Below are positions 1-64,000 of a stretch of DNA of 64,000 bases, piece by piece. The translations under genes were made by a program, and so were the position numbers. The notes beneath the pieces are model-generated. The model worked only from the letters and a program-made list of their open reading frames with translations, searched no databases and was not told where the DNA came from. The stretch covers positions 2,666,001-2,730,000 of the forward strand of contig NZ_CP042829.1 in the NCBI RefSeq assembly GCF_008838325.1, in the 5' to 3' direction. Numbering within the stretch: position 1 is the first letter of the stretch; each line of letters starts with the position of its first letter. The DNA is from Tepidiforma bonchosmolovskayae. Lineage in GTDB: Bacteria; Chloroflexota; Dehalococcoidia; Tepidiformales; Tepidiformaceae.

Positions 1-1
1 G

Positions 2-1948
2 GTCGCTGTCCGCAGCTCGGCGACCGCCGAAGACCTGCCGGAGGCGAGCTTCGCCGGCCAGCAGAGCACCTTCCTGAACGTCGTCGGCGCCGACAACGTC
101 GTGCGCGCCGTCCAGGCGTGCTGGGCGTCCCTGTTTGAAGCGCGCGCCATCTTCTACCGCGAGGAATCGGGCTACGACCACACAAAGGTCGGGCTGGCTG
201 TGCCCGTGCAGCGCATGGTGCAGTCAGAAATTTCGGGCGTGATGTTCACCGTCGAACCCGTAACGTCGGACCGCACGCGGATCACCATCGAAGCCGTCTA
301 CGGCCTGGGCGAGGGCATCGTTTCCGGCGAAATCTCCCCTGACCTCTACCTCGTCGACAAGGAGTCCCTCCAGATCATCTCCAAGACGGTGACACCGCAG
401 GAGCGGATGATCGCCCGCCGGCCGGACGCCGACGGCAGCCATGAAGGTGCCAATGCCTGGCTCCCCGTACCGGAGCACCTGCGAGAACGCCAGAAGCTGA
501 CCGACGCCGAGATCCGCGAGCTTGCCCGCATCGGCCGGGCCGTTGAAGAGCACTACGGCGCCCCGCAGGACATCGAGTGGGCGTACGAAAAGGGCCAGTT
601 CTACCTCGTCCAGGCGCGGCCGGTCACGACGCTCAAGGTTGCCATCGAGGCCGAAGATGGCGAGGAAGAAACCGCCCCGGTTCTTCTCACCGGGCAGCCC
701 GCGAGCCCGGGAGTTGGCGTCGGCCTGGTGCGGGTCGTGCATGACCCGCGCGAAATCGACATCGTGAAGCCCGGCGATGTCCTCGTCGCCGAGATGACGA
801 CTCCCGACTTCGTCCCGGCGATGAAGCGGGCCTCCGCAATCATCACCGAGCGCGGCGGCCGCACCTGCCACGCTGCGATCGTCAGCCGCGAACTCGGCAT
901 TCCGTGTGTCGTGGGCGTCGCGGGGGCCACCCGCCTCGAGGTCGGCCGCGAGGTCACCGTAGACGGGTCGGCCGGGCGGATCTACGACGGCCGCGCGGAA
1001 GCCCGCCTCGCGTGGTACGAACGCCAGAAAGAGCGGTACGCCCGGGCCGCTGCCCTCAAGACGACCACAAAGCTTTATGTCAATCTGGCCGAGCCCGAGC
1101 TCGCCGAGGTGGTGGCAAAGCGCCACGTCGACGGCGTCGGCCTTCTGCGCGCCGAATTTATCGTTGCGCAGATCGGCAAGCACCCGCGGCAGTTCATCGA
1201 AGAGGGACAGCCGGAGGAGTACACGCGCCGGCTCGAAGAGGGCATCAAGGAGTTCTGCCGGGCCTTCAATCCCCGGCCGGTGGTGTACCGGCTCACGGAC
1301 TTCAAGACGAACGAGTATGCCAACCTCGAGGGTGGGGCAAAGTACGAGCCCACGGAAGAAAACCCCATGATCGGCTACCGCGGTGCGAGCCGTTACATCC
1401 GCGAGCCGGACATCTTCCGCCTGGAGCTCGAAGCGATTAAAGGCGTCCGGAAGGAGTACAAGAACCTCTACGTGATGGTGCCGTTTGTCCGGACGCCGGA
1501 CGAGCTCCGCGCAGTCAAGCAGCTGATGTCCGAGCAGGGGCTCGTCCGCAGCGACGACTTTAAGCTCTGGATGATGGTCGAGGTCCCATCGAATGTCCTC
1601 ATCCTCGACCGCTTTATCGATGTCGGCATCGACGGCATCTCGATCGGATCGAATGACCTGACACAGCTCGTGCTCGGCATCGACCGCGATAGCGAGGCGC
1701 TGGCCGACATCTTCGACGAACGGAACGAAGCCGTCATGGCGGCAATCCAGACCGCCGTCACCGTCGCCCGCCGGCGCGGTATCACGGCCTCGATCTGCGG
1801 CCAGGCGCCAAGCGTCTACCCCGAGGTGACCGAGAAGCTCGTCGAGTGGGGCGCAACCAGCGTCAGCGTGAGCCCGGACATGATCGACCAGACGCGGGAG
1901 ATCATCGCCAACGCCGAAGCGAAGCTGGGACGCGCCCCCGCGCACTAA
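2..1948 (+). CDS. ppsA: Phosphoenolpyruvate synthase, 3' part (5' end outside window)
   Basis: Catalyses pyruvate + ATP + H2O to PEP + AMP + Pi, a cytoplasmic gluconeogenic step. The frame is open from base 2, where it already reads VAVRSSATAEDLPEASFAGQ, the conserved nucleotide-binding segment of the ATP-grasp domain, so roughly the first 100-130 residues lie upstream of the window. The swivelling phosphohistidine domain follows, with catalytic His in GGRTCHAAIVSRELG (codon 869-871). The C-terminal PEP/pyruvate-binding TIM barrel carries SIGSNDLTQLVLGIDRDS and the catalytic Cys in SICGQAPS. 648 residues are visible. The ATG at 101 is internal, not the start. A perfect 16-bp inverted repeat follows the stop. 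PPDK is the alternative, but the overall motif set fits PEP synthase better. Confidence 0.93.
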   Translation, partial: VAVRSSATAEDLPEASFAGQQSTFLNVVGADNVVRAVQACWASLFEARAIFYREESGYDHTKVGLAVPVQRMVQSEISGVMFTVEPVTSDRTRITIEAVYGLGEGIVSGEISPDLYLVDKESLQIISKTVTPQERMIARRPDADGSHEGANAWLPVPEHLRERQKLTDAEIRELARIGRAVEEHYGAPQDIEWAYEKGQFYLVQARPVTTLKVAIEAEDGEEETAPVLLTGQPASPGVGVGLVRVVHDPREIDIVKPGDVLVAEMTTPDFVPAMKRASAIITERGGRTCHAAIVSRELGIPCVVGVAGATRLEVGREVTVDGSAGRIYDGRAEARLAWYERQKERYARAAALKTTTKLYVNLAEPELAEVVAKRHVDGVGLLRAEFIVAQIGKHPRQFIEEGQPEEYTRRLEEGIKEFCRAFNPRPVVYRLTDFKTNEYANLEGGAKYEPTEENPMIGYRGASRYIREPDIFRLELEAIKGVRKEYKNLYVMVPFVRTPDELRAVKQLMSEQGLVRSDDFKLWMMVEVPSNVLILDRFIDVGIDGISIGSNDLTQLVLGIDRDSEALADIFDERNEAVMAAIQTAVTVARRRGITASICGQAPSVYPEVTEKLVEWGATSVSVSPDMIDQTREIIANAEAKLGRAPAH

Positions 1949-1953
1949 ACGGA

Positions 1954-2004
1954 CGCCTGGAACTCCCGGGCCTCCCGTCGAATGGGGGCCGGGAGTTCCA
2001 GGCG
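1954..2004 (+). terminator. Perfect 16-bp inverted repeat after ppsA
   Basis: Positions 1954-1969 and 1989-2004 are exact reverse complements around a 19-nt loop, starting 6 bp after the ppsA stop. No T-tract follows, so it may be a weak or factor-assisted terminator or an mRNA 3'-end stabiliser. It lies upstream of the dgt promoter. Confidence 0.55.
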
Positions 2005-2055
2005 ATCGAGCCTCCGTCGCGATGCCCCTCCGGCCGGGCCGGCTGCCCGGCGTGG

Positions 2056-2084
2056 TTGGGGGCGGCGGGTTCGGACCGTACAAT
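2056..2084 (+). promoter_or_regulatory. Promoter of dgt, leaderless type
   Basis: TTGGGG (2056-2061), 17-bp spacer, TACAAT (2079-2084), then only 8 bp to the ATG at 2093. Transcription would start at or next to the start codon. No Shine-Dalgarno sequence is present. Confidence 0.5.
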
Positions 2085-2092
2085 CCGCGCAT

Positions 2093-3145
2093 ATGGACCT
2101 CTTCGACGTCCGGCGGCGGCTCGAAGCGTTCGAGGCGACGCTCAGCCCCTACGCCGCCCGGAGCACGACCAGCCGGGGAAGGAAGCGCCCCGAACCGCCC
2201 TCCCCGCTCCGCCTCGAGTTCCAGCGCGACCGCGACCGCATCCTCCACACCAAGGCGTTCCGGCGGCTCAAGCACAAGACACAGGTGTTCATCGCGCCGG
2301 CGCAGGACCACTTCGTCACGCGGCTCACCCACACCCTTGAAGTCGCCCAGGTAGCCCGGACGATCGCCCGCGCACTGAACCTGAACGAGGACCTCGCCGA
2401 AGCCGCCGCCCTTGGTCATGACATCGGCCATGGACCCTTTGGCCACGCCGGCGAGGAGGCGCTCGCCGAATGCCTTCCCGAGGGGTTCCGGCACAACTAC
2501 CAGTCGGTGCGCGTGCTCGACCGGCTGGAGAATGGCGGCCGCGGCCTGAATCTGACGTTCGAGGTGCTCGACGCGGTGGAGAAAAGCTCGAAGGCGCGCG
2601 AAGACATCTTCGCCGAGGGCTGGGGCGTCCCCGTGACCCTCGAAGGGCAGGTAGTCAAGACCGCCGACGCCATCGCCTACCTTAACCACGATATCCTCGA
2701 CGCCGTTCGGGCCGGGATTATCACCGAGGACGATCTGCCGGACAGCACGAAGCGGCTGATTGGGCGCAGCCACGCCGAGCGGCTGGACACACTCATCTGC
2801 GACATCGTCGAGGCCAGCTGGGCGGCCACCGGAGCAGGCCCCGACCCGGTCATCCGCTTCAGCCCGGCCATCCACGCGGCGGCGAACGAACTCCGCGAGT
2901 TCATGTTTGAGCGGGTCTACCTCTATGACACCACCCGCAGGGAAGCTGAACGCGGCAAGCGGATCGTCCGGTTCCTGTTCGAGCACTTTGTGCGGCACCC
3001 CGAAGGGATCTCGCCGGACTACTCCCTCCCCGAGGACCCGGTGGAGCGGCGCGCCGCCGACTACGTCAGCGGGATGACGGACCGCTTTGCCATCCGGCTC
3101 GCTGCGTCCCTGGGGTGTCCTGACGCGATCGGCTGGCAGGTCTGA
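2093..3145 (+). CDS. dgt: Deoxyguanosinetriphosphate triphosphohydrolase (dGTPase), HD superfamily
   Basis: Hydrolyses dGTP, and possibly other dNTPs, to deoxynucleoside and triphosphate; a cytoplasmic dNTP-pool enzyme. The 350-residue protein carries the metal-binding HD motif: His80 in RLTHTLEV and His109-Asp110 in ALGHDIGHGPFGHAGE. A further conserved Asp lies in VVKTADAIAYLNHDILD. The conserved N-terminal segment RDRDRILHTKAFRRLKHKTQ matches the family. A longer in-frame start at 1982 would run through the ppsA hairpin and give a non-conserved arginine-rich extension, so ATG 2093 is preferred, directly behind a good -10 box. It sits upstream of dnaG with one gene between. Confidence 0.9.
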   Translation: MDLFDVRRRLEAFEATLSPYAARSTTSRGRKRPEPPSPLRLEFQRDRDRILHTKAFRRLKHKTQVFIAPAQDHFVTRLTHTLEVAQVARTIARALNLNEDLAEAAALGHDIGHGPFGHAGEEALAECLPEGFRHNYQSVRVLDRLENGGRGLNLTFEVLDAVEKSSKAREDIFAEGWGVPVTLEGQVVKTADAIAYLNHDILDAVRAGIITEDDLPDSTKRLIGRSHAERLDTLICDIVEASWAATGAGPDPVIRFSPAIHAAANELREFMFERVYLYDTTRREAERGKRIVRFLFEHFVRHPEGISPDYSLPEDPVERRAADYVSGMTDRFAIRLAASLGCPDAIGWQV

Positions 3146-3151
3146 TAACGC

Positions 3152-3173
3152 CGCGCGCCTTTCCCGCGCGTTT
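3152..3173 (+). terminator. Weak hairpin after dgt
   Basis: CGCGCG at 3152-3157 can pair with CGCGCG at 3165-3170 over a 7-nt loop and is followed by TTT. The stem is short and the T-tract minimal. Confidence 0.3.
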
Positions 3174-3237
3174 CGGTGCCAGCTGCAGCCCGCCTTGAAG
3201 GTAGGTAGAGCCGCGCCGATACTCGGGTCAGCCCGCC

Positions 3238-4794
3238 ATGTCCAATCGATTCGGCTCCGGCCACGACGACGAGCCCGTCATTGGTGCGACCTATTCGCCA
3301 CCGGATGAACCGGTCATCGGCGGATCGTATCCCCCCGACGAACCTGCGCCGCCGACCATCGGCGGGTATACCGGCGAGCCGTACTACGAAGACGACGAGT
3401 TCGCCGGGGAAGACGGTTACTGGGACGACGAATACTACGGCGACGCAGAGCCGCCAGCGCGCCAGCCGATGTTCTACGTATTCCTTTTCCTCGCCGCGGT
3501 CGTCGGCGGTGTGCTGGTGTTCCTGGTCTTCAACCTCGTGCGGGGCGGCGGGAACGGAGGCACGGCACCCGCGACGGAGTTCGCGGTCCGCATCGAATCG
3601 CCCGCCCGCGACCAGCGGCTCGAGATCAACCGCGAACACGAGGCGGTCGTCCAGGCCTCGGCCACCGAGCCGCTGCGGCGATTCGAACTGTTCGTGGGCG
3701 ACCGCGTCGTCGATGCCGTCGACGTGAGCGAGGCTCCCCCGGACAACCGTTACCGCGCCACCCTCCGGTTCACGCTGCCCAGCAAGGGCACGTACGACCT
3801 CTTTGTGCGCGTATTCGCCGCGTCCGGTGCTTCGAAAGACTCCGAGAAGGTGCGCGTTGTCGCCATCGAGCCAGTGGGTGAGCGGCCGCAAACCATCCAG
3901 GGGCGGGTGGTGGCTGACGCCACCCTGCGCGAGGGCCCCGGCGACACCTTCGCCGAGGCGGGCAGCCTCCGCGCCGGCGCACAGGTGACGATTACCGGGA
4001 AGACTCGCGACCTCGCGTGGCTGCTTGTGCAGCCGCCCGCGGGGCGCGCCGGGTGGGTCCGGCGCGCGGCCATCGAGCCGCTCGACACGCTCGACCTTGT
4101 ACCGGTCCGCGATGCCACCCCCACGCCCGTGCCGACAGCAACCTCGACTGCCGCGCCATCCCCGACGGCAACCGTCTCGCCATCGCCGTCGCCGGCCGCC
4201 AATGCTCCCGATTTCGTGCCTACGAACGCGGTGCTCGCTCAGGGCGGCGCTGTCCTTCGCGTCACGATTTCGAACGTCAGCAACAACGCCTACAGCGGTC
4301 CGCTTGTGGTTGCCGTGGGCGGGGACGTCCCGCAGCAGGAGCTGGCGATGAACGTGAACCTCCCGGCAAACGGCGGCTCGACGGTCGTCGAATTCCCGGT
4401 CACCCCGCCGATTACCCAGCCCGGGAAGCGCGCGGTGGTGACCGTCGACCCGGCCAACATCGTGCGCGAGCAGCGCGAGGACAACAACGGCGCGACCTTC
4501 GTGCTCCAGCCGCCGGTTGAAGCGCCGAATCTCGTGATTACCTCCGCGAGCGTCACGGCAACAACGATCGACGTCGTGGTGCGAAACGACGGCGGCCCGC
4601 TCCCGGTGACCAGCCTCGTCGTCCAGGTCCAGCTCGGCGGAGAGACCACGAGCAAGAGCGTGAGCCTCGCCCTCGCCACGGGCCAGTCATCGCCGGTCAT
4701 CTCCGTGGCGCGCCCCGCCGGCTCCGGACAGGCGACCGTCACGGTCTACGTCGGCAATCAGCCGCTCGCCAGCACCACCGTGCAGCTTCCCTAG
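3238..4794 (+). CDS. Membrane-anchored extracytoplasmic protein with SH3-like and CARDB-like domains
   Basis: 518 residues. The N-terminal about 77 residues are acidic, Pro/Gly/Tyr rich and contain the repeated motif EPVIG. One transmembrane helix follows at about 78-101, so the rest should be outside the cell. After it come a beta-rich Ig-like region (about 115-215), a bacterial SH3-like domain (about 220-285, with DATLREGPGDTFAEAGSL) and a Thr/Pro/Ser-rich linker typical of surface proteins. Two CARDB-type beta domains follow (about 320-425 and 430-518; note REQREDNNGATFVLQ). No catalytic motif is visible. Role unknown; a structural or cell-wall-binding function is plausible. Neighbours are dgt and dnaG. 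Confidence 0.75.
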   Translation: MSNRFGSGHDDEPVIGATYSPPDEPVIGGSYPPDEPAPPTIGGYTGEPYYEDDEFAGEDGYWDDEYYGDAEPPARQPMFYVFLFLAAVVGGVLVFLVFNLVRGGGNGGTAPATEFAVRIESPARDQRLEINREHEAVVQASATEPLRRFELFVGDRVVDAVDVSEAPPDNRYRATLRFTLPSKGTYDLFVRVFAASGASKDSEKVRVVAIEPVGERPQTIQGRVVADATLREGPGDTFAEAGSLRAGAQVTITGKTRDLAWLLVQPPAGRAGWVRRAAIEPLDTLDLVPVRDATPTPVPTATSTAAPSPTATVSPSPSPAANAPDFVPTNAVLAQGGAVLRVTISNVSNNAYSGPLVVAVGGDVPQQELAMNVNLPANGGSTVVEFPVTPPITQPGKRAVVTVDPANIVREQREDNNGATFVLQPPVEAPNLVITSASVTATTIDVVVRNDGGPLPVTSLVVQVQLGGETTSKSVSLALATGQSSPVISVARPAGSGQATVTVYVGNQPLASTTVQLP

Positions 4795-4857
4795 ACGTAA
4801 TCGTGCCCTGCGCGTTCAGGCCGGCCCGCAGGCATCACCTCCGTCGGCCGGGGCACG

Positions 4858-4863
4858 TACGAT
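4858..4863 (+). promoter_or_regulatory. -10 box of dnaG, leaderless type
   Basis: TACGAT lies 6 bp upstream of the dnaG ATG at 4870. The intervening GGAGAT resembles a Shine-Dalgarno site but abuts the ATG, too close to work as one. A 7-bp inverted repeat (4802-4808 with 4851-4857) spans this region. Confidence 0.45.
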
Positions 4864-4869
4864 GGAGAT

Positions 4870-6714
4870 ATGGACGTCGTTGACGCCATCAAACGTCAGG
4901 TCGACCTTGTCGCCTACATCGGGCGATTCACGCCCCTGCAGAAGTCCGGGCGAAGCTACCGCGGGCTCTGCCCGTTTCACACCGAAAAGACGCCGTCATT
5001 TTATGTCTTTCCTGAGCGCGGGACCTGGCGCTGCTTCGGCGCCTGCGGGGAAGGCGGTGACCTCTTTACCTTCGTCGAGAAGCGCGAGAACGTCGATTTC
5101 CGGGGGGCGCTCCGCATCCTCGCTACCGAGGCTGGCATCCAGCTCCACGAAGATGACCCGAAGCGCCGCTCGCACATCGAGCGGCTGGCCGCCATCGTCT
5201 CCGCTGCCGTCGGCTTCTACGAGCGGCAGCTGCGCGAACCTGAGGGTGCAGAAGCCCTTGAATACCTGAGCGGTGCGCGGGGACTTACCGCCGACACTAT
5301 CGGAGCATGGCACCTCGGCTGGGCGCCCGACGGATGGCACCACCTGCGCGATTTCCTCCTCAACCGCGGCTACACCGTCCCCGATATGGTGGCCGCCGGC
5401 GTGCTGGTTGACGCCGAAGAGGGGCGGGAGCCGTACGACCGCTTCCGCGGGCGCGTCATCATCCCAATCGCCAACGAGCGCGGCGAGTTCGTGGCGCTGG
5501 CGGGCCGCGGCCTCCACGGCGAAGAGCCCAAGTATCTCAACTCGCCCCAGACCGAAATCTTCGACAAGGGCCGCACGCTGTTCGGCCTGCATGCCGCCGC
5601 TGATGCCATCCGCTTGCAGGGCGAGGTCGTCGTCGTCGAAGGGTACATGGACGTGCTGGGGCCCTGGCAGGCTGGCTACCGCAACGTCGTCGCCACGATG
5701 GGCACCAGCCTCACGCGCCACCACGCCGCGCTGCTCCGCCGCTTCGCCCCGCGCATCGTCCTCGCCCTCGACCCCGATGCCGCGGGAATGAACGCCGCGG
5801 AGCGCGCCGGGAGCCTCCTCTTCGGCTTCAGCGGCGAGGAGCATGCCGCCGACGCGGCCCGCGCAGCCGACGCCCTCGCCGTAGATACCGACATCGACCT
5901 GCGCGTGGCGCCGCTGCCCGCCGGCCGCGACCCCGACGAACTCGTCCGGGACGACCGCCCCGCCTGGGAGCGGGCCATCGCGGGGGCACAGCCGTTTGTG
6001 GAGTTTCTGCTCTTCCGCATGCTCGGCGAGCGCCGGCCCGTCTCGCCGCTCGAGGTGCGCCACCTGGTCGACCGTCTGTCGCCCGTCCTGCTAGCGGTCA
6101 GCGACCCTGTCGAGCGCGGGCTCTACATCCAGCGGGTGGCCCGGCACCTCGGGGTCCCCGAGACGACCGTGGTCGACCGCCTGCGTCGCGGACGCCAGGC
6201 GGGCCCCCGGGCAGCCCCGGAGCAGGCAGCGCGCCGCCCTTCTGGGCCCGAGGAAGTCCTGCTCGCTCTCCTCCTTCGGCATCCCGGGCTCCGGCTGGCC
6301 TATCGCAATTACCCGGAGTCGCTCTTCACCGGCGCTGTCGAGCGGGAGGTTTTCCGCCGCTGGCTCCGCGACCCCGAGTCCGCGCTGGCCGCGACGGACG
6401 AAGTCGGGCAGCGCGCCCGCGAACTGGCCGCGTATCGGCTCCCGCCGCTCACCGAAGCGGAGGCGCGGCGCGCCGCTGACAGGAAAATCGAAGACCTGCT
6501 CAAGGAGCGCATCCGTCTCCACCAGGCCGCGCGTGCGGAGCAGCTTTCCGAGGCTGAGCGTTCCCTCGGGGCAAAACGCCTCGCTGAACTCGCCCTTGCC
6601 GCCTGGCGCGGGGAGGTGCCTGCGGGGCCCGAACGCGACCTGGCCGAAGCGCTCATTGAAGAGTTTGAGCTCGGGCTGAGCATCCACCGCCGCGAAACGC
6701 CGCCCGCGCACTAA
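4870..6714 (+). CDS. dnaG: DNA primase DnaG
   Basis: Synthesises RNA primers at the replication fork with DnaB. 614 residues, normal length. The N-terminal CHC2 zinc site is Cys34, His37, Cys55 and Cys59 (CPFHTEKTPSFYVF, then WRCFGACGEGGD); the last pair is C-x3-C rather than the usual C-x2-C. The TOPRIM domain has the catalytic Glu in VVVVEGYMDVLG and the Asp pair in LALDPDAAG. The C-terminal region from about 450 to 614 is helical and fits the DnaB-interaction domain. Start ATG 4870 sits 6 bp behind TACGAT. No rpoD gene follows, unlike the classical macromolecular synthesis operon. Confidence 0.95.
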   Translation: MDVVDAIKRQVDLVAYIGRFTPLQKSGRSYRGLCPFHTEKTPSFYVFPERGTWRCFGACGEGGDLFTFVEKRENVDFRGALRILATEAGIQLHEDDPKRRSHIERLAAIVSAAVGFYERQLREPEGAEALEYLSGARGLTADTIGAWHLGWAPDGWHHLRDFLLNRGYTVPDMVAAGVLVDAEEGREPYDRFRGRVIIPIANERGEFVALAGRGLHGEEPKYLNSPQTEIFDKGRTLFGLHAAADAIRLQGEVVVVEGYMDVLGPWQAGYRNVVATMGTSLTRHHAALLRRFAPRIVLALDPDAAGMNAAERAGSLLFGFSGEEHAADAARAADALAVDTDIDLRVAPLPAGRDPDELVRDDRPAWERAIAGAQPFVEFLLFRMLGERRPVSPLEVRHLVDRLSPVLLAVSDPVERGLYIQRVARHLGVPETTVVDRLRRGRQAGPRAAPEQAARRPSGPEEVLLALLLRHPGLRLAYRNYPESLFTGAVEREVFRRWLRDPESALAATDEVGQRARELAAYRLPPLTEAEARRAADRKIEDLLKERIRLHQAARAEQLSEAERSLGAKRLAELALAAWRGEVPAGPERDLAEALIEEFELGLSIHRRETPPAH

Positions 6715-6765
6715 GAAATTTCCGATTTTCGCGGCCGAAAGCGTCGCCACCCGGTCTTTACCATC

Positions 6766-6795
6766 TTGACACCATTCTGTCCCGCGGCGTATTAC
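6766..6795 (+). promoter_or_regulatory. Sigma70-type promoter of the 6845 small gene
   Basis: TTGACA (6766-6771), 18-bp spacer, TATTAC (6790-6795). It is one of the closest matches to the housekeeping consensus in the window and gives a leader of about 42 nt ending in a strong ribosome-binding site. Confidence 0.6.
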
Positions 6796-6844
6796 ATACC
6801 GGCCGGTCGGCATGTTGCCGCCGGATTCTCGCGGGAGGTGCCTA

Positions 6845-6937
6845 ATGGCTAGGCTCCGGATGCTCCTCGTTGCTGGCGCGCTGGCTGCGGTCGCGGTCGT
6901 TTCGACGGCTGCGCCCATGCTGACCATCAGCTGGTAA
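6845..6937 (+). CDS. 30-residue hydrophobic peptide, secreted or membrane-associated
   Basis: ATG 6845 to TAA 6937 encodes a peptide beginning MARLRMLLVAGALAAVAVV and ending in MLTISW. It has a basic N-terminus and one hydrophobic stretch, like a bare signal peptide or a single membrane span. The evidence for expression is unusually good. There is a consensus-like promoter, an extended Shine-Dalgarno GGGAGGTG 5 nt before the ATG, and a GC hairpin starting 24 nt after the stop. It has its own transcription unit between dnaG and a convergent tetR. Function unknown. The main alternative is a leader peptide or sRNA. Confidence 0.5.
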   Translation: MARLRMLLVAGALAAVAVVSTAAPMLTISW

Positions 6938-6961
6938 CAGAGAGCGCAACCCCCATCAGGA

Positions 6962-6984
6962 GGGGCCGCCCAGGCGGCCCCTTC
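6962..6984 (+). terminator. GC hairpin after the 6845 peptide
   Basis: GGGGCCGCC (6962-6970) and GGCGGCCCC (6973-6981) are exact complements followed by TTC. It lies between the peptide gene and the convergent tetR stop and may serve both. Confidence 0.5.
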
Positions 6985-6998
6985 GCCATGCCCGTGCC

Positions 6999-7535
6999 TC
7001 AGGCCGAATCTCCCGCAGCCGCCGCGCCCCGGTAGCGGATGTGCAGCGCGGCGGCGTCAATGAGCCGGCCGACCAGTTCCGCGGTGGCGAGGGCTTCCCT
7101 CGGCCCCTGGCCCGCCCGGATTGCAGCATCGGCCAGTACCGTCAGCCGCTCCGCAAGGAAGGCATCGAGCAGCTCGCCGACGCGTCGCTCTCGCCCTGCG
7201 GTTGCCCAAATGTCGAGCAGGAGTGCGCTGTGCTCCGCATCGAAGGCGGTCCCCAGGAACGCCTCGGCCGCGGCTGGCGGCGATGCGCCGGCAGCAAGTG
7301 CCTCCGCAGCCCGCTCGAGCCGCCGCCTGGCCTCGTCCAGCACGTCTTCGACCACCGCCAGGTACAGGTCGAGCTTGGTGGTGAAGTGCGCATAGACCGC
7401 GCCCTTCGAGAGCCCGGCCGACGCTGCGATGGCGTCGAGCGAAGCGCCCTCGTATCCGCGGGCTGCGACCGCCCGTCGTGCCGCCTCGACCAGCTGGCGG
7501 CGAGTCCTAGCTCGCCGCTCTTCCTGGCGCGTCAT
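6999..7535 (-). CDS. TetR/AcrR-family transcriptional regulator
   Basis: 178-residue repressor-type protein. The N-terminal helix-turn-helix (about residues 10-55) reads through GASLDAIAASAGLSKGAV and YAHFTTKLDLYLAVV, classic for TetR. The C-terminal helical domain would bind an unknown ligand. ATG 7535 is chosen because the family N-terminus starts there and GGAGGCAGG precedes it; an extension to 7826 would only read HD-GYP codons in another frame. Its start lies inside the last 29 bp of the upstream HD-GYP gene on the same strand, so the two are probably co-transcribed and translationally coupled. Confidence 0.85.
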   Translation of the reverse strand: MTRQEERRARTRRQLVEAARRAVAARGYEGASLDAIAASAGLSKGAVYAHFTTKLDLYLAVVEDVLDEARRRLERAAEALAAGASPPAAAEAFLGTAFDAEHSALLLDIWATAGRERRVGELLDAFLAERLTVLADAAIRAGQGPREALATAELVGRLIDAAALHIRYRGAAAAGDSA

Positions 7536-8931
7536 CCGCCTGCCTCCATGCCGGGAGGTAGAGCAGCGGCCGGGCGGGGGTTCCGGGCTCCTCCTGCTTC
7601 CACCTGGGGAACAGCGCTTCGAACGCCTCGACCACCTCGGGGTCGAACTGCGTCCCTGCGCAGCGCAGTATCTCAGCCAGCGCTGCCTCTGGCGACTGCC
7701 CGCGCCGGTACGGCCGGTCCGAGATGATTGCGTCGTAGGTGTCGCAGACGGCGAAAATCCGGGCGCCGAGCGGAATTGCCTCGCCTGCGAGGCCGCGCGG
7801 ATACCCCTTGCCGTCCCACCGCTCATGGTGCGCGAGAACGATCTTTGCGGCCGGGCGGAGATAGGGCACCTGCGCGAGGATGCGGTAGCCCATCGCGGGG
7901 TGGCGCCGCATAAACTCCCACTCCTCCTCGGTCAGCCGGTCCGGTTTCAGCAGAATTGCGTCGGGCACCCCGATCTTGCCGACATCGTGCATCAGGGCGC
8001 CCCGGTAGATCGTGAGCAGCTCCTCCTCGTCCTTGATGCCGAGCAGCTTCGCGATATCCATCGCGTGGTGCGCCACACGCACCGAATGACCCTTCGTCTC
8101 CTGGTCGCGGACATCGAGGGCCGTTACAAGCGACTCGAGCGTGCCGGTGTAGGCATCCCGCAGCTGTTCCGACATGTCCCGGATTTCGATGTAGGCGCGG
8201 TGGAGCTGCTCGTTCGAACGTTCGAGCCGGACGACGTTTTCCCGGGTCCGCTCGACGAACTGGGTCACCGAGTACCGGGCGAGCACCAGCGGCAGGACCA
8301 TGACCGCGACAGCTGCCACACCGAGCTCATTGAAAATGACCGCCAGGCCGCCGGCGACGAGCCCGAGCACGCCGTAGTAGGGGAACAGCCAGCCGATGTT
8401 GCCGCGGAAGGTCGAGCCGAAGCTCCGCTGCGCTGTCAGCGAGATGATCGCCGCAACGGCAACGCCGTCGACCGCAAACAGGGCGAGCGCCGCCAGGCCA
8501 CCTTCCACGAGGGCGAGCACGGACCGCGGAAGATAGCTGCCGAGTGCCGCCTGGACCCCGACCACGAGCATGGCCGCCACAAACGCTGCCAGCGTCTCGT
8601 GCCCAAAGTTGAAGGCGAGCTTCCTCGGCGCGCGTTCCCGACGGAAATACCCGATAAGGGCGATGACCGCCGCGACGGTGACGGCCCCCGGCGGGCCGAA
8701 CAGGACCGCGGCCATCGCCGTGCCGACGAAGCTGACCGACACCCAGCCGCCGAAATAGAGCCGGACAGAAAGCGCCTCGGTCAGGCCCGCCAGGAGGACC
8801 ACCACCGCCAGGCCGACCGGGTCGTCGATCGGCTGCAGGAAAAACGCCGATGTGAACGCGAGAGAGCCAGCCGCGAAAGCGAGCGCGATGAACCAGTCTT
8901 CCCGGGTGCGGAGCGAGGAACGGGCGGGCAT
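7507..8931 (-). CDS. Membrane HD-GYP domain protein, probable c-di-GMP phosphodiesterase
   Basis: 474 residues. The N-terminal half (about 15-245) has some six to seven hydrophobic helices resembling MASE-type sensor regions. A coiled-coil-like helix then leads into an HD-GYP domain with SHSVRVAHHAM-type His, the HD pair in GALMHDVGKIGVPD, and the diagnostic HHERWDGKGYPRGLAG. All metal-binding and GYP residues look intact, so cyclic-di-GMP hydrolysis is likely. ATG 8931 lies 7 bp behind a possible -10 AAGTAT (8939-8944, minus strand). It overlaps tetR by 29 bp. The stimulus is unknown; no GGDEF protein is present in the window. Confidence 0.85.
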   Translation of the reverse strand: MPARSSLRTREDWFIALAFAAGSLAFTSAFFLQPIDDPVGLAVVVLLAGLTEALSVRLYFGGWVSVSFVGTAMAAVLFGPPGAVTVAAVIALIGYFRRERAPRKLAFNFGHETLAAFVAAMLVVGVQAALGSYLPRSVLALVEGGLAALALFAVDGVAVAAIISLTAQRSFGSTFRGNIGWLFPYYGVLGLVAGGLAVIFNELGVAAVAVMVLPLVLARYSVTQFVERTRENVVRLERSNEQLHRAYIEIRDMSEQLRDAYTGTLESLVTALDVRDQETKGHSVRVAHHAMDIAKLLGIKDEEELLTIYRGALMHDVGKIGVPDAILLKPDRLTEEEWEFMRRHPAMGYRILAQVPYLRPAAKIVLAHHERWDGKGYPRGLAGEAIPLGARIFAVCDTYDAIISDRPYRRGQSPEAALAEILRCAGTQFDPEVVEAFEALFPRWKQEEPGTPARPLLYLPAWRQADDAPGRAAS

Positions 8932-9226
8932 CTCGCTGATACTTATCGACCGCTCAGCATCCGTTCCGAAGGCCGCCTGACCGGCCCTGCCTCGCCGGTA
9001 TGTCGTGCCGCTGTCGTCGATCCGTGGCGTCGCGCCCGCTCGGTGAATGGACTGGTGCGGGGAATTTCACCGGCGCGCAGCCGCTCACCATATTCGACGG
9101 CACGCCCTTTGGCCGCCTGAAGTCGTCGCATGGGGCACCCGGCCTGGCGCGCAGGTGACAATGGTGACAATTCGGTGACGGCGGAACGGCTTCGCAACCG
9201 CGCAGCCCGGGCGTAGACTCAGGCGC
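8932..9226. other. 295-bp divergent intergenic region with a tandem direct repeat
   Basis: It lies between the divergent HD-GYP gene and a CaiB gene. GGTGACAAT occurs twice in tandem (9154-9162, 9163-9171), and a third GGTGAC follows at 9174-9179. The repeats end 11 bp upstream of a -35-like TTCGCA, a position typical of an activator or repressor operator. I see no ORF or RNA gene here. Confidence 0.5.
9191..9219 (+). promoter_or_regulatory. Promoter of the 9227 CoA-transferase gene, leaderless type
   Basis: TTCGCA (9191-9196), 17-bp spacer, TAGACT (9214-9219), then 7 bp to ATG 9227. The same -35/spacer combination (TTCGCA, 17 bp) occurs before the 38534 gene. Confidence 0.5.
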
Positions 9227-10420
9227 ATGTCCGCTCCGCTCGAAGGCATCCGCGTCATCGACTTCACCCGCTACCAGCAAGGCCCGTTCGCTACCGTCAT
9301 CCTCGCCGACTTCGGCGCTGACGTGATCAAGGTCGAAGAGCCGAACGGCGACTACGGCCGCCGAATGTGGCGGGAGCCTGATGGCTTCTCCGCGTTCTGG
9401 GAGTCGCTCGACCGCGGCAAGCGCTCTGTCTGCATCGACCTCCGCAGGCCCGACGGCGTGGAGCTGGCCCTGCGGCTCACGGACACCGCCGATGTGCTGG
9501 TCGAAAACTTCCGCCCGGGCACGATGGAGCGATGGGGTCTTGGACCGGACGTCGTGCTGCCGCGCAACCCCCGGCTGATCTACGCCCGCGCGACCGGATG
9601 GGGCTCGAAGGGCCCGATGGCGCACCTCCCGTCCTTCGACCAGATTGCCCAGGCGTACTCAGGATTTGCCCAGCACGCCGGCGGCGGCCCGGGTCACCGG
9701 CCGGAAATCCCCTATCCCGGCATTGCCGACCAGACCGGCGGGATGAATCTCGCCCTCGGAATCATGACGGCGCTCTACGCGCGTGAGCGGACCGGGCGCG
9801 GGCAGGTCGTCGAGGTGTCGCTGCTTGGTACGCAACTCGCCCTGCAGGCGCCCGAACTCCAGCACGTGCTCCACTTCGGCACCGAGCGGCCGCGCGAATT
9901 TCGCGCCTCTCCGACGGTGGGCCACTACCAGTGCTCGGACGGCCGCTGGGTCATGATCGTGGGCATCGACCAGAAATTCTGGCCGAGGATTGCGCGGGCG
10001 TTGTGCCTCGACCACCTGATTGACGACCCCCGCTTCGCCCGCGGGTATGTACGGTACAAGAACCGGCACGAGCTTGAACCAATCCTCGAGGCCGCGTTCG
10101 CCAGCAACAACTCCGCGCACTGGCTCGAACGGCTCCGACGGGAGGATGTCCCGGCCTCGCTCGTCCAGGACTATGCGGAACTCGCAACATCCGAGCAGGC
10201 CTGGGCCAACGGCTACCTCATGGAGACCGACCACCCTCGCTTCGGGCGCCAGCGGGTCGTTGGGCCGCACATCCAGCTTTCCGAAACCCCGCCCCGCCTC
10301 AGCTTCCCGGCGCGCGACCTCGGCATCGACACCGAGGCGGTCCTGCGGGCGGCCGGCCTTTCGGATGCGGAGCTGGAGCGGCTCCGGCGCGAGCGGGTCA
10401 TCGGGCCGGCAGAGGACTGA
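9227..10420 (+). CDS. CaiB/BaiF (family III) CoA-transferase
   Basis: Transfers CoA between acyl-CoA and a free acid. 397 residues, normal length. The family N-terminus LEGIRVIDFTRYQQGPFAT is followed by FGADVIKVEEP. The nucleophilic Asp that forms the aspartyl-CoA anhydride is in YPGIADQTGGMNLALGIM. The substrate cannot be read from sequence; other genes here (acyl-CoA dehydrogenase, thiolase, MaoC proteins) suggest acyl or steroid-like substrates. It has its own leaderless promoter and converges on cysS with only 2 bp between the stops. Confidence 0.88.
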   Translation: MSAPLEGIRVIDFTRYQQGPFATVILADFGADVIKVEEPNGDYGRRMWREPDGFSAFWESLDRGKRSVCIDLRRPDGVELALRLTDTADVLVENFRPGTMERWGLGPDVVLPRNPRLIYARATGWGSKGPMAHLPSFDQIAQAYSGFAQHAGGGPGHRPEIPYPGIADQTGGMNLALGIMTALYARERTGRGQVVEVSLLGTQLALQAPELQHVLHFGTERPREFRASPTVGHYQCSDGRWVMIVGIDQKFWPRIARALCLDHLIDDPRFARGYVRYKNRHELEPILEAAFASNNSAHWLERLRREDVPASLVQDYAELATSEQAWANGYLMETDHPRFGRQRVVGPHIQLSETPPRLSFPARDLGIDTEAVLRAAGLSDAELERLRRERVIGPAED

Positions 10421-10422
10421 GT

Positions 10423-11637
10423 TCAGGGCGAGAAGTCGCCGTTGGCGGGGCCCCGGGCCCCTGCGAAGGCAAAGCCGAGCAGCTGGAGCGCCTTCCGGAC
10501 CGCCGCAGCTTCGGCAGCATCCCCGGTGCCGGTAAGCACCCGGTGCGCGGACGCGTCTGCGGCATCGAGCGCCCCGGGCACATCGAAGTCGTCGTCGAGC
10601 CGCTCCAGGATCTGCGCGAAGACGGCCCCGTCAGCTTCAGCCTCCCCTGCCCGGGCTGCGGCCCCCTTCAGCCGTTCGTACCGGTCGCGGAGCCGGTCGA
10701 GGGCGCCCTCGGTATAGTTCGCATCGGCACGGATGTGCGTGCTGAGCAGGTAGAGCCGCAGGTGGTCCGGCTCGACGCGCTGCATCAGGTCGCGTGCGAG
10801 CACGAGGTTCCCGAGCGACTTGCTCATCTTGACCCCGTCGAGCTGCAGCATGCCGTTGTGCACCCACCAGCCGCAAAACGGCTCCACATCGTAAGCGCAT
10901 TCCGCCTGGGCGATCTCGTTTTCGTGGTGCGGGTATTTCAGGTCGCTGCCGCCGCCATGGATGTCAATCTGCGTGCCGAGGTGTTTCACCGCCATCGCCG
11001 TACATTCGATGCTCCACCCGGGGCGGCCGGGTCCCCACGGACTGTCCCACGAAGGATCGCCGGGGTCCACCTGCTGCCAGAGCAGGAAATCAAGGTGGCC
11101 CCGCTTCTTGTAGGCGCGCTTCGACTCCGGGTTTTCGCGCTTGCCCAGCTCCTCGAGCGTCAGGCCGTTGAGGCGGCCGTACCGGGGGAACGAGGCCACG
11201 TCGAAGAACACGTCGCCGTCGACGACGTAGGCGTGGCCGCGGTCGATGAGCCTGCGCGTCGTCTCGATGATCTCCGGGATATGGTCGGTCGCGTACGGGT
11301 ACACGGTCGGGCGGAGGACGTTCAGGCGGTCGAGGTCAGCGCGGAGGATGGCGTCGTTTTCGTCCCGGATCTCCGCAATCGGCCGCCCGCCCTGGCGCTT
11401 CGAGACCATAATCATGTCGTCGTCGATGTCCGTGACGTTCTGGACGTATCGGACGCGATAGCCCAGCCAGGTCAGATACCGCCGCAGGGTGTCGAACTGC
11501 ACGTAGGAGAAGGCATGCCCGAGGTGGGTGACGTCGTACGGCGTGACACCGCAGACGTACATCCGTACCTCGCCGGGGCTGACCGTGCGGAACTCGCGAA
11601 CTTCGTTACCCAGCGATGTAAACAGGCGAAACGGCAC
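10423..11637 (-). CDS. cysS: Cysteinyl-tRNA synthetase-like ligase (CysRS/MshC family)
   Basis: Class I cysteine-activating enzyme, 404 residues against about 460 for typical CysRS. Zinc ligands are visible: Cys in RMYVCGVTPYD, Cys in SIECTAMAVKHLG, and His/Glu in YPHHENEIAQ. The HIGH motif is THLGHA and the KMSKS motif is KMSKSLGN. The N-terminal motif CGVTPYDVTHLGHA resembles MshC (TPYD..HLGHA) more than bacterial CysRS (PTVYD..HIGNA), while PHHENEIAQ and the middle domain look like CysRS. tRNA charging is the likelier role; a ligase of a mycothiol-like pathway is possible. GTG 11637 is chosen because the alignment begins there and GGGGAG precedes it. A TACGCT box upstream suggests a normal leader. 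Confidence 0.8.
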   Translation of the reverse strand: MPFRLFTSLGNEVREFRTVSPGEVRMYVCGVTPYDVTHLGHAFSYVQFDTLRRYLTWLGYRVRYVQNVTDIDDDMIMVSKRQGGRPIAEIRDENDAILRADLDRLNVLRPTVYPYATDHIPEIIETTRRLIDRGHAYVVDGDVFFDVASFPRYGRLNGLTLEELGKRENPESKRAYKKRGHLDFLLWQQVDPGDPSWDSPWGPGRPGWSIECTAMAVKHLGTQIDIHGGGSDLKYPHHENEIAQAECAYDVEPFCGWWVHNGMLQLDGVKMSKSLGNLVLARDLMQRVEPDHLRLYLLSTHIRADANYTEGALDRLRDRYERLKGAAARAGEAEADGAVFAQILERLDDDFDVPGALDAADASAHRVLTGTGDAAEAAAVRKALQLLGFAFAGARGPANGDFSP

Positions 11638-11701
11638 GATAGACGCTCCCCGGCGATGGCTCCGGTTAGCGTAGCAGAGACTCGGTTGCTGTTCGCAACC
11701 G

Positions 11702-14071
11702 TCAGGAGAGCACCCCGCCTGCCATGAGTTCGGCGATCCGCTCGTCGTCGTACCCGAGCACGGTGGAAAGCACCTCGTAGGTGTCCTCGCCGACCTGCCG
11801 AACTCCTTCGTACACGGGCGGGCGCTCGCCGTCGAACCGCGCCGGGAATCGGTCGATACCGTACTCGCCCCACTTCTCCGCACGTGCGCTGCCGAAGAAG
11901 TCCCGCGCTGCCAGCTGCGGGTCGCGTTCGGCAAGGTCCGCGGCGTGCTGCACCGGCGCAGCGCACACCCCGGCCCGCTGAAGCCGTTCGGAGAGTTCGT
12001 ACGGGTCTTCGCGCCGGGTCCGCGCTGCTATCGCGGCATCCAGTTCCCGCCAGTTGGCCACGCGGTCGGCATGGGTGGCGAACCGCCCGCCAGGCTCGAT
12101 GCCAAGCATGCCCGCAAGGCGCCGCCACTCATCATCGCCGCGGACCGCAATGGCAACCCACCGGTCCTCGCCAGCGCAGGGATAGATCCCGTGCGGGGCC
12201 CAGGCATCGAACGGGTGCCGGTTGCCGCGCGGCTCGGGATTCGTGCCGTTGGCGAGGTAGTCGATCATCGCCGGGCCCATGATGCCGAGGCCGAGTTCAT
12301 ACTGGGCCAAGTCGATGGCCAGCCCCTGGCCGGTCCGATCCCGGTGTTCGAGCCCCTCGAGCGCTGCAAGCGCCGCGGCAAGGCCGCTCAGGTGGTCCGT
12401 CAGCGAGAAGCCGTACCCGTCGGTGTACGTTCCCTCGGGATTCGTGAGATAGGTCAGGCCGGTCAGGGCGTGAATGGTCGGCGCGTAGGTCACGAACTCC
12501 TTCCAGGGGCCTGTCTGTCCCATGCCGCCCATGGAGATGACCGTTATTCCCGGGTGGTCCGGCGCGAGGGACGCGCGGTCGAGGCCCCAGCGCTGCAGCA
12601 CCCCGGCCGAGAAGTTCTCGACGATGATGTCGCTGGCGAGGGCGAGGTCGCGCGCCACCGCCCGCGCCTCGGGCAGCGTCATGTCGAGCGCGACGCTCTT
12701 CTTGTTCCGGTTCCAGCAAACGTAGTAGGGGTGGTCGGGGGAGTTGGCACCGCCGCTCCGCTTCGCGCTGCTGACCTTGATGACTTCGGCTCCGAGGTCG
12801 GCGAGCACGCGGGTGCCGAACGGCCCCGCCAGGACATGGGTGAAATCGAGCACGCGGACGCCCTCGAGGGGCCGGGTGGCAGGGGGCTGCCGGTCGAACG
12901 CGGCCGCGGCTGCGGGCCCCCGGGGCGCCCAGCCGACCGCTGACGCCTCCACCTCCCGGGCGGGCAGCAGGGGCGGTCCGTCGGCGCTGGTGCGGAAAAA
13001 TCGCCCCGGCAGCCGCACCGTCCCAACGCCGGGGACGTCAGCTTCGTACAGGTAGCCCCGCGCCGCGATCTGAGGACTTTTCGTCAGGGCCTCGGCCACG
13101 TTCCAGACCACGCCGAAGGGCTGGTGACGTCGCTGGGCTTCGTAGAACAGCTTTTCGCCGTTCCACTCCGCTACCCACTCGCGCAGCACCTTCATCACGT
13201 AGGGAAGGTTTTTCACCATTGCGATGACGTCAGGGAACTTCTCGCGGTCTGCAAGCTCCTGGGCAGCGCCGCATTCGATGAGCCACGGCACGAGCACCTC
13301 GGTGAGCTTGAGCGAGGCAGTCACCATCACGCCGTGGCCGTCGCGGGCGGGGTAGACCTCGTAGGCGCCGCTCCAGTGCAGGCTGCCCTGCCTGCGGGCG
13401 ATGGGCGTGCCCCACGTACCGTTGGGAAAAAACCACTGCATCAGCACCTGTTCCGTACAGGTGACCAGCGCTTCGTGCGCCGAGAGGTCGACGTGAATGC
13501 CCCGCCCGGTAAGGCGGGCGTAGCGTGCCGCCGCGAGGGCGAGCACAGCCGCGTAGAGCCCCACGGTGTGATGCGACTGGTTGCCGTATCCGGAGATCGG
13601 CGGGCTCTGCGGGTCGCCGGTGACCCACGCGGACCCGCAGAGGGCATTCGCCGCGAGGTCGTTGACGCGCCAGTCGCGCCACGGTCCGTCCTGGCCCATG
13701 GGAGTGACGGCGACGTGGGCCAGCCGCGGGTTGACGGCGCGCAGTTCGGCCGCCGTGAAAACCGGCGCCCCTGGCGGCCAGTCTTCGATGAGCACGTCCG
13801 CGGCCGCGATGAGCGCCCGCAGCTGCTCCCTCTGCAGGGGGTCGGCCAGGTCCAGCCGGACCGTGCGCTTGCCGGCGTTGTAGAAGGTCGACTGGATGGA
13901 TACGCCGGTCGAGCCGAAGAACGGCGGTTCGGCGGCCAACGAATTGCCCGCCGGCGGCACCACCCGGACGACGTCGGCCCCGGCCTCGGCGAGCAGGCGC
14001 CCGGCAAGCACCCCGTTCCACCCGGCGCATTCGATGACCCGAAGTCCTTCCAGCGGCGATGTCTCGGCCAT
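11702..14071 (-). CDS. Tandem CaiB/BaiF CoA-transferase fusion, N-terminal half catalytically degenerate
   Basis: 789 residues, twice the family length, made of two consecutive CaiB/BaiF domains (about 1-395 and 400-789). The first begins LEGLRVIECAGWNGVLAG and the second LEGVRVLDFTHVLAGPFGT. The second keeps the nucleophilic Asp region (SLTDHLSGLAAALAALEG). In the first the equivalent stretch is GYGNQSHHTVGLYAAVLALA, where His replaces Asp, so it is probably structural or regulatory. Family III enzymes are interlaced dimers; this could be a built-in pseudo-heterodimer. ATG 14071 lies 6 bp behind TACAAT (14078-14083, minus strand). It reads toward cysS with a 64-bp gap. Confidence 0.88.
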   Translation of the reverse strand: MAETSPLEGLRVIECAGWNGVLAGRLLAEAGADVVRVVPPAGNSLAAEPPFFGSTGVSIQSTFYNAGKRTVRLDLADPLQREQLRALIAAADVLIEDWPPGAPVFTAAELRAVNPRLAHVAVTPMGQDGPWRDWRVNDLAANALCGSAWVTGDPQSPPISGYGNQSHHTVGLYAAVLALAAARYARLTGRGIHVDLSAHEALVTCTEQVLMQWFFPNGTWGTPIARRQGSLHWSGAYEVYPARDGHGVMVTASLKLTEVLVPWLIECGAAQELADREKFPDVIAMVKNLPYVMKVLREWVAEWNGEKLFYEAQRRHQPFGVVWNVAEALTKSPQIAARGYLYEADVPGVGTVRLPGRFFRTSADGPPLLPAREVEASAVGWAPRGPAAAAAFDRQPPATRPLEGVRVLDFTHVLAGPFGTRVLADLGAEVIKVSSAKRSGGANSPDHPYYVCWNRNKKSVALDMTLPEARAVARDLALASDIIVENFSAGVLQRWGLDRASLAPDHPGITVISMGGMGQTGPWKEFVTYAPTIHALTGLTYLTNPEGTYTDGYGFSLTDHLSGLAAALAALEGLEHRDRTGQGLAIDLAQYELGLGIMGPAMIDYLANGTNPEPRGNRHPFDAWAPHGIYPCAGEDRWVAIAVRGDDEWRRLAGMLGIEPGGRFATHADRVANWRELDAAIAARTRREDPYELSERLQRAGVCAAPVQHAADLAERDPQLAARDFFGSARAEKWGEYGIDRFPARFDGERPPVYEGVRQVGEDTYEVLSTVLGYDDERIAELMAGGVLS

Positions 14072-14077
14072 GGAGCG

Positions 14078-14083
14078 ATTGTA
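14078..14083 (-). promoter_or_regulatory. -10 box of the tandem CoA-transferase gene, leaderless type
   Basis: TACAAT on the minus strand, 6 bp before ATG 14071. I could not identify a convincing -35 box or any Shine-Dalgarno site. Confidence 0.45.
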
Positions 14084-14199
14084 CGGGCGGGGCCCCAAGA
14101 GGCAGCCCGGAAACGCGCCCATCCCCGCAATTTTCCAGTTTCTGTCCCGGCCTCCCCTGATTTGCCGTCCGAGAAATACCGAATTCAGCATCGTGCGGG

Positions 14200-14229
14200 T
14201 TGTCACAACCTGCACGGCTGGGGTACGGT
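14200..14229 (+). promoter_or_regulatory. Promoter of the CHAP-SH3 gene
   Basis: TTGTCA (14200-14205), 18-bp spacer, TACGGT (14224-14229), then 33 bp to ATG 14263 with GGAGCAGG between. Confidence 0.4.
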
Positions 14230-14262
14230 GCCCGGAGCCCTCAGGAAACAGGAGCAGGTGCG

Positions 14263-15111
14263 ATGCCGATGACCCGCCACCGGCACACCCTGGCAACCGT
14301 CCTGGTCGCCATCATTGCCCTCGCCGCCGTCGCGGTCACCCGCGCGGATGCCCATGCTGATGCGGACCACCCCATCGTCCAGCGCGCCCTGCGCGACCTC
14401 GGGACCTACCAGGGCGACTGCTGGCCCTGGGTGAAGCGTGTCGTCCGGGACGCCACGGGCCGGGAGATCGGTTTCGACTACCGGCACGGCTTCTTCGAAG
14501 CCGGGGCCGTGGAAGTGCCCCTCGCCAGGGCTGCCCCCGGCGACATCATCCAGGTCGCGCTCGATAGCTGGACCTCGCCCGACGCCGATTACGCCGGCCT
14601 GCATACCGCCATCGTCATCCGGAACAACGGCGACGGCACGTTCGACGCTATCGATTCGAACCAGCTCTGGGACGGCATAGTTCGGCTGCGGCCCGCCTAC
14701 AACCCGGCGGCCCAGGCCGCAGCAGCGGGCCTCCAGGTGCACGCCTACCGCTTCCCGCTCGACGGGAGTACGCCGGCCGCGTCCCCGGTCCCGGCCGGCC
14801 CCACGACGCTGAAGCCGGGCGATACCGCCCGTGTCAACACCCCGGGCGACTGCCTTCGCCTCCGGACCGCACCGGGCGGCGAGATTCTCACCTGCCTGGC
14901 CCACGGCACACGGGTGACGGTCATCGAAGGCCCGGTCGAACGGCTCGGCGTGGCGTGGTATCTCGTCTCGTCGCCCGTCGGCGACGGCTGGATGGCGGGG
15001 CAGTACCTCCAGCGCGAACCCGACGGCCCCGGGGCCAACCCCAGCGCGCAGGGCCCCACCCGCCCGCTGATGCAGTACCGGGCGGTCGTTCCCCTCGCAG
15101 CAGCCGACTGA
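14263..15111 (+). CDS. Secreted protein with CHAP-like domain and SH3b domain
   Basis: 282 residues. The N-terminal signal peptide (about 1-31, hydrophobic core LATVLVAIIALAAVAV, cleavage near ADAHA) sends it out of the cytoplasm. Residues about 35-170 look like a CHAP or NlpC/P60-type Cys-His peptidase: Cys53 in YQGDCWPWVKR and His114 in GLHTAIVIRNN, a spacing compatible with the fold. Residues about 185-260 form an SH3b domain (CLRLRTAPGGEILTCLAHG), often cell-wall binding. Peptidoglycan or cell-surface peptide hydrolysis is inferred. ATG 14263 is chosen over 14200 because the signal peptide starts there and GGAGCAGG precedes it. Confidence 0.75.
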   Translation: MPMTRHRHTLATVLVAIIALAAVAVTRADAHADADHPIVQRALRDLGTYQGDCWPWVKRVVRDATGREIGFDYRHGFFEAGAVEVPLARAAPGDIIQVALDSWTSPDADYAGLHTAIVIRNNGDGTFDAIDSNQLWDGIVRLRPAYNPAAQAAAAGLQVHAYRFPLDGSTPAASPVPAGPTTLKPGDTARVNTPGDCLRLRTAPGGEILTCLAHGTRVTVIEGPVERLGVAWYLVSSPVGDGWMAGQYLQREPDGPGANPSAQGPTRPLMQYRAVVPLAAAD

Positions 15112-15231
15112 CTCCGCGCCGAACCGGCCGCTCACCGGGCATCACGAGATGTCGCGCCGGCAACGGCTGATTCCGACCGCCAGCGGCCGTAGGCTGATCC
15201 ACATGCACGCAGAGGGTCGTTCCGCGCGCGC

Positions 15232-16977
15232 ATGGTGAACGTCGTCAACCCGCGCCTCCGTCCCGGCCAGCGCCTCGCGCTTGAGCGATGGGCCCAGGCG
15301 CTTGCCGCCGGCTCCCGCTCCGAGCTCGTCGTTGTGCCCGTCGGTTATGGAAAGACAATCATCGGCGTCGGCTCGTTCGCCGTCTCGGCTGCCGGGGGCC
15401 ACGCCGATACCTGCCTCTACCTCACGCCGACCGACGTTCTCCGCACGCAGGTGTACCACGGCCTCGAGCGGGCCCTGGAGGTCCTGGACGCGCGCCTCGA
15501 TGTCCGCAAGTACCTGGCCGAAAACGCCACGCTCCACCGCGCCGCGGCCAACCGTGCGAACGTTATCGTGGCGACCTACCAGCAGGTCGCTGCCGCGCCC
15601 CAGCGCTATGCCAGGCTCTGCGACCGGCGGCGCGTGCACCTCGTCTGCGATGAAGCCCACCACCTCGGCGAGCGTGGACAGTGGGCTGCGGCGCTCCGCG
15701 CGCTCCCGGTTGCAACCACCATGCTCCTTTCCGCGACGCCGGTCCGTCTCGACCGCGAACCGCTGGCCGGCGCCCGCTATGTCCCCGCCGAGGACGGTGA
15801 GGGGCTCGTCATCGACCCCCTGGTTCACGTGACCATGCGCCAGGCGTGGAGGGAGGGGCGCATCCTCAAACGGCTGGCGATGCAGATGAAGGACTACGCC
15901 GTCGAACTCCGGAGCGCCGACGGCGAAATCTATACCTTCACCGCCTCGGAGATGGCCGAACTGCCCGACTTCGACCAGCGCTGCGTCCGTCAGCAGCTCC
16001 GGTGGAATGATGATTATGTTCAGCCGCTCGTTCGCGAATTTGCCCGGACGCTCGAGCGGAAGCGCGCCCTCGCGCCGGGGCAGCACCAGGGGCTGGTCTT
16101 CGCCGCAACCACGGCCCACGCCGACCACCTGGCGCGGGTCTTCGCCCGCCACCACCCGGGGCTGCGCTGCACCGTAGTCCACAGCGGCGACGATCTGCCG
16201 GCGGCGGAGGCGGAACAGCGGCTGCGCGATTTCCACGCCGGCCGCTACGACGTCCTTATCCAGGTCCGCAAGGCGAGCGAAGGGTTCGATGCCCCGACGG
16301 TCTCGGTCCTCCTCAAGCTCGATGCGGTGTTCAGCCGCGAGCCCGTCATTCAGCAGCTTGGGCGCGGCCTCCGGTACAACCACAGCCTGCCCGAAGCCCA
16401 AAACGTGCTGCACGTGTTCATCGGGCGCGACCCCCGGCTCGCCCCCATCATCGACCACCTGGAGCGCGAGGCAGCAATTCCCGCCATCGCAGGCCAGCGC
16501 GACCGTGACGAACCGGGCCGGGAGGTCGAGAACGCGGAGGCCGAGGCTGAGCAGATGGCCGGCGAGGCGGAGGACCGCGCCACGCCAGAAATCGTCGACG
16601 TGGTTGAAGCGGGCGACGCTGTGCTCGACGAGACAGGGCGCCTCATCGAGGGCCAGCAGCTGACGATGTTCGGCATCCCGGCACCGCCCCCTGCACCACG
16701 CGCTGCCGCGCCCGTCGCGCCGCCGCCAGCGCCGGCCCAGAGCGACGTGGTCGACCTGCAGGCGGAGCTGCAGGAGGCTATCGACTACTGCAAGACCTGG
16801 ACCAGCCGCGCTGCCCGGGAGCGGGCGAAACGGTTCGGCCCCCGGGAGAACCACTTCGCCATCCTCAACGCCGCCTACGCCCGCGAGACCGGCCAGCGCG
16901 GCACGCTTTCCACCGCGGCAGACTACCGGCGCAAGGGCGACTGGATGAAGAGGAAGTACCTCGAATTACTCGGGTGA
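15232..16977 (+). CDS. Orphan superfamily II DEAD/DEAH-box helicase
   Basis: 581 residues. Motif I is PVGYGKT (38-42), motif II is DEAH (140-143), motif III is SATP (167-170), and motif VI is in IQQLGRGLRYN. Both RecA-like domains are present (about 10-200 and 260-430). A Pro/Ala/Glu-rich linker then leads to a C-terminal domain of about 75 residues (from QAELQEAIDYCKTW) that I do not recognise. It resembles the translocase part of restriction or DNA-repair helicases, but no nuclease, methylase or other defence gene adjoins it. The GTG at 15235 is an alternative start. It converges on ybaK, with 12 bp overlap. Confidence 0.82.
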   Translation: MVNVVNPRLRPGQRLALERWAQALAAGSRSELVVVPVGYGKTIIGVGSFAVSAAGGHADTCLYLTPTDVLRTQVYHGLERALEVLDARLDVRKYLAENATLHRAAANRANVIVATYQQVAAAPQRYARLCDRRRVHLVCDEAHHLGERGQWAAALRALPVATTMLLSATPVRLDREPLAGARYVPAEDGEGLVIDPLVHVTMRQAWREGRILKRLAMQMKDYAVELRSADGEIYTFTASEMAELPDFDQRCVRQQLRWNDDYVQPLVREFARTLERKRALAPGQHQGLVFAATTAHADHLARVFARHHPGLRCTVVHSGDDLPAAEAEQRLRDFHAGRYDVLIQVRKASEGFDAPTVSVLLKLDAVFSREPVIQQLGRGLRYNHSLPEAQNVLHVFIGRDPRLAPIIDHLEREAAIPAIAGQRDRDEPGREVENAEAEAEQMAGEAEDRATPEIVDVVEAGDAVLDETGRLIEGQQLTMFGIPAPPPAPRAAAPVAPPPAPAQSDVVDLQAELQEAIDYCKTWTSRAARERAKRFGPRENHFAILNAAYARETGQRGTLSTAADYRRKGDWMKRKYLELLG

Positions 16978-17460
16978 GGCCGCCGGGAAAAGGTCAACCG
17001 GCCGCGCGCCGGTGACTGCGACGAGGTCGGCCGGCGCAAGTTCGATATCGGCGCCCCGGACGCCCGCGCTAACAAACACGGTGGCGTGGTGGAGCACGGA
17101 CGCGTCGACCAGGGCCGGGAACCCTTTGCCGGCAAGCGCCAGCGCACTGATGCCGCCGACTTCCAGGCCCGTCATCCGCTCGGCGTCGGCGTGACGGGCC
17201 ATCCGGAGCCGCTTCATCCCCAGGGCAGCCGCCAGCTGTTTCAGGTCCACCTCGATCGTTGCCGGCGCCATCAGCAGAACGGGCTTTCGCTGCGGCGGCT
17301 CCGATTCGAGCACAAGCGTCTTCAGCACGCGGTCCGGCTCAACGCCGGCCTCCCGGGCAACATCGACCGCCGACCGGATGGCCGGGTCGAACCGGATAAG
17401 CCGGTGCGGGACCTTCCGCGCCTCGAGCGAGCGTACGGCCGGTGGTTTCGATGCAGGCAA
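16966..17460 (-). CDS. ybaK: YbaK/EbsC-family aminoacyl-tRNA deacylase (TTG start)
   Basis: 164 residues, normal for this family, which hydrolyses mischarged tRNA such as Cys-tRNAPro. Family features include VLKTLVLESE near residue 40-50, the Lys-containing AAALGMKRLRMA, and the glycine-rich TGLEVGGISALAL. The only plausible start is TTG 17460, with AGGAG 7 nt upstream. The last 12 bp overlap the end of the helicase gene, and it is divergent from the acyl-CoA dehydrogenase with 58 bp between starts. A free-standing Cys-tRNA editing role would fit with the CysRS-like gene nearby, but that is inference. Confidence 0.8.
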   Translation of the reverse strand: MPASKPPAVRSLEARKVPHRLIRFDPAIRSAVDVAREAGVEPDRVLKTLVLESEPPQRKPVLLMAPATIEVDLKQLAAALGMKRLRMARHADAERMTGLEVGGISALALAGKGFPALVDASVLHHATVFVSAGVRGADIELAPADLVAVTGARPVDLFPAASPE

Positions 17461-17518
17461 CCCGCGGCTCCTGAAGGTAGGATACGCCGACAACCTTCGA
17501 CAGCGAGGCGTCGCCCCT

Positions 17519-18778
17519 ATGGACTTCGAGCTACCGCCCCACATCCCCGAACTGCTCCGGGAACTGGACGACTTCATCGAACGTGAAATCAAGCCGCTCG
17601 AGCAGCAGGACGACAACATCCGCTTCTTCGACCACCGCCGCGAATGGGCCCGGACCGACTGGGAGAATGGCGGCATCCCGCGCAAGGAGTGGGAGGACCT
17701 GCTTGCCGAGATGCGGCGCCGCGCCGACCGCGCCGGCTGGCTCCGCTTCGCGGTCCCGCGCAAGTACGGCGGGCGCGACGGCACCAACCTCGAAATGGCG
17801 ATCATCCGGGAGCACCTCGCGAAAAAGGGCCTCGGCCTGCACAACGACCTGCAGAACGAGTCCTCGGTCGTCGGCAATTTCCCGACAGTGAAGATGTGGG
17901 AGCAGTTCGGCACCGAGGAGCAGAAGAAGGAGTTCCTCGAGGGCATGTTCACGGGCAAGACCCGGGTCGCCTTCGGGCTGACCGAGCCGAACCACGGCTC
18001 CGACGCCACGTGGCTCGAAACCCGCGCCGTCCGCGACGGCGACGAATGGGTCATCAACGGCAAGAAGCGGTTCAACAGCGGCCTTCACAATGCGACCCAC
18101 GACCTGATCTTCGCCCGCACCTCCGGCGAGGAGGGAAAGGCCCAGGGCATCAGCTGCTTCATCGTTCCGACCAATGCCGAGGGGTTCTCGGTGGATTTCA
18201 TGTGGTGGACGATGAACATGCCGAGCGACCACGCCGAGGTCACGCTCAAAGATGTGCGGGTCCCCGCGACGGCGATGCTCGGGAAGGAAGGCGACGGGCT
18301 CGCGCTGGCCAACACCTTCGTTCACGAGAACCGCATCCGGCAGGCTGCTTCCGGCGTGGGCGCCGCGCAGTACTGCATCGACCGCTCCGTGGAATACGCG
18401 AAGCAGCGCGTAACCTTTGGCCAGCCTCTTGCCACCCGCCAGGCGATCCAGTGGCCGCTCGCCGAGCTGCAGACCGAGTGCGAGATGGTCCGCTGGATGG
18501 TCTACCGGACGGCATGGCTGCTCGACCAGAAGCACCACATGGAGATCAGCGACAAGGTCGCCATGTGCAACTACCGCGCTAACCGGCTGGCCTGCAACGC
18601 CGCGGACCTGGCCATCCAGGTGCACGGCGGCATCGGCTACACGCGACACATGCCGTTCGAGCACATCTACCGGCACCACCGGCGCTACCGCATCACCGAA
18701 GGCAGCGACGAAATCCAGATCCGGCGCATCGCCCAGGTGATGTTCGGCATGGGGAGCTCCCGCAAACCGGAGGCGTAG
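17519..18778 (+). CDS. Acyl-CoA dehydrogenase
   Basis: FAD enzyme performing alpha,beta-dehydrogenation of an acyl-CoA. 419 residues. The flavin-binding segment FGLTEPNHGSDATWLETRA and the substrate-side KRFNSGLHNATHDL are conserved. The C-terminal region has IQVHGGIGYTRHMPFEHIYR and the catalytic Glu in ITEGSDEIQIRR. The medium-to-long chain type is likely; an in-line electron acceptor (ETF) is not encoded here. ATG 17519 matches the family N-terminus. A TAGGAT box at 17478-17483 would give a leader of about 28 nt. Confidence 0.92.
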   Translation: MDFELPPHIPELLRELDDFIEREIKPLEQQDDNIRFFDHRREWARTDWENGGIPRKEWEDLLAEMRRRADRAGWLRFAVPRKYGGRDGTNLEMAIIREHLAKKGLGLHNDLQNESSVVGNFPTVKMWEQFGTEEQKKEFLEGMFTGKTRVAFGLTEPNHGSDATWLETRAVRDGDEWVINGKKRFNSGLHNATHDLIFARTSGEEGKAQGISCFIVPTNAEGFSVDFMWWTMNMPSDHAEVTLKDVRVPATAMLGKEGDGLALANTFVHENRIRQAASGVGAAQYCIDRSVEYAKQRVTFGQPLATRQAIQWPLAELQTECEMVRWMVYRTAWLLDQKHHMEISDKVAMCNYRANRLACNAADLAIQVHGGIGYTRHMPFEHIYRHHRRYRITEGSDEIQIRRIAQVMFGMGSSRKPEA

Positions 18779-18815
18779 CGCGGCCGTCGAACGCAGGCCG
18801 TTTACCGGGCCGGGG

Positions 18816-18821
18816 TAGAAT
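18816..18821 (+). promoter_or_regulatory. -10 box of the MBL-fold gene, leaderless type
   Basis: TAGAAT ends 9 bp before the GTG at 18831. There is no Shine-Dalgarno site. Confidence 0.45.
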
Positions 18822-18830
18822 TCTGCAACC

Positions 18831-19562
18831 GTGGGAGCGCTCGATGTCGCCTTCGTCGGAACCGGCAACGCATTTGCGCCCGGCGGCCTCTGCTGGAACG
18901 GCTTCGTCGTGGATGACCGCTACCTGTTCGAGGCGCCGCCGCAGGCCCTCCAGTCCCTCAACCGGATGGGCATCGATGCGAACAGCCTCGAAGCGGTCAT
19001 CTTGAGCCATCACCACGGCGACCACTTCCTCGGGCTGCCGTTCCTCCTCCTGCACTGGAAATACTTCGGCCGCACCAGGCCGGCCACCATCGTCGGGCCG
19101 CCCGGCACGCAGGAGCTTGCCGTGGCCATCGGCCGGTCGGTCTACCCCAGCCTGTTCGATACCGCGTACGACCTGCGGTGGGTGGAACTCGCCGACGACG
19201 AATCTGCGCAGGTCGGCGACCTGCGGCTCACTGCGCGGCGGGTCGAACACGACGCGCGCCTCAGCCTGAACCTCGGGTACCAGTGCGAGCTTCGCGGCAG
19301 GCGGTTCGCCTATACCGGCGACACCGGCTTCTGCGAGGCCGTCGTTGCGATGGCGCGCGCATCGGAGGTGCTCATCGCCGAGTGTTCTTCGGTCGATGAG
19401 CGAGTCCCGATTCACCTCAACCTTGTCGACGACATCCCGCGGCTGCGCGATGCCATGGCGCCAGAGGCGCGTCTCATCCTCACGCACCTGGCGCCGGACG
19501 TGACGGCGGGGAATCTCCGGAACACGTCGGTTGCCCGCGACCTCGAGCGCTACCGCATCTGA
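18831..19562 (+). CDS. RNase Z-like metallo-beta-lactamase-fold hydrolase
   Basis: 243 residues. The zinc motif is SHHHGDHFLG (about 60-69), with further ligands in FAYTGDTGF and the C-terminal THLAPDV. The architecture resembles RNase Z/ElaC or arylsulfatase-like MBL proteins. The long exosite arm of true tRNase Z is not evident, so a generic ribonuclease or hydrolase role is as likely as tRNA 3' processing. GTG 18831 is the start. It lies between the acyl-CoA dehydrogenase and thiolase genes on the same strand. Confidence 0.82.
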   Translation: MGALDVAFVGTGNAFAPGGLCWNGFVVDDRYLFEAPPQALQSLNRMGIDANSLEAVILSHHHGDHFLGLPFLLLHWKYFGRTRPATIVGPPGTQELAVAIGRSVYPSLFDTAYDLRWVELADDESAQVGDLRLTARRVEHDARLSLNLGYQCELRGRRFAYTGDTGFCEAVVAMARASEVLIAECSSVDERVPIHLNLVDDIPRLRDAMAPEARLILTHLAPDVTAGNLRNTSVARDLERYRI

Positions 19563-19572
19563 TGCCCGCCGG

Positions 19573-19578
19573 TAGAAT
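19573..19578 (+). promoter_or_regulatory. -10 box before the thiolase-like gene
   Basis: TAGAAT at 19573-19578 leaves a short leader of about 20 nt carrying GAAGGAG (19588-19594) before ATG 19606. This is the leadered counterpart of the leaderless promoters elsewhere in the window. Confidence 0.45.
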
Positions 19579-19605
19579 GAGCCGGCGAAGGAGAATCCTG
19601 CATCT

Positions 19606-20793
19606 ATGGCTCACCCGCTCCGTGGCGTCGCGGCCATCACCGGGCTCGGCATGACCCCGATGGGCCGCATCTACCGATCCACCAACGAACTCGCCGCCGA
19701 GGCTGTCGCGAATGCCATCGCCGATGCCGGGTTGCGGAAAGACGACATCGATGGCCTGCTCATCAACGCCGGCATTACGGGAACCACCGGCGGCGGCCTC
19801 ACGCTCGGCCTGCAGAACTACCTTGGCCTGAAGAATCTGCGGCTCCTGAATCACATGAACGCCGCCGGATCTACTGCCGCACAGATGGTGCAGTACGCCA
19901 CCCTGGCGATTCACGCCGGCATAGCGACCCATGTCCTCTGCGTTTTCGCAGATGCGCCGCTCAAAGAGGGAACCTCGGCGGGCGCGGCCTACGGCGGCGC
20001 CGCCCGGAACCCGCAGCGGCCGAAGGGCATGGCAGGGCTGTACGCAGCGGCCGGCTACTTCGGTGCCAATACCCCCTACGCGCTTGCTGCACGCCGTCAC
20101 ATGGCCCTCTACGGCACCAAACAGGACCACCTCGGCATCATCGCCGTCGGGCAGCGGCAGTGGGCCACGATGAACCCCCTGGCCCAGATGCGTGAGCCGA
20201 TCACGCTCGAGGACTACCACGCCTCACGCTGGATCATCGAGCCGCTCCACCTGCTCGACTGCTGTCTCGTCTCCAATGGGGCCGTGGCGGTCATTGTCAG
20301 CCCGGCCGACCGGGCCAAAGACATGCCGCAGCCCCCGGTGTACATCCACGGGATGGGGCAGGGACACCCGGGCGACAGCGGACGTGCGGGCTCTGACTGG
20401 GAAACCGAGACCGGCGCCCGCATCGCCGCCGAAACGGCCTACCGGATGGCCGGCGTCGGGCCGTCTGACATCACCTGCTGCCAGATTTACGACTGCTACA
20501 CCTACACAGTCCTCGTGACGCTCGAGGATTACGGGTTCTGCAAGAAGGGCGAAGGCGGCCCCTTCGTGGAGGACGGGAAGCTGGGTCCGGGCGGCTCCCT
20601 GCCGACCAACACGGGCGGCGGCGAGCTCTCGGCCTACTACATGTGGGGCATGACCCCGCTGAGCGAAGGCATCATCCAAGGACGCGGCCACGGCGGGGAG
20701 CGGCAGGTCAAGAACGACGTCATCCTGGTGACGGGGAACGGCGGCAATCTGAGCTACCACGCCTGCCTCATCCTCAGCCCGCACCCTGCCTGA
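19606..20793 (+). CDS. Thiolase-fold protein of the SCP-x/Ltp2 type, no thiolase Cys
   Basis: 395 residues with the thiolase fold. Where a thiolase has its nucleophilic Cys (CSTGSTA in SCP-x), this protein reads MNAAGSTAAQMV, and the usual GHP histidine region reads GGGELSAYYMWGM. It ends with GNGGNLSYHACLILS. Lack of the Cys argues against Claisen thiolysis. The adjacent DUF35 protein supports an Ltp2-like aldolase role, as in the retro-aldol cleavage of steroid side-chain CoA esters by Ltp2-DUF35 complexes. That assignment is inference. GAAGGAG precedes ATG 19606, and the DUF35 gene follows 17 bp after the stop. Confidence 0.85.
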   Translation: MAHPLRGVAAITGLGMTPMGRIYRSTNELAAEAVANAIADAGLRKDDIDGLLINAGITGTTGGGLTLGLQNYLGLKNLRLLNHMNAAGSTAAQMVQYATLAIHAGIATHVLCVFADAPLKEGTSAGAAYGGAARNPQRPKGMAGLYAAAGYFGANTPYALAARRHMALYGTKQDHLGIIAVGQRQWATMNPLAQMREPITLEDYHASRWIIEPLHLLDCCLVSNGAVAVIVSPADRAKDMPQPPVYIHGMGQGHPGDSGRAGSDWETETGARIAAETAYRMAGVGPSDITCCQIYDCYTYTVLVTLEDYGFCKKGEGGPFVEDGKLGPGGSLPTNTGGGELSAYYMWGMTPLSEGIIQGRGHGGERQVKNDVILVTGNGGNLSYHACLILSPHPA

Positions 20794-20810
20794 CCGCGAG
20801 GAGCAGCACC

Positions 20811-21218
20811 ATGACCCAGTCGACCATCCCCGTGCCTGAGCCCGATGAGGCCTCGCGCCCATTCTTCGACGGTGCAGCCGAAGGGCGCCTCATGCTGATG
20901 CGCTGCATCGATTGCCAGACATGGCGGCTCCCGGCAAGGCAGCACTGCGACGTCTGCCTCAGCGACCGGTACACGTGGGAGCCCGCGAGCGGCCGCGGCC
21001 GTGTCCGGACCTTCGGCATCATGCACCAGAGGTACCACCCGGCATTCCAGGTGCCGTACAACGTCACCGTGGTCGAACTCGAGGAGGGTCCCCGCCTGCC
21101 GACCAACCTCGTCGACGTCACGAACGAGGCCATTTACGTCGGCATGCCCGTGGAAGTCGTTTTCGAGCGGTACGACGACGTCACGCTGCCGCGTTTCCGG
21201 CCGGCCCGGGACTTATGA
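20811..21218 (+). CDS. Zn-ribbon/OB-fold (DUF35) protein, probable thiolase partner
   Basis: 135 residues. The rubredoxin-like zinc ribbon has MRCIDCQTWRLPARQHCDVC (two CxxC pairs), followed by an OB fold with RVRTFGIMHQRYHP. Proteins of this type bind acyl-CoA or partner SCP-x thiolase-fold enzymes such as Ltp2, often forming an obligate complex. ATG 20811 has GAGGAG 8 nt upstream. It almost certainly belongs to one transcription unit with the preceding thiolase-like gene. Confidence 0.88.
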   Translation: MTQSTIPVPEPDEASRPFFDGAAEGRLMLMRCIDCQTWRLPARQHCDVCLSDRYTWEPASGRGRVRTFGIMHQRYHPAFQVPYNVTVVELEEGPRLPTNLVDVTNEAIYVGMPVEVVFERYDDVTLPRFRPARDL

Positions 21219-21237
21219 CGAGCGCTCCCGTTCACAC

Positions 21238-21266
21238 TTGACAGCAAATTACCGGGGCGCGACGGT
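21238..21266 (+). promoter_or_regulatory. Possible promoter of the VOC gene, leaderless type
   Basis: TTGACA (21238-21243), 17-bp spacer, GACGGT (21261-21266), 6 bp to GTG 21273. The -35 is perfect but the -10 is weak. Confidence 0.35.
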
Positions 21267-21272
21267 TCGGGC

Positions 21273-21677
21273 GTGACACGGGAGCCAGTCCTCGGCATGG
21301 TCTTCTGGGCGACCGACGTTGGCGCCCTTACGGACTTTCTTGTGGCGGTTGCGGGCGCGGAACTGCGTGAACGCCACCCCGGTTACGCGGCACTGCGCCT
21401 CGCAGGCTCCCTCATCGAGGTCCATGCCGACGAATCGTTCCGCGGCCACCCGTGGTTCCATGCCCTTGCCCGCGAGGGCGTGGCCCGGGGCATCGGAGCG
21501 GAGCTGCTGATTCCCGTCGCCGACGTGGCCGCCGCGTACCGCAAGGCGCTCGCGCTCGGCGCGCAGACTATCGCGCCGCCGTACGAGTTCGAAGGCCGGC
21601 TCGAATGCGAGGTCATGGGGCCGGACGGCTATGTCTTCGGTCTATGGCAGCCATGGGAGTTCGCTACATCGGGCTGA
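21273..21677 (+). CDS. VOC-superfamily (glyoxalase/dioxygenase-like) protein
   Basis: 134 residues with the paired beta-alpha-beta-beta-beta pattern of the vicinal oxygen chelate fold. It starts LGMVFWATDVGALTDFLVAV and ends EVMGPDGYVFGLWQP, the usual VOC closing motif. Some metal ligands seem absent, so it may be a binding protein rather than an enzyme. GTG 21273 is used. The gene is solitary, after the DUF35 gene. Confidence 0.7.
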   Translation: MTREPVLGMVFWATDVGALTDFLVAVAGAELRERHPGYAALRLAGSLIEVHADESFRGHPWFHALAREGVARGIGAELLIPVADVAAAYRKALALGAQTIAPPYEFEGRLECEVMGPDGYVFGLWQPWEFATSG

Positions 21678-21764
21678 AATTTTCAAAGCCGTAACGTAAT
21701 CGCCACCTTCCTGTGCTACGGTGGTTGTGAGGAAACGCACATTCACTGTGCAGGGAGGTGCCTC

Positions 21765-21977
21765 ATGTACAACCTCGACCCGATGTCGCTGGCGTATCTC
21801 ACCCGGCCGCACGAGCCGACGCCCGAGACGCGATTCCGGGAGGAATACGAACGGGGCCGGGCTGAATCCCGGCGCCAGCCCGAGGAGCTTATCAACCCCG
21901 AGCGGCGCAACGCGGCCCGGCTGCTGCGCGAGCGCGTCATCGTCAATATCGGGCGGTTCCTGGCCCGGCCGTCCTGA
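21765..21977 (+). CDS. Small 70-residue charged protein, hypothetical
   Basis: 70 residues, basic and arginine-rich. After an N-terminal stretch (MYNLDPMSLAYLTRPHEPTP) a long amphipathic helix rich in Arg and Glu is predicted. No family is recognised. It has an extended Shine-Dalgarno, GGGAGGTG, 5 nt before ATG 21765, the same string in the same position as for the peptide at 6845. A strong 12-bp hairpin follows. It appears to be an independently expressed gene between the VOC gene and the convergent ABC exporter. Confidence 0.6.
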   Translation: MYNLDPMSLAYLTRPHEPTPETRFREEYERGRAESRRQPEELINPERRNAARLLRERVIVNIGRFLARPS

Positions 21978-22019
21978 GCGGCACAATCTGCGACGTTCAC
22001 ATTCGAACGTTCCCATCGC

Positions 22020-22047
22020 GAAGGGGCTGCCACACGGCAGCCCCTTC
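22020..22047 (+). terminator. Hairpin between the 21765 gene and the ABC permease
   Basis: A perfect 12-bp stem (22020-22031 with 22036-22047) with an ACAC loop. It is symmetric and could end transcription from both sides. There is no long T-tract. Confidence 0.55.
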
Positions 22048-22083
22048 CGCTTGCCCTCGCCATGCGCAGGTCACCGCGCGGGC

Positions 22084-25000
22084 CTATTCGTACCGGAGGG
22101 CCTCGGCGACGGGCACGCGCGACGCGCTCCGCGCCGGGAGCACGGTCATCAGAATCGACGACCCGAACGCGACCGCGCAGATCACCGCGAGTTGCAGCCA
22201 GGGCACGATAAAGCTCACGGACTCCGAACCCTCGAAGAGTTCTTCCGTTGTGAAAAGCACCCAGGCGAGGGACAGTCCGAGTACAAGACCAAGCAGGATG
22301 CCGGCAACCGCGATGAACGCCGATTCGAGCAGGAAGCTGAGTGCCACCATGCGCCGGGTGTAGCCGATCGCCCGCAGCATGCCGATCTGCTGCCGGCGTT
22401 CCACGACCGCACGCGAGGCGATGACCGCCAGGGCGGCGATGCCCACGATCAGGCCAAGGCCCATGAACCCCTGGAAGACGAGGAGAAACCCGGTCTGCTG
22501 CCGCTGCTGGTCCGCGAGCAGGGCATCGAGTGAGTCCGCCGAGGCCTGCACCAGGGCGGCCTCTACCGTCTTGGCAAAGGCTTCCGAGTCGGTGCCCGCC
22601 GCGAGGCGGAGGAAGAACAACTCCCCTCGTGCCGCCGGGAATGCCTCCCGGAGGGTGGCCTCGCGAACCACGATCCCGGTCCCGAAATCCGGGCTGCTCA
22701 GCGCGAAGAACGTGTCGGCAGACTCCTTCAGCTGCCCGATGACCGTGACGGTGGTCACCTCGCCCGTCCCCGGGTCGCGCAGGTCGAGCGTGAACGGTGC
22801 GAACCCGTCGGTCAGCGGTTTCAGGCGAAGGCGCAGGTTGCCTCCTCCGCCGAATCCCTGGGGCGCCGTCGTCGCGTCCCCCGGGAGCAGGGCGAGATTG
22901 GGCTGCTCCCGCAGCGCCTTCCACACCGCCGCGTCATCGGCGTATCCGGCCGCCCGGAACTTCAGCTTCAGCTCCTGTGCGGCGAGGAAGCCGTCATCGA
23001 CCCCGAACAGCTTGATGCTGCTATACGGAGCGACCGTTCCGTCGTCGGTGTTGACGAACCCGTCCCGGTTTTCGACCTCGACCTCCTCCTGCGAGGCCAC
23101 CCGGGCCATCCCGACCGCCTCGACGGGCGCGATATCAACCCCGGCAGAGGCAAGCGCTCCCTTGATGTCGTCGATCGGGTTGTTCTCGTTGACGGTCCCG
23201 ACGACATCAAAGCCGCCTTTCGACTCATCGTTCAGGAACAGCGCGGCGAAATTCTCGTTGATAGTAGACATCATGACGAGCGAGAACATGATCAGGCCGA
23301 TCATGGCCATCGTCATGCCGTTGCGGAACCGCGATGTGAGCGGGTAGGCCACCGCGGTCTTGAGAGCCGGGACCAGGCGCCCGAAGCGGTTGCCCAGGCC
23401 CGCAATCGCTGGCAGCACGATGTCGGCGTTGTACACGACGATGAAGACGCCGCAGGTGACCATCACGACGCCGCTCAGGAAGAACATCTCGATGTCTCCC
23501 TCGAGCGGCCCGGTAATCGGTTCGAGCCACTTGCGCGGCAGGTACCACAGGGCGAGCAGGAGGGCGCTGGTTCCGGAGAACGCCAGGCGCTCCGATACCC
23601 CGAAATACCGGAGGGTCACAGCCCCCCAGAGGAACACGGTCGAGACGCCAAGCAGGAAGAAGAAGGAGCTGTCCCGGTCCAGCCCGCCGTAGGTCAGGGC
23701 AACGCCGGCGATGCCGAAGGCGATTGCCGCCGCTGCAGTCCAGGGGACGCGCACGCGCCAGTCCTGCAGCATTGCCGCAAGGAAGGCGAGCGGCCACACC
23801 GCGAGCGCACCGATGCCGAGCCATCGCGGGAGACGCGCGGGCTTCCGGTCCCGGGTCAGGCGCACCAGCACCAGCGCAACGGCGTACCACGGAAGCACGA
23901 GGAACCAGCCGATGACCGGGAGGAGGATGCCCACCAGCCACGGCCAGCGCGGGGCCGGCTCCCCGGTGCGCCGGGCCCGCGGCGCGGCCACGTCGCTGTT
24001 GCGGAGGAGGTAGAACCACGGGCTGATGAGCCCGACGAGCATGAGCGGGACGCCCAGCAGGAGCCCGGGCGTGCCGAAGAGCAAAAATGCCGCGCCGATC
24101 GGCAGGCTGAACGCCGCGATGCCGTTGATCGCTGCGCGGTAATAGCCGCGCCAGGTCGACGCCTCGGGGTCAAGTGGGCTCGTCTCCGGCAGGTCGCGAA
24201 TCGCAGCCGTGATGTTGATGCGGCTCGCCCGCCACGAGGCGATGAAGATGACGAGGAACGTGGCGATGATGCCGAGGCAGAACGCTGTCACCATGCTCCG
24301 CGGCGTGAACCTGACGGTCAGGTCGAGGCCGAGGCTGTCGCCGCCGAAATACTGGATCACCTGGACCATGCCGACCGTGACCGCCATCCCGGCGAACAGG
24401 CCGACGACCGCGGAGCCGAGGTCGTACCCCATCCCCTCGGACAGGAACGACTCGACAATCTGCCGGCGCTTCGCTCCCACGGCCCGGGCCATGCCGATCT
24501 CGGGTTTCCGTTCCGCTGCGAGCATGACGAAGATGAGGAAGATGAGCAGGATGCCGGCCGCGATGGAGAACAGGCCGAACACCACGAAGATCGCGGTGAA
24601 CGCCGAGCCGACGAGCTCCGCCGTTCCGACAAGCTCCCGCTTCACTTCCACGACCCGGTAGGGCGTGCCTTCCAGCACGGTTTCGAGCCGGGCGGTCACG
24701 GCCCGCGAGCGATTGAGCCCGCCCTCGACACCGCCGACGTTGGAGACCACGACGGCATCGGCCACGTCGCCACGGCCGGTCAGCTGGGCAAAGGTGTCGA
24801 ACGGAACCGCGCCGCCGCGCATGGCGAAGGGGTCGGCCGCGCCCGACAGGACGTTTGACGGTGTGATGGCGACCACCGTGAACTCCACGGCAAGCCCCTT
24901 GTAGAAGAGCAGGACCTGGTCGCCCTCCCTGGCGTCCAGCTGCTTCGCCAGGTCTTCGTTGACGGCGATCGTCCGGCCGACCAGCTCAACCGGGTCGCCT

Positions 25001-25521
25001 TTGAGGTCCTTCAGCCCGCCGAGCGCTGCAGCGTCATCCGGCCGGAACGCGACGATGCGCGCGGACGGCTCGTTGAGGCGGGTGCGGACGTTCTGAACAG
25101 GCAGCGTCTCACGCTGGAGCGGGACAATCGCTTCGATATCCGGGTCGTCCGCAAGCTCCGCCTTCCACTCGTCAACCAGCGCCAGCGGGATGACCTGGTC
25201 TTCCTGCGGAGCCGGGTTCTTCTGTGCATCCCACGCAATCCATTCGTCTGTTTCGCCCAGCATGCTGTAGACCTGTGCGCTCACCGACGACGTGAGGGTG
25301 TCGCCAGTGCCGAACGCGGCGCTCATGATGAGCGTCGAGAGCATGAGGCCGACGATGATGAGCGCCGTCTGCGCCTTCCGCCGGGGAATGTTGCGCAGGC
25401 CCATTTTGAACATCACCGGGTTGCGCCAGGCGATGAACCCGATTGCGAGGAAGATGAGGACCGTCACCGCCACGCAGACGCTGGCGATGATGGTCATCGA
25501 GACGCCGAACAGCTCGTTCAT
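22084..25521 (-). CDS. FtsX/MacB-type ABC transporter permease, double length
   Basis: 1145 residues. An N-terminal helix is followed by a periplasmic MacB-like domain and a first FtsX block of three helices around AERKPEIGMARAVGAKRRQI. The central region (about 470-760) is rich in additional transmembrane helices. A second extracytoplasmic domain and a final FtsX block with RRQQIGMLRAIGYTRRM complete it. The layout fits lipoprotein or lipid extraction and export permeases such as the LolCE-like and YknZ-like families; the substrate is unknown. ATG 25521 abuts the stop of the ATPase gene, whose last bases GGAGTAG supply the ribosome-binding site, so translation is coupled. Confidence 0.88.
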   Translation of the reverse strand: MNELFGVSMTIIASVCVAVTVLIFLAIGFIAWRNPVMFKMGLRNIPRRKAQTALIIVGLMLSTLIMSAAFGTGDTLTSSVSAQVYSMLGETDEWIAWDAQKNPAPQEDQVIPLALVDEWKAELADDPDIEAIVPLQRETLPVQNVRTRLNEPSARIVAFRPDDAAALGGLKDLKGDPVELVGRTIAVNEDLAKQLDAREGDQVLLFYKGLAVEFTVVAITPSNVLSGAADPFAMRGGAVPFDTFAQLTGRGDVADAVVVSNVGGVEGGLNRSRAVTARLETVLEGTPYRVVEVKRELVGTAELVGSAFTAIFVVFGLFSIAAGILLIFLIFVMLAAERKPEIGMARAVGAKRRQIVESFLSEGMGYDLGSAVVGLFAGMAVTVGMVQVIQYFGGDSLGLDLTVRFTPRSMVTAFCLGIIATFLVIFIASWRASRINITAAIRDLPETSPLDPEASTWRGYYRAAINGIAAFSLPIGAAFLLFGTPGLLLGVPLMLVGLISPWFYLLRNSDVAAPRARRTGEPAPRWPWLVGILLPVIGWFLVLPWYAVALVLVRLTRDRKPARLPRWLGIGALAVWPLAFLAAMLQDWRVRVPWTAAAAIAFGIAGVALTYGGLDRDSSFFFLLGVSTVFLWGAVTLRYFGVSERLAFSGTSALLLALWYLPRKWLEPITGPLEGDIEMFFLSGVVMVTCGVFIVVYNADIVLPAIAGLGNRFGRLVPALKTAVAYPLTSRFRNGMTMAMIGLIMFSLVMMSTINENFAALFLNDESKGGFDVVGTVNENNPIDDIKGALASAGVDIAPVEAVGMARVASQEEVEVENRDGFVNTDDGTVAPYSSIKLFGVDDGFLAAQELKLKFRAAGYADDAAVWKALREQPNLALLPGDATTAPQGFGGGGNLRLRLKPLTDGFAPFTLDLRDPGTGEVTTVTVIGQLKESADTFFALSSPDFGTGIVVREATLREAFPAARGELFFLRLAAGTDSEAFAKTVEAALVQASADSLDALLADQQRQQTGFLLVFQGFMGLGLIVGIAALAVIASRAVVERRQQIGMLRAIGYTRRMVALSFLLESAFIAVAGILLGLVLGLSLAWVLFTTEELFEGSESVSFIVPWLQLAVICAVAFGSSILMTVLPARSASRVPVAEALRYE

Positions 25522-26268
25522 CTACTCCGCCCCGCCGCCGGCGGCGACCAGCGCACGCATCGCCTCCCGGCTGTCTTCCCGGACGATGACGCCGTCCGCC
25601 ATGTGGATGGTGCGGTGGCACCGCGCCGCGACCTTCGGGTCATGGGTCACGATGACGCAGGTTCGCTGCTCAGTGACATTCAGCTCGACGATGAGGTCCA
25701 TGATGTCGTTCGCAGACTTCGAGTCGAGCGCACCGGTCGGCTCGTCCGCCCAGATGATGGACGGGTGGTTCACGATGGCCCGGGCGATGGTCACGCGCTG
25801 CCGCTGACCGCCCGAAAGCTGCCCTGGCCGCTGGTTCGCCCAGGGCCGGAGATTGACGCGGTCGAGCGCCTGGAGCGCTTTCTCCCGCGCCTCCTTCGGC
25901 CTGGTCCCAGAGACGATGAGCGGCAATTCGACGTTTTCAACAGCGCTCAGGACCGGGAGCAGGTTGTAGGTCTGGAAGACGAACCCCATCTCCCGGGCGC
26001 GGAACTCCGTCTTCCGGTCGTCCGGCATGTGGGCGATGTCGTGGCCGGCAACGAGCACGGTTCCGCTGTCGAACTCGTCCAGGCCCGACAGGCAGTTGAG
26101 CAGCGTCGTCTTGCCGCAGCCGGATGGCCCCATGATGGCGACCATCTCACCGCGCTGCACCTGCAGACTGACGCCGCGCAGGGCCTGCACCTGGACCGTG
26201 CCGGTGTCGTACGTCTTCACGACGTCCCTGGCATCGATCACGATATCGCTCGCTGGATGCTGAGACAT
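25522..26268 (-). CDS. ABC transporter ATP-binding protein (MacB/LolD type)
   Basis: 248 residues. Walker A is GPSGCGKTT, the signature is [14 protein letters not shown], Walker B is [15 protein letters not shown], and the switch His is in [14 protein letters not shown]. The DEPTGALDS sequence and the neighbouring FtsX permease place it in the MacB/LolD group, which drives extracytoplasmic conformational work rather than classical uptake. ATG 26268 has GGGAGG 5 nt upstream. It is the first gene of the two-gene operon; an AT-rich stretch at 26345-26378 probably contains its promoter. Confidence 0.93.
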
Positions 26269-26344
26269 GGACTCCCTCCCGCTCACGTTCCTGTTCGTGT
26301 GACTCCGGAACGGTCCACACCGGACCCGGAAACCGCGGCTGCAT

Positions 26345-26378
26345 GGATGATAATAACGGCCAAAGGCAATCAAAAAGT
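26345..26378 (-). promoter_or_regulatory. AT-rich promoter-like region of the ABC operon
   Basis: On the minus strand this reads CTTTTTGATTGCC and then TATTATCAT. Candidate -35 and -10 elements are present, but the spacing is ambiguous (15-18 bp depending on register). The AT content contrasts with the surrounding sequence. Confidence 0.35.
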
Positions 26379-26400
26379 TTCGAGTCCGGCGTCGATGCGG

Positions 26401-26898
26401 TCAGGCCGGGATGGTGACCTCCATCGCAACCGGCAGCCCCTCCTCGTCGAAGCCCCAGGCGCGCCAGCGCCTGGCCTCCGCCGACAGGGCCGAGCGGTCG
26501 AACGCCATCCGCGGCCGCTGCGCGAGCGGGAATTGAGCAACGCCGTCCGGGCCGAGCCGTTCGAGCAGGTCGCGAGCTTCTTCGAGCGCGCGGCCGATGG
26601 CTTCCGCGTCGAAGCCCATTGCCGGCCCCGGGCGATAGGGTTCGAGGTAGCCGAGCGCCGTGCGGAGCAGCCGGCTCGCGCCGGGGTACCCGCCGCGCTG
26701 CACGTGGACGTACGCCGCAGCCGCCTGGATCAGCGCCTTATACAGGTCGCGCACCGGGCCGTGCTCGAACTGCCAGATCTCCTCGAGGTGTTCATGAGCC
26801 TCGTAGAACCGCCCTTCGTTGAACTCCGCGCAGAAGCGCTCGAACGCTTCCGGTACGGTCACCCGCTTGGTCACAAACCGCTTGCGCCGCGCAACCAT
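26401..26898 (-). CDS. DUF309 family protein
   Basis: 165 residues. The DUF309 signature FNEGRFYEAHEHLEEIWQFE is followed by helices with YKALIQAAAAYVHVQRG. The EAHEHLEE-type acidic/His cluster is conserved but its biochemical role is unknown. ATG 26898 is supported by the -10 box TACGCT (26905-26910, minus strand) 6 bp upstream; no ribosome-binding site is visible, so it should be leaderless. The GC-rich C-terminal about 60 residues are not part of the recognised domain. Confidence 0.8.
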   Translation of the reverse strand: MVARRKRFVTKRVTVPEAFERFCAEFNEGRFYEAHEHLEEIWQFEHGPVRDLYKALIQAAAAYVHVQRGGYPGASRLLRTALGYLEPYRPGPAMGFDAEAIGRALEEARDLLERLGPDGVAQFPLAQRPRMAFDRSALSAEARRWRAWGFDEEGLPVAMEVTIPA

Positions 26899-26904
26899 GG
26901 GGCC

Positions 26905-26910
26905 AGCGTA
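26905..26910 (-). promoter_or_regulatory. -10 box of the DUF309 gene, leaderless type
   Basis: TACGCT on the minus strand, 6 bp from ATG 26898. Confidence 0.4.
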
Positions 26911-26981
26911 CCGCCCCGCACGTGACCCAACCACCCTGCCGGGCAAGAATTGGTCAGCACCTTTTCTGGAGAGCTCCTGCC

Positions 26982-27143
26982 ATGGCCGACCATCATCACG
27001 CCCCCGCCAACCCGAACGCTGCCCCCATGCATACCGATGTCCGGGAGAGTTTCGACCCCGGCGCTGTCGCTTTTTGCTACATCCTCGCCGTTATCGCCCT
27101 CGTGGCGGGACTCGTCTCCGGCCTGGTCTTCGTCAACGATTAA
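26982..27143 (+). CDS. 53-residue single-span membrane protein with His-rich N-terminus
   Basis: The peptide begins MADHHHAPANPNAAPMHTDV, then has one strong transmembrane helix (FCYILAVIALVAGLVSGLVF) near the C-terminus. GGAGAG lies 9 nt upstream of ATG 26982, and an intrinsic terminator follows the TAA, which supports a real gene. The shape resembles small accessory subunits of respiratory oxidases, but no oxidase genes are nearby and I cannot assign it. An upstream in-frame start at 26922 is less likely. Confidence 0.55.
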   Translation: MADHHHAPANPNAAPMHTDVRESFDPGAVAFCYILAVIALVAGLVSGLVFVND

Positions 27144-27150
27144 GGATTTG

Positions 27151-27173
27151 CTGGCTTACCAGCCAGTATTTTT
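27151..27173 (+). terminator. Intrinsic terminator after the 26982 gene
   Basis: CTGGC (27151-27155), 6-nt loop, GCCAG (27162-27166), then TATTTTT. It is the best stem plus T-tract in the window. Confidence 0.6.
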
Positions 27174-27195
27174 CGGGAAGTTCACGTAACATCGC

Positions 27196-27223
27196 TTGGC
27201 GAGCCGGGTTCCGCGTGTATCAT
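27196..27223 (+). promoter_or_regulatory. Promoter of the DUF402 gene, leaderless type
   Basis: TTGGCG (27196-27201), 16-bp spacer, TATCAT (27218-27223), 6 bp to ATG 27230. Confidence 0.45.
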
Positions 27224-27229
27224 CCGGCA

Positions 27230-27733
27230 ATGGACGTCCGAACAGCGCGGGCCCGCCCGGGCGCCAGGGTGCTCCTGAGGGCAACGAAGTACGACGGCAC
27301 CGCCCACTGGCTCCAGCCGTTCCGCGTACTGTCCGACGACGGGAACCTCCTTGTCACGGCCTACCGCGCGCGCACGCCAATCTACACCTCCCGCGGGGAG
27401 TTCCGATCCCCGTACGATTCCATCGTCTACTTCTGGCGCGACCGCTGGTACAACGTCTTCCGCCTCTCCCGGCCGGGCTGCCGCACTGCCCTCTGGTACT
27501 GCAACGTCACCACACCGCCGACCTTCGACGGGTGCCAGATCGGCTATGTCGACCTCGACCTCGATGTGAAGGTGTACCCCAGCGGCTGCATCGAGCTGCT
27601 CGACGAAGACGAGTTCGAAGCACACCGGGTCGCCTACAGCTACCCCGAGCACATCGTGGCGAACGCCCGGAGGGCGGCGGAGGAGGTCGCGCGGCTCGCC
27701 CGGGAGCATCGCTTCCCGTTCAGTTGCGGATGA
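27230..27733 (+). CDS. DUF402 family protein
   Basis: 167 residues. The DUF402 beta barrel is recognised from FWRDRWYNVFRLSRPG, WYCNVTTPPTF and the acidic metal/phosphate-binding strand YVDLDLDVKVYPSG. The C-terminal helix carries LLDEDEFEAHR. Characterised relatives (FomD, Ntdp) hydrolyse nucleoside di- or triphosphates or phosphonate nucleotides; the exact substrate here is unknown. ATG 27230 follows TATCAT by 6 bp with no ribosome-binding site. It precedes argS on the same strand. Confidence 0.82.
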   Translation: MDVRTARARPGARVLLRATKYDGTAHWLQPFRVLSDDGNLLVTAYRARTPIYTSRGEFRSPYDSIVYFWRDRWYNVFRLSRPGCRTALWYCNVTTPPTFDGCQIGYVDLDLDVKVYPSGCIELLDEDEFEAHRVAYSYPEHIVANARRAAEEVARLAREHRFPFSCG

Positions 27734-27766
27734 CCCGCCGGTCTGTCGCAATCCGGCCTGGCACCG

Positions 27767-27772
27767 TACGCT
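27767..27772 (+). promoter_or_regulatory. -10 box of argS, leaderless type
   Basis: TACGCT ends 9 bp before ATG 27782. A second TAGGCT ends 2 bp before it, which is too close to be the main -10. Confidence 0.4.
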
Positions 27773-27781
27773 GTAGGCTCG

Positions 27782-29482
27782 ATGCCCGACACGCGAACCA
27801 TCCGGACCCATCTCGAATCGATCGTCGCTGAGGCGGCCCGCGCCGCCATCTCGGCAGGGGACCTTCCCGACGTTGCCATCCCCGGCGCAGCCATCGAGCG
27901 GCCGAAGGATGCCGCGAACGGCGACTTCGCATCGACGTTGCCGCTGCGCCTTGCCCGCGCCGCAATGCGGCCTCCGCTCGAGATCGCCCAGGCGATCGCA
28001 AAGCACGTCCGCGCAGACGCCGCCATCGAACGGCCGTCCGTCGCCCCGCCGGGGTTTATCAACTTCCGCCTGTCGGTGCCCTTCCTGCAGCAGCAGGTCG
28101 AGCACATCATCGCGGCGGGTCCAGCCTATGCGGACCTCGAGCTGGGCGCCGGGCGTTCGGCCCAGGTCGAATTCGTCTCGGCAAACCCGACGGGCCCGCT
28201 GCATGTCGGGAACGGGCGCGGCGCGGCCATTGGGGATGCGCTGGCCAACGCCCTCGCCGCCGCAGGGTACCGGGTCGAGCGCGAGTACTACATCAACGAC
28301 GCCGGGACGCAAACGGACTACTTCGCCGAAACCCTCTACGCCAGGTACCAGCAGCTCTTCGGGAGGGATGTCCCCATTCCGCCCGACGGGTATCCCGGGG
28401 AGTACATGGTCGAGCTGGCGCGCGAGGTGAAGGAGCGCCACGGCGACGCCTTCCTCCGCCCCCCGGGCGAGCCGATGCCGCCCGAACTCGGCGCACTCGG
28501 CATCGAGCTGATGGTGACCCGCATCCGGGCGACGCTCGAACGGTTCGGGGTACGCTATGACCGCTGGTACTCGGAGAAGTCCCTCTACGAGCCGGGCGGC
28601 GCATATGAGCAGGCGATGGCCATCCTGCGCCAGGCCGGGATGCTCGTTGAACGCGAAGGAGCGCTCTGGTTCGCCTCAAGCGAACTTGGGGAGGACAAAG
28701 ACAACGTCGTCGTCCGCTCCGATGGCCGGCCGACCTACTACGCCAGCGACATCGCCTACCACTGGGACAAATTTCTCCGTCGCGGCTTCGACCTGGTGAT
28801 CGACGTCTGGGGCGCGGACCACCACGGGCACGTCTCGCGGCTGAAGACCGCGACCCGCGCGGTCGGGGCCGACCCCGAGGCGCTTCACATCCTCCTCTAC
28901 CAGCTCGTCACCCTGAAGCGGGGCGGCGAGGTCGTCCGGCTGTCGAAGCGCGAGGGCGAGATTATCACCCTCGACGAGCTGATCGATGAGGTCGGGACGG
29001 ACGCAGCCCGCTTCTTCTTCCTGCTCCGCTCACCCGGGGCGCAGATGGATTTCGACCTCGACCTCGCGGTTCGCCAGTCATCGGAGAACCCGGTTTATTA
29101 TGTCCAGTACGCGCACGCGCGCCTCTGCTCAATACTCGAGCGCGCGAAGGAGCAGGGGCTGACGCCGGAGGGCGGCGACGTCGCCCGCCTCACGGCGCCG
29201 CACGAGCTGGCGCTCATCCGCGAGATGATGCGGCTGGCTGACGTCATCGAAACGGTCGCCACGCGCTTTGAGCCGCAGCACCTCCCCCACTACGCCCAGG
29301 ACCTCGCCACCGCGTTCCACGCCTTCAATGACGCTTTCAAGCAGCAGAACGACCCCGGACTGAAGGTCATCACGGACGATGAGGCGCTCAGCCGGGCACG
29401 CCTCAGGCTCGTGCTCGCAGCGCGGATCGCGCTTGCCCGGGTCCTCGGACTTATGGGGATGTCCGCCCCCGAGCGGATGTGA
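27782..29482 (+). CDS. argS: Arginyl-tRNA synthetase
   Basis: Charges tRNA-Arg; class Ia synthetase, 566 residues, normal length. The N-terminal additional domain (1-110) is followed by the HIGH-equivalent SANPTGPLHVGNGRG. The catalytic core contains YYINDAGTQTDYF and VWGADHHGHVSRLK, and the loop RLSKREGEIITLDELID takes the place of KMSKS. The C-terminal anticodon-binding domain ends in the family-typical SAPERM. ATG 27782 matches the family start. The last 32 bp overlap the convergent DUF429 gene. Confidence 0.96.
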   Translation: MPDTRTIRTHLESIVAEAARAAISAGDLPDVAIPGAAIERPKDAANGDFASTLPLRLARAAMRPPLEIAQAIAKHVRADAAIERPSVAPPGFINFRLSVPFLQQQVEHIIAAGPAYADLELGAGRSAQVEFVSANPTGPLHVGNGRGAAIGDALANALAAAGYRVEREYYINDAGTQTDYFAETLYARYQQLFGRDVPIPPDGYPGEYMVELAREVKERHGDAFLRPPGEPMPPELGALGIELMVTRIRATLERFGVRYDRWYSEKSLYEPGGAYEQAMAILRQAGMLVEREGALWFASSELGEDKDNVVVRSDGRPTYYASDIAYHWDKFLRRGFDLVIDVWGADHHGHVSRLKTATRAVGADPEALHILLYQLVTLKRGGEVVRLSKREGEIITLDELIDEVGTDAARFFFLLRSPGAQMDFDLDLAVRQSSENPVYYVQYAHARLCSILERAKEQGLTPEGGDVARLTAPHELALIREMMRLADVIETVATRFEPQHLPHYAQDLATAFHAFNDAFKQQNDPGLKVITDDEALSRARLRLVLAARIALARVLGLMGMSAPERM

Positions 29483-30200
29483 GCCGGCCGGCTCCGGGCA
29501 CCACGATCAACCCCGAGGCCGCCGAGCCGAACAGGTCGCCGGGTTCAAGCCCTCGGCTTGCGGCCTGCCACGCAGCAAACGCACAGACCGCAGCATCGAG
29601 CCGGTCCTCCGCAGCCTTCAGCTCGCGTCCCCTGGGGCATGCCCCGTGGGCCGGGGCGGCCGGCAGCGGGAAGTCGAGGCGCATGCCCGCAGCCGCGAGC
29701 GCCCCCTCGAGCAGGTCGTGGCAGGTCGCCAGCGCTGCGGCCCGGCCGGCGAGCCGGCCGCGCTTGTACGGGGGCACTTCCGCAGCCCTGAGCAGCGACA
29801 GGATGAGGGCGCGAGGGAACGTTTCGAACGCGAACCGCCGCCCCGCTCCGGGGCCCGGGGGCTCGAAGGACCAGCCGCGGGCAGCGAGCAGCTCTCCGAG
29901 CTGGGGTCCCGCCGCCAGCCCACGCCGTTCGAGGAAGCCGTTGCCGATCCCATAGGCCGTCACACCGTACCGGCCCAGCGCCCGCGCCAGCTCTGCTTCA
30001 GCCGTTCGACCCGGGCGATTGACGAGCGGCGCATCGACCCCGACAACAGCATCCTCGAACCCATCAAGCCAGGCCGCCACCTCGGCCGGGGCGAGCGTGG
30101 CCGTCCACGTCTGCACCAGTCCGTCGGCGGCCGGGTCAATGAGCGCGAAGCCGGAAGGCCTGCGGGCCGTCCAGGAGAGGTCGATACCGATGCAGCGCAT
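29451..30200 (-). CDS. DUF429 family protein
   Basis: 249 residues. The N-terminal RNase H-like start MRCIGIDLSWTARRPSGFAL and the following GVDAPLVNRPGRTAEAELAR are typical of DUF429. Conserved acidic residues include ELKAAEDRLDAAVCAFAAW near the C-terminus, consistent with an RNase H-fold active site, but no activity is established for the family. ATG 30200 is preceded by TACCGT at 6 bp. It is divergent from the nitroreductase gene, and its end overlaps argS by 32 bp. Confidence 0.8.
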   Translation of the reverse strand: MRCIGIDLSWTARRPSGFALIDPAADGLVQTWTATLAPAEVAAWLDGFEDAVVGVDAPLVNRPGRTAEAELARALGRYGVTAYGIGNGFLERRGLAAGPQLGELLAARGWSFEPPGPGAGRRFAFETFPRALILSLLRAAEVPPYKRGRLAGRAAALATCHDLLEGALAAAGMRLDFPLPAAPAHGACPRGRELKAAEDRLDAAVCAFAAWQAASRGLEPGDLFGSAASGLIVVPGAGRLTSARGRTSP

Positions 30201-30206
30201 GGCACC

Positions 30207-30212
30207 ACGGTA
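30207..30212 (-). promoter_or_regulatory. -10 box of the DUF429 gene, leaderless type
   Basis: TACCGT on the minus strand, 6 bp from ATG 30200. The divergent nitroreductase start is 46 bp away. Confidence 0.35.
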
Positions 30213-30246
30213 GCTGCCGCGGCCAGGCGTGTGCCACCATGGGGGC

Positions 30247-30861
30247 GTGGACGAGCTGCTTCCTGCCATTCGTGACCGACGTGCAAGCCGGGCGTTCCGC
30301 CCGGAACCCGTTCCGGCTGCGGCACGCGACCTCCTCTGGGAGGCCGCAGCCCGCGCCCCCAGCCACGGCAACACCCAGCCGACACGCATCCTGGTCGCCG
30401 AGAGCGAGGCCGTTCGCGAACGACTGATCGCGGCCCTGAACGAGGGGAACCGCCACTGGGCACGCCACGCACCACTGCTCTTCGCGCTCGCCGCCAACCC
30501 GTCCCACGACATTGTGATCGAGGGCACCGACGGCAGCCGGCGCGAGCTCTATCCCCTCCACGTCGGGATCGCGCTTGGGAATCTGATGGCGCAGGCCACG
30601 GCCCTCAGCCTGGTCGCCCACCCGATGGCGGCATTCGATGAGGCCGCAGTGCGCGAAGTCTTCGGCTGCCCGGGGCAGGTCCGCATCCTGGCGGTTGTGG
30701 CCTGCGGGTATCCCGGCGACCCGGCCACGCTCCCGCCCGACCTCGCAGCCAAGGAGACGGCGCCCCAGCGGCGGCTTCCGCTGCAGCACCGGGTCGCGGT
30801 TGACCGCTGGGTCCCCGACCTCGAGGTGAGCCCCCGCGACCTCCGGAGGAAGGACGGGTGA
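30247..30861 (+). CDS. Nitroreductase-family FMN protein
   Basis: 204 residues. FMN-binding signatures are AIRDRRASRAFRPEPVP at the N-terminus, ARAPSHGNTQPTRILVAE, and LGNLMAQATALSLVAHPMA. It reduces nitro or quinone-type substrates with NAD(P)H, or has a related redox role. The GTG at 30247 is preferred over the GTG at 30229 because it gives the usual family N-terminus and lies 6 bp behind CACCAT. It is coupled to the next gene by a GTGA overlap. Confidence 0.85.
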   Translation: MDELLPAIRDRRASRAFRPEPVPAAARDLLWEAAARAPSHGNTQPTRILVAESEAVRERLIAALNEGNRHWARHAPLLFALAANPSHDIVIEGTDGSRRELYPLHVGIALGNLMAQATALSLVAHPMAAFDEAAVREVFGCPGQVRILAVVACGYPGDPATLPPDLAAKETAPQRRLPLQHRVAVDRWVPDLEVSPRDLRRKDG

Positions 30862-31670
30862 GCGACGCTGACCTTCCGCGCTCGGCCGCAGGTGGCGATG
30901 CGCTTGAAATCGCGAGGCACTGCGCTCGTGTCGCCCGTGACATCATCCGGTCAGCAGCGAGCCATGCCGACGTGACCGCCGTCAAGGGGCGCGGCAATGT
31001 CGTGACTGCGACCGACCTTGCCGTCGAGCGCGCGGTCATGACCATTCTCCGGGAGCACTTCCCCGGGCACGCCATCCTGAGCGAGGAGACAGCCTCCGCC
31101 ACGCCGACCGATGGCTGGACCTGGGTCATCGACCCGCTCGACGGCACGAAGAACTTCTCCCGCGGCATCGCCCATTTCGCGTTTACCCTCGCGCTCTGCG
31201 TCGATGACGAACCTGTCCTCGGGCTCACGACCCACCCGCTCCTCGGACTTGAAGTGGTCGCCATCGCAGGGGGCGGCTGCACAGTGGATGGCCACCGCGC
31301 CGTGCTGCGTCCCTGCCCCACGGTTGCGGACGCGGTCGTGGCGATGGACCTCGGCTACAACGCCGACCGCGCACGCCGGCAGATCGAGCTCGCGGCCCAC
31401 CTCTGGCCGGGCATGCAGTCGCTGCGGATCCCGGGCTCGGCAGCGCTTGGATTTGCCGGGCTTGCCGCTGGCTGGTGGGACCTGTACCTCCACTCCGACC
31501 TGCAGCCGTGGGACCTCGCCGCCGGTCTGCTCATCGTGCGCGAAGCAGGCGGTGTGGTGCTGGCCCGCGATGGGACTCCCGCCGCGATGGCCAGCCGCGC
31601 GGTCATCGCCGGCACCGGGACGGCGGTGCGGGATGCGCTGGCCCGCGCCGGCGAACTCCCCGTGACGTGA
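30858..31670 (+). CDS. Inositol monophosphatase-family phosphatase
   Basis: 270 residues. Mg2+-dependent phosphatase of the IMPase/FIG superfamily. The metal-binding Glu motif is LSEETAS, the central motif is WVIDPLDGTKNFSRG, and the C-terminal motif is LQPWDLAAGLLIVREAGG. The substrate could be inositol phosphate, histidinol phosphate, fructose-1,6-bisphosphate or PAP. PAP removal would help the sulfate assimilation pathway in this window, but sequence alone does not decide. GTG 30858 overlaps the nitroreductase stop by 4 bp. Confidence 0.87.
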   Translation: MSDADLPRSAAGGDALEIARHCARVARDIIRSAASHADVTAVKGRGNVVTATDLAVERAVMTILREHFPGHAILSEETASATPTDGWTWVIDPLDGTKNFSRGIAHFAFTLALCVDDEPVLGLTTHPLLGLEVVAIAGGGCTVDGHRAVLRPCPTVADAVVAMDLGYNADRARRQIELAAHLWPGMQSLRIPGSAALGFAGLAAGWWDLYLHSDLQPWDLAAGLLIVREAGGVVLARDGTPAAMASRAVIAGTGTAVRDALARAGELPVT

Positions 31671-31750
31671 CCCTTTCGCGGCGGCGCAACAGCGGGCTGC
31701 CCCGCAGGCGCTCATTTCGCGGTGACCTTTCCCCGGGAGCTGCCCGCTCG

Positions 31751-31756
31751 TAGACT
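31751..31756 (+). promoter_or_regulatory. -10 box of cinA, leaderless type
   Basis: TAGACT ends 8 bp before GTG 31765. Confidence 0.4.
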
Positions 31757-31764
31757 TGCGGGCC

Positions 31765-33015
31765 GTGAAGGCAGAAATCATCGCGATCGGCACCGAGATC
31801 CTGCTCGGCGAAATCGTTGACACCAATAGCGCCTTTATCGCCCAGCGGCTTCCGGAGCTGGGCATCGACCTCCTGTACACCTCGGTCGTGGGCGACAACC
31901 TCGGGCGGATTGTCGAGACGCTTGAACGGGCATGGAACCGCTCCGACCTCGTCATCACCACGGGCGGTCTCGGCCCGACTGACGACGACCTCACACGGGA
32001 GGGCGTCGCTCGCGTGCTCGGCGAGGAGCCGTACGTCGACCCTGCCCTCGAGCAGCGCCTCCGCGCATGGTTCGCCGGCCGCGGCTACCCGATGCCGGAG
32101 TCGAACATCAAGCAGGCGTGGCTAATCCCAAGCGCCCGGCCGATCGAGAACCCCCGAGGGACGGCCCCCGGCTGGTGGGTGGAACGCGACGGACACATCA
32201 TCGTCTGCATGCCGGGAGTCCCCTCCGAAATGGAGCGAATGTGGACGAAGGAGGTCCAGCCCGAACTCGAACGGCGGTTTGCCGGCGAAGTGCTGGTCAC
32301 CCGGACCCTGAAGACGGTGGGCATCGGTGAGGGGACGGTCGATGAAATGGCCCGGCCGCTGTACGCGACCCCGGGTATTGGTATCGGCACCTACGCCCGC
32401 GCCGACGGCGTCCACCTCCGCATCGGGGCGAAGGCGCGCACGCGCGAGGAGGCGTGGGAACGGATTCGGCCGGTGGAAGAGGCGCTCGAACGCATCTTCG
32501 GCGACGCTATTTGGGGCCGCGACGACGACACGTTCGAAGGCCACATCGCCGACCTGATGCACCAGCGGCGCGCCACTCTCGCAGTGATGGAATCCTGCAC
32601 CGGGGGGCTGCTTTCGAGCACGCTCACCGATGTCCCGGGCGCCAGCTCGTACTTCGTCGCAGGGCTCGTTACCTACCAGACGGAGCAGAAGATCGCGTTC
32701 GGCGTCCCGGCGGAGGTCATCGCCGAGCACGGGGTAGTCTCGCAGGAGACTGCCCGGGCGATGGCCCTCGCGGTCCGTGAGCGCATCGGGACGGACTACG
32801 GAATCGGCATCACTGGTGTCGCCGGTCCTGACCCGCAGGACGGCATCCCGCCGGGGACCGTGCACGTCGCGGTCGCGACGCCGGACGGCGAGGCCTACGT
32901 CATCACCACCACAATGAACCAGGGACGCGCCGCCGTGAAGCGCCGTGCGGTGACGACCGCCATGCTGCTCCTCCGGCGGGCCCTGCTCGGTCAGCTTTCG
33001 GCCCGCCCGGCCTGA
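31765..33015 (+). CDS. cinA: CinA-like protein (MoCF domain plus CinA C-terminal amidase domain)
   Basis: 416 residues. The N-terminal MoCF/ADP-ribose pyrophosphatase-like domain starts KAEIIAIGTEILLGEIVDTN and has TTGGLGPTDDDLTRE. The C-terminal nicotinamide-nucleotide deamidase domain has MESCTGGLLSSTLTD and GITGVAGPDPQDGIPPGT. CinA is linked to NMN recycling and, in some bacteria, competence. GTG 31765 is chosen over an upstream TTG at 31756 because the conserved N-terminus begins there and the TTG lies in the -10 region. It overlaps the convergent HAD gene by 25 bp. Confidence 0.92.
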   Translation: MKAEIIAIGTEILLGEIVDTNSAFIAQRLPELGIDLLYTSVVGDNLGRIVETLERAWNRSDLVITTGGLGPTDDDLTREGVARVLGEEPYVDPALEQRLRAWFAGRGYPMPESNIKQAWLIPSARPIENPRGTAPGWWVERDGHIIVCMPGVPSEMERMWTKEVQPELERRFAGEVLVTRTLKTVGIGEGTVDEMARPLYATPGIGIGTYARADGVHLRIGAKARTREEAWERIRPVEEALERIFGDAIWGRDDDTFEGHIADLMHQRRATLAVMESCTGGLLSSTLTDVPGASSYFVAGLVTYQTEQKIAFGVPAEVIAEHGVVSQETARAMALAVRERIGTDYGIGITGVAGPDPQDGIPPGTVHVAVATPDGEAYVITTTMNQGRAAVKRRAVTTAMLLLRRALLGQLSARPA

Positions 33016-33539
33016 ACACTCCCTGCGAGGAGCGGGACAGCCTCGGCCACCGAGCGGACGCGGACGATATTGCCGCCCTTGAGCCACCGGTTGCGCGGCC
33101 AGTCGACCAGGAACACCCGGGGGACGAGCTCCGCAACCCACCCCGCGGTGAACGGGTCATCCTCGAAATGCGCCTCGGGCTGGAGCTCCTGGATGACGCG
33201 CACCTTGAACTGCGCCGATGTCTCCTCGGCTGACGGCCGCATCCGCAGGTCGGGCACCCGCCCGAGGTAGCGCCGGAACCAGCGTTCGGTGAGCGGCCGA
33301 GCCTGCTCGCCGCGCGCCGTGACGACCACGACGTCGAACATGCCGGCGAGCTGTTCGAAAGCCTCCAGTGCGCCGGGCATCGGGCGACGGCCGAGGTACC
33401 GCCAGCGCTCGGTCAGCCAAAGGATGCCGGCATGCCCGCGGGCATCGCGGCCCTTGCCCTTCCCGCTGCCCGGGTTGATGCCGAACGGCGGCCTGCAGAG
33501 CACACCATCGAGGTCGAAGGTGAGGAGCCGGCGAGCCAT
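32991..33539 (-). CDS. HAD-superfamily hydrolase-like protein
   Basis: 182 residues. The nucleophile motif is LLTFDLDGVLCRPP at the N-terminus (DxD), motif II is VVVVTARGEQ, and the acidic motif IV is AHFEDDPFTAGW. A cap resembling that of nucleotide or sugar phosphatases is possible, since residues 20-55 form a basic insertion. Specific substrate unknown. ATG 33539 follows TAGGCT (33546-33551, minus strand) by 6 bp. It is divergent from the TauE/SafE gene and convergent with cinA. Confidence 0.78.
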   Translation of the reverse strand: MARRLLTFDLDGVLCRPPFGINPGSGKGKGRDARGHAGILWLTERWRYLGRRPMPGALEAFEQLAGMFDVVVVTARGEQARPLTERWFRRYLGRVPDLRMRPSAEETSAQFKVRVIQELQPEAHFEDDPFTAGWVAELVPRVFLVDWPRNRWLKGGNIVRVRSVAEAVPLLAGSVQAGRAES

Positions 33540-33545
33540 GCCGCC

Positions 33546-33551
33546 AGCCTA
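33546..33551 (-). promoter_or_regulatory. -10 box of the HAD gene, leaderless type
   Basis: TAGGCT on the minus strand, 6 bp from ATG 33539. Confidence 0.4.
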
Positions 33552-33597
33552 CCGCCTCTGGCGCATACGGGCCGCGTTTGCCAGCGTAGGGCATCGC

Positions 33598-34359
33598 ATG
33601 GACCTCCAGAGTGCAGCCGGCCTCGCCGCAGCGGCATTCGCCGCCGGGGCAATCAACGCTGTCGCGGGCGGTGGCTCCCTGGTGAGCTTTCCCGCGCTCC
33701 TGGCAGCGGGGTACCCGTCCAAAGCCGCAAACGTGACCAACACCGTCGCGCTCTGGCCCGGCTACGTCGGCGGGAGCATCGGATACCGCGGCGAACTCCG
33801 CCGCCAGCGCGGCCGGGCTGTCGTCCTGGCGGCACCCGCCATCCTCGGCTCGCTGGCCGGGTCAGCCATCCTCCTGCTCACACCCGACTCGGCCTTCGAT
33901 GCGGTCGTCCCGTTCCTCATCCTGTTCGCCTGCGGCGTGATGGCATTCCAGGGGCCGCTCTCGCGGGTGGCCCGCCGGGCGCATCCGCCCCCGGGGAGCC
34001 AGGCGCGGGTATCGCCGCAGCTCGTCGCCGTTGTGTTCGTCCTGGCCATCTACGGCGCCTACTTCGGCGGCGGACTTGGCATCATCATGCTTGCGGCGCT
34101 CGCCATCCTCCTGCCCGACGATCTCCAGCATTCGAACGCCCTGAAGGGGCTGCTCTCTGTGGTCATCAACTTCGTTGCCGTTGCGTACTTCGTCCTGTTC
34201 GGGCCAGTCATCTGGGAGGCTGTGGTGGTGATGGCGGCCGGCTCCCTCGCAGGGGGGTACCTCGGCGTCGGGCTGGCCCGCAGGCTCGGGCAGCGGTGGC
34301 TCCGGGTCGCGGTGATCGCCTACGGCACGGCAGCTGCCCTGGTCCTGCTGGTCCGTTAG
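33598..34359 (+). CDS. TauE/SafE-family membrane transporter
   Basis: 253 residues with about seven to eight transmembrane helices in two repeats. It begins LAAAAFAAGAINAVAGGGSL, a hallmark of TauE/SafE, and the second half repeats with YGAYFGGGLGIIMLAALAIL. Family members export sulfite, sulfoacetate or other organosulfur anions. Sulfur chemistry is encoded 12-17 kb away, but there is no direct linkage. ATG 33598 is used; a TAGGGC box ends 5 bp upstream. Confidence 0.88.
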   Translation: MDLQSAAGLAAAAFAAGAINAVAGGGSLVSFPALLAAGYPSKAANVTNTVALWPGYVGGSIGYRGELRRQRGRAVVLAAPAILGSLAGSAILLLTPDSAFDAVVPFLILFACGVMAFQGPLSRVARRAHPPPGSQARVSPQLVAVVFVLAIYGAYFGGGLGIIMLAALAILLPDDLQHSNALKGLLSVVINFVAVAYFVLFGPVIWEAVVVMAAGSLAGGYLGVGLARRLGQRWLRVAVIAYGTAAALVLLVR

Positions 34360-34426
34360 CGCCGCCGCATCGCCCCAGGGGTTCGGCGCAGCTATACTTC
34401 CATCCACGTCACCCCAGGAGCCCATC

Positions 34427-34711
34427 ATGCTGTTTTCAGTCCGGCTGGTTTCCCGGCAGCCGCACGATATGCCGCCCGAGCAGTGGCAGGCGCTTGTCAG
34501 CGAGCAGCTCCGCGCGGTCCGCGCCCAGTACGACCAGGGCAAGATCCGCGCCCTGTACCGTGAAGCCGGCGTGGGCGTCCTCGCGATCTATGACGCCGCC
34601 GACGCCCGCGAAATGGACACCCTCATCGCATCCCTGCCGCTGGCCCGGTACTTCGTCGAGACGACGGTCCACGCCCTCTGGGACATGGTGCCGTCGTTGC
34701 CCCCCGCGTAG
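34427..34711 (+). CDS. Muconolactone delta-isomerase-like protein
   Basis: 94 residues, the size of CatC. The N-terminus LFSVRLVSRQPHDMPPEQWQ and the C-terminal LASL-like PLARYFVETTVHALWDMVPS match the dimeric alpha/beta barrel family. No other beta-ketoadipate genes are present, so a role in muconolactone isomerisation is uncertain. CAGGAG lies 8 nt before ATG 34427, with TATACT at 34393-34398 as a possible -10. It is followed by a flavin reductase after 5 bp. Confidence 0.75.
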   Translation: MLFSVRLVSRQPHDMPPEQWQALVSEQLRAVRAQYDQGKIRALYREAGVGVLAIYDAADAREMDTLIASLPLARYFVETTVHALWDMVPSLPPA

Positions 34712-34716
34712 GCTGC

Positions 34717-35214
34717 ATGTCCGCCACACTCTCGCTGGACGACTTTAAAGGCGCGCTGGGCTCCTGGGCCTCGGGCGTCACCGTCGTCACCACCGAACTC
34801 AACGGGATGGTGTACGGCATCACGGTCTCCAGCTTCTCCTCGCTCTCGGTCGACCCCGTGCTGGTCCTGGTCAGCCTCGCCGATACGAACCACCTGCCCC
34901 GGATGATCCGCGAATCGGGCCGCTTCGCCGTCAGCATCCTCTCGGCCGGGCAGGAGGATGTCTCGCGGTACTTCGCCACCTCCGGCCGTGAGCCGGCGGC
35001 ATCGTTCGATCCGGCGGTCCCCACTGAAACCTGGGTGACCGGCTGTCCGCTCATCCCGGGCGCTATCGCACACATCGACTGCGAGCTCCACCAGGCGCTG
35101 CCCGGCGGCGACCACACCATCGTCATCGGGCGGGTCGTCGGCGCCCGGTTCGACCCGGAGCGCGCCCCGCTCATCTACTTCCGCCGCGCATACCGCTCTC
35201 TCGCGGAGGGCTGA
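34717..35214 (+). CDS. Flavin reductase-like FMN-binding protein
   Basis: 165 residues of the split-barrel FMN-binding family. Signatures are LGSWASGVTVVTTELNGMVYG, VSSFSSLSVDPVLVLVSL and the C-terminal PLIYFRRAYRSL. It normally supplies reduced flavin to a two-component monooxygenase. The next gene encodes an ABM-type small monooxygenase-fold protein, so the two may work together. ATG 34717 starts 5 bp after the previous stop. Confidence 0.87.
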   Translation: MSATLSLDDFKGALGSWASGVTVVTTELNGMVYGITVSSFSSLSVDPVLVLVSLADTNHLPRMIRESGRFAVSILSAGQEDVSRYFATSGREPAASFDPAVPTETWVTGCPLIPGAIAHIDCELHQALPGGDHTIVIGRVVGARFDPERAPLIYFRRAYRSLAEG

Positions 35215-35218
35215 ACCC

Positions 35219-35530
35219 ATGGCTGTCAAGGTCGTCATCGAACGGCGGGTCCTCCCCGGACACGAACGGAATGTGCTGGAGCTGCTTCGGCAGCTGCGCA
35301 TCCGCTGCCTCGACGAGCCCGGCTACATCTCGGGTGAGACGCTCCGCGACAGCGAGGACCCGCACAACCTCGTCGTCATCAGCACCTGGTTCGGCCTCGG
35401 CGACTGGAAGCGCTGGTCCCAGTCGCCGGACCGGCGGGAATTTGAATCCCGCATCCGCCAGCACCTGGCTGCGCCGGAGCGCGTCAGGGTTTTGCTCGAG
35501 GGGCTCTCGGAACAGCTGTCCGGTGCGTGA
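35219..35530 (+). CDS. Antibiotic biosynthesis monooxygenase (ABM) fold protein
   Basis: 103 residues with the ferredoxin-like ABM fold: a first strand KVVIERRVLPGHERNVLELL and the closing HNLVVISTWFGLGDWKRWSQS. Members are cofactor-free monooxygenases, heme-degrading enzymes or small binding proteins. It begins 4 bp after the flavin reductase gene and should be in the same operon. Confidence 0.75.
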   Translation: MAVKVVIERRVLPGHERNVLELLRQLRIRCLDEPGYISGETLRDSEDPHNLVVISTWFGLGDWKRWSQSPDRREFESRIRQHLAAPERVRVLLEGLSEQLSGA

Positions 35531-35555
35531 TCTGCTCACCCGGTCAGCCGAAACT

Positions 35556-35585
35556 TTGCGCAATTCTGCACAAGCGGGGTAGTAT
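35556..35585 (+). promoter_or_regulatory. Promoter of the Rieske gene
   Basis: TTGCGC (35556-35561), 18-bp spacer, TAGTAT (35580-35585), then a short leader with GGAGG (35592-35596) before GTG 35604. Confidence 0.5.
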
Positions 35586-35603
35586 CCCGTCGGAGGTTTG
35601 GCT

Positions 35604-36332
35604 GTGTCACCTGCGCTGGCTTTCCTTGGCGTTTCGATCCTCGGCACGTGGGGCATCGCAAGCATCGGCCTCATCGCCGGCGGCATCATCCTGCTCTTCT
35701 TCCCGGGCGATCCCGTCACCGCGTCGGACAACACGCTCGGGGGCATCGTGCTCCTGGTTGCCGGCCTCGTTTCCGGTGGGCTGATGCAGGTTGTCGTTTC
35801 GCCCCTCCTCGGGCTCGATGCGCCGGTGCCCATCCGGGCGAAGGAGATCAAGCCGCACGCCGCAATGACCCGCTGGGCAAAGGTCGGCCTCCTGCGCGAC
35901 TTCCCCGACGGCCTCCCGAAGGAGGTCCGCGCCCGGGCCCAGCGCGTCGTGATCATCCGCACCGGCGATAAGGTCCACGCGCTGAGTGCCCTCTGCTCAC
36001 ACGCGCGGTTGCCGCTCGCCGGGTTCCCGGGGTCGCCGATCCGGCCCGAGCCGATCAAAGACAACTGCGTCATGTGCCCCTTCCACGGGGCCCGGTTCGA
36101 CATCGAAACCGGGAAAGTTGTCCGCCAGCCGTTCTCGAGCCAGTTCAACGCTGAGCACCCCTTCCTGGGCGGCATTCAATCGAAGCTCTTCAAGCTCCTC
36201 CGCTTCATCCCGATGCCGTACCAGGCCTTCCCGGTCCCGAAGTTCGCCCGCCCGACCCTCACCGCCGAGGACATGCAGACCTACCCGGTGAAAGTCGAAA
36301 ACGGCGAGGTGTACGTCGCCCTCCCCCGGTAG
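35604..36332 (+). CDS. Membrane-anchored Rieske [2Fe-2S] protein
   Basis: 242 residues. Two hydrophobic helices (about 3-30 and 45-70) anchor an extrinsic domain. The cluster ligands are CSH in ALCSHARLPLAG and CPFH in NCVMCPFHGARFD. The loop lacks the disulfide cysteines of cytochrome bc1-type Rieske proteins, so a lower potential, ferredoxin-like role is expected. No cytochrome b gene adjoins. GTG 35604, with GGAGG 7 nt upstream, is preferred to TTG 35598. A conspicuous 11-bp palindrome follows the stop. Confidence 0.83.
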   Translation: MSPALAFLGVSILGTWGIASIGLIAGGIILLFFPGDPVTASDNTLGGIVLLVAGLVSGGLMQVVVSPLLGLDAPVPIRAKEIKPHAAMTRWAKVGLLRDFPDGLPKEVRARAQRVVIIRTGDKVHALSALCSHARLPLAGFPGSPIRPEPIKDNCVMCPFHGARFDIETGKVVRQPFSSQFNAEHPFLGGIQSKLFKLLRFIPMPYQAFPVPKFARPTLTAEDMQTYPVKVENGEVYVALPR

Positions 36333-36356
36333 AAGCACCTTCCGCGCAGCGCACTC

Positions 36357-36384
36357 ATCGGGCATGCTCCATGGCATGCCCGAT
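36357..36384 (+). repeat. 11-bp perfect inverted repeat covering the aminotransferase start codons
   Basis: 36357-36367 pairs perfectly with 36374-36384 around a 6-nt loop, and TTTGCTTTCC follows. It could terminate the Rieske transcript or hide the ATGs at 36364 and 36376 of the downstream gene in mRNA structure. Confidence 0.55.
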
Positions 36385-37530
36385 TTGCTTTCCTGGCGTT
36401 CACGCTTCCCCATCCTCGCCCGCAAGACCTACCTCATCAACAACTCATTAGGCGCGATGCCCGATTCGGTGCCCGGAGCGTTCGCCGAATACACCCGCCT
36501 GTGGGCAGAGGAAGGCGTTATCGCCTGGGATACCTGGCTGCCGCAGGTCGCCGCCGTAGCCTCCATTCTTGAGGACATCATCCGGGCCCCGCGGGGCTCG
36601 ATGACCATGTGCCAGAACGTCACCAACGCGCTCGCGGAGATTCTCTCGTGCCTGGAGTACGAACCGCCGCGCAACCGTCTCATCGCCTGCGCCGGCGAAT
36701 TCCCCACCGTCGAATACCTGCTCGATGGGCAGCGCTCCTGCGGTGCTGAAGTTGTTCGGATCGGCAGCGACCCGCTTACCTTCCCGGCAGAGCAGCTCAT
36801 CGAGGCGATTGACCACCGCACACTCCTCGTCGTCGTCTCGCATGTGCTCTTCCGGACCGCCGAGCTGGTCGACGTACGCCCAATCGTGGAGCGCGCCCAC
36901 GAGTACGGCGCGATGGTCGTCCTCGATGCCTACCAGTCGATGGGCTCGGTGCCGTTCGATGTCGTCGAGCTGGGTGTCGACTTCCTTGTCGGCGGCTCAG
37001 TCAAGTGGCTGTGCGGCGGACCCGGCGCCGGGTACCTGTACGTCCGTCCCGACCTGGTGGATAGGCTCGAACCGCGCATGGCCGGCTGGTTCTCGCACGC
37101 CCGCCCGTTCGGGTTCGAACCGCCGCCGATCGTCTACGCGCCGGGCATTGGGCGGTTTACGGGCGGGACACCGAACATGCCGGCCTATTACCAGGCGCGC
37201 GAGGGTTACCGGATTATCCGTGAGGTCGGGGTCGAAGCGATCCGCGAGAAGGCCCGCCACCAGACGTCGCTGCTCATCGAAGGTGCGCTCGCCCGGGGGT
37301 TCATCGTCCGCACGCCGCTGGAGTTCGAGCGGCGCGGCAACCACGTAACGGTCGACCTCCCCCGCGCCGAGCAGGTGAAGGACGAACTGGTCCGCCGCGG
37401 GTTCGTCGTGGATTACCGGCCCGGGGCCGGCATCCGCATCGCGCCGCACTTCTACAACACGGACGACGAGTGCCGCGCCATCATCGAGGAAACGGCGGCG
37501 ATTTGCTCAGAGCTCGGGACTCAGGTGTAG
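36364..37530 (+). CDS. Class V aminotransferase-fold PLP enzyme (kynureninase/SufS-like)
   Basis: 388 residues from ATG 36364, or 384 from ATG 36376. The fold-type I PLP site is visible: VVLDAYQSMGSVPFDVVEL with the PLP-binding Asp, and the Schiff-base Lys in GGSVKWLCGGPGAGYLYVR. The N-terminal WRSRFPILARKTYLINNSLG resembles kynureninase-like and cysteine desulfurase-like members, but no SufS Cys loop is clear. Reaction unknown. Both start codons lie in a strong hairpin and no ribosome-binding site is seen. The last 10 bp overlap the convergent 3-hydroxyacyl-CoA dehydrogenase. Confidence 0.85.
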   Translation: MLHGMPDLLSWRSRFPILARKTYLINNSLGAMPDSVPGAFAEYTRLWAEEGVIAWDTWLPQVAAVASILEDIIRAPRGSMTMCQNVTNALAEILSCLEYEPPRNRLIACAGEFPTVEYLLDGQRSCGAEVVRIGSDPLTFPAEQLIEAIDHRTLLVVVSHVLFRTAELVDVRPIVERAHEYGAMVVLDAYQSMGSVPFDVVELGVDFLVGGSVKWLCGGPGAGYLYVRPDLVDRLEPRMAGWFSHARPFGFEPPPIVYAPGIGRFTGGTPNMPAYYQAREGYRIIREVGVEAIREKARHQTSLLIEGALARGFIVRTPLEFERRGNHVTVDLPRAEQVKDELVRRGFVVDYRPGAGIRIAPHFYNTDDECRAIIEETAAICSELGTQV

Positions 37531-38381
37531 CGGAAGAACCCGCGCCCGGTTTTTCTGCCAAGGTAACCGAGGCTCACCAGGCGGCGGAGCAGCGTTGGCG
37601 CTTTGAACCGCGGCTCGCCGTACTCCTCGAACATGCTCTCCGCTATCGCTTTCAGGGTATCGAGCCCGATCAGGTCGGCGGTGGCCAGCGGCCCCATGGC
37701 ATGGTTTAGCCCGACCCGGCAGGCGAGGTCGATATCCTCCGCCGACGCCACGCCGGTCTGAAGCAATTCGATCGCATCGAAGATGAAGGGGACGAGCAGC
37801 CGGTTCGCGATAAAGCCAGGCGTGTCCTTGACCTGCACGGTCACACGGTCGAGCTGCTGGCACAGCTGGAGCGCGTCCTGCAGGGTCTCCTCCGTGGTCG
37901 AGGCCGTCGAAACGATTTCGACCAGCTTGAGCGCCCATGGCGGATTGAAGAAGTGGAGTCCGATGACCCGCTCGGGCCGTCCGGAGGCTGCTGCGAGGTC
38001 GCTCAGGGGCAGCGAGCTGGTATTGCTGGCGAGGAGGGCGTCCGGCCGGCACACCCTGCCGAGCTGGCGGAAGATGCGGGTCTTAACCTCAAGGTCCTCG
38101 ACCACCGCTTCGATGACAGCCTCGGCGCGGGCGACCGACGTCAGCTCGTCGATATCCGCCGACCCGCGGAGGCGATGCGCAGCGGCCTCGGCCGCCTCAG
38201 CGCTGATGCGGCCCCGCTCCGCCTCGCGCTGCAGCCTGCCCTTAATCGCCTCAATCGCCCGGTCGACGCGCGCCTGGTTGACGTCAACGAGCGTGACGTC
38301 AAGGCCATGGTACGCCGCGACCTGTGCGATCCCGCTCCCCATCAGCCCTCCCCCAATCACGCCGATCTTCTCGACCCGCAT
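37521..38381 (-). CDS. 3-Hydroxyacyl-CoA (3-hydroxybutyryl-CoA) dehydrogenase
   Basis: NAD-dependent oxidation of 3-hydroxyacyl-CoA, 286 residues, the free-standing PaaH/Hbd size. The Rossmann motif is GVIGGGLMGSGIAQVAA; a conserved Ser is in NTSSLPLSDLA. The catalytic His is in VIGLHFFNPPW and its partner Glu in KLVEIV. The C-terminal domain contains NRLLVPFIFDAIELLQTG and GPLATADLIGLDTL. ATG 38381 has AAGGGGG upstream. It would act after the acyl-CoA dehydrogenase and hydratases in beta-oxidation. Confidence 0.93.
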   Translation of the reverse strand: MRVEKIGVIGGGLMGSGIAQVAAYHGLDVTLVDVNQARVDRAIEAIKGRLQREAERGRISAEAAEAAAHRLRGSADIDELTSVARAEAVIEAVVEDLEVKTRIFRQLGRVCRPDALLASNTSSLPLSDLAAASGRPERVIGLHFFNPPWALKLVEIVSTASTTEETLQDALQLCQQLDRVTVQVKDTPGFIANRLLVPFIFDAIELLQTGVASAEDIDLACRVGLNHAMGPLATADLIGLDTLKAIAESMFEEYGEPRFKAPTLLRRLVSLGYLGRKTGRGFFRYT

Positions 38382-38471
38382 CGCAGCCCCCTTCGAACTA
38401 TGGATGAATACGCTCGATCTATCGCAGGGCGTCGCGCTCCGGTCAAACTGGCCGGCCGGCCAGCCAACCCC

Positions 38472-38500
38472 TTCGCAAGCGGCGAACAACCCGCTACCAT
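38472..38500 (+). promoter_or_regulatory. Promoter of the 38534 gene
   Basis: TTCGCA (38472-38477), 17-bp spacer, TACCAT (38495-38500); ATG 38534 follows 33 bp later. Confidence 0.45.
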
Positions 38501-38533
38501 CCGGCCGCACCAACGCCACACAGGGGCAGGGAG

Positions 38534-40285
38534 ATGGAGCAGATTCGCTGGATCGAAGACCCGCCGTACAACCCGAAAGCGTCGTTTTGGACCCGGGCCA
38601 ATGTCGGTGAAGTGCTGCCCGAACCGCCGAGCCCGGCCGGCTGGGAACTCGTCTTCAGCAATGGCGGCACCGTCCGCGGCTGGCGCGACTGCGCCGTGAA
38701 CCGCCTCGGCATCGATGAAGAAGAGCTGGACCCGGACCCGAACCGGTGCGACTTCATCGGGCTCATCGGCGGCTACGGCTACCTGAACGCGACCTGGATC
38801 CGGGTCTGGGGCGAGCGGACGCCGGGGATGTCGGCCGCCGCCATCGATGCCGCGTACTTCGGCGACCACCCCGACGTGCCGCCCTACGTGAAAGAGCCCT
38901 GGCACGAGAACCCACGCACCACGGCCGTGATGGAGAAGTGGCTCGGCTGGGTGCTCGGCGACATGGACCAGTCGGAACTTGAGGCTGACCGGCAGCTCGC
39001 CCGGCAGATTCGCGCCGAGCGGCCCGACCTGACAAAGCTCACCGATGTGGAGCTCATCGAGCGGGCCATCTCCATGCGCCCATACTGCCGACGGATGTTC
39101 GACCAGCACATCAACCAGAGCGGCGCTTCGGCGATTGGTCCCGGCGCCATCGCCGCGATCTGTGCCGCCATCGGCAGGCCGGCGGACGCCATGAAGTTGA
39201 TCGCCGGGCTCGGCGGGGTCGACTCAGCGGCGCCTTCCTACGCCATGTGGGAGCTGAGCCGCATGGTCAGGGCTTCCGAAGAGCTGACCCGGCTGTTTGA
39301 CCAGGGGCCATCCGGACTGTACGAGCGGCTCCGAACGTCCGGCCGTCCCGATGCCGAGAAGTTCCTCGCAGCCTTCGCCGACTTCCTCGCCGAATACGGC
39401 TCCCGCGGTCCGAACGAGTGGGACGTGATGGCGGACACGTGGGAGACCAACCCCGACATCGCGCTTGCAGCCATCGACCGGATGCGGCTGAGCGGCGATG
39501 AGGGTTCGCCGGCGCGCAAGAATGCCGAGCGGGTCGCGGAGCGTGAGCGGATTCGAAATGAGATCCGCGAGGCCCTCGCCGGCGACCCCGACACGCTCGC
39601 CCAGTTCGACGCAGCGATGAAAAGCGCGCTCACCTTCGTGCCCGGCCGCGAGCGCTCGAAGACCAACATCGTCCGCGTCATCGAAGAGACGCGCATGGCA
39701 CTGCGCGAACTCGGACGGCGGGCCGTCGAACGCGGCCACCTCGACCGGCCGCAGGACCTCTGCCTGCTCTTCGAGGATGAGCTGCGGGCCTACGCTGAGG
39801 GCCGGCTCGGCGACCTGCACGAACTCGTCGAGCCGCGCCGGCGCTACTACGAGTGGCTGCTCTCGCTCGAGCCGCCGTTCATCATCAACGGTCCGCCGCC
39901 GCCGAACACCACCTGGCGGCGCAGGACGGAGCACGAGGCCAAGGCCGCGCGGCCGGGCGATGTCATCCAGGGTCTGCCGGGCTGCCCCGGTAAGGCGCGG
40001 GGAACCGCCCGCGTCGTCCTCGACCCGCTCGACCCCACTGTCCTGGAGCCCGGAGACATCCTCGTCGCGCCGATGACCGACCCGGCCTGGACTCCGCTCT
40101 TCGTGCCTGCGGCCGGTGTCGTCGTCGATGTCGGCGCGACGCTCAGCCACGCGATCATCGTCAGCCGGGAGCTGGGCATCCCCTGCGTCGTCTCGGCCAC
40201 GGACGCGACCAAGCGTATCCCGGACGGCGCCACCATCGAGGTCGACGGCGATACCGGCGCGGTGACCGTGATCAGCGTCCCCTGA
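38534..40285 (+). CDS. PEP-utilising-enzyme mobile-domain protein without ATP-grasp or PEP barrel
   Basis: 583 residues. The last about 110 residues form a swivelling phosphohistidine domain with the phosphorylatable His539 in GATLSHAIIVSRELGIPC. The rest (1-470) is mainly helical and resembles the central substrate-binding region of rifampicin phosphotransferase or the large subunit of phenylphosphate synthase. Neither an ATP-grasp domain nor the C-terminal PEP barrel is present, so it needs a partner to phosphorylate its His; none is visible nearby. Cytoplasmic phosphotransfer to an aromatic or hydroxylated substrate is a guess. It is followed by the MaoC pair. Confidence 0.8.
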   Translation: MEQIRWIEDPPYNPKASFWTRANVGEVLPEPPSPAGWELVFSNGGTVRGWRDCAVNRLGIDEEELDPDPNRCDFIGLIGGYGYLNATWIRVWGERTPGMSAAAIDAAYFGDHPDVPPYVKEPWHENPRTTAVMEKWLGWVLGDMDQSELEADRQLARQIRAERPDLTKLTDVELIERAISMRPYCRRMFDQHINQSGASAIGPGAIAAICAAIGRPADAMKLIAGLGGVDSAAPSYAMWELSRMVRASEELTRLFDQGPSGLYERLRTSGRPDAEKFLAAFADFLAEYGSRGPNEWDVMADTWETNPDIALAAIDRMRLSGDEGSPARKNAERVAERERIRNEIREALAGDPDTLAQFDAAMKSALTFVPGRERSKTNIVRVIEETRMALRELGRRAVERGHLDRPQDLCLLFEDELRAYAEGRLGDLHELVEPRRRYYEWLLSLEPPFIINGPPPPNTTWRRRTEHEAKAARPGDVIQGLPGCPGKARGTARVVLDPLDPTVLEPGDILVAPMTDPAWTPLFVPAAGVVVDVGATLSHAIIVSRELGIPCVVSATDATKRIPDGATIEVDGDTGAVTVISVP

Positions 40286-40395
40286 GCGCCCTGCCACTCC
40301 CGGAATGCTGGAAAAGCTGGCAGACTACGGGCACCCCGATTCCCCCGCCGGCGGTGCCCCTGCCTGCCGGGCTGCCGGCGACCAGTGGAGGATGC

Positions 40396-40860
40396 ATGGC
40401 AATCCCTGAACAGAGCCTGATCACCGACGAGCATCGAGCCGTCATCGGACGGAAGAGCGAGCCGGTCACGGTCACGATCCGCGAGGAGGACGCCCGCCGC
40501 ATGCGCGACGTCCTCGGCGACCGTGACCCCCGCTATGCCGACGGGACTGGCATCGCCCCGCCCTACGTCATCGCGATGCTGGCCGGCGGCCCCCGCCGCG
40601 GCATGCCGCAGATTCTCCCGAGCGGCCTGCTCACGCAGCAGGAGTGGCGCTTCACCCGTCCCTTCCGTATCGGCGAACAGCTGCAGGCCGTTTCCCAGGT
40701 CTACGACATCCGCGACCGGCTCGGCGGCCGCTATGGCTACAGCGTGCTCGTCACCCAGGGCACCGACTTCTACGACGCCGACGGCAACCACGTGGCCGCG
40801 GCCATGATCACCATCACGCAGTTTGACCCGAAGATGGCAGCGGGCGGGAGCGACGAATGA
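40396..40860 (+). CDS. MaoC-like hot-dog fold protein, N-terminal FAS1-type half
   Basis: 154 residues. This is the N-terminal-type partner of split MaoC hydratases. The hydratase-2 motif position reads LGDRDPRYADG: the Asp remains but Tyr replaces the catalytic His. It probably pairs with the next gene product as a heterodimer, like the split hydratases of steroid side-chain degradation. ATG 40396 with GGAGG 4 nt upstream is preferred over 40354. It overlaps the next gene by 4 bp (ATGA). Confidence 0.8.
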   Translation: MAIPEQSLITDEHRAVIGRKSEPVTVTIREEDARRMRDVLGDRDPRYADGTGIAPPYVIAMLAGGPRRGMPQILPSGLLTQQEWRFTRPFRIGEQLQAVSQVYDIRDRLGGRYGYSVLVTQGTDFYDADGNHVAAAMITITQFDPKMAAGGSDE

Positions 40861-41282
40861 GCCAGCGGTACTTCGAAGACGTGAACATCGACGATGAGCT
40901 CGAGCCGCTCGAGCGTGTCCCCACGACCGATATGGCCATCGACTTTTTCGGGCGCGACAACCCCACCAACCCCGCATTTGCCGATGCCGAAGCCGGGAAA
41001 CGGCTCGGCGTCGGCGGCGCCCTCGTCCCCGGCCTGCTGAAACTCGCCTGGATCACCCAGTACGTGTCCGACTGGGCCGGAACCGAAAGCATGGTCCGCA
41101 GCGTGCGCGCGGCCTACCGGCGCCCTGACGTTGCCGACCGGCCGCTGGTGCTGGCCGGCAGGGTCGTCGAGAAGCGCGTGGAGGATGGGGCGCACCTTGT
41201 GGAGCTGGAAGTCGTCACACTCGCCGAGGGCCAGCCGAGCACCCGGGCGAACGTGCAGATCCAGCTCCCTTCCAGGTCCTGA
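40857..41282 (+). CDS. MaoC-like dehydratase-family hot-dog protein
   Basis: 141 residues. The motif region is FFGRDNPTNPAFADAEAG, followed by LVPGLLKLAWITQYV on the central hot-dog helix. The family motif has a His six residues after the Asp (GDxNPxH); here that position is not His. Either the register is shifted or the pair has a non-hydratase function. Translation is coupled to the preceding gene by an ATGA overlap. Confidence 0.8.
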   Translation: MSQRYFEDVNIDDELEPLERVPTTDMAIDFFGRDNPTNPAFADAEAGKRLGVGGALVPGLLKLAWITQYVSDWAGTESMVRSVRAAYRRPDVADRPLVLAGRVVEKRVEDGAHLVELEVVTLAEGQPSTRANVQIQLPSRS

Positions 41283-41351
41283 ACCCGGGGCGGACGGCGG
41301 CCTCCGCAACCTGCTAGGCTGGTAGTTGCAATCGCAACGAAGGAGGCCGCC

Positions 41352-42368
41352 GTGCCCGCCGTTTCCGTCGAGAATCTCCTCGCCCTCCCGCGGGTCGACC
41401 GGCTTGCGCCCGGCGCACGCCCGCGCCCCGTCTACCTTGTCGTCACGGCACCGACGTACCTCGAAGGCGAAGGCTTCCAGGTGCGGCGGCCGTTCCCCGG
41501 GCTCGACCTCGGCATCGCCGACCCCTTCCTCCTCCTCGACCACATCGGCGCCGTCGAGTACGCCCCGGGCGAGGCCAAAGGAGCGCCGTGGCACCCCCAC
41601 CGCGGCTTTGAAACCGTGACCTACATGATCGACGGCGCCCTGGAACACCACGATTCCACGGGCGGAGGCGGGTACATCACCGACGGCGCGACCCAGTGGA
41701 TGACGGCCGGGGCGGGCATCCTTCACGACGAAGTGCCGCCCGCATGGCTCGTCCAGAAAGGTGGCCTGTTCCACGGCGTTCAGCTCTGGGTCAACCTCCC
41801 CGCGGCGATGAAGTGGACTCCGCCGCGCTACCAGGACATCGACGCCGGCAGGGTGACGCTCCTCGCCTCGTTCGATGGCGGCGCGCTCATCCGCCTCATC
41901 GCGGGGGAGCTGGGCGGGTATTCCGGACCGGGCGTAACGTTCACCCCCATCACCTGTGCCCACGTCACCCTGTACCCCGGGTCGCGGCTCGAAGTGCCGT
42001 GGCGGCCGGACTTCAACGCGCTCGCGTACGCACTCAACGGGCGCGGCCGGGCCGGGACTGAGCGCCGGCCGTTCGGCGAGGGCCAGCTGGTGGTCTTCGG
42101 CAACGGCGACGGCATGGTCATCGAGGCGGACGACGTACAGGATTCGCGGGCGCCGCAGCTTGATGTCCTTATCCTCGGCGGGCGGCCGATTCGCGAGCCC
42201 ATCGTCTTTCACGGCCCGTTTGTCATGAACTCGCGCGACGAAATCGTGCAGGCGATTCGTGATTTCCACGCCGGCCGCATGGGGCAGATTCCGCCGACGC
42301 GGATCGATTTTTCGAAACTGCACGGCGACGGCGGCCCGGCTGTCCGAGCACAGCACCCCGGGGGATGA
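41352..42368 (+). CDS. Pirin-family bicupin protein
   Basis: 338 residues, two cupin domains. The N-terminal cupin holds the metal motif APWHPHRGFETVTYMIDGAL with a following HHDS; the closing region DGMVIEADDVQDSRAPQLDVLI leads to MNSRDEIVQAIRDFHAGRMG, typical of pirins. Pirins act as quercetinases or Fe-dependent redox sensors; the role here is unknown. GTG 41352 has GAAGGAGG 6 nt upstream. A small GTTGC/GCAAC hairpin precedes the ribosome-binding site. Confidence 0.87.
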   Translation: MPAVSVENLLALPRVDRLAPGARPRPVYLVVTAPTYLEGEGFQVRRPFPGLDLGIADPFLLLDHIGAVEYAPGEAKGAPWHPHRGFETVTYMIDGALEHHDSTGGGGYITDGATQWMTAGAGILHDEVPPAWLVQKGGLFHGVQLWVNLPAAMKWTPPRYQDIDAGRVTLLASFDGGALIRLIAGELGGYSGPGVTFTPITCAHVTLYPGSRLEVPWRPDFNALAYALNGRGRAGTERRPFGEGQLVVFGNGDGMVIEADDVQDSRAPQLDVLILGGRPIREPIVFHGPFVMNSRDEIVQAIRDFHAGRMGQIPPTRIDFSKLHGDGGPAVRAQHPGG

Positions 42369-42387
42369 GGTCAGCGGTGCGCCCGCG

Positions 42388-42393
42388 TAAGAT
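42388..42393 (+). promoter_or_regulatory. -10 box of the 42402 CoA-transferase operon, leaderless type
   Basis: TAAGAT ends 8 bp before GTG 42402. Confidence 0.4.
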
Positions 42394-42401
42394 GAGGCGC
42401 C

Positions 42402-43547
42402 GTGAGCCGCCCCCTCGAAGGCCTCCGTGTTGTTGAATTCGGCACCTTCGTCTCTGCTCCGTACTGCGGCAAGCTGTTCGCCGGCTACGGAGCCGAAGTG
42501 ATCAAGGTCGAGCCGCCCGGCGGTGACATCGCCCGGGCCCACGGCCCCTTCCCGGGCGGCAAACCGAACCCCGAGGCGAGCGCCCTTTTTCTCTACCTCA
42601 ACACCGGCAAGCAGTCGGTCGTTCTCGACCCGCGCGAGCCGGCTGACCGCGAACGCCTGCTCCGCCTCATCGCAACGGCCGACGTGCTCATCGAGAACTA
42701 TCGGCCTGCCGACCTGCGCGCGCTCGGGCTCGACTTCGCCACGCTTGCGGAGCGCAACCCCCGGCTGGTGATGGTCTCCATCACGCCCTTCGGACAAAGC
42801 GGACCCTACGCCGACTACCGCGGCAACAACCTCATCGCCTTCGCCATGGGTGGTCAGATGTACATCACCGGAACACTCGAGGGAGGACCGCTAAAGAACG
42901 GCGGCTACCAGGCCGACTACCAGGGCGGGCTCAACGCCTTTTCGGCGGCGATGCTCGCCGTCCTCGCGGCCGAGCGGGACGGCGTCGGCCAGCACGTCGA
43001 TATCTCAATCCAGCGGTGCATGGCGCCGATCCTCGAAGCCTCGGTACCGTACTTCTGCTATCTCGGGCAGTGGAGCGGCATCCGGCGGGGCAATCACATG
43101 GCCAGCTTCATCGGCATCTACCCCTGTGCCGACGGGCATATCGGCATCCACCTGATGCCGCGCAACTGGAAGCCCTTCCTCGAGGTCATCGGCCGGCCCG
43201 ACCTGGGGGAGGACCCGCGGTTCGCCACTCAGGCCGACCGCGTCCAGCACAACGATGAGCTGATGGCCGAGCTGTACGCCTGGGCTGCAACCGAAACGAA
43301 GCACGACCTTTACCGCCGGGCCGGCGCGGGGCGCGCGCCGATCGCCTTCGTGCACACGATGCAGGACCTCATCGAGAGCCCGCAGCTCAACGCGAGGGGG
43401 TTCCTCCAGCGCATCGACCACCCGGTGGCGGGGGAGGCGGTCTACCCCGGGCCGCCGTGGTGGATGGGCCCCGGCGACTGGGACGCCGGGCGCGCCCCCT
43501 TGCTGGGCGAACACACGAACGTCGTCCTGGAGAGCATTGGAGCATGA
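42402..43547 (+). CDS. CaiB/BaiF (family III) CoA-transferase
   Basis: 381 residues. It starts LEGLRVVEFGTFVSAPYCGK, then YGAEVIKVEPPGGD. The nucleophilic Asp lies in GGYQADYQGGLNAFSAAML. GTG 42402 is 8 bp behind TAAGAT. It is the first gene of a three-gene unit: the next ORF starts inside its stop codon (ATGA) and a second CoA-transferase follows in the same way. Two CaiB proteins from one mRNA could form a heterodimeric enzyme, as for 2-methylfumaryl-CoA or succinyl-CoA:benzylsuccinate transferases. Confidence 0.9.
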   Translation: MSRPLEGLRVVEFGTFVSAPYCGKLFAGYGAEVIKVEPPGGDIARAHGPFPGGKPNPEASALFLYLNTGKQSVVLDPREPADRERLLRLIATADVLIENYRPADLRALGLDFATLAERNPRLVMVSITPFGQSGPYADYRGNNLIAFAMGGQMYITGTLEGGPLKNGGYQADYQGGLNAFSAAMLAVLAAERDGVGQHVDISIQRCMAPILEASVPYFCYLGQWSGIRRGNHMASFIGIYPCADGHIGIHLMPRNWKPFLEVIGRPDLGEDPRFATQADRVQHNDELMAELYAWAATETKHDLYRRAGAGRAPIAFVHTMQDLIESPQLNARGFLQRIDHPVAGEAVYPGPPWWMGPGDWDAGRAPLLGEHTNVVLESIGA

Positions 43548-44020
43548 ACGAGCGCGAACGGGTCGCCCGGGCGGCGGCCTTCTTCGAGCAGTGCGACGAC
43601 CTCGCGCTCCTGCACCGCCTCACGGCGGAGGCTGCGCCACGCGCCCGGAAGTACGTCGCATCGCTGCTCGCCCGCGGCGACGAGGATACGATCCCGCCGC
43701 CGGCGGAGCTGCGGCCGGCCCGGGAGGCGGCCGACCGCGACGAGGCGCTCGAGACCTTCCGCAAAACTGACGATTTCGCCCTTTTCCAGGTGCTGGCCCG
43801 TTCCATCGGCCGCCGCATCGAGGCGCTCGAGATCATCGCCAGCGCCGAATTCCCGCCCGGCGCCCGCGTCCTCGTACCCCGCAGGGCCGGGTATCCGGCC
43901 GGTACGCCCGAACTGCCCGGCACGGTCGAACAGACCGGCACCCAGCTGACCGTCGCGCTCGATACCGGCGAGGTGTGGCAGGGGCCGCCCAGCCTCGCGC
44001 GCAGGGAGGGCGCCAGATGA
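43544..44020 (+). CDS. Hypothetical protein between two coupled CoA-transferase genes
   Basis: 158 residues, unrecognised. The first about 100 residues look helical and charged (NERERVARAAAFFEQCDDLA); the C-terminal third has beta strands and ends VALDTGEVWQGPPSLARREG. ATG 43544 overlaps the upstream stop by 4 bp, and its own stop overlaps the ATG of the next CoA-transferase by 4 bp. It is therefore translated with both enzymes and is probably an accessory or third subunit. No catalytic motif is apparent. Confidence 0.75.
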   Translation: MNERERVARAAAFFEQCDDLALLHRLTAEAAPRARKYVASLLARGDEDTIPPPAELRPAREAADRDEALETFRKTDDFALFQVLARSIGRRIEALEIIASAEFPPGARVLVPRRAGYPAGTPELPGTVEQTGTQLTVALDTGEVWQGPPSLARREGAR

Positions 44021-45258
44021 CGCAGCCCCTCGCCGGAATCCGGGTGGTCGACCTGACGATGGTCTGGGCCGGGCCGATGGGCACCCGGCTGCTCGGCGAC
44101 TACGGCGCCGAAGTTATCAAGGTCGAGAGCCCGCGCCAGTGGGACCTGCTCCGCGCGCTTGGGCTTATCCCGCGGGACGTCCCCCGCTGGTACAACCGGT
44201 CGGCCTACTTCAACCACAACAACCGGAACAAGTACGCCATCTCCCTCGACCTCGCCCATCCGCTGGGGCGCGAAACCGTGCTCGCGCTCTGCGCGAAAGC
44301 CGACGTGCTCGTCGAGAACTACCGCTCCGACGTGATGGACAACCTCGGACTGAGCTACGAGGTGGTCCGCGCCGTGAATCCGAACATCATTTATGTCTCC
44401 ATGTCGGGACACGGCAAAACGGGGCCGGAAAAGAACTACGTCGCCTACGGCTCCAACGTCGAGCAGCTGGCCGGGCTCGTTTCTATCTCCGGGTACGAGG
44501 ACGGCGAGCCGATGAAGACGGGATTCAGCTACGGCGACCCCATGGCCGCGACGGCGCTCGTCGGTGCCGTCGCCATGGCGCTGCGCAAGCGGCGGCTGAC
44601 CGGGGCCGGCTGTTACGTCGAGCTGGCTCAGCGGGAGAACCTTACGATGTTCGTCGGCGAACACCTGGTCGGCTACTCGCTGACCGGCGAGCTCCCGCGT
44701 CCGATGGGGAATCGCCATCCTCACCACGCGCCCCACAATGTCTACCGCTGCGCCGGCGAAGACCGCTGGGTCGCCATCGCCTGCGAATCCGACGAGCAGT
44801 TCCAGGCGCTCTGCCGGGTGATGCGCCGGCCCGAACTCGCCGAAGACCCCCGCCTTGCGGCCGCCGCCGCCCGCAAGCAGCACGAGCACGAACTCGACCC
44901 GGAGATCGAAGCCTGGACGCGCCAGCGCGGACACCACGAGGCGATGCACCTCCTCCAGCGGGCCGGAGTGCCGGCCGGAGCCGTGCTCACCACGCCGGAG
45001 CTCGTCGCCGACCCCCACCTCAGGGCAACGGGCGCCTGGGTGGAGCACACCCACCCCGACGCCGGCACCTGGGAGATGGAGGCGCCGCCCTGGGTCCTGT
45101 CGCGGACGCCCGGCCACATCCGGCTCCCGGCCCCCGGGTTTGCCGAGCACAACGACTACGTGTTCCGTGAGCTCCTTGGGCTCGATGATGCTCGCATCGC
45201 GGAGCTGTACCGCGCGGGGGTTGCGGCCGACGTCCCCGACGAGTCGCTCCACCGCTAG
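44017..45258 (+). CDS. CaiB/BaiF (family III) CoA-transferase
   Basis: 413 residues. It starts LAGIRVVDLTMVWAGPMGTR, with YGAEVIKVESP and ADVLVENYRSDVMDNLGL. The candidate nucleophile is the Asp in GFSYGDPMAATALVGAVAMA. It differs enough from the 42402 enzyme to have a separate substrate or to form a heterodimer with it. ATG 44017 overlaps the preceding hypothetical gene. Its stop is 7 bp from the stop of the convergent transporter gene. Confidence 0.9.
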   Translation: MTQPLAGIRVVDLTMVWAGPMGTRLLGDYGAEVIKVESPRQWDLLRALGLIPRDVPRWYNRSAYFNHNNRNKYAISLDLAHPLGRETVLALCAKADVLVENYRSDVMDNLGLSYEVVRAVNPNIIYVSMSGHGKTGPEKNYVAYGSNVEQLAGLVSISGYEDGEPMKTGFSYGDPMAATALVGAVAMALRKRRLTGAGCYVELAQRENLTMFVGEHLVGYSLTGELPRPMGNRHPHHAPHNVYRCAGEDRWVAIACESDEQFQALCRVMRRPELAEDPRLAAAAARKQHEHELDPEIEAWTRQRGHHEAMHLLQRAGVPAGAVLTTPELVADPHLRATGAWVEHTHPDAGTWEMEAPPWVLSRTPGHIRLPAPGFAEHNDYVFRELLGLDDARIAELYRAGVAADVPDESLHR

Positions 45259-45265
45259 GCCCGGG

Positions 45266-46396
45266 TCACAGGAGGACCAGGATGAGCGGAACCGCGACGA
45301 TGGCAGCCAGGAACAGCCCGAGGTGCCGCTCGCTCCGCGTAACGTGGTGCGCCAGCCTGAGGATCGCCCGTGCGTACGGCCCGTAGGCCAGCGTGAGGAT
45401 GACCAGCGACACGGCAGCTACCGATACCATCTCGGTAAGCACCACCGTGAACGCCGCTGCCCCGCCCAGGATGAGGGCGCCTGCCAGCGTGTCGATGAAG
45501 GTGGTGATGTTGGCGCCCATCACGTACGGAAGGACCTGCTCACGCTTGAGGTAACCCTTGAGGCTCAGCGGCACGAGCAGCGTCAGCGAAATCGACACGC
45601 TCATCGTCATGGATGTGACCACGCCACCGATGAAGAACATGAACCAGCGCGAGCGCATGCGGTGGAGCAGGCGGTCGAAGCTGCTCGACCCGGCCTCGAG
45701 CTGCGGGAGCGCCCGGTCGAAGACGGCGAAACTTCCGAGGAGCACGAGGACGCCGAGGCCGAACATTCCGCCACCCGGAAGCTGCCGGTCGAGCCAGCGG
45801 ACCGGGTCGCCGTAGAGCGCATCGACCCAGTCGAGCATGCCCGGTGGCGGCGTGAACTGGAACCGGTCGAGCCAGCCGTAATGGAGCGAGACAAGGCCCA
45901 GCAGAATGGCCGGCCCCTGCGTCGTGAAGGTCGTGAGCAGCGCGATGACGCCGATGGCGAGGCTGTCTGGGTTGCGGCGCCGGGCGAGGTAGAGCACGAA
46001 CCCGACGGCCAGCACGATGAACGAGGCCCCAAGCCGCGACCCGCCAATGATGCCGAACGACTCGGCAGGTGTGAGGACGCCGCCTGCGAGCAGCGTCACA
46101 CCGATCGCCGCGACGGGCGAACCGCTCATGGCGGCGTATGCGAGGAGCCACCCGAAACCGACCGCGTTCGCCGGCCCCGAAACACTGAGACCGTCGAGAA
46201 CGGGAACGAGCGCCCTGGCGCCGGTTTTCAGGACCTGGAGCCCGAAAATGAACAGCAGGATACCGGCGGTGGCCGCGGCTGCCCTGGTCGCCGGGATGGC
46301 AACCCGTGCCGCACCCCTCCGGCTCGCCCGGCCTGGCGCGGCCTCGAGCTCCACGGCAGGCCGCTCCAGCGCCTTGCGCCCGGGCACGCCGTTCAT
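45266..46396 (-). CDS. Na+/Pi-cotransporter-family membrane protein, last gene of the cys operon
   Basis: 376 residues. A 40-residue hydrophilic N-terminus precedes about eight to nine transmembrane helices arranged as two repeats, as in NaPi-II/NptA proteins. The helix-turn motifs that read QSSS in phosphate carriers here read AAMSGSPVAAIGVTLLAGG and TSMTMSVSISLTLLVPL, so both are altered. Its ATG 46396 overlaps the cysN stop (ATGA), which places it in the cysH-cysC-cysD-cysN transcript. This context points to sulfate rather than phosphate as substrate. That is inference. Confidence 0.82.
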   Translation of the reverse strand: MNGVPGRKALERPAVELEAAPGRASRRGAARVAIPATRAAAATAGILLFIFGLQVLKTGARALVPVLDGLSVSGPANAVGFGWLLAYAAMSGSPVAAIGVTLLAGGVLTPAESFGIIGGSRLGASFIVLAVGFVLYLARRRNPDSLAIGVIALLTTFTTQGPAILLGLVSLHYGWLDRFQFTPPPGMLDWVDALYGDPVRWLDRQLPGGGMFGLGVLVLLGSFAVFDRALPQLEAGSSSFDRLLHRMRSRWFMFFIGGVVTSMTMSVSISLTLLVPLSLKGYLKREQVLPYVMGANITTFIDTLAGALILGGAAAFTVVLTEMVSVAAVSLVILTLAYGPYARAILRLAHHVTRSERHLGLFLAAIVAVPLILVLL

Positions 46397-47670
46397 GCGG
46401 CGCCAGCCGGCACGGGAGCGTGAATCGCGCGGATCATTCCGGCGCCGGTCGTATGACGCGTCGCCGGGTCGATGATGATGAATGCCCCGGTTTCGCGATT
46501 CGCGGCGTACTCGTCGGCAACGATCGGCTCCATAAGCCGGAACCGCACGCGGCCGATATCGTTCAGCCCGAGGGCAGAGGGTTCAGGCACCCGCGCGAGC
46601 GCCTCGATATCCATCCGGTCGATGAGCGCCTCAACGACGGCCCGCGTGCGGCGCGTCGTGTGCTTGATGAGCACCTGCCGGCCGGGTTCGAGCGCCGAGA
46701 GATCGGTCATCCAGCACACGTCAGCTTCGAACTGCGTAGCCGGCAAAACCGGATCACTGGCTGCAACGAACATCGCGCCGCGGCCGGCGTCGAGTTCATC
46801 ACTGAGCCGGATCACGACCGCGTCGCCTGCCCTGGCCTCCTCGACGGCCTCCTGGAACCGGTCAATCGCCGCCACCCGTGTGGTCGCGCCGAGGGGCAGC
46901 ACCCGTACGGGGTCTCCAATGCGGACCCTCCCGGCGGCGACGGTTCCGGCGTAACCGCGGTAGTCAGGGAACTCGCGTGACTGCGGCCGAATGACGTACT
47001 GCACCGGGAAGCGGAAGGGCGCGTCCAGCCCTCGGTTAGGCACCTCGACGGTTTCGAGGAACTCCAGCAGCGTGGGTCCCTCGTACCAGTCCAGCGATGG
47101 GGACCGGTGGACCAGGTTCGCCCCTTCGAGAGCGGCAAGCGGAATGACCGTCACGCTCTCGATGCCAAGCTGAGCCGCGACGCCGCGGTACTGGGCCTCC
47201 ACCTCGCGGAAGCGGGCTTCCGACCAGTCGACGAGGTCCATCTTGTTGACGCACAGGACGACATGGTGAATGCCGAGCAGCGCAGCCAGTGCGGAGTGCC
47301 GGCGGGTTTGCTCAACGACTCCCTTGCGCGCATCGACCAGGATGAGCGCGAGTTGGGCAGTTGACGCGCCGGTCACCATGTTTCGCGTGTACTGCACATG
47401 GCCGGGGGAATCCGCGATGATGAACTTTCGCCGGGGCGTGGCGAAGTACCGGTACGCTACGTCAATGGTGATCCCCTGCTCGCGCTCGGCGCGCAGGCCA
47501 TCGGTGAGAAGCGCAAGGTTCAGTTCATCGAGCCCCTGCGCCTGGCTGGCCCGTTCGATGCTCGCCAGGGTGTCTTCGAAAACCTGGCGCGTGTCGTAGA
47601 GGAGCCGCCCAATGAGCGTGCTCTTGCCGTCATCGACGGAGCCGGCGGTCACGAACCGGAGCAGGTCCAT
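46393..47670 (-). CDS. cysN: Sulfate adenylyltransferase subunit 1 (GTPase)
   Basis: GTP-driven subunit of ATP sulfurylase, working with CysD to make APS. 425 residues; EF-Tu-like G domain with GSVDDGKST (P-loop), DSPGHVQYTRNM (G3) and VNKMDL (G4), followed by two beta-barrel domains. There is no fused C-terminal APS kinase, consistent with the separate cysC. ATG 47670 shares one base with the cysD stop (TAATG). Confidence 0.95.
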   Translation of the reverse strand: MDLLRFVTAGSVDDGKSTLIGRLLYDTRQVFEDTLASIERASQAQGLDELNLALLTDGLRAEREQGITIDVAYRYFATPRRKFIIADSPGHVQYTRNMVTGASTAQLALILVDARKGVVEQTRRHSALAALLGIHHVVLCVNKMDLVDWSEARFREVEAQYRGVAAQLGIESVTVIPLAALEGANLVHRSPSLDWYEGPTLLEFLETVEVPNRGLDAPFRFPVQYVIRPQSREFPDYRGYAGTVAAGRVRIGDPVRVLPLGATTRVAAIDRFQEAVEEARAGDAVVIRLSDELDAGRGAMFVAASDPVLPATQFEADVCWMTDLSALEPGRQVLIKHTTRRTRAVVEALIDRMDIEALARVPEPSALGLNDIGRVRFRLMEPIVADEYAANRETGAFIIIDPATRHTTGAGMIRAIHAPVPAGAA

Positions 47671-48596
47671 TAGAAGTACCCCTCCCGCTTCCGGTCTTCC
47701 ATCGCCGCATCTGAGAACTGGTCGTCGGCGCGGCTGGCTCCGCGCTCGGTGACCCGGGCAGTGGCAACCTCGGCGATAATCTCCTGGACGGTCCGGGCCG
47801 TAGACCGGATCGCGGCGGTGCAGGTCATGTCGCCGACCGTCCGGTAGCGCACCGTTTCCACGAACGGGCGCTCATGCGGCAGCATCGGCAGGTAGGGGCT
47901 GACCGCCATCAGCATGCCGTCGCGCTGGAACACTTCGCGCTCATGGGCGAAGTAGATGGATGGAATCTGGAGCCCCTCCCGGGCGATGTAGCGCCAAACG
48001 TCCAGCTCGGTCCAGTTCGACAGCGGAAACACGCGCATGTGCTCGCCGCGGAGATGCAGGCCGTTATAGAGGTTCCAGAGTTCGGGGCGCTGGTTTCTTG
48101 GGTCCCATTGCCCGAACTCATCCCGGAAGGAGAAGACCCGCTCCTTGGCGCGAGCCTTTTCTTCGTCACGCCGGGCCCCGCCGATCGCCGCGTCAAACTG
48201 GTGGCGGGCGATCGCGGCAAGGAGCACCGGGGTCTGCAGCCGGTTCCGCGAGGCCCGCGGCCCGCGCTCTTCCTGGACCCACCCTTCGTCGATCGCCTCC
48301 TGGACCGAGGCAACGACCAGCCGCGCCTTCAGCTCGGCGATGCGGCGGTCGCGGAACTCGATCACCTCGGGGAAGTTGTGGCCGGTATCGACGTGCATCA
48401 CGGTGAACGGGAAGCGGGCCGGCCAGAAGGCCTTCTCCGCGAGGCGGAGCAGGACGATCGAATCCTTGCCGCCCGAGAAGAGCAGTGCCGGCCGTTCGAA
48501 TTCGGCCGCCACTTCGCGCAGGATGAAGATGGCCTCGGCCTCGAGCTGGTCGAGGCCCGGGTCGTGGTCGACGGGCATCACCGCCTGGGCCGTCAC
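47670..48596 (-). CDS. cysD: Sulfate adenylyltransferase subunit 2
   Basis: Catalytic ATP-pyrophosphatase-type subunit forming APS from ATP and sulfate. 308 residues. The PP-loop motif is [16 protein letters not shown]; other conserved parts are [38 protein letters not shown] and [16 protein letters not shown]. The C-terminal [18 protein letters not shown] is diagnostic for CysD. GTG 48596 overlaps the cysC stop by 4 bp (GTGA). Confidence 0.96.
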
Positions 48597-49162
48597 GCGC
48601 CCACCTCCGCCGCCGCGGGGATCAGCCCGCGCCCTTCGAGCAATCGGACGAGGGCGGCGAGGCTCTCCTCGACCGACTGGACGCCGGTATCGAGCCGGAG
48701 TTCCGGCGCCTCAGGCGGCTCGTACGGGTCATCGATACCGGTGAAGCCGGGCCGCCGACCGGCGCGCGCCTCGGCGTACAGCCCCTTCACGTCCCGCGCT
48801 TCGCACGCCTCCAGCGAGGCCGCAAGGTGCACTTCCAGGAATGGCACGCCGTCGGCCGTGATCAGCTCACGCGCACGCTCGCGCGTCTCCCGGTAGGGCG
48901 AGATTGCGGCCGTGATGACCGCGACGCCATTCCGTGCGAGCAGCCGGGCAACGTACGCAATGCGGAGGATATTGGTATCGCGGTCATCCCGGCTGAAGCC
49001 GAGTCCCTTCGACAGATGGGTTCGTACCTCGTCGCCGTCGAGCACTTCCACCTTGAGCCCCCGTTCGCGGAGGAGCGGGGCAAGGCCCGCGGTCAGCGTT
49101 GACTTGCCGGCGCCCGACAGCCCCGTCAACCAGAGCACAAATCCGCGCGATTGGTCGGTCAT
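48593..49162 (-). CDS. cysC: Adenylylsulfate kinase
   Basis: Phosphorylates APS to PAPS. 189 residues, usual length. Walker A is [13 protein letters not shown]; the APS-binding parts are [22 protein letters not shown] and [16 protein letters not shown], and the lid is [15 protein letters not shown] 49162 with GGCAGGAAC upstream is preferred over the GTG at 49183. It lies 46 bp after cysH. Confidence 0.94.
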
Positions 49163-49208
49163 GTTCCTGCCTTTGTCTGTCACGGGATGATGAAGCGGGT
49201 GGCCCCGG

Positions 49209-49904
49209 TCAGGTGTGCAGCCCGCATTCGTCTTTCTCGAAGCCCTGCCAGCGGCCGGCCCGCCCCTGGACGCCGGGCACGGTGCAGTTGTAACAGCCGA
49301 TGCTCGCGTAGCCGCGGTCGAGGAGCGGGTTGTACGGGACCTTGTGCTCGAGGATGTACGCCCAGGTCTGCTTCTCGGACCAGTTCGCCAGAGGGTTGAT
49401 TTTCACCACGCCGAACTTTTCCGCCCACGAGATGATGGGGATCGCGGCCCGGCCCTCGGACTGGTCGCGGCGGAGCCCGCTGACCCAGGCCGTCCTGCCC
49501 TCCAGCGCCCGGCGGTTCGGCTCCACCTTCCGGAGCTCGCAGCAGAGGTCAGGGTCACGCATCCAGAGGGCCGCGCCGTACTGCCGGGCCTGCTCTTCGT
49601 GCGTCAGCTTCGACTTGTAGACCTGGACGTTGGTGAGCCCGAGGGCCGGCACAGCGCGGCGCATCGTCTCGTACGTCTCTTCGAAAAGGTAATCGGTATC
49701 GAGCACAAAGACGTGCACGTCCGGCTTGAGCCGCGACACCATGTGGAGGATGGCCATTCCGCTGGCGCCGCCGAAACTCGCGCCGACCGACAGCCCATCC
49801 CCAAAAGTATCGACCGCCCACTCGACGATGGCCTGAGGCTGGGCCGACTCAAACCGTTCGTTGAGCGCGGCAATCTCGGCATCGCTCAGGACTCGGGAGG
49901 GCAT
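49209..49904 (-). CDS. cysH: Phosphoadenylyl/adenylyl-sulfate reductase, [4Fe-4S] type
   Basis: Thioredoxin-dependent reduction of APS or PAPS to sulfite. 231 residues. The [14 protein letters not shown]-loop is followed by the cluster cysteines Cys121-Cys122 (DLCCELRK) and Cys204/Cys207 (GCYNC), the CC..CxxC pattern of plant/bacterial APS reductases. Catalytic Cys227 is in KDECGLH. Despite the APS-reductase signature, cysC is present, so PAPS could also be used. ATG 49904 heads the operon, 30 bp behind a minus-strand promoter. Confidence 0.94.
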
Positions 49905-49933
49905 GGCAGCTCCTTAGATGAGTAACTGGGTCA

Positions 49934-49981
49934 ACTTTATGCACCGTCCCGCTTGCAGTCAACAGGGTAAGTTGATAGATT
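49934..49981. promoter_or_regulatory. Divergent promoters with overlapping -35 boxes (cysH operon and sulfite reductase)
   Basis: Plus strand: TTGCAG (49953-49958), 17 bp, TAGATT (49976-49981), toward sulfite reductase. Minus strand: TTGACT (49962-49957), 17 bp, TAAAGT (49939-49934), toward cysH. The two -35 boxes overlap by 2 bp. GTCAAC occurs at 49930-49935 and 49958-49963 and its near-complement GTTGAT at 49971-49976, possible sites for one shared regulator. Confidence 0.6.
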
Positions 49982-50050
49982 CAGTCAGCTTTCCAGTCGG
50001 AAGGCCCCCGGCGGCGTCGCCGGGAGACCACCCCGGGAAGGGTCATCGCC

Positions 50051-51826
50051 ATGCCCGACGTCGAGACCGTCGTCTACACCAACGAACCCGGCCGCGTGCT
50101 GCCCGTGCTCGAGCAGGAGCTCGAGGACTTCAAGACCGAGGCCGCGCGCTTCCTCAAGGGTGAGTGGGATGAGGCCCAGTTCATCGGCTTCCGCCTGAAG
50201 CAGGGCGTCTACGGACAGCGCCAGCCGAACGTCCAGATGATCCGGGTAAAGCTCCCCTTCGGCGGCGTCACGCCCGAGCAAATGGAGGCGTTCGCCGAGG
50301 TAGCGGAAAAGTACGCCCCGCTGCGGAAGGGCCACATCACCACCCGCCAGAACATCCAGTTCCACCACATCCCGCTGCTCAAGGCCGCAGAAGCCCTGTT
50401 CGTGCTGGGGCGGGCAGGCCTTTCAACCCGGGAGGCGTGCGGCAACACCGTAAGGAACGTGACCGGGGACCCGTGGGCCGGCATCCAGGAGGGCGAACCG
50501 TTCGACCCGACCCCGTATGCAGCCGCCTTCGCCCGCCGCTGGCTGCGGAACCCGCTGACCCAGCTCCTGCCACGGAAGTTCAAGGTCGCCTTCACCGCCA
50601 ACGACAGGGACCACGCCATCACAGGAATCCACGACCTCGGCTTCATTCCCCGGGTCAGGGATGGCGTGCGCGGGTTCACCATGGTCGTCGGCGGCGGCCT
50701 GAGCACGATGCCGCGCAAGGCGCCGGTGCTGTTCGAGTTTGTCCCGGTCGACGAGTACCTGAAGGTCTCCGAGGCCGTCCTTCGCATCTTCAACCGCGCC
50801 GATGAGCTCCGAAAAAACCGCGCCAAGGCGCGCATCAAGTTCCTCGTCGACCGGGTCGGTATCGACGAATTCCGCCGGATGGTCGAAGAGGAGCTGAGGG
50901 GCGACTGGACCGCCGGACGCGACTTCCGCCCCGACCCGCTCCTCTTCGTCCACGACGAAGAAGCGAACGCACCCGCCCGGCGCCCGCACTATCAGCAGCC
51001 GAACGGCGACCACCGGGAATTCACCGCATTCGTTGCCGCCAACGTTCGGCCACAGAAGCAGCAGGGGTTCAGCGCGGTCGAAGTCAAAGTGAATCGCGGC
51101 GATCTGCGGCCGGAGCAATTCCGCGGCCTGGCTGCCATCATGCGGGAGTACACCGGCGGCTACGCCCGGACGACCATCGGGCAGAACATCGTGCTCCGCT
51201 GGGTCCGGGATGAAAGCCTCTACGAGGTCTACTCCCGGCTGAAGGAGCTCGGGCTGGCGGACATTGGCGCCCAGACCATTACCGACGTCGTGAGCTGCCC
51301 GGGGACCGACAGCTGCAAGCTCGGCATCACGTCGTCGATGGGCCTCAACCAGGCTGTCCAGGAGCGCGTTGAGGCGATGCAGATCACCGACCCGCTCACA
51401 AAGCAGATCCACATCAAGATGAGCGGCTGCCCGAACAGCTGCGGGCAACACCACATCGCCACTATCGGGTTCCACGGCGCGGCCATGAAGGTCGGCGACC
51501 ACCAGCTCCCGGCCTACCATGTCTTCCTCGGCGGCAACTATGACAACGGCGAGCTGCGGATGGCGCAGCAGCTAAAAGTGCGCCTGCCCGCGAAACGGGG
51601 GCCCGATGCCGTCGAACGGTTCATCCGCCTGTACGAAGCCGAGCGTCTGCCGGGCGAGACGTTCAATGCCTTCTTCGACCGAGTCGGCCCTGAGCCGTTC
51701 GAACGCGCCATCGCAGACCTCTGCATCCCCGGCGAGTTCACGGAGGACAACCGCGGCATGTTCATCGACTGGAACCGGCTCGAACTCTACCGCCTGCAGC
51801 GCGGCGAAGGAGAGTGCGCCGTCTAA
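50051..51826 (+). CDS. sir: Assimilatory sulfite reductase (siroheme, ferredoxin-type)
   Basis: Six-electron reduction of sulfite to sulfide, completing sulfate assimilation. 591 residues. The two nitrite/sulfite reductase half repeats are present. The siroheme-[4Fe-4S] cysteines are in VSCPGTDSCKLGIT and MSGCPNSCGQHH. HITTRQNIQFHHIP is the siroheme/sulfite-binding Arg region of the first half. Single-chain hemoprotein type; no flavoprotein subunit follows, so ferredoxin is the likely donor. Assimilatory nitrite reductase is the alternative, but the cys neighbours favour sulfite. ATG 50051 is preceded by a leader of about 63 nt. Confidence 0.92.
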   Translation: MPDVETVVYTNEPGRVLPVLEQELEDFKTEAARFLKGEWDEAQFIGFRLKQGVYGQRQPNVQMIRVKLPFGGVTPEQMEAFAEVAEKYAPLRKGHITTRQNIQFHHIPLLKAAEALFVLGRAGLSTREACGNTVRNVTGDPWAGIQEGEPFDPTPYAAAFARRWLRNPLTQLLPRKFKVAFTANDRDHAITGIHDLGFIPRVRDGVRGFTMVVGGGLSTMPRKAPVLFEFVPVDEYLKVSEAVLRIFNRADELRKNRAKARIKFLVDRVGIDEFRRMVEEELRGDWTAGRDFRPDPLLFVHDEEANAPARRPHYQQPNGDHREFTAFVAANVRPQKQQGFSAVEVKVNRGDLRPEQFRGLAAIMREYTGGYARTTIGQNIVLRWVRDESLYEVYSRLKELGLADIGAQTITDVVSCPGTDSCKLGITSSMGLNQAVQERVEAMQITDPLTKQIHIKMSGCPNSCGQHHIATIGFHGAAMKVGDHQLPAYHVFLGGNYDNGELRMAQQLKVRLPAKRGPDAVERFIRLYEAERLPGETFNAFFDRVGPEPFERAIADLCIPGEFTEDNRGMFIDWNRLELYRLQRGEGECAV

Positions 51827-51843
51827 AGCCGGCTGCAGCCCTG

Positions 51844-52530
51844 TCAGCTCCCGCGCAGATTGGCCCAGGCGACCTCGAACGGGAGCCCGCCGGCCTGCGC
51901 CGCTTCGAGGAGCGCGCGTCGCTGGCGCTCGGCCGGGAGCCGCGCCAGGTAGACCGAAGGATTCGCACTCACCTCCTGCGCGAACCATTCGTGCCGGACG
52001 ATCACGCCGCAGAACGCCTCGAAGATTGCGTCCCGGTCGAGGTAGTTCTCGAAGACGAAGAGCGAAATGTCGTCCAGCGCGTCCTCGTCCCCGGCAGCCG
52101 CAAGCCGGTCAACGATGTCGCCCAGCCAGTCGGCGGTCCGCTCCCATTCAACCGCTGCGCCCGGGCAGCCCCGGGCCTCCATCGCCTCAAGTGAGGCCAT
52201 GAGGACCACGAGAAAGGTCGGCAGCCGGCGGGCATCGAAGCCTTCGCGCGCCAGTTCGGCCCAGCGCGCATCGTCGTCGCAGGTGCCCTCGGGTGCCAGA
52301 ACAGGAATGGCGCCCGCGAGTTCGTTCGCCTCGGCATCCGGCAGGGTCCGGATCCAGTCGCGGACGACGGCCGGCTCGACATCGGCCAGATTGATGACCG
52401 AAAGCGCGGCCAGCCGCCGTTCGGGCGAGCCGTCCTGGACCTCGGCCACCAGCTCGGGCGTCGTCATCCGGCGCATCCGGCCCTCGTGCGCCTGCCACCC
52501 CTCGTACTCTGGCGGTAGCCGTCGTTCCAT
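51844..52530 (-). CDS. Hypothetical helical protein (228 residues)
   Basis: Not recognised. It is acidic, mainly alpha-helical and possibly HEAT-like: the N-terminal half contains TPELVAEVQDGSPERRLAAL and VRDWIRTLPDAEANELAGAI. The C-terminal half has DALDDISLFVFENYLDRDA. No signal peptide, membrane span or catalytic motif. ATG 52530 has GAAGGAA upstream. It is convergent with sulfite reductase (17 bp between stops) and divergent from hemB. Codon bias matches the neighbours, so it looks like a real gene. Confidence 0.65.
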   Translation of the reverse strand: MERRLPPEYEGWQAHEGRMRRMTTPELVAEVQDGSPERRLAALSVINLADVEPAVVRDWIRTLPDAEANELAGAIPVLAPEGTCDDDARWAELAREGFDARRLPTFLVVLMASLEAMEARGCPGAAVEWERTADWLGDIVDRLAAAGDEDALDDISLFVFENYLDRDAIFEAFCGVIVRHEWFAQEVSANPSVYLARLPAERQRRALLEAAQAGGLPFEVAWANLRGS

Positions 52531-52602
52531 CGTTCCTTCAATTCCTCAATGCCAAAGGATAGCGGCCGCCGCCCATCTCGACCTTCGGGGGTTTCCTGAT
52601 GC

Positions 52603-52608
52603 TAGACT
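52603..52608 (+). promoter_or_regulatory. -10 box of hemB, leaderless type
   Basis: TAGACT ends 8 bp before ATG 52617. Confidence 0.4.
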
Positions 52609-52616
52609 GGCGCTGC

Positions 52617-53591
52617 ATGGAACTCGGAACCTTTGCCCGGCATCGCCGGCTTCGCTCCAGCGAATCGATGCGCCGGCTCGTCCGCGAGACCGAGCTGACG
52701 CCGTCGCACCTGGTCTATCCGCTCTTCGTCGAGGCCGGACTCTCCGGGCGTCAGCGCATCCCCTCGATGCCCGGGCAGGACCGGCTCGGGCTGGACGCGC
52801 TGGCAGAAGAAGCCCGCGACCTCGCCCGGCTGGGTATCGGTGGGGTGATGCTGTTCGGACTCCCCGCGGCCAAGGACGAGCTTGGGAGCGGAGCGTGGGC
52901 CGCCGACGGCGTCGTCCAGCAGGCCATCGGCCGGCTGAAGGACGCTGCGCCGGAGCTGGTCGTGATGGCGGACGTCTGCCTCTGCGAGTACACCAGCCAT
53001 GGGCACTGCGGCCCGCTTTCCGCCGACGGCTCCGTCGATAACGACGCGGCGCTCCCACTCCTCGCCGAAACGTCGGTCTCGCTGGCGCGCGCGGGCGCGG
53101 ACGTCATCGCGCCCAGCGACATGATGGACGGCCGCGTCCTCGCCATCCGGCGCGCGCTCGATGCCGCAGGGTTCACGACGGTGCCGATCCTCTCGTACGC
53201 GGCGAAGTTCGCGAGCGGGTTCTACGGCCCATTCCGCGAGGCTGCCGACAGCGCCCCCGCCTTCGGTGACCGGCGCGGCTACCAGATGGACCCAGCCAAC
53301 GGACGGATGGCGCTCGGCGAGGTATTGGCCGACCTCGAGCAGGGGGCGGATATGGTGATGGTGAAGCCGGCCCTGCCGTACCTCGACGTCATTCGTGCCG
53401 TGCGCGAGCGGACGACGGTCCCGGTTGCCGCCTACAACGTCAGCGGCGAATACGCGATGGTCATGGCCGCGGCCCACAACGGATGGATCGACCTCGACCG
53501 CGTGGTCGACGAGACCCTCACGGGTATCCGCCGGGCCGGGGCCGATATCGTCATCACCTATCACGCGAAGCAGTGGGCTGCCCGCCGGTGA
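52617..53591 (+). CDS. hemB: Delta-aminolevulinic acid dehydratase (porphobilinogen synthase)
   Basis: Condenses two 5-aminolevulinate molecules to porphobilinogen, the shared step of heme, siroheme and cobalamin synthesis. 324 residues. The zinc site is [18 protein letters not shown]; the Schiff-base lysines are in [14 protein letters not shown] and [15 protein letters not shown] 52617 is chosen because TAGACT lies 8 bp upstream, whereas the in-frame ATG at 52599 would overlap that box. Siroheme (sulfite reductase) and B12 (CarH) users lie nearby, which is a suggestive but unproven link. It overlaps the convergent formate dehydrogenase gene by 38 bp. Confidence 0.95.
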
Positions 53592-55686
53592 GCGCTGTAT
53601 CCCGCGGCCGCTTCTTCTCGACCCGCACTGCGCAGACCTTGTACTCCGGGATGCGCGAGGGTTCATCGTAGGCGTTGTTCGTCAGGAAGTTGGCGGCGCT
53701 CTCGCGAAGTTTGACGAATGGAACGAAGACCGAGCCTGCCCGCACGGCATCGGTGACGATGGCTCTCCCGGTAAGCCGCCCGCGACGGGAGCGGACCACC
53801 ACTTCGTCGCCGTCGGCGATGCCAAACCGCTCCGCCTCGCCGGGGTGGATGGTAACCGGCACCTCGCTCACCTGGTCCAGCAGGGCCTGGACGCGCCGGG
53901 TCAGGGTGCCGCCGTGCCAGTGGTAGAGCACCCGGCCAGTGTTGAGGATGAGCGGGTAGTCCGCGTCGGGCAGTTCGGCCGCGGGCGCGGCCTGGCGGAC
54001 CGGCACGAACTTTCCGAGCCCCCGCGGGAAGCTCTGTGCGTAGAGATATCGGGTGCCCGGGTGGTCGGGGGACGGGCAGGGCCACTGGATGCCGCCCTCG
54101 CGTTCCAGCCGCTCATAGCTGATGCCGCGGAGCTGCGGTGTCAGCCGCGCCATCTCGGCGAAAACGTCTGCGGCGGACCGGTACGCGAACTGGCCCGGGT
54201 CGACCCCGACGTGCGGAGCCATCCGGCGGGCCAGGTCGCAGATAATCTCCCAGTCGGCGCGGGACTGCCCGACCCGCGGGACAGCCTGGCGCACCCGCTG
54301 AACCCTTCGCTCGCTGTTGGTAAACGTCCCGTCTTTCTCGGCGAACGAGCAGGCTGGCAGCACCACGTCGGCAAGTTCTGCGGTCTCGTGAAGGAACAGG
54401 TCCTGCACGACGAGAAAATCGAGCCGACGGAAGAGGTCGCCCGCATGCGCCAGGTTCGGTTCGGAGAGCAGCGGGTTCTCGCCGACGATGTACATCGCCC
54501 GGATCTCGCCGGTCGCGATACGCTCGACCATGTCGGTTGCCTTGATGCCCGGCTCGCGGGGAATGCCGGCATGCCAGGCCTCCTCGAAGCGCGCGACAAC
54601 GTCGTCCCGATACGGCTGGTACCCGGGCAGCGAGTCCGGGATACAGCCGGCATCCCCGCAGCCCTGCACGTTGTTCTGGCCGCGCAGCGGCGAAATCCCG
54701 CAGCCCGGCCGGCCCAGCTGGCCCGCGAGCAGCGCCAGGTTAATGAGCGCATGCGCGTTATCCGTCCCGTGGGTGTGCTGGGTGATGCCCATGCCCCAGG
54801 CAAGGCAGCTCCCAGGGCGTTCATCCGCGGGCAGGCCGCGCCGGGCCGGCGGCCGGGCATACAGGCGGGCGGCCAGCCGGAGTGCGTGCGGATCAACCCC
54901 GCACGCCTGGGCGTACTCCTCCACGGTCCGTTCCATCACGACTGCCCGCCAGGCTTCGAACCCCTCCGTCCGCGCCGCGATGAAGCCGCGGTCTTCGAGC
55001 CCCTCGTCGAGGATGGCGCGGGCCATGCCGTTGAACAGGGCGACATCGGTCCCAGGCGCGGGCTGCAGGAAGACGTCGGCCCGGCTTGCGAGGTCGATCC
55101 GCTTCGGGTTGACGACTACCAGTTTCGTCCCATGGTCGTCGACCGCCTTGCGCATCCGCGAGGCGATGACCGGGTGGTTCGAATCGGGGTCGCATCCGAC
55201 GACGACCAGGCACGACGCCTCCTCGTAGTCGATGTAGGAGTTGCTCGTTGCCCCGCTGCCAAGCTGGACCAGCATCGCCTCCACGCTCGGGGAATGGCAG
55301 AGCCGGGTGCAGTGGTCGATGTTGTTCGTCCCCATCACCAGCCGGACGAACTTCTGCTGGACGAAGGCGTCCTCGTTGGTCGCCTTCGCGCTCGCGAAAC
55401 TGCCGAAGGCGCCGCGGTAGTCGAGGAGCCGCTCGGCCACGAGGTCCAGGGCTTCGTCCCAGCTTGCGGGCTGAAGTTCGCCGTCGCGGCGGACCAGCGG
55501 CGTGGTGAGCCGGTCGGGGTGCTGGACGAAGGGAATGCCGAACCGCCCTTTGACGCACAGCATTCCCCGGCTCGACGGATTCGCCGGGTCGTCGTCGACC
55601 CAGGTGATACGGTCGTCGCGGGTGTGCACCACGATCCCGCAGCCGACGCCGCAGAACGGGCAGGTGCTAACCGTCTTCCGTTCCAT
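53554..55686 (-). CDS. fdhA: Formate dehydrogenase catalytic subunit (molybdopterin, Cys form)
   Basis: Oxidises formate to CO2 at a bis-MGD Mo or W centre. 710 residues. The N-terminal [4Fe-4S] site is Cys9, Cys12, Cys16 and Cys44 ([15 protein letters not shown]). The metal ligand is Cys130, with neighbouring His131 in [13 protein letters not shown], so no selenocysteine is used. The MGD-binding region contains [11 protein letters not shown] and [19 protein letters not shown]. It lacks the N-terminal 2Fe-2S/4Fe-4S extension of FdsA; that part is encoded by the upstream gene. Start ATG 55686 overlaps that gene by 20 bp. Confidence 0.93.
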
Positions 55687-56329
55687 TTCCCTGTCTCCTG
55701 TAGCGGCCAGCCCGGGCTGGGTCACGCATCGGCTTCGGACGCAGGGCATGCGTGGGGCATGCCGCCACGCACGAGCCACACGCCGTGCAAATCGAACCCG
55801 CGAATGTTGCCCCGGCACCCGGCGTGACGCGGGCCGCAGTCGCCGTCCCGGCGATGCCGATGGCTCCGATGTGCTGGAGCTGCTGACAGGCCGTCACGCA
55901 CCGCGCGCAGAGAATGCAGGCCTGCTCCTCGAATTCGAAGAACGGGCTCGTGGCGTCGAATCCGTCGCGGATCCGCCGCGGAAACGTTGGTCGTTCGAGG
56001 CCGTGCTCCTCATACGCGGCCCAGATCTCGCCGCTCCGCGGGCCGCCCGCCACATCCGGCTCGGGACCGTGCATCCGCGACGTGAGCCGAAGCACCTCGC
56101 GCCGCAGCCGGACGACCCGCCCGGAATTGGTCAGGACTTCGCTGACGCCTGCAGCCGGGGTGTGGCAGGCCGCGACGACCCGGCCATCCGCTTCGACCAG
56201 GCAGGTACGGCAGGCCCCGATCGGAGGCAGGTTATCGTCCTTGCACAGGTGCGGGAGGTGGATGCCGAGCGCGAGCACGGCATCGAGGATGCTGGCGGAT
56301 TCCGGGGCGGGCCGCCCGTCGACCTTCAC
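55667..56329 (-). CDS. Formate dehydrogenase iron-sulfur subunit (free-standing FdsA N-terminus/NuoG-like)
   Basis: 220 residues carrying electrons between the catalytic and NAD-binding subunits. The 2Fe-2S ligands are Cys29, Cys40, Cys43 and Cys55 (HLCKDDNLPPIGACRTC). A NuoG-like middle region follows, then two ferredoxin-type [4Fe-4S] motifs (ACILCARCVTACQQ and ICTACGSCVAACPTHA). This is equivalent to the N-terminal extension of FdsA-type enzymes, HoxU or NuoG. GTG 56329 overlaps the fdhB stop (GTGA), and its end overlaps fdhA by 20 bp. Confidence 0.9.
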   Translation of the reverse strand: MKVDGRPAPESASILDAVLALGIHLPHLCKDDNLPPIGACRTCLVEADGRVVAACHTPAAGVSEVLTNSGRVVRLRREVLRLTSRMHGPEPDVAGGPRSGEIWAAYEEHGLERPTFPRRIRDGFDATSPFFEFEEQACILCARCVTACQQLQHIGAIGIAGTATAARVTPGAGATFAGSICTACGSCVAACPTHALRPKPMRDPARAGRYRRQGNGTEDG

Positions 56330-57771
56330 GAGAACACCTCCGGCCAGAACGCCAGCGCTGAGCGGACCGGCCCGGTGGCCATCTGGCCCAGGCCGCAGAG
56401 GGACGCTAGCTGGATGGCGTCGAGCAGGTCCTCGGTAAGTTCAGCGGGATTGCCGCCCAGTGCCTCGAGCAGGAGCGGCGTCCCCTCCCGGCAGGGGGTG
56501 CACTTCCCGCACGACTGTTCGGCGTTGAAGGCGGCCATGGTGAGCGCGGCCCGGCGGATGTCGCCGGGGGCTTCCAGCACCACCACGCCCCCGGCCCCGA
56601 GCATGGCGCCCGTCGGGTGGTAGCGGCCCGGCAGGACCGGCTGGTCGGCTATCGCCCCGGGAAGCAATCCACCCGACGGCCCGCCGCAAAGCACGGCGAG
56701 CCCCTCCGGCGCGGGCGAACCGGCCCGGTCGAGGACCTCCGCAAGCGGTGTACCGAGCGGCACTTCATACACGCCCGGCCGTTCGACCCGGCCGCTGAGC
56801 GAGAGGATACGGGTCCCCGGCGCGTCGGAGGCACCGAAGGCCCGAAACGCTGCCGGACCTTCGCGCAGAATCACCGCGACGGCAGCGAGGGTCTCGACAT
56901 TGTTGACCACGGTCGGCATGCCGAAGAGGCCCGAATCCACCGGCAGCGGCGGGCGCGGCCGGGGCACGGCCCGGCGCCCTTCGATGGCGTTCAGGAGCGC
57001 TGTCTCCTCCCCGAGCACGTAGCCGCCCGCGCCGCGGTAGAGCAGGACCTGCCCGGCAATCGGCGAGTCCGCGAGCGCCCGCTCAAATGCCTCCGCAGCA
57101 GGGTCGGCCTCGCCGTTGATGAACGCGATGGTCACCGCCGGCCGCAGCGCCTCCATGGCGATGGCCAGCCCTTCGACCACCCGCCCCGGGCGGAGGCAGA
57201 GCAGCGCGCGGTCCTTGAAGACGCCGGGCTCCCCCTCCTCCGCGTTCATGACGAGGGCGAGCGGCGCCCCATGGCGGAGGGCAGCGCGCCACTTCCGGGC
57301 GGTGGGGAAGTAGGCGCCGCCGCGGCCGCGCAGCCCAGCCTCTTCAATCTCGTCGAGGACTGCGGCCGGCCCGAGCCGACGGGCGCGCTCCAGCCCGGCC
57401 CACGTCCGGTCTGCCGGCCCGAGCAGGGGACCGGCCTGGCGCACCATCTCCGCCGGGAAGGGCTGCTCGTCCCCGAATGCGGGCGGGGCGTAGCAGCGGA
57501 ACAGGCACCCTGCGGGCAGCTCCGGCTCGTGAAAGCCAGGGTGGAGGGCGCAGGCGATGCCGGCGCAGGCCCGCTCACCACCTGGAGCATCGAAACGGAA
57601 CTCGTGGAACGACCGGGCGGCCTCCCATGCCTCCGCTGCCGGGACACCAACCTCCCGGGCAACCGCCTCGATGGATGCGGGCGTGAGAAAGCCGTCGCCC
57701 CGGTGACGGGCGACCAGCTCAGGGAGCAGCCGGGCGCGGCGGGGAAGTGCGAAGGCTGGCGCAGCGGACAC
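56326..57771 (-). CDS. fdhB: Formate dehydrogenase NAD(H)/FMN subunit (NuoF-like, truncated NuoE-like N-terminus)
   Basis: 481 residues. The C-terminal NuoF-like part binds FMN and NAD (AGLRGRGGAYFPTARKW, NAEEGEPGVFKDRALL) and one [4Fe-4S] cluster (SCGKCTPCREGT, SLCGLGQMA). The N-terminal about 100 residues are a compact NuoE-like domain: Cys69-x4-Cys74 and Cys89-x3-Cys93 keep the 2Fe-2S pattern, but only 14 residues separate the pairs, where NuoE has about 35. GTG 57771 is 7 bp behind TACGAT (57779-57784, minus strand). It is the first gene of the three-gene fdh operon. Confidence 0.9.
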   Translation of the reverse strand: MSAAPAFALPRRARLLPELVARHRGDGFLTPASIEAVAREVGVPAAEAWEAARSFHEFRFDAPGGERACAGIACALHPGFHEPELPAGCLFRCYAPPAFGDEQPFPAEMVRQAGPLLGPADRTWAGLERARRLGPAAVLDEIEEAGLRGRGGAYFPTARKWRAALRHGAPLALVMNAEEGEPGVFKDRALLCLRPGRVVEGLAIAMEALRPAVTIAFINGEADPAAEAFERALADSPIAGQVLLYRGAGGYVLGEETALLNAIEGRRAVPRPRPPLPVDSGLFGMPTVVNNVETLAAVAVILREGPAAFRAFGASDAPGTRILSLSGRVERPGVYEVPLGTPLAEVLDRAGSPAPEGLAVLCGGPSGGLLPGAIADQPVLPGRYHPTGAMLGAGGVVVLEAPGDIRRAALTMAAFNAEQSCGKCTPCREGTPLLLEALGGNPAELTEDLLDAIQLASLCGLGQMATGPVRSALAFWPEVFS

Positions 57772-57778
57772 GCCGCCG

Positions 57779-57784
57779 ATCGTA
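57779..57784 (-). promoter_or_regulatory. -10 box of the formate dehydrogenase operon, leaderless type
   Basis: TACGAT on the minus strand, 7 bp before GTG 57771. No -35 match and no ribosome-binding site. Confidence 0.4.
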
Positions 57785-57804
57785 CGCCGGGGCAGTGGCC
57801 GTTG

Positions 57805-58224
57805 CTAGACCCGGCGCGCCGCGAGCGCGTGCGCTCCGTTCAGTGCCGAAGGGACGACGGTCTTGCGGGCAGGCTTGCGCGGCTCCTTGCAGGCCGCGAC
57901 GAGGGTGCGGTCGACAATGTCGCTGATGCCGCGGGAACGGGCTTCGTTGCGCACGTAGGCCACGGTCGCTGAAATCGTCGCTTCGGCGCCCGGCCACGGC
58001 TCGCAGCGGATGATGCGCAGGTGGCGGGACGACTCATTCCATTCGACAACGAGCCGGGGATGGGACCCCGGCCCGGCACAGTACCTCGTGTAGCCGCCCA
58101 GGTACTCCTGCGTCATGTGGAGCCCGCGAGCGGATGGGTCGATTCCGGCCCGGTGAAGGCCTTCCCAGAGGTCGCCGAGGGCAAGCAAGAGGCGGAATGC
58201 TACATCGGAGGTGTCAGCGCGCAA
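57805..58224 (-). CDS. Hypothetical protein (139 residues)
   Basis: Not recognised. An N-terminal helical region (RADTSDVAFRLLLALGDLWE) is followed by strands (PRLVVEWNESSRHLRIIRCE) and a basic tail ending in AARRV. TTG 58224 is the only long start; an internal ATG (MTQEYLGG) would remove 36 residues. A TAGAAT box (58280-58285, minus strand) could be its promoter. It reads toward the fdh operon with 33 bp between, but that operon has its own -10 box. Confidence 0.5.
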   Translation of the reverse strand: MRADTSDVAFRLLLALGDLWEGLHRAGIDPSARGLHMTQEYLGGYTRYCAGPGSHPRLVVEWNESSRHLRIIRCEPWPGAEATISATVAYVRNEARSRGISDIVDRTLVAACKEPRKPARKTVVPSALNGAHALAARRV

Positions 58225-58346
58225 TGGTCGTCCCGTGCGGATAGGGTGTCGTGCGCGGCCCCCGCGGTGCCGCAGCCTGATTCTACGCCATCCGGCCGGG
58301 GACGATGCAAGCCGTGGATGCGAGCTATAGATGAAAGCCCCGATTG

Positions 58347-59246
58347 TCAGCGTTTCAGATAGGCCGCCAGGCCCTCCTCCAGCGGCGTCAGGCGGAGGCC
58401 GAACACCTCGCGCAGGGCAGCAGTGTCTGCGACGCCGTCCATCGTGATGAAATCGATGGCGTCGGGGGTGAGCGGCCGGCCGGGCGCAAACTGGGCCACC
58501 GAAGCGACGAGCTTCATGACCGGCTTCGGGCTGTGAAGCAGGAAGCGCCTGCGGCCCGACACCCGGAGGGCCGTCCGGATGACGTCGTCCATGGTCAGGA
58601 CGTCAGGCCCGCCGATTTCGAAGATGCGCCCGCGCGCTTCCGGCTTCTGTACGGCCGCCACGACATGCGCTGCAAGGTCTTCGACGTAGAGCGGATTGAT
58701 GCGCGTCTTCCCGTTGCCGATGACCGGGACAAAGGGAAGGAACTTCGCGAAGCCCAGGAAGCGGTTGAGCGAGACATCGCCCGGTCCGTACACCCAGCTC
58801 GGCCGGAAGACGACGTACGGCACGCCGGACGCCGCGATGTGCTGCTCCTCCTGCCATTTGAACCGCTGCCAGTGGTAGGGGGCGTGCTCGGCCGCGCCGA
58901 CACCGCTCAGGCCGATGAAGAGGGGCGTCCCGGCCGATTTGGCGGCATCAACCAGGTTGCGGGTGCCGCCGAGGTCGATCCGTTCGAAGGTGTACCCCTT
59001 CTCCGGGTGTTCGATGGGCGAGTTCGGGAACTGGACGGCGTCGACGACTGCGTCAGCCCCGGCGAGCAGCGCCGGGAGTGTCTCCGGGGCCGTGACGTCG
59101 GCTGCGACCCAGGTCGCCCGCGGGTCGAGTGGAGCCTTCTCGGGCCGCCGCCGCGAGCCGACGACGACCTCATGACCCGCGTCGAGCAGCGCCCTGGTGA
59201 TCGAGCGGCCGAGGAACCCTGTGCCGCCGGCGACTGCGATTTTCAT
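58347..59246 (-). CDS. NAD(P)-dependent SDR/NDUFA9-like epimerase-fold protein
   Basis: 299 residues of the atypical short-chain dehydrogenase family related to NDUFA9 and NmrA. The Rossmann motif is KIAVAGGTGFLGRSITRALL; substrate-side elements include GLSGVGAAEHAPYHWQRFKW, YVVFRPSWVYGPGD and the C-terminal TPLEEGLAAYLKR. The active-site Tyr is replaced or displaced, as in many members. ATG 59246 overlaps the carH stop by 4 bp (ATGA), so the two are translated from one mRNA. Confidence 0.85.
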   Translation of the reverse strand: MKIAVAGGTGFLGRSITRALLDAGHEVVVGSRRRPEKAPLDPRATWVAADVTAPETLPALLAGADAVVDAVQFPNSPIEHPEKGYTFERIDLGGTRNLVDAAKSAGTPLFIGLSGVGAAEHAPYHWQRFKWQEEQHIAASGVPYVVFRPSWVYGPGDVSLNRFLGFAKFLPFVPVIGNGKTRINPLYVEDLAAHVVAAVQKPEARGRIFEIGGPDVLTMDDVIRTALRVSGRRRFLLHSPKPVMKLVASVAQFAPGRPLTPDAIDFITMDGVADTAALREVFGLRLTPLEEGLAAYLKR

Positions 59247-60151
59247 GCCGCACCTCCTGTGATGCGTGAACGTCCGAGCTGATTGATGAGTGCGACCGCC
59301 TCGACCAGGCGGGGTCCGCCGTAATACGCGGTCTCGATCCGGAGCGATGGGTCGGCGTCGAAGGCGCCGCCGCCGTAGACGATGGCGGTCAGCGGCGCGG
59401 TTTCGGCGAGGGCGCTGACCACTCCGCGGAGGTGGCGCGCACCCTCGGCGGTCCCTGCATTCACGGCCAGCACTTCCGGCTGGGCGTCCTCCACGGTCCG
59501 GATAAGGTCCTCGTCGGGGACGTCCTGGCCGAGGTAGATGGTCCGAATGCCCTGGAAGCGGAGCATGACGGCGAGCATGAGCAGACCGATTTCGTGGTGT
59601 TCGCCCTCGAGGCAGGCGAGTACGACGGTCGGGGCGCCGGGCAGCGGCTGCACCTGGCGGCTGAGCTGGTCCAGCCGGGCCCGCACAAAGTTCGACGCGA
59701 AGTGCTCCTGCGCGATGGTGATGCGCTGCTCGTGCCAGGCGATGCCGATATCGCGCATCAGGGGCACGACTACCCGTTCGAACCCGCTCAGCAGGTCGAG
59801 CGTATCGAACAGCTCGGTCCAGGCCGCGGCGGCCCGCTGCTCGTCGAATGCGAGCAGGGCGTCGAACAGCTCCGTCTTCAGCAGCGCGATGCGCGGCCCC
59901 GTTCCTTCGCCGGGGGTGGCTGCCTCCTGGAGCACGATCTCGGCGGCGCGGGCCAGCGGAACGCCCTGGGTGGCCAGCTCGTGCATGCGGCGGATCATCG
60001 CGATGTCTGCCTCGGAGTAGGTGCGCTGCTGGCCGCCAGTGCGGCTGGGCCGGGGAACGCCGTACCGGCGCTCCCACGCGCGGAGCGCATGCGCGCTGAC
60101 GCCGGTCATGGCTTCGACCTGGGCAATCCGGAAGATGCCGGGCTTTCGCAC
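59243..60151 (-). CDS. carH: CarH/LitR-type MerR regulator with B12-binding domain
   Basis: 302 residues. The MerR winged helix-turn-helix (1-70) has the recognition region LRAWERRYGVPRPSRTGG. The cobalamin-binding part has the CarH signature W139-x9-E149-H150 (IAWHEQRITIAQEHFAS), and the axial His186 is in GEHHEIGLLML. Such proteins are adenosylcobalamin photoreceptors: dark tetramers repress and light releases them. GTG 60151 is chosen over TTG 60187 because CATGAT lies 6 bp upstream and the TTG belongs to the -35 palindrome. It is in one operon with the SDR gene and divergent from a CrtI-like gene. Confidence 0.9.
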   Translation of the reverse strand: MRKPGIFRIAQVEAMTGVSAHALRAWERRYGVPRPSRTGGQQRTYSEADIAMIRRMHELATQGVPLARAAEIVLQEAATPGEGTGPRIALLKTELFDALLAFDEQRAAAAWTELFDTLDLLSGFERVVVPLMRDIGIAWHEQRITIAQEHFASNFVRARLDQLSRQVQPLPGAPTVVLACLEGEHHEIGLLMLAVMLRFQGIRTIYLGQDVPDEDLIRTVEDAQPEVLAVNAGTAEGARHLRGVVSALAETAPLTAIVYGGGAFDADPSLRIETAYYGGPRLVEAVALINQLGRSRITGGAA

Positions 60152-60157
60152 GCCCCG

Positions 60158-60210
60158 ATCATGCGCCTCTTGCCGAATGTTTGTCAAACTCTCGCCGAAG
60201 TCTCTACGAT
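60158..60210. promoter_or_regulatory. Divergent leaderless promoters sharing one -35 palindrome (carH/crtI)
   Basis: Plus strand: TTGTCA (60181-60186), 18 bp, TACGAT (60205-60210), 6 bp, ATG 60217. Minus strand: TTGACA (60187-60182), 18 bp, CATGAT (60163-60158), 6 bp, GTG 60151. Both -35 elements lie in the palindrome GTTTGTCAAAC (60179-60189), an obvious place for the CarH operator. Confidence 0.7.
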
Positions 60211-60216
60211 GGAAGC

Positions 60217-61689
60217 ATGGGTAACGCCAGCGATGCGGACATCGTCGTTATCGGCAGCGGTTTCGGCGGCCTCACCGCCGCAGCCCTCGCCGCCAGGGCC
60301 GGCGCCAGGGTGCTGGTGCTCGAGCGGCACACCCGTCCCGGTGGCTGCGCCGGCGATTTCGCCCTCGGCGGGTTCTGGTTCCCGGCCGGGGCCACCGTGG
60401 TCACGGGGCTCGAGCCCGGTGGCATTCTTCGACAGGTCTTCGACGTCCTTGAGGTGGACGTGGAAGCCCGCCCACTCGACCCATCGATCGTGTTTCATCT
60501 CCCGGACCGGGTCGTTCCGTACACCGCCTCGCACGAGACGTGGGCCAGGCTGTTCGCCCGGGAGTTCCCCGGCGCGCCGGCCGGCTACCGGCGCTTCTGG
60601 CGGTGGGTGCGGCTTGTGGGCGGCGAGGTGTACCGCATCGGCGCCGCGCTCCCATCGTTCCCGCTCGAGCGGCCGGCCGACATCCGCCGCTCGCTCCGGG
60701 CGGTCAGCCCCTCGCTGGTCCTGGCAGCGCCATGGCTCTTCGCCACCGTCGGCCGCGTCAAGCAGCTCCTGGGCGCTGAAGGCGACCCCGCTGCTGACGC
60801 GCTCATCGACGCACTCCTCCTGGACGCGACGGGCGCAACGGCAGCCGGGTGCAGCGCGGTGCAGGGCGCCATCGCGCTCGACCTCTACCGGCGGGGCTGC
60901 CAGTGGGTCGACGGCGGCACGGGCGCGCTCGCCATGAAGCTCGTCCGCGCTATCCGGGCCAGCGGCGGCACGGTGACCTTCGGCAACGGTGCCGCACGGC
61001 TGCGCCAGGAGGGAGGGCGCTGGTCGGTCCGCCTTGACGACGGGTCGATCGTGACAGCGCTGGCAGTGGTCGCCAATGTGCCCCCGGGAGGGCTCGATTT
61101 GCTGCTGGGCCGCCCGCCGCGCCTGCCCTCGGCCGGTTCGGCCTGGGGCGCATTCGTTCTGCACCTCGGCATCGACGCGGCCGCGCTCGAGCCGCTCCAC
61201 CCGTTCCACCAGGTCGTTGCCGACGCCGGCGACCTGGAGACCGCCGGCAACAACTGCCTGGTGTCCATCTACCCCGGCCGAGGCGACCGGGCGAACCGCT
61301 GGAGCATCTCGGTCTCGACACACGTGCGCCCCGAGGCGTTTGCGGTCCCGCCGGCCGAGGCGCGCCGGCTGCGCTGCCGGCTTGAAGCCAGCCTCCTGGC
61401 AGCTGTCCGCCGCGTCGTCCCCGATGTCGACCGGCGCATCCTGCTCCTGAGGTCTGCAACGCCGGCAACCTACCAGCGGTTCACCGGGAGGCCGGGCGGA
61501 TTCGTCGGCGGGCTCCGCCAGGTGCCGTCAGTGGTCGCGCTCCGCGCCCCGGGCCGCCGTGCCGGCCGCGGTCTGGTACTCGCCGGCGACCATACCTTCC
61601 CCGGCCAGGGCACGGTTGGGACTGCGCTCTCGGGTATCAACGCGGCCCGCGACGTGCTGGAATACCTGGACATGGAGGCGCCGTTATGA
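60217..61689 (+). CDS. CrtI/CrtISO-like FAD-dependent oxidoreductase
   Basis: 490 residues of the phytoene desaturase/carotenoid isomerase family. The FAD motif is IVVIGSGFGGLTAAALAARA, then VLVLERHTRPGGCAGDF; the C-terminal closing motif is AGDHTFPGQGTVGTALSGIN. It may act on a carotenoid or another polyene or lipid. No phytoene synthase is in the window. The divergent CarH-type regulator supports light-induced expression. ATG 60217 is 6 bp behind TACGAT. It overlaps the next gene by 4 bp (ATGA). Confidence 0.87.
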   Translation: MGNASDADIVVIGSGFGGLTAAALAARAGARVLVLERHTRPGGCAGDFALGGFWFPAGATVVTGLEPGGILRQVFDVLEVDVEARPLDPSIVFHLPDRVVPYTASHETWARLFAREFPGAPAGYRRFWRWVRLVGGEVYRIGAALPSFPLERPADIRRSLRAVSPSLVLAAPWLFATVGRVKQLLGAEGDPAADALIDALLLDATGATAAGCSAVQGAIALDLYRRGCQWVDGGTGALAMKLVRAIRASGGTVTFGNGAARLRQEGGRWSVRLDDGSIVTALAVVANVPPGGLDLLLGRPPRLPSAGSAWGAFVLHLGIDAAALEPLHPFHQVVADAGDLETAGNNCLVSIYPGRGDRANRWSISVSTHVRPEAFAVPPAEARRLRCRLEASLLAAVRRVVPDVDRRILLLRSATPATYQRFTGRPGGFVGGLRQVPSVVALRAPGRRAGRGLVLAGDHTFPGQGTVGTALSGINAARDVLEYLDMEAPL

Positions 61690-62147
61690 CGACCGTACGA
61701 TTCCGCAGCGAGCTCCCGGTCCCGCCGGAGCGACTCTTCGAGTTCCATGCAGACGTGCGCAACCTTAGCCGCATCTCCCCGCCGTTTCCGCCGTTCCGCC
61801 TGGTCGAGGGCGGCACAGCTCCTGCCCGGGAGGGCGACGTGCAGGTGTTCCGCCTGGGCTGGGGGCCGCTCGGCGTGACGTGGGAGGCGCAAATCAGCCG
61901 GGTCGTACCTGGGCGGCTCATCGAGGACACACAGCTCCGCGGCCCCTTCCGGCGCTGGCGGCACCAGCACCGGTTTCGTCCTGCCGAGCGCGGTGCCGTG
62001 CTCGAAGATGCTGTCGCCTTCCGCCTCCTACCGACGCCGGCCGGAGAGTTTGCCGAGTGGCTGCTTGTCCGCCTGGCCCTGCTGGCGATGTTCTGGTGGC
62101 GGCATCGGCGGACGCGAAACCTGCTCGAAACGCCGCAGGAATCTTGA
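61686..62147 (+). CDS. SRPBCC-family ligand-binding protein
   Basis: 153 residues with the START/Bet v1-like SRPBCC fold. It begins TTVRFRSELPVPPERLFEFH, the usual first strand and helix, and continues with LIEDTQLRGPFRRWRHQHRF. Such proteins bind hydrophobic ligands or act as cyclases. The C-terminal helix (WLLVRLALLAMFWWRHRR) is strongly hydrophobic then basic, which hints at membrane contact. ATGA coupling to the CrtI-like gene suggests a shared substrate. Confidence 0.82.
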   Translation: MTTVRFRSELPVPPERLFEFHADVRNLSRISPPFPPFRLVEGGTAPAREGDVQVFRLGWGPLGVTWEAQISRVVPGRLIEDTQLRGPFRRWRHQHRFRPAERGAVLEDAVAFRLLPTPAGEFAEWLLVRLALLAMFWWRHRRTRNLLETPQES

Positions 62148-62217
62148 TAATCGACACCGCCGTTATTCCGGGCCACGTGCTAGGCTGACCGGCGCAGCCC
62201 CCAGGGAGGAGCGACCC

Positions 62218-62508
62218 TTGTCTCATTGCGCACTCTGCCACCTTTCCGCCCAGCCCCGCGTGCCCGTCATCACCCCCGTCGGCCTCCTAACCTCGCGCGC
62301 AGACATCCTGGCCGCCGCCACGGCCCGTCTCGGGACGATCGACGGAGAGGAGCACGCCATGGTGCCCGTATGCCCCGAGCACGTCGTCGATATCTACCGG
62401 GGCCGGATTCCCGGCGTCCGGATGGCGTGGCGGCTCAACCCCGGCGAGTCACCCGCTGCTACGGCCGCCCGCCAAGGTCGCGAAGCAGGGTCCGCATTCC
62501 CGGCTTGA
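62218..62508 (+). CDS. Small putative zinc-binding protein (96 residues, TTG start)
   Basis: A CxxC-H pair (SHCALCHLS) at the N-terminus and VCPEH in the middle could bind one zinc ion. No named family is recognised. TTG 62218 has GGGAGG 9 nt upstream, and TAGGCT at 62181-62186 could be the -10. Its last 50 bp overlap the end of the convergent purU, so the C-terminal about 16 residues are antisense to purU codons and may be less conserved. Confidence 0.55.
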   Translation: MSHCALCHLSAQPRVPVITPVGLLTSRADILAAATARLGTIDGEEHAMVPVCPEHVVDIYRGRIPGVRMAWRLNPGESPAATAARQGREAGSAFPA

Positions 62509-63352
62509 ACACGACCTTTCCATCGATGACGACGATTTCGCCGTTCAGGTAGAGCTGGACCGCACGGCTCAGGACGACCCCCTCGAGCGCGCGGCCCTTC
62601 CGGCGCACGTCTTCGACAGTGTCCACGCCGACGTCGATGTGGAATACGTCCTGGAGAATGATTGGCCCCGCATCGAGCTCTTCCGTGACGAAGTGCGCCG
62701 TGCAGCCGGTCACCCGGACGCCGTCCTCCCACGCCCGGCGGTACGGATTCGCGCCGGGGAAGTACGGCAGCAGCGAGGGGTGGATGTTGATGATTCGGCC
62801 CGCATAGGGCTGAACGACTGCGGGAGTCAGAATCTGCATGTAGCGGGCGAGCACCACCAGATCGGCCCGGTAGTGCGCGAGTCGGTCGAGCAGGAAGGCC
62901 TCGTGCGCGGCCTTGTCGTCCGAGGTGTACCACTCGAAGGGGATTCCGGCTGCTTCGGCGACAGGGCGGAGCACGTCGTGATTTGAGAGCACGCAAACGA
63001 GGTCGCCCCGGAGGTCGCCGCTCCGCCAGTCGGCGATCAGCTGTTCGAGGCAGTGCGGCTCCTTCGAAACGAGGACCGCGACCCGCTGGCGCTGGCGCTC
63101 GCTGTGGAGCGTCACTCGGATTTCCATGCCGATCTCCTGCCCGATGGCGAGCAGGCCCGTGACGAGCTCATCGAGGGTGACGGTCGCGTCGGTGATGTCG
63201 ATCAGCATGTCCATCAGGAACTGCCCGCGCACCACCCGCTGCTCGATGTCTTCGATGTTGATGTTCCGCTCAGCAAGGTAGGTGCTGATGCGGGCCACGA
63301 CGCCCTTCTGGTCGCGGCCCTGCACATGCACGATGGCAAGGATTCGGCTCAC
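62459..63352 (-). CDS. purU: Formyltetrahydrofolate deformylase
   Basis: Hydrolyses 10-formyl-THF to formate and THF. 297 residues. The N-terminal ACT domain starts RILAIVHVQGRDQKGVVARI; the C-terminal formyltransferase-like domain has LARYMQILTPAVVQPYAGRI, INIHPSLLPYFPGANPY and GCTAHFVTEELDAGPII, which distinguish PurU from PurN by the ACT fusion. The formate produced could feed the formate dehydrogenase encoded 6 kb away; this link is inference. GTG 63352 is the start; TATGCT (63386-63391, minus strand) is a possible -10. Confidence 0.92.
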   Translation of the reverse strand: MSRILAIVHVQGRDQKGVVARISTYLAERNINIEDIEQRVVRGQFLMDMLIDITDATVTLDELVTGLLAIGQEIGMEIRVTLHSERQRQRVAVLVSKEPHCLEQLIADWRSGDLRGDLVCVLSNHDVLRPVAEAAGIPFEWYTSDDKAAHEAFLLDRLAHYRADLVVLARYMQILTPAVVQPYAGRIINIHPSLLPYFPGANPYRRAWEDGVRVTGCTAHFVTEELDAGPIILQDVFHIDVGVDTVEDVRRKGRALEGVVLSRAVQLYLNGEIVVIDGKVVFKPGMRTLLRDLGGRP

Positions 63353-63373
63353 GCAGCCAGCCCCCGGCACTCG

Positions 63374-63610
63374 GTACTCGACTTCAGCATAGGCGGCCCG
63401 GGACCTCGGGGCGAGGCGGGACCATCCGGCAGGAGGGGTCGAAGCGTACCGTAGACGGGCCGGTCCAGCCTGCGGCCCGGAAGGAGGTAGGCCAGCGCAC
63501 GTTTCAGGCCGATGAAATCGCGGCCCGGCAGGTAAAAGTTTGTTGACACTACGCAAACCGGAGAGCACCTTACCGGTCGGTCAATCGCAAAGAGGAGGGA
63601 ACCACGACCG
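63374..63610. other. 237-bp intergenic region upstream of the solute-binding protein gene
   Basis: It contains a perfect TTGACA (63543-63548), flanked by GTTTG and CAAAC (63538-63558 region), but only a weak -10 match 18 bp downstream. AAAGAGGAGGG precedes ATG 63611. No convincing ORF or RNA gene seen. Confidence 0.4.
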
Positions 63611-64000
63611 ATGACCAAACGTTACTGGCGCATGCTGCTCAGCGCGGCTGCCATCGTTGCCGTCGCCGTCGCGGCCGTCGCCTGCGGCGACGACGATGAC
63701 GACAGCGGCTCCGGCGGGGGCGGTTCGGCCGCTACCGCGACAGCTCCGGGCGGCTCGCAGGGCTCAGCCGGCCCTTCGGGCACGATCACGATCGGCGCGA
63801 CCCAGTTTGAAACCTGGGACCCGCACTTCTCCGACTTCGCGCAGGACATTACGCACTTCGTGTATGTCTGGCGCGGCCTGTACCACCTCGACGTCAACGA
63901 CAAGCCCCAGCCCGCCATGGCTGACGGCGCCCCCCAGGTCTCCAGCGACGGCAAGACCTACACCATCAAGCTCAAGAAGGACCTGAAGTGGTCGGACGGC
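63611..64000 (+). CDS. ABC transporter family 5 solute-binding lipoprotein, 5' part (runs off the window)
   Basis: 130 residues visible. It has a lipoprotein signal peptide with basic MTKRYWR, a hydrophobic core and a lipobox ending AAVAC, followed by Asp/Ser/Gly-rich spacer. The mature part begins TITIGATQFETWDPHFSDF and contains PAMADGAPQVSSDGKTYTIK, the standard N-terminus of OppA/DppA/NikA-type binding proteins. It should lie on the outer membrane face and capture peptides, nickel or similar solutes. AGGAGGG gives a strong ribosome-binding site. The cognate permeases would lie downstream, outside the window. Confidence 0.92.
   Translation, partial: MTKRYWRMLLSAAAIVAVAVAAVACGDDDDDSGSGGGGSAATATAPGGSQGSAGPSGTITIGATQFETWDPHFSDFAQDITHFVYVWRGLYHLDVNDKPQPAMADGAPQVSSDGKTYTIKLKKDLKWSDG

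Follow-up and report, generated by a model that had tools for sequence, protein, structure and literature searches.

The closest described systems are the two-component dikinases HpeHI, CreHI and PpsAB (phenylphosphate synthase). As set out in the available part of PMC12167813, HpeI is an ATP-grasp protein whose ATP-binding motif resembles that of PEP synthase rather than that of PPDK, and HpeH corresponds to the substrate and swivel domains of RPH and carries the swivel pattern T/SxxGGxxxH; no activity was detectable with its H581Q variant, and the same part of the text reports no stable complex between the two proteins. In RPH-Lm, the replacement of Arg666 or Glu667 by alanine abolishes RIF inactivation (available part of PMC4844700). 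A separately described protein is VadK (Rv1127c) of M. tuberculosis, a truncated PPDK which autophosphorylates on His422 and whose solubility is raised by its operonic partner Rv1126c. VadK has been put forward as a regulator of the methylcitrate cycle, acting via methylcitrate synthase and/or dehydratase, its reported interacting partners, and the accessible portion of that study states that the M. tuberculosis genome does not encode the missing PEP-binding domain (PMC13400623).

The protein considered here, P0001 (583 aa), is encoded at 38534..40285 on the + strand of the window, which is a 64,000-nucleotide stretch of the Tepidiforma bonchosmolovskayae genome (C1:2666001-2730000 of G000, one contig of 2,746,948 bp, 98.58% complete); in genome coordinates the gene is C1:2704534-2706285, and its description combines the ORF, Pfam, a structural model and dN/dS. 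A first reading, made from the letters alone, had taken it for a swivel protein without an ATP-grasp domain, and this is what the profile searches return: at E values up to 0.01 Pfam matches PF00391 alone (PEP-utilisers mobile domain; residues 505-575, E 1.4e-23), without any PPDK_N. The top NCBIfam hits cover C-terminal regions of PEP-synthase-like proteins, PigC, RedH and rifamycin phosphotransferase; among PDB sequences the top hits cover RPH residues 566-866, and in both cases the ATP-grasp lies outside the match. The AlphaFold2 model was built from a 41-row alignment, whose rows were hand-picked from the same sources as the tree discussed below (relatives' loci, own genome and kinase loci), and reaches a pLDDT of 93.6 and a pTM of 0.92; its residues 9-581 superpose on residues 320-867 of RPH-Lm (5fbt) with a Z of 30.2 and 4.1 A over 506 aligned residues. 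Judged by this predicted fold, P0001 is RPH minus the ATP-grasp.

The superposition on 5fbt (VIA-align) delimits a substrate-binding domain homologous to the RPH rifampin-binding domain (RD, ~residues 9-468, 38558..39937, + strand), and PF00391 together with the fold delimits a swivel phosphohistidine domain (HD, ~residues 474-582, 39953..40279, + strand). The R372-E373-x-x-K376 site of the RD (39647..39661, + strand) aligns with Arg666/Glu667/Lys670 of RPH-Lm, the residues having been checked, and the codon of His539, the phospho-acceptor predicted from conservation, occupies 40148..40150 (+ strand). In the 41 aligned sequences R372, E373 and His539 never vary, and at least 90% of them have K376. 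P0001 thus resembles RPH in its RD + HD fold (Z 30) and Arg-Glu-Lys site, and differs from it in being of the non-fused type, with ~20% identity and with its candidate ATP-grasp in another chain. The sequence-only reading had called the motif around His539 perfect; the histidine does lie in VGATLSHAIIVSRE, and the adjective is too strong because V531 and A535 occupy the T/S and second G positions of T/SxxGGxxxH, two positions at which the swivel motif of P0001 therefore differs from that of HpeH. A dN/dS of 0.08-0.09 against L016, L017 and L018, at 88-89% protein identity, indicates that the gene is real and constrained by purifying selection. Among the best 80 of 92 relatives, the nearest are those of Tepidiforma flava (L016) and of a Tepidiforma MAG (L018), at 89% each, and the gene order around P0001 is common to the window genome and L016-L019.

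Where could the missing ATP-using half be encoded? A six-frame PF01326 search of G000 returns 5 matches, which fall into 3 reading frames, namely the PEP synthase at the start of the window (match at C1:2665720), a fused RPH-like protein, P0005 (match at 1673430), and a truncated PPDK, P0003 (match at 1275316-1276275). None of these PPDK_N frames is beside P0001, which bears out the earlier statement that an adjacent partner is absent; the search finds no frameshifted upstream or nearby ATP-grasp, the finding named in advance as refuting it. Six places of the genome match PF00391, and three of these lie within free-standing RD-HD proteins (P0001, P0002 and P0004). P0002 is 47% identical to P0001 over its full length, and P0003 starts 2 or 11 bp past the P0002 stop, depending on the start codon; the search for free-standing ATP-grasp proteins which had been proposed thus leads to a truncated PPDK beside a paralogue of P0001. 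The third protein, P0004 (C1:1537661-1539373 on the - strand; L013:5662-7374), is 35% identical to P0001 over 368 C-terminal columns, and no ATP-grasp is adjacent to it either.

P0003 (K-KC; C1:1275253-1277430), ~1.43 Mb from P0001, consists of an ATP-grasp, its own swivel (PF00391) and a ~200-aa C-terminal domain (KC). Neither in P0003 nor in its orthologues L096-L112 does Pfam match a PEP-binding domain, and TIGR01828 (PPDK) reaches model position 526 of 865 on P0003. The swivel histidine, His443, is invariant in 8 orthologues. The predicted secondary structure of KC suggests a winged helix followed by helices; a Foldseek search with the whole K-KC model yields no clear relative for KC, a GntR regulator, aligned part unstated, appearing in the list at E 0.19, and Pfam and NCBIfam matches to the KC copies scanned are weak and below cut-off. 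KC copies at L012:6826-7428, L129:11493-12107 and L130:11481-12107 have a conserved SYHxxW motif. In the order of Gordonia (81 genomes), KC is also seen free-standing beside K-like PPDKs, 12 of 19 KC places lying within 400 bp of a K-like match.

The likeness to the split phenylphosphate synthase, already noticed in the first reading, thus extends to a chain of RD and HD without ATP-grasp, a separate ATP-grasp candidate (P0003) and a catalytic swivel histidine, as in HpeHI, CreHI and PpsAB, P0001 being likened to HpeH, CreH and PpsA by their published description. Further differences bear on the likely donor. HpeI is an ATP-grasp alone, whereas P0003, a truncated form of PPDK, has a swivel and KC besides, and is far off and apparently shared; its ATP-grasp is of the PPDK type, and the K model finds HpeI (9goj) with a Foldseek E of 1.3e-5, behind PPDKs. 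In its PPDK ATP-binding domain, its swivel histidine and the lack of a PEP-binding domain P0003 is like VadK, from which it differs by its fused KC and by adjoining an RD-HD gene, no RD-HD protein being named among the VadK partners in the available part of PMC13400623. Among the open-licence papers listed by our searches, none connects VadK-type kinases with RD-HD proteins; the two-component dikinases and VadK are known, and what appears to be new is their link, the sharing of one kinase and the additional swivel.

P0001 has no partner next door, whereas its orthologues L021 (75% identity), L022 (69%) and L023 (67%) directly adjoin the kinase, and in L023, a record titled 'bacterium', orthologues of P0002, P0001 and the kinase stand in a row. 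Among the loci of the best 80 of 92 relatives of P0001, 12 have a P0003-like ORF as the immediate co-directional neighbour of the RD-HD gene, and in L069 it is on the opposite strand at ~1.2 kb; by tblastn, a truncated PPDK is found in 13 of the 80. The RD-HD proteins of L069, a Dehalococcoidia MAG, and L072, a MAG titled Gemmatimonadetes, are identical over the compared region, perhaps through a binning error. Viewed from the kinase side, 11 of the 17 K-KC loci L096-L112, all reached via genomes having RD-HD, show an RD-HD gene beside the kinase (L096-L106; 8 neighbours of P0002 type and 3 of P0001 type), in records titled Tepidiforma-like, Dehalococcoidia, Chloroflexi or just 'bacterium' (L106). 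Within ~1.5 kb of the six actinobacterial K-KC loci L107-L112 there is no RD-HD gene, and in two of these genomes a more distant one is found ~2 kb off (L132, L133); among the same best 80 of 92, no K-like ATP-grasp is found in the available flanks of the loci titled Actinomycetota or Acidimicrobiia.

Between two close relatives the places are exchanged: in G006 the kinase is beside P0001 and P0002 (L073) is on another contig; in G005 the kinase is beside P0002 and P0001 (L020) is on another contig, and the P0001 genes of these two genomes group together (SH-aLRT 86). A kinase which adjoins either acceptor, and once both, is most simply explained as shared. In the tree, the P0001 genes of the window's genus fall inside a clade with the three kinase-adjacent ones (SH-aLRT 99, 9 rows). 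This tree has 55 rows, drawn from 48 of the 80 loci, 4 own-genome sequences, a second copy from L023 and the kinase loci L130 and L133; the 32 loci left out are mostly near copies from marine Acidimicrobiia, together with the partial L092 and L095, and L083 was omitted for an internal stop in its sequence. In Tepidiforma KatS3mg062 (G004), P0001 is present and no K-KC match was obtained in the 1.6 Mb searched.

The distribution of the two proteins points in the same direction. Of the 197 genomes sampled from the window's class, 9 have a close RD-HD (E < 1e-200), and a full-length K-KC (model 1-718) is present in exactly the same 9 (Fisher p ~1e-15, kinship ignored); these genomes represent 5 genera of 2 families, five of them from the window's genus, so that the distribution is not independent. 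Two close RD-HD and one K-KC are found in 6 of the 9, and in 6 further genomes of the class the RD matches are distant (E 1e-41 to 1e-47) and a full-length K-KC is missing. For the class of G009, which we take to be Acidimicrobiia, 100 genomes were searched: RD-HD (E < 1e-80) is found in 5, all with KC, and KC also in 18 of the remaining 95, which give no RD match at E 1e-80. In the 81 genomes of the order of Gordonia, presumably Mycobacteriales, both genomes with RD-HD (E < 1e-20) have KC, as do 14 of the other 79, so that 14 of the 16 KC genomes lack an RD at E 1e-20. Each sample was centred on a genome picked for having RD-HD, and with the centres removed the agreement is 8/8, 4/4 and 1/1. 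Of the 38 genomes to which the RD-HD loci led, 35 give a KC-part match, fused or free, the exceptions being G004, G020 and G031; the genome searches scored part of the first-look candidates (e.g. 5/27, G000), so matches may have been missed.

The model that we propose, to which we assign a probability of about 0.7, is that P0001 is the RD-HD half of a dikinase whose ATP-using half, P0003, acts in trans, a single PPDK-derived kinase serving several dispersed acceptor halves. The K part of P0003 would bind ATP and phosphorylate either its own swivel on His443 or, directly, His539 of P0001. Phospho-His539 would then swing to the RD of P0001, where the R372-E373-K376 site would pass the phosphate to the hydroxyl of a small molecule; P0001 would in this manner be the acceptor and substrate half of a two-component small-molecule dikinase. 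One K-KC would serve, at the least, the two acceptor halves P0001 and P0002, and an ancestral row P0002-P0001-K, such as that of L023, probably broke up to leave P0001 alone in Tepidiforma. The idea of a dispersed kinase, advanced in the sequence-only reading, would find its likely object in P0003, ~1.43 Mb away in this genome and adjoining P0001 orthologues in relatives. Since K has a swivel of its own, which is missing in HpeI, the two halves may work together in another way than those of HpeHI.

Outside the fused K-KC proteins, the donor varies. In Gordonia, a truncated K is accompanied by a free KC (L129-L131; K-like also in L115 and L121). Full PPDKs, with a K-like part and a PEP-binding domain, are present at L113, L114, L116, L117, L119, L120 and L147-L150, in 9 genomes, most of which have a free KC, with G015 and G018 having in addition a single frame in which a swivel and KC are joined. 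In several RD-HD genomes of Actinomycetota or Acidimicrobiia, a full-length PPDK or a PPDK without ATP-grasp takes the place of K, the latter in L123-L125, in genomes with a free KC. These actinobacterial proteins of 535-555 aa (L123 of G038, L124 of G025 and L125:547-2151 of G014) consist of a swivel and a PEP-binding domain, and their genomes hold RD-HD besides. They mirror the truncation of VadK, and PEP could charge them. At E 1e-5, PPDK_N is absent from 5 of 22 RD-HD genomes (G020, G022, G025, G031 and G038; completeness unstated). The common element of the donor may therefore be the PPDK-type swivel with KC rather than the ATP-grasp.

This variation is the main weakness of a simple ATP-grasp partner outside Chloroflexota and the basis of a broader, tentative alternative, a hub comparable to the PTS for non-sugar substrates, in which a PPDK-derived phosphohistidine donor and KC would feed several interchangeable RD-HD proteins, each specific for a substrate and encoded at scattered places of the genome, from histidine to histidine. 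Such a donor would be chargeable from ATP through a truncated K, by a full PPDK, or from PEP through a PPDK devoid of ATP-grasp. Were it to exist, VadK of M. tuberculosis would be a member with overlooked clients.

It is unlikely that P0001 borrows its ATP-grasp from P0005 or from the PEP synthase which the first reading had put forward as a lender. Both are encoded in the genome and have PPDK_N, and the RD + HD of P0005 (845 aa, C1:1673223-1675760) is 31% identical to P0001; each, however, already combines a swivel and an acceptor domain in its own chain, the PEP synthase being a complete enzyme of 768 aa (C1:2665642-2667948, starting before the window and occupying 1..1948 on its + strand, from Pfam and the PF01326 search), and tblastn finds no relative of either ATP-grasp in the available flanks of the 80 RD-HD genes, against the truncated PPDK at 13 of them. 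We therefore disfavour the PEP synthase as donor. Equally improbable is a role of P0001 as a regulatory phosphohistidine protein or sensor rather than a small-molecule enzyme: the regulatory role proposed for VadK, which of the studied proteins is nearest to K, would favour it, but the R-E-x-x-K phosphotransfer site of the RD is invariant or nearly so and the overall RPH fold of the domain is retained. Least probable of all is a kinase-free transphosphorylase that would move phosphate between small molecules via His539, which the transfer from 4-phosphoacetophenone to acetovanillone by HpeH alone (available part of PMC12167813) and the five RD-HD genomes without PPDK_N would recommend, but that transfer is, in HpeHI, a partial reaction of the full dikinase, and orthologues of P0001 adjoin a kinase.

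If P0001 and P0003 form a dikinase, which hydroxyl would receive the phosphate? Downstream of P0001, a co-directional set, possibly an operon (40354..45258, + strand), encodes FAS1-dehydratase-like, MaoC-like and pirin proteins, a CoA-transferase III, a 157-aa ORF without Pfam match and a second CoA-transferase III; as context, a 3-hydroxyacyl-CoA dehydrogenase gene is divergent (37521..38519, - strand). Rieske, PLP-lyase, dehydrogenase, dehydratase, pirin and CoA-transferase genes accompany P0001 in L016-L019, and none of these six types was found (E 1e-8; some contigs short) in L020-L037; in L022, homologues of two other window genes, inositol monophosphatase and nitroreductase, lie at least 8 kb away. 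The neighbours, not being conserved outside the genus, give little information on the substrate, and we have rejected its deduction from them. Genes for P450, aldehyde dehydrogenase, SDR and acyl-CoA synthetase are clustered with the kinase in Gordonia, and L132/L133 include genes of alcohol dehydrogenase and of the P450 family, which suggests alcohol or acid catabolism and no single substrate. In Gordonia L130 and L131, genes for a VadK-like kinase, SDR, aldehyde dehydrogenase, P450, acyl-CoA synthetase, KC and RD-HD are gathered within ~10.5 kb. The phosphate acceptor of P0001 would probably be an alcohol or a phenol in a CoA-dependent catabolic route.

In conclusion, our observations provide an orphan swivel protein with a concrete and testable partner candidate, and connect two recently described and separate systems, the two-component dikinases and the VadK-type truncated PPDKs. 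They suggest that one kinase may feed several substrate-specific halves. For the action of Tepidiforma isolates on aromatics and plant compounds, the available part of PMC10284905 speaks of 'limited genomic evidence', and the pair P0001/P0003 would offer a candidate reaction for this metabolism.
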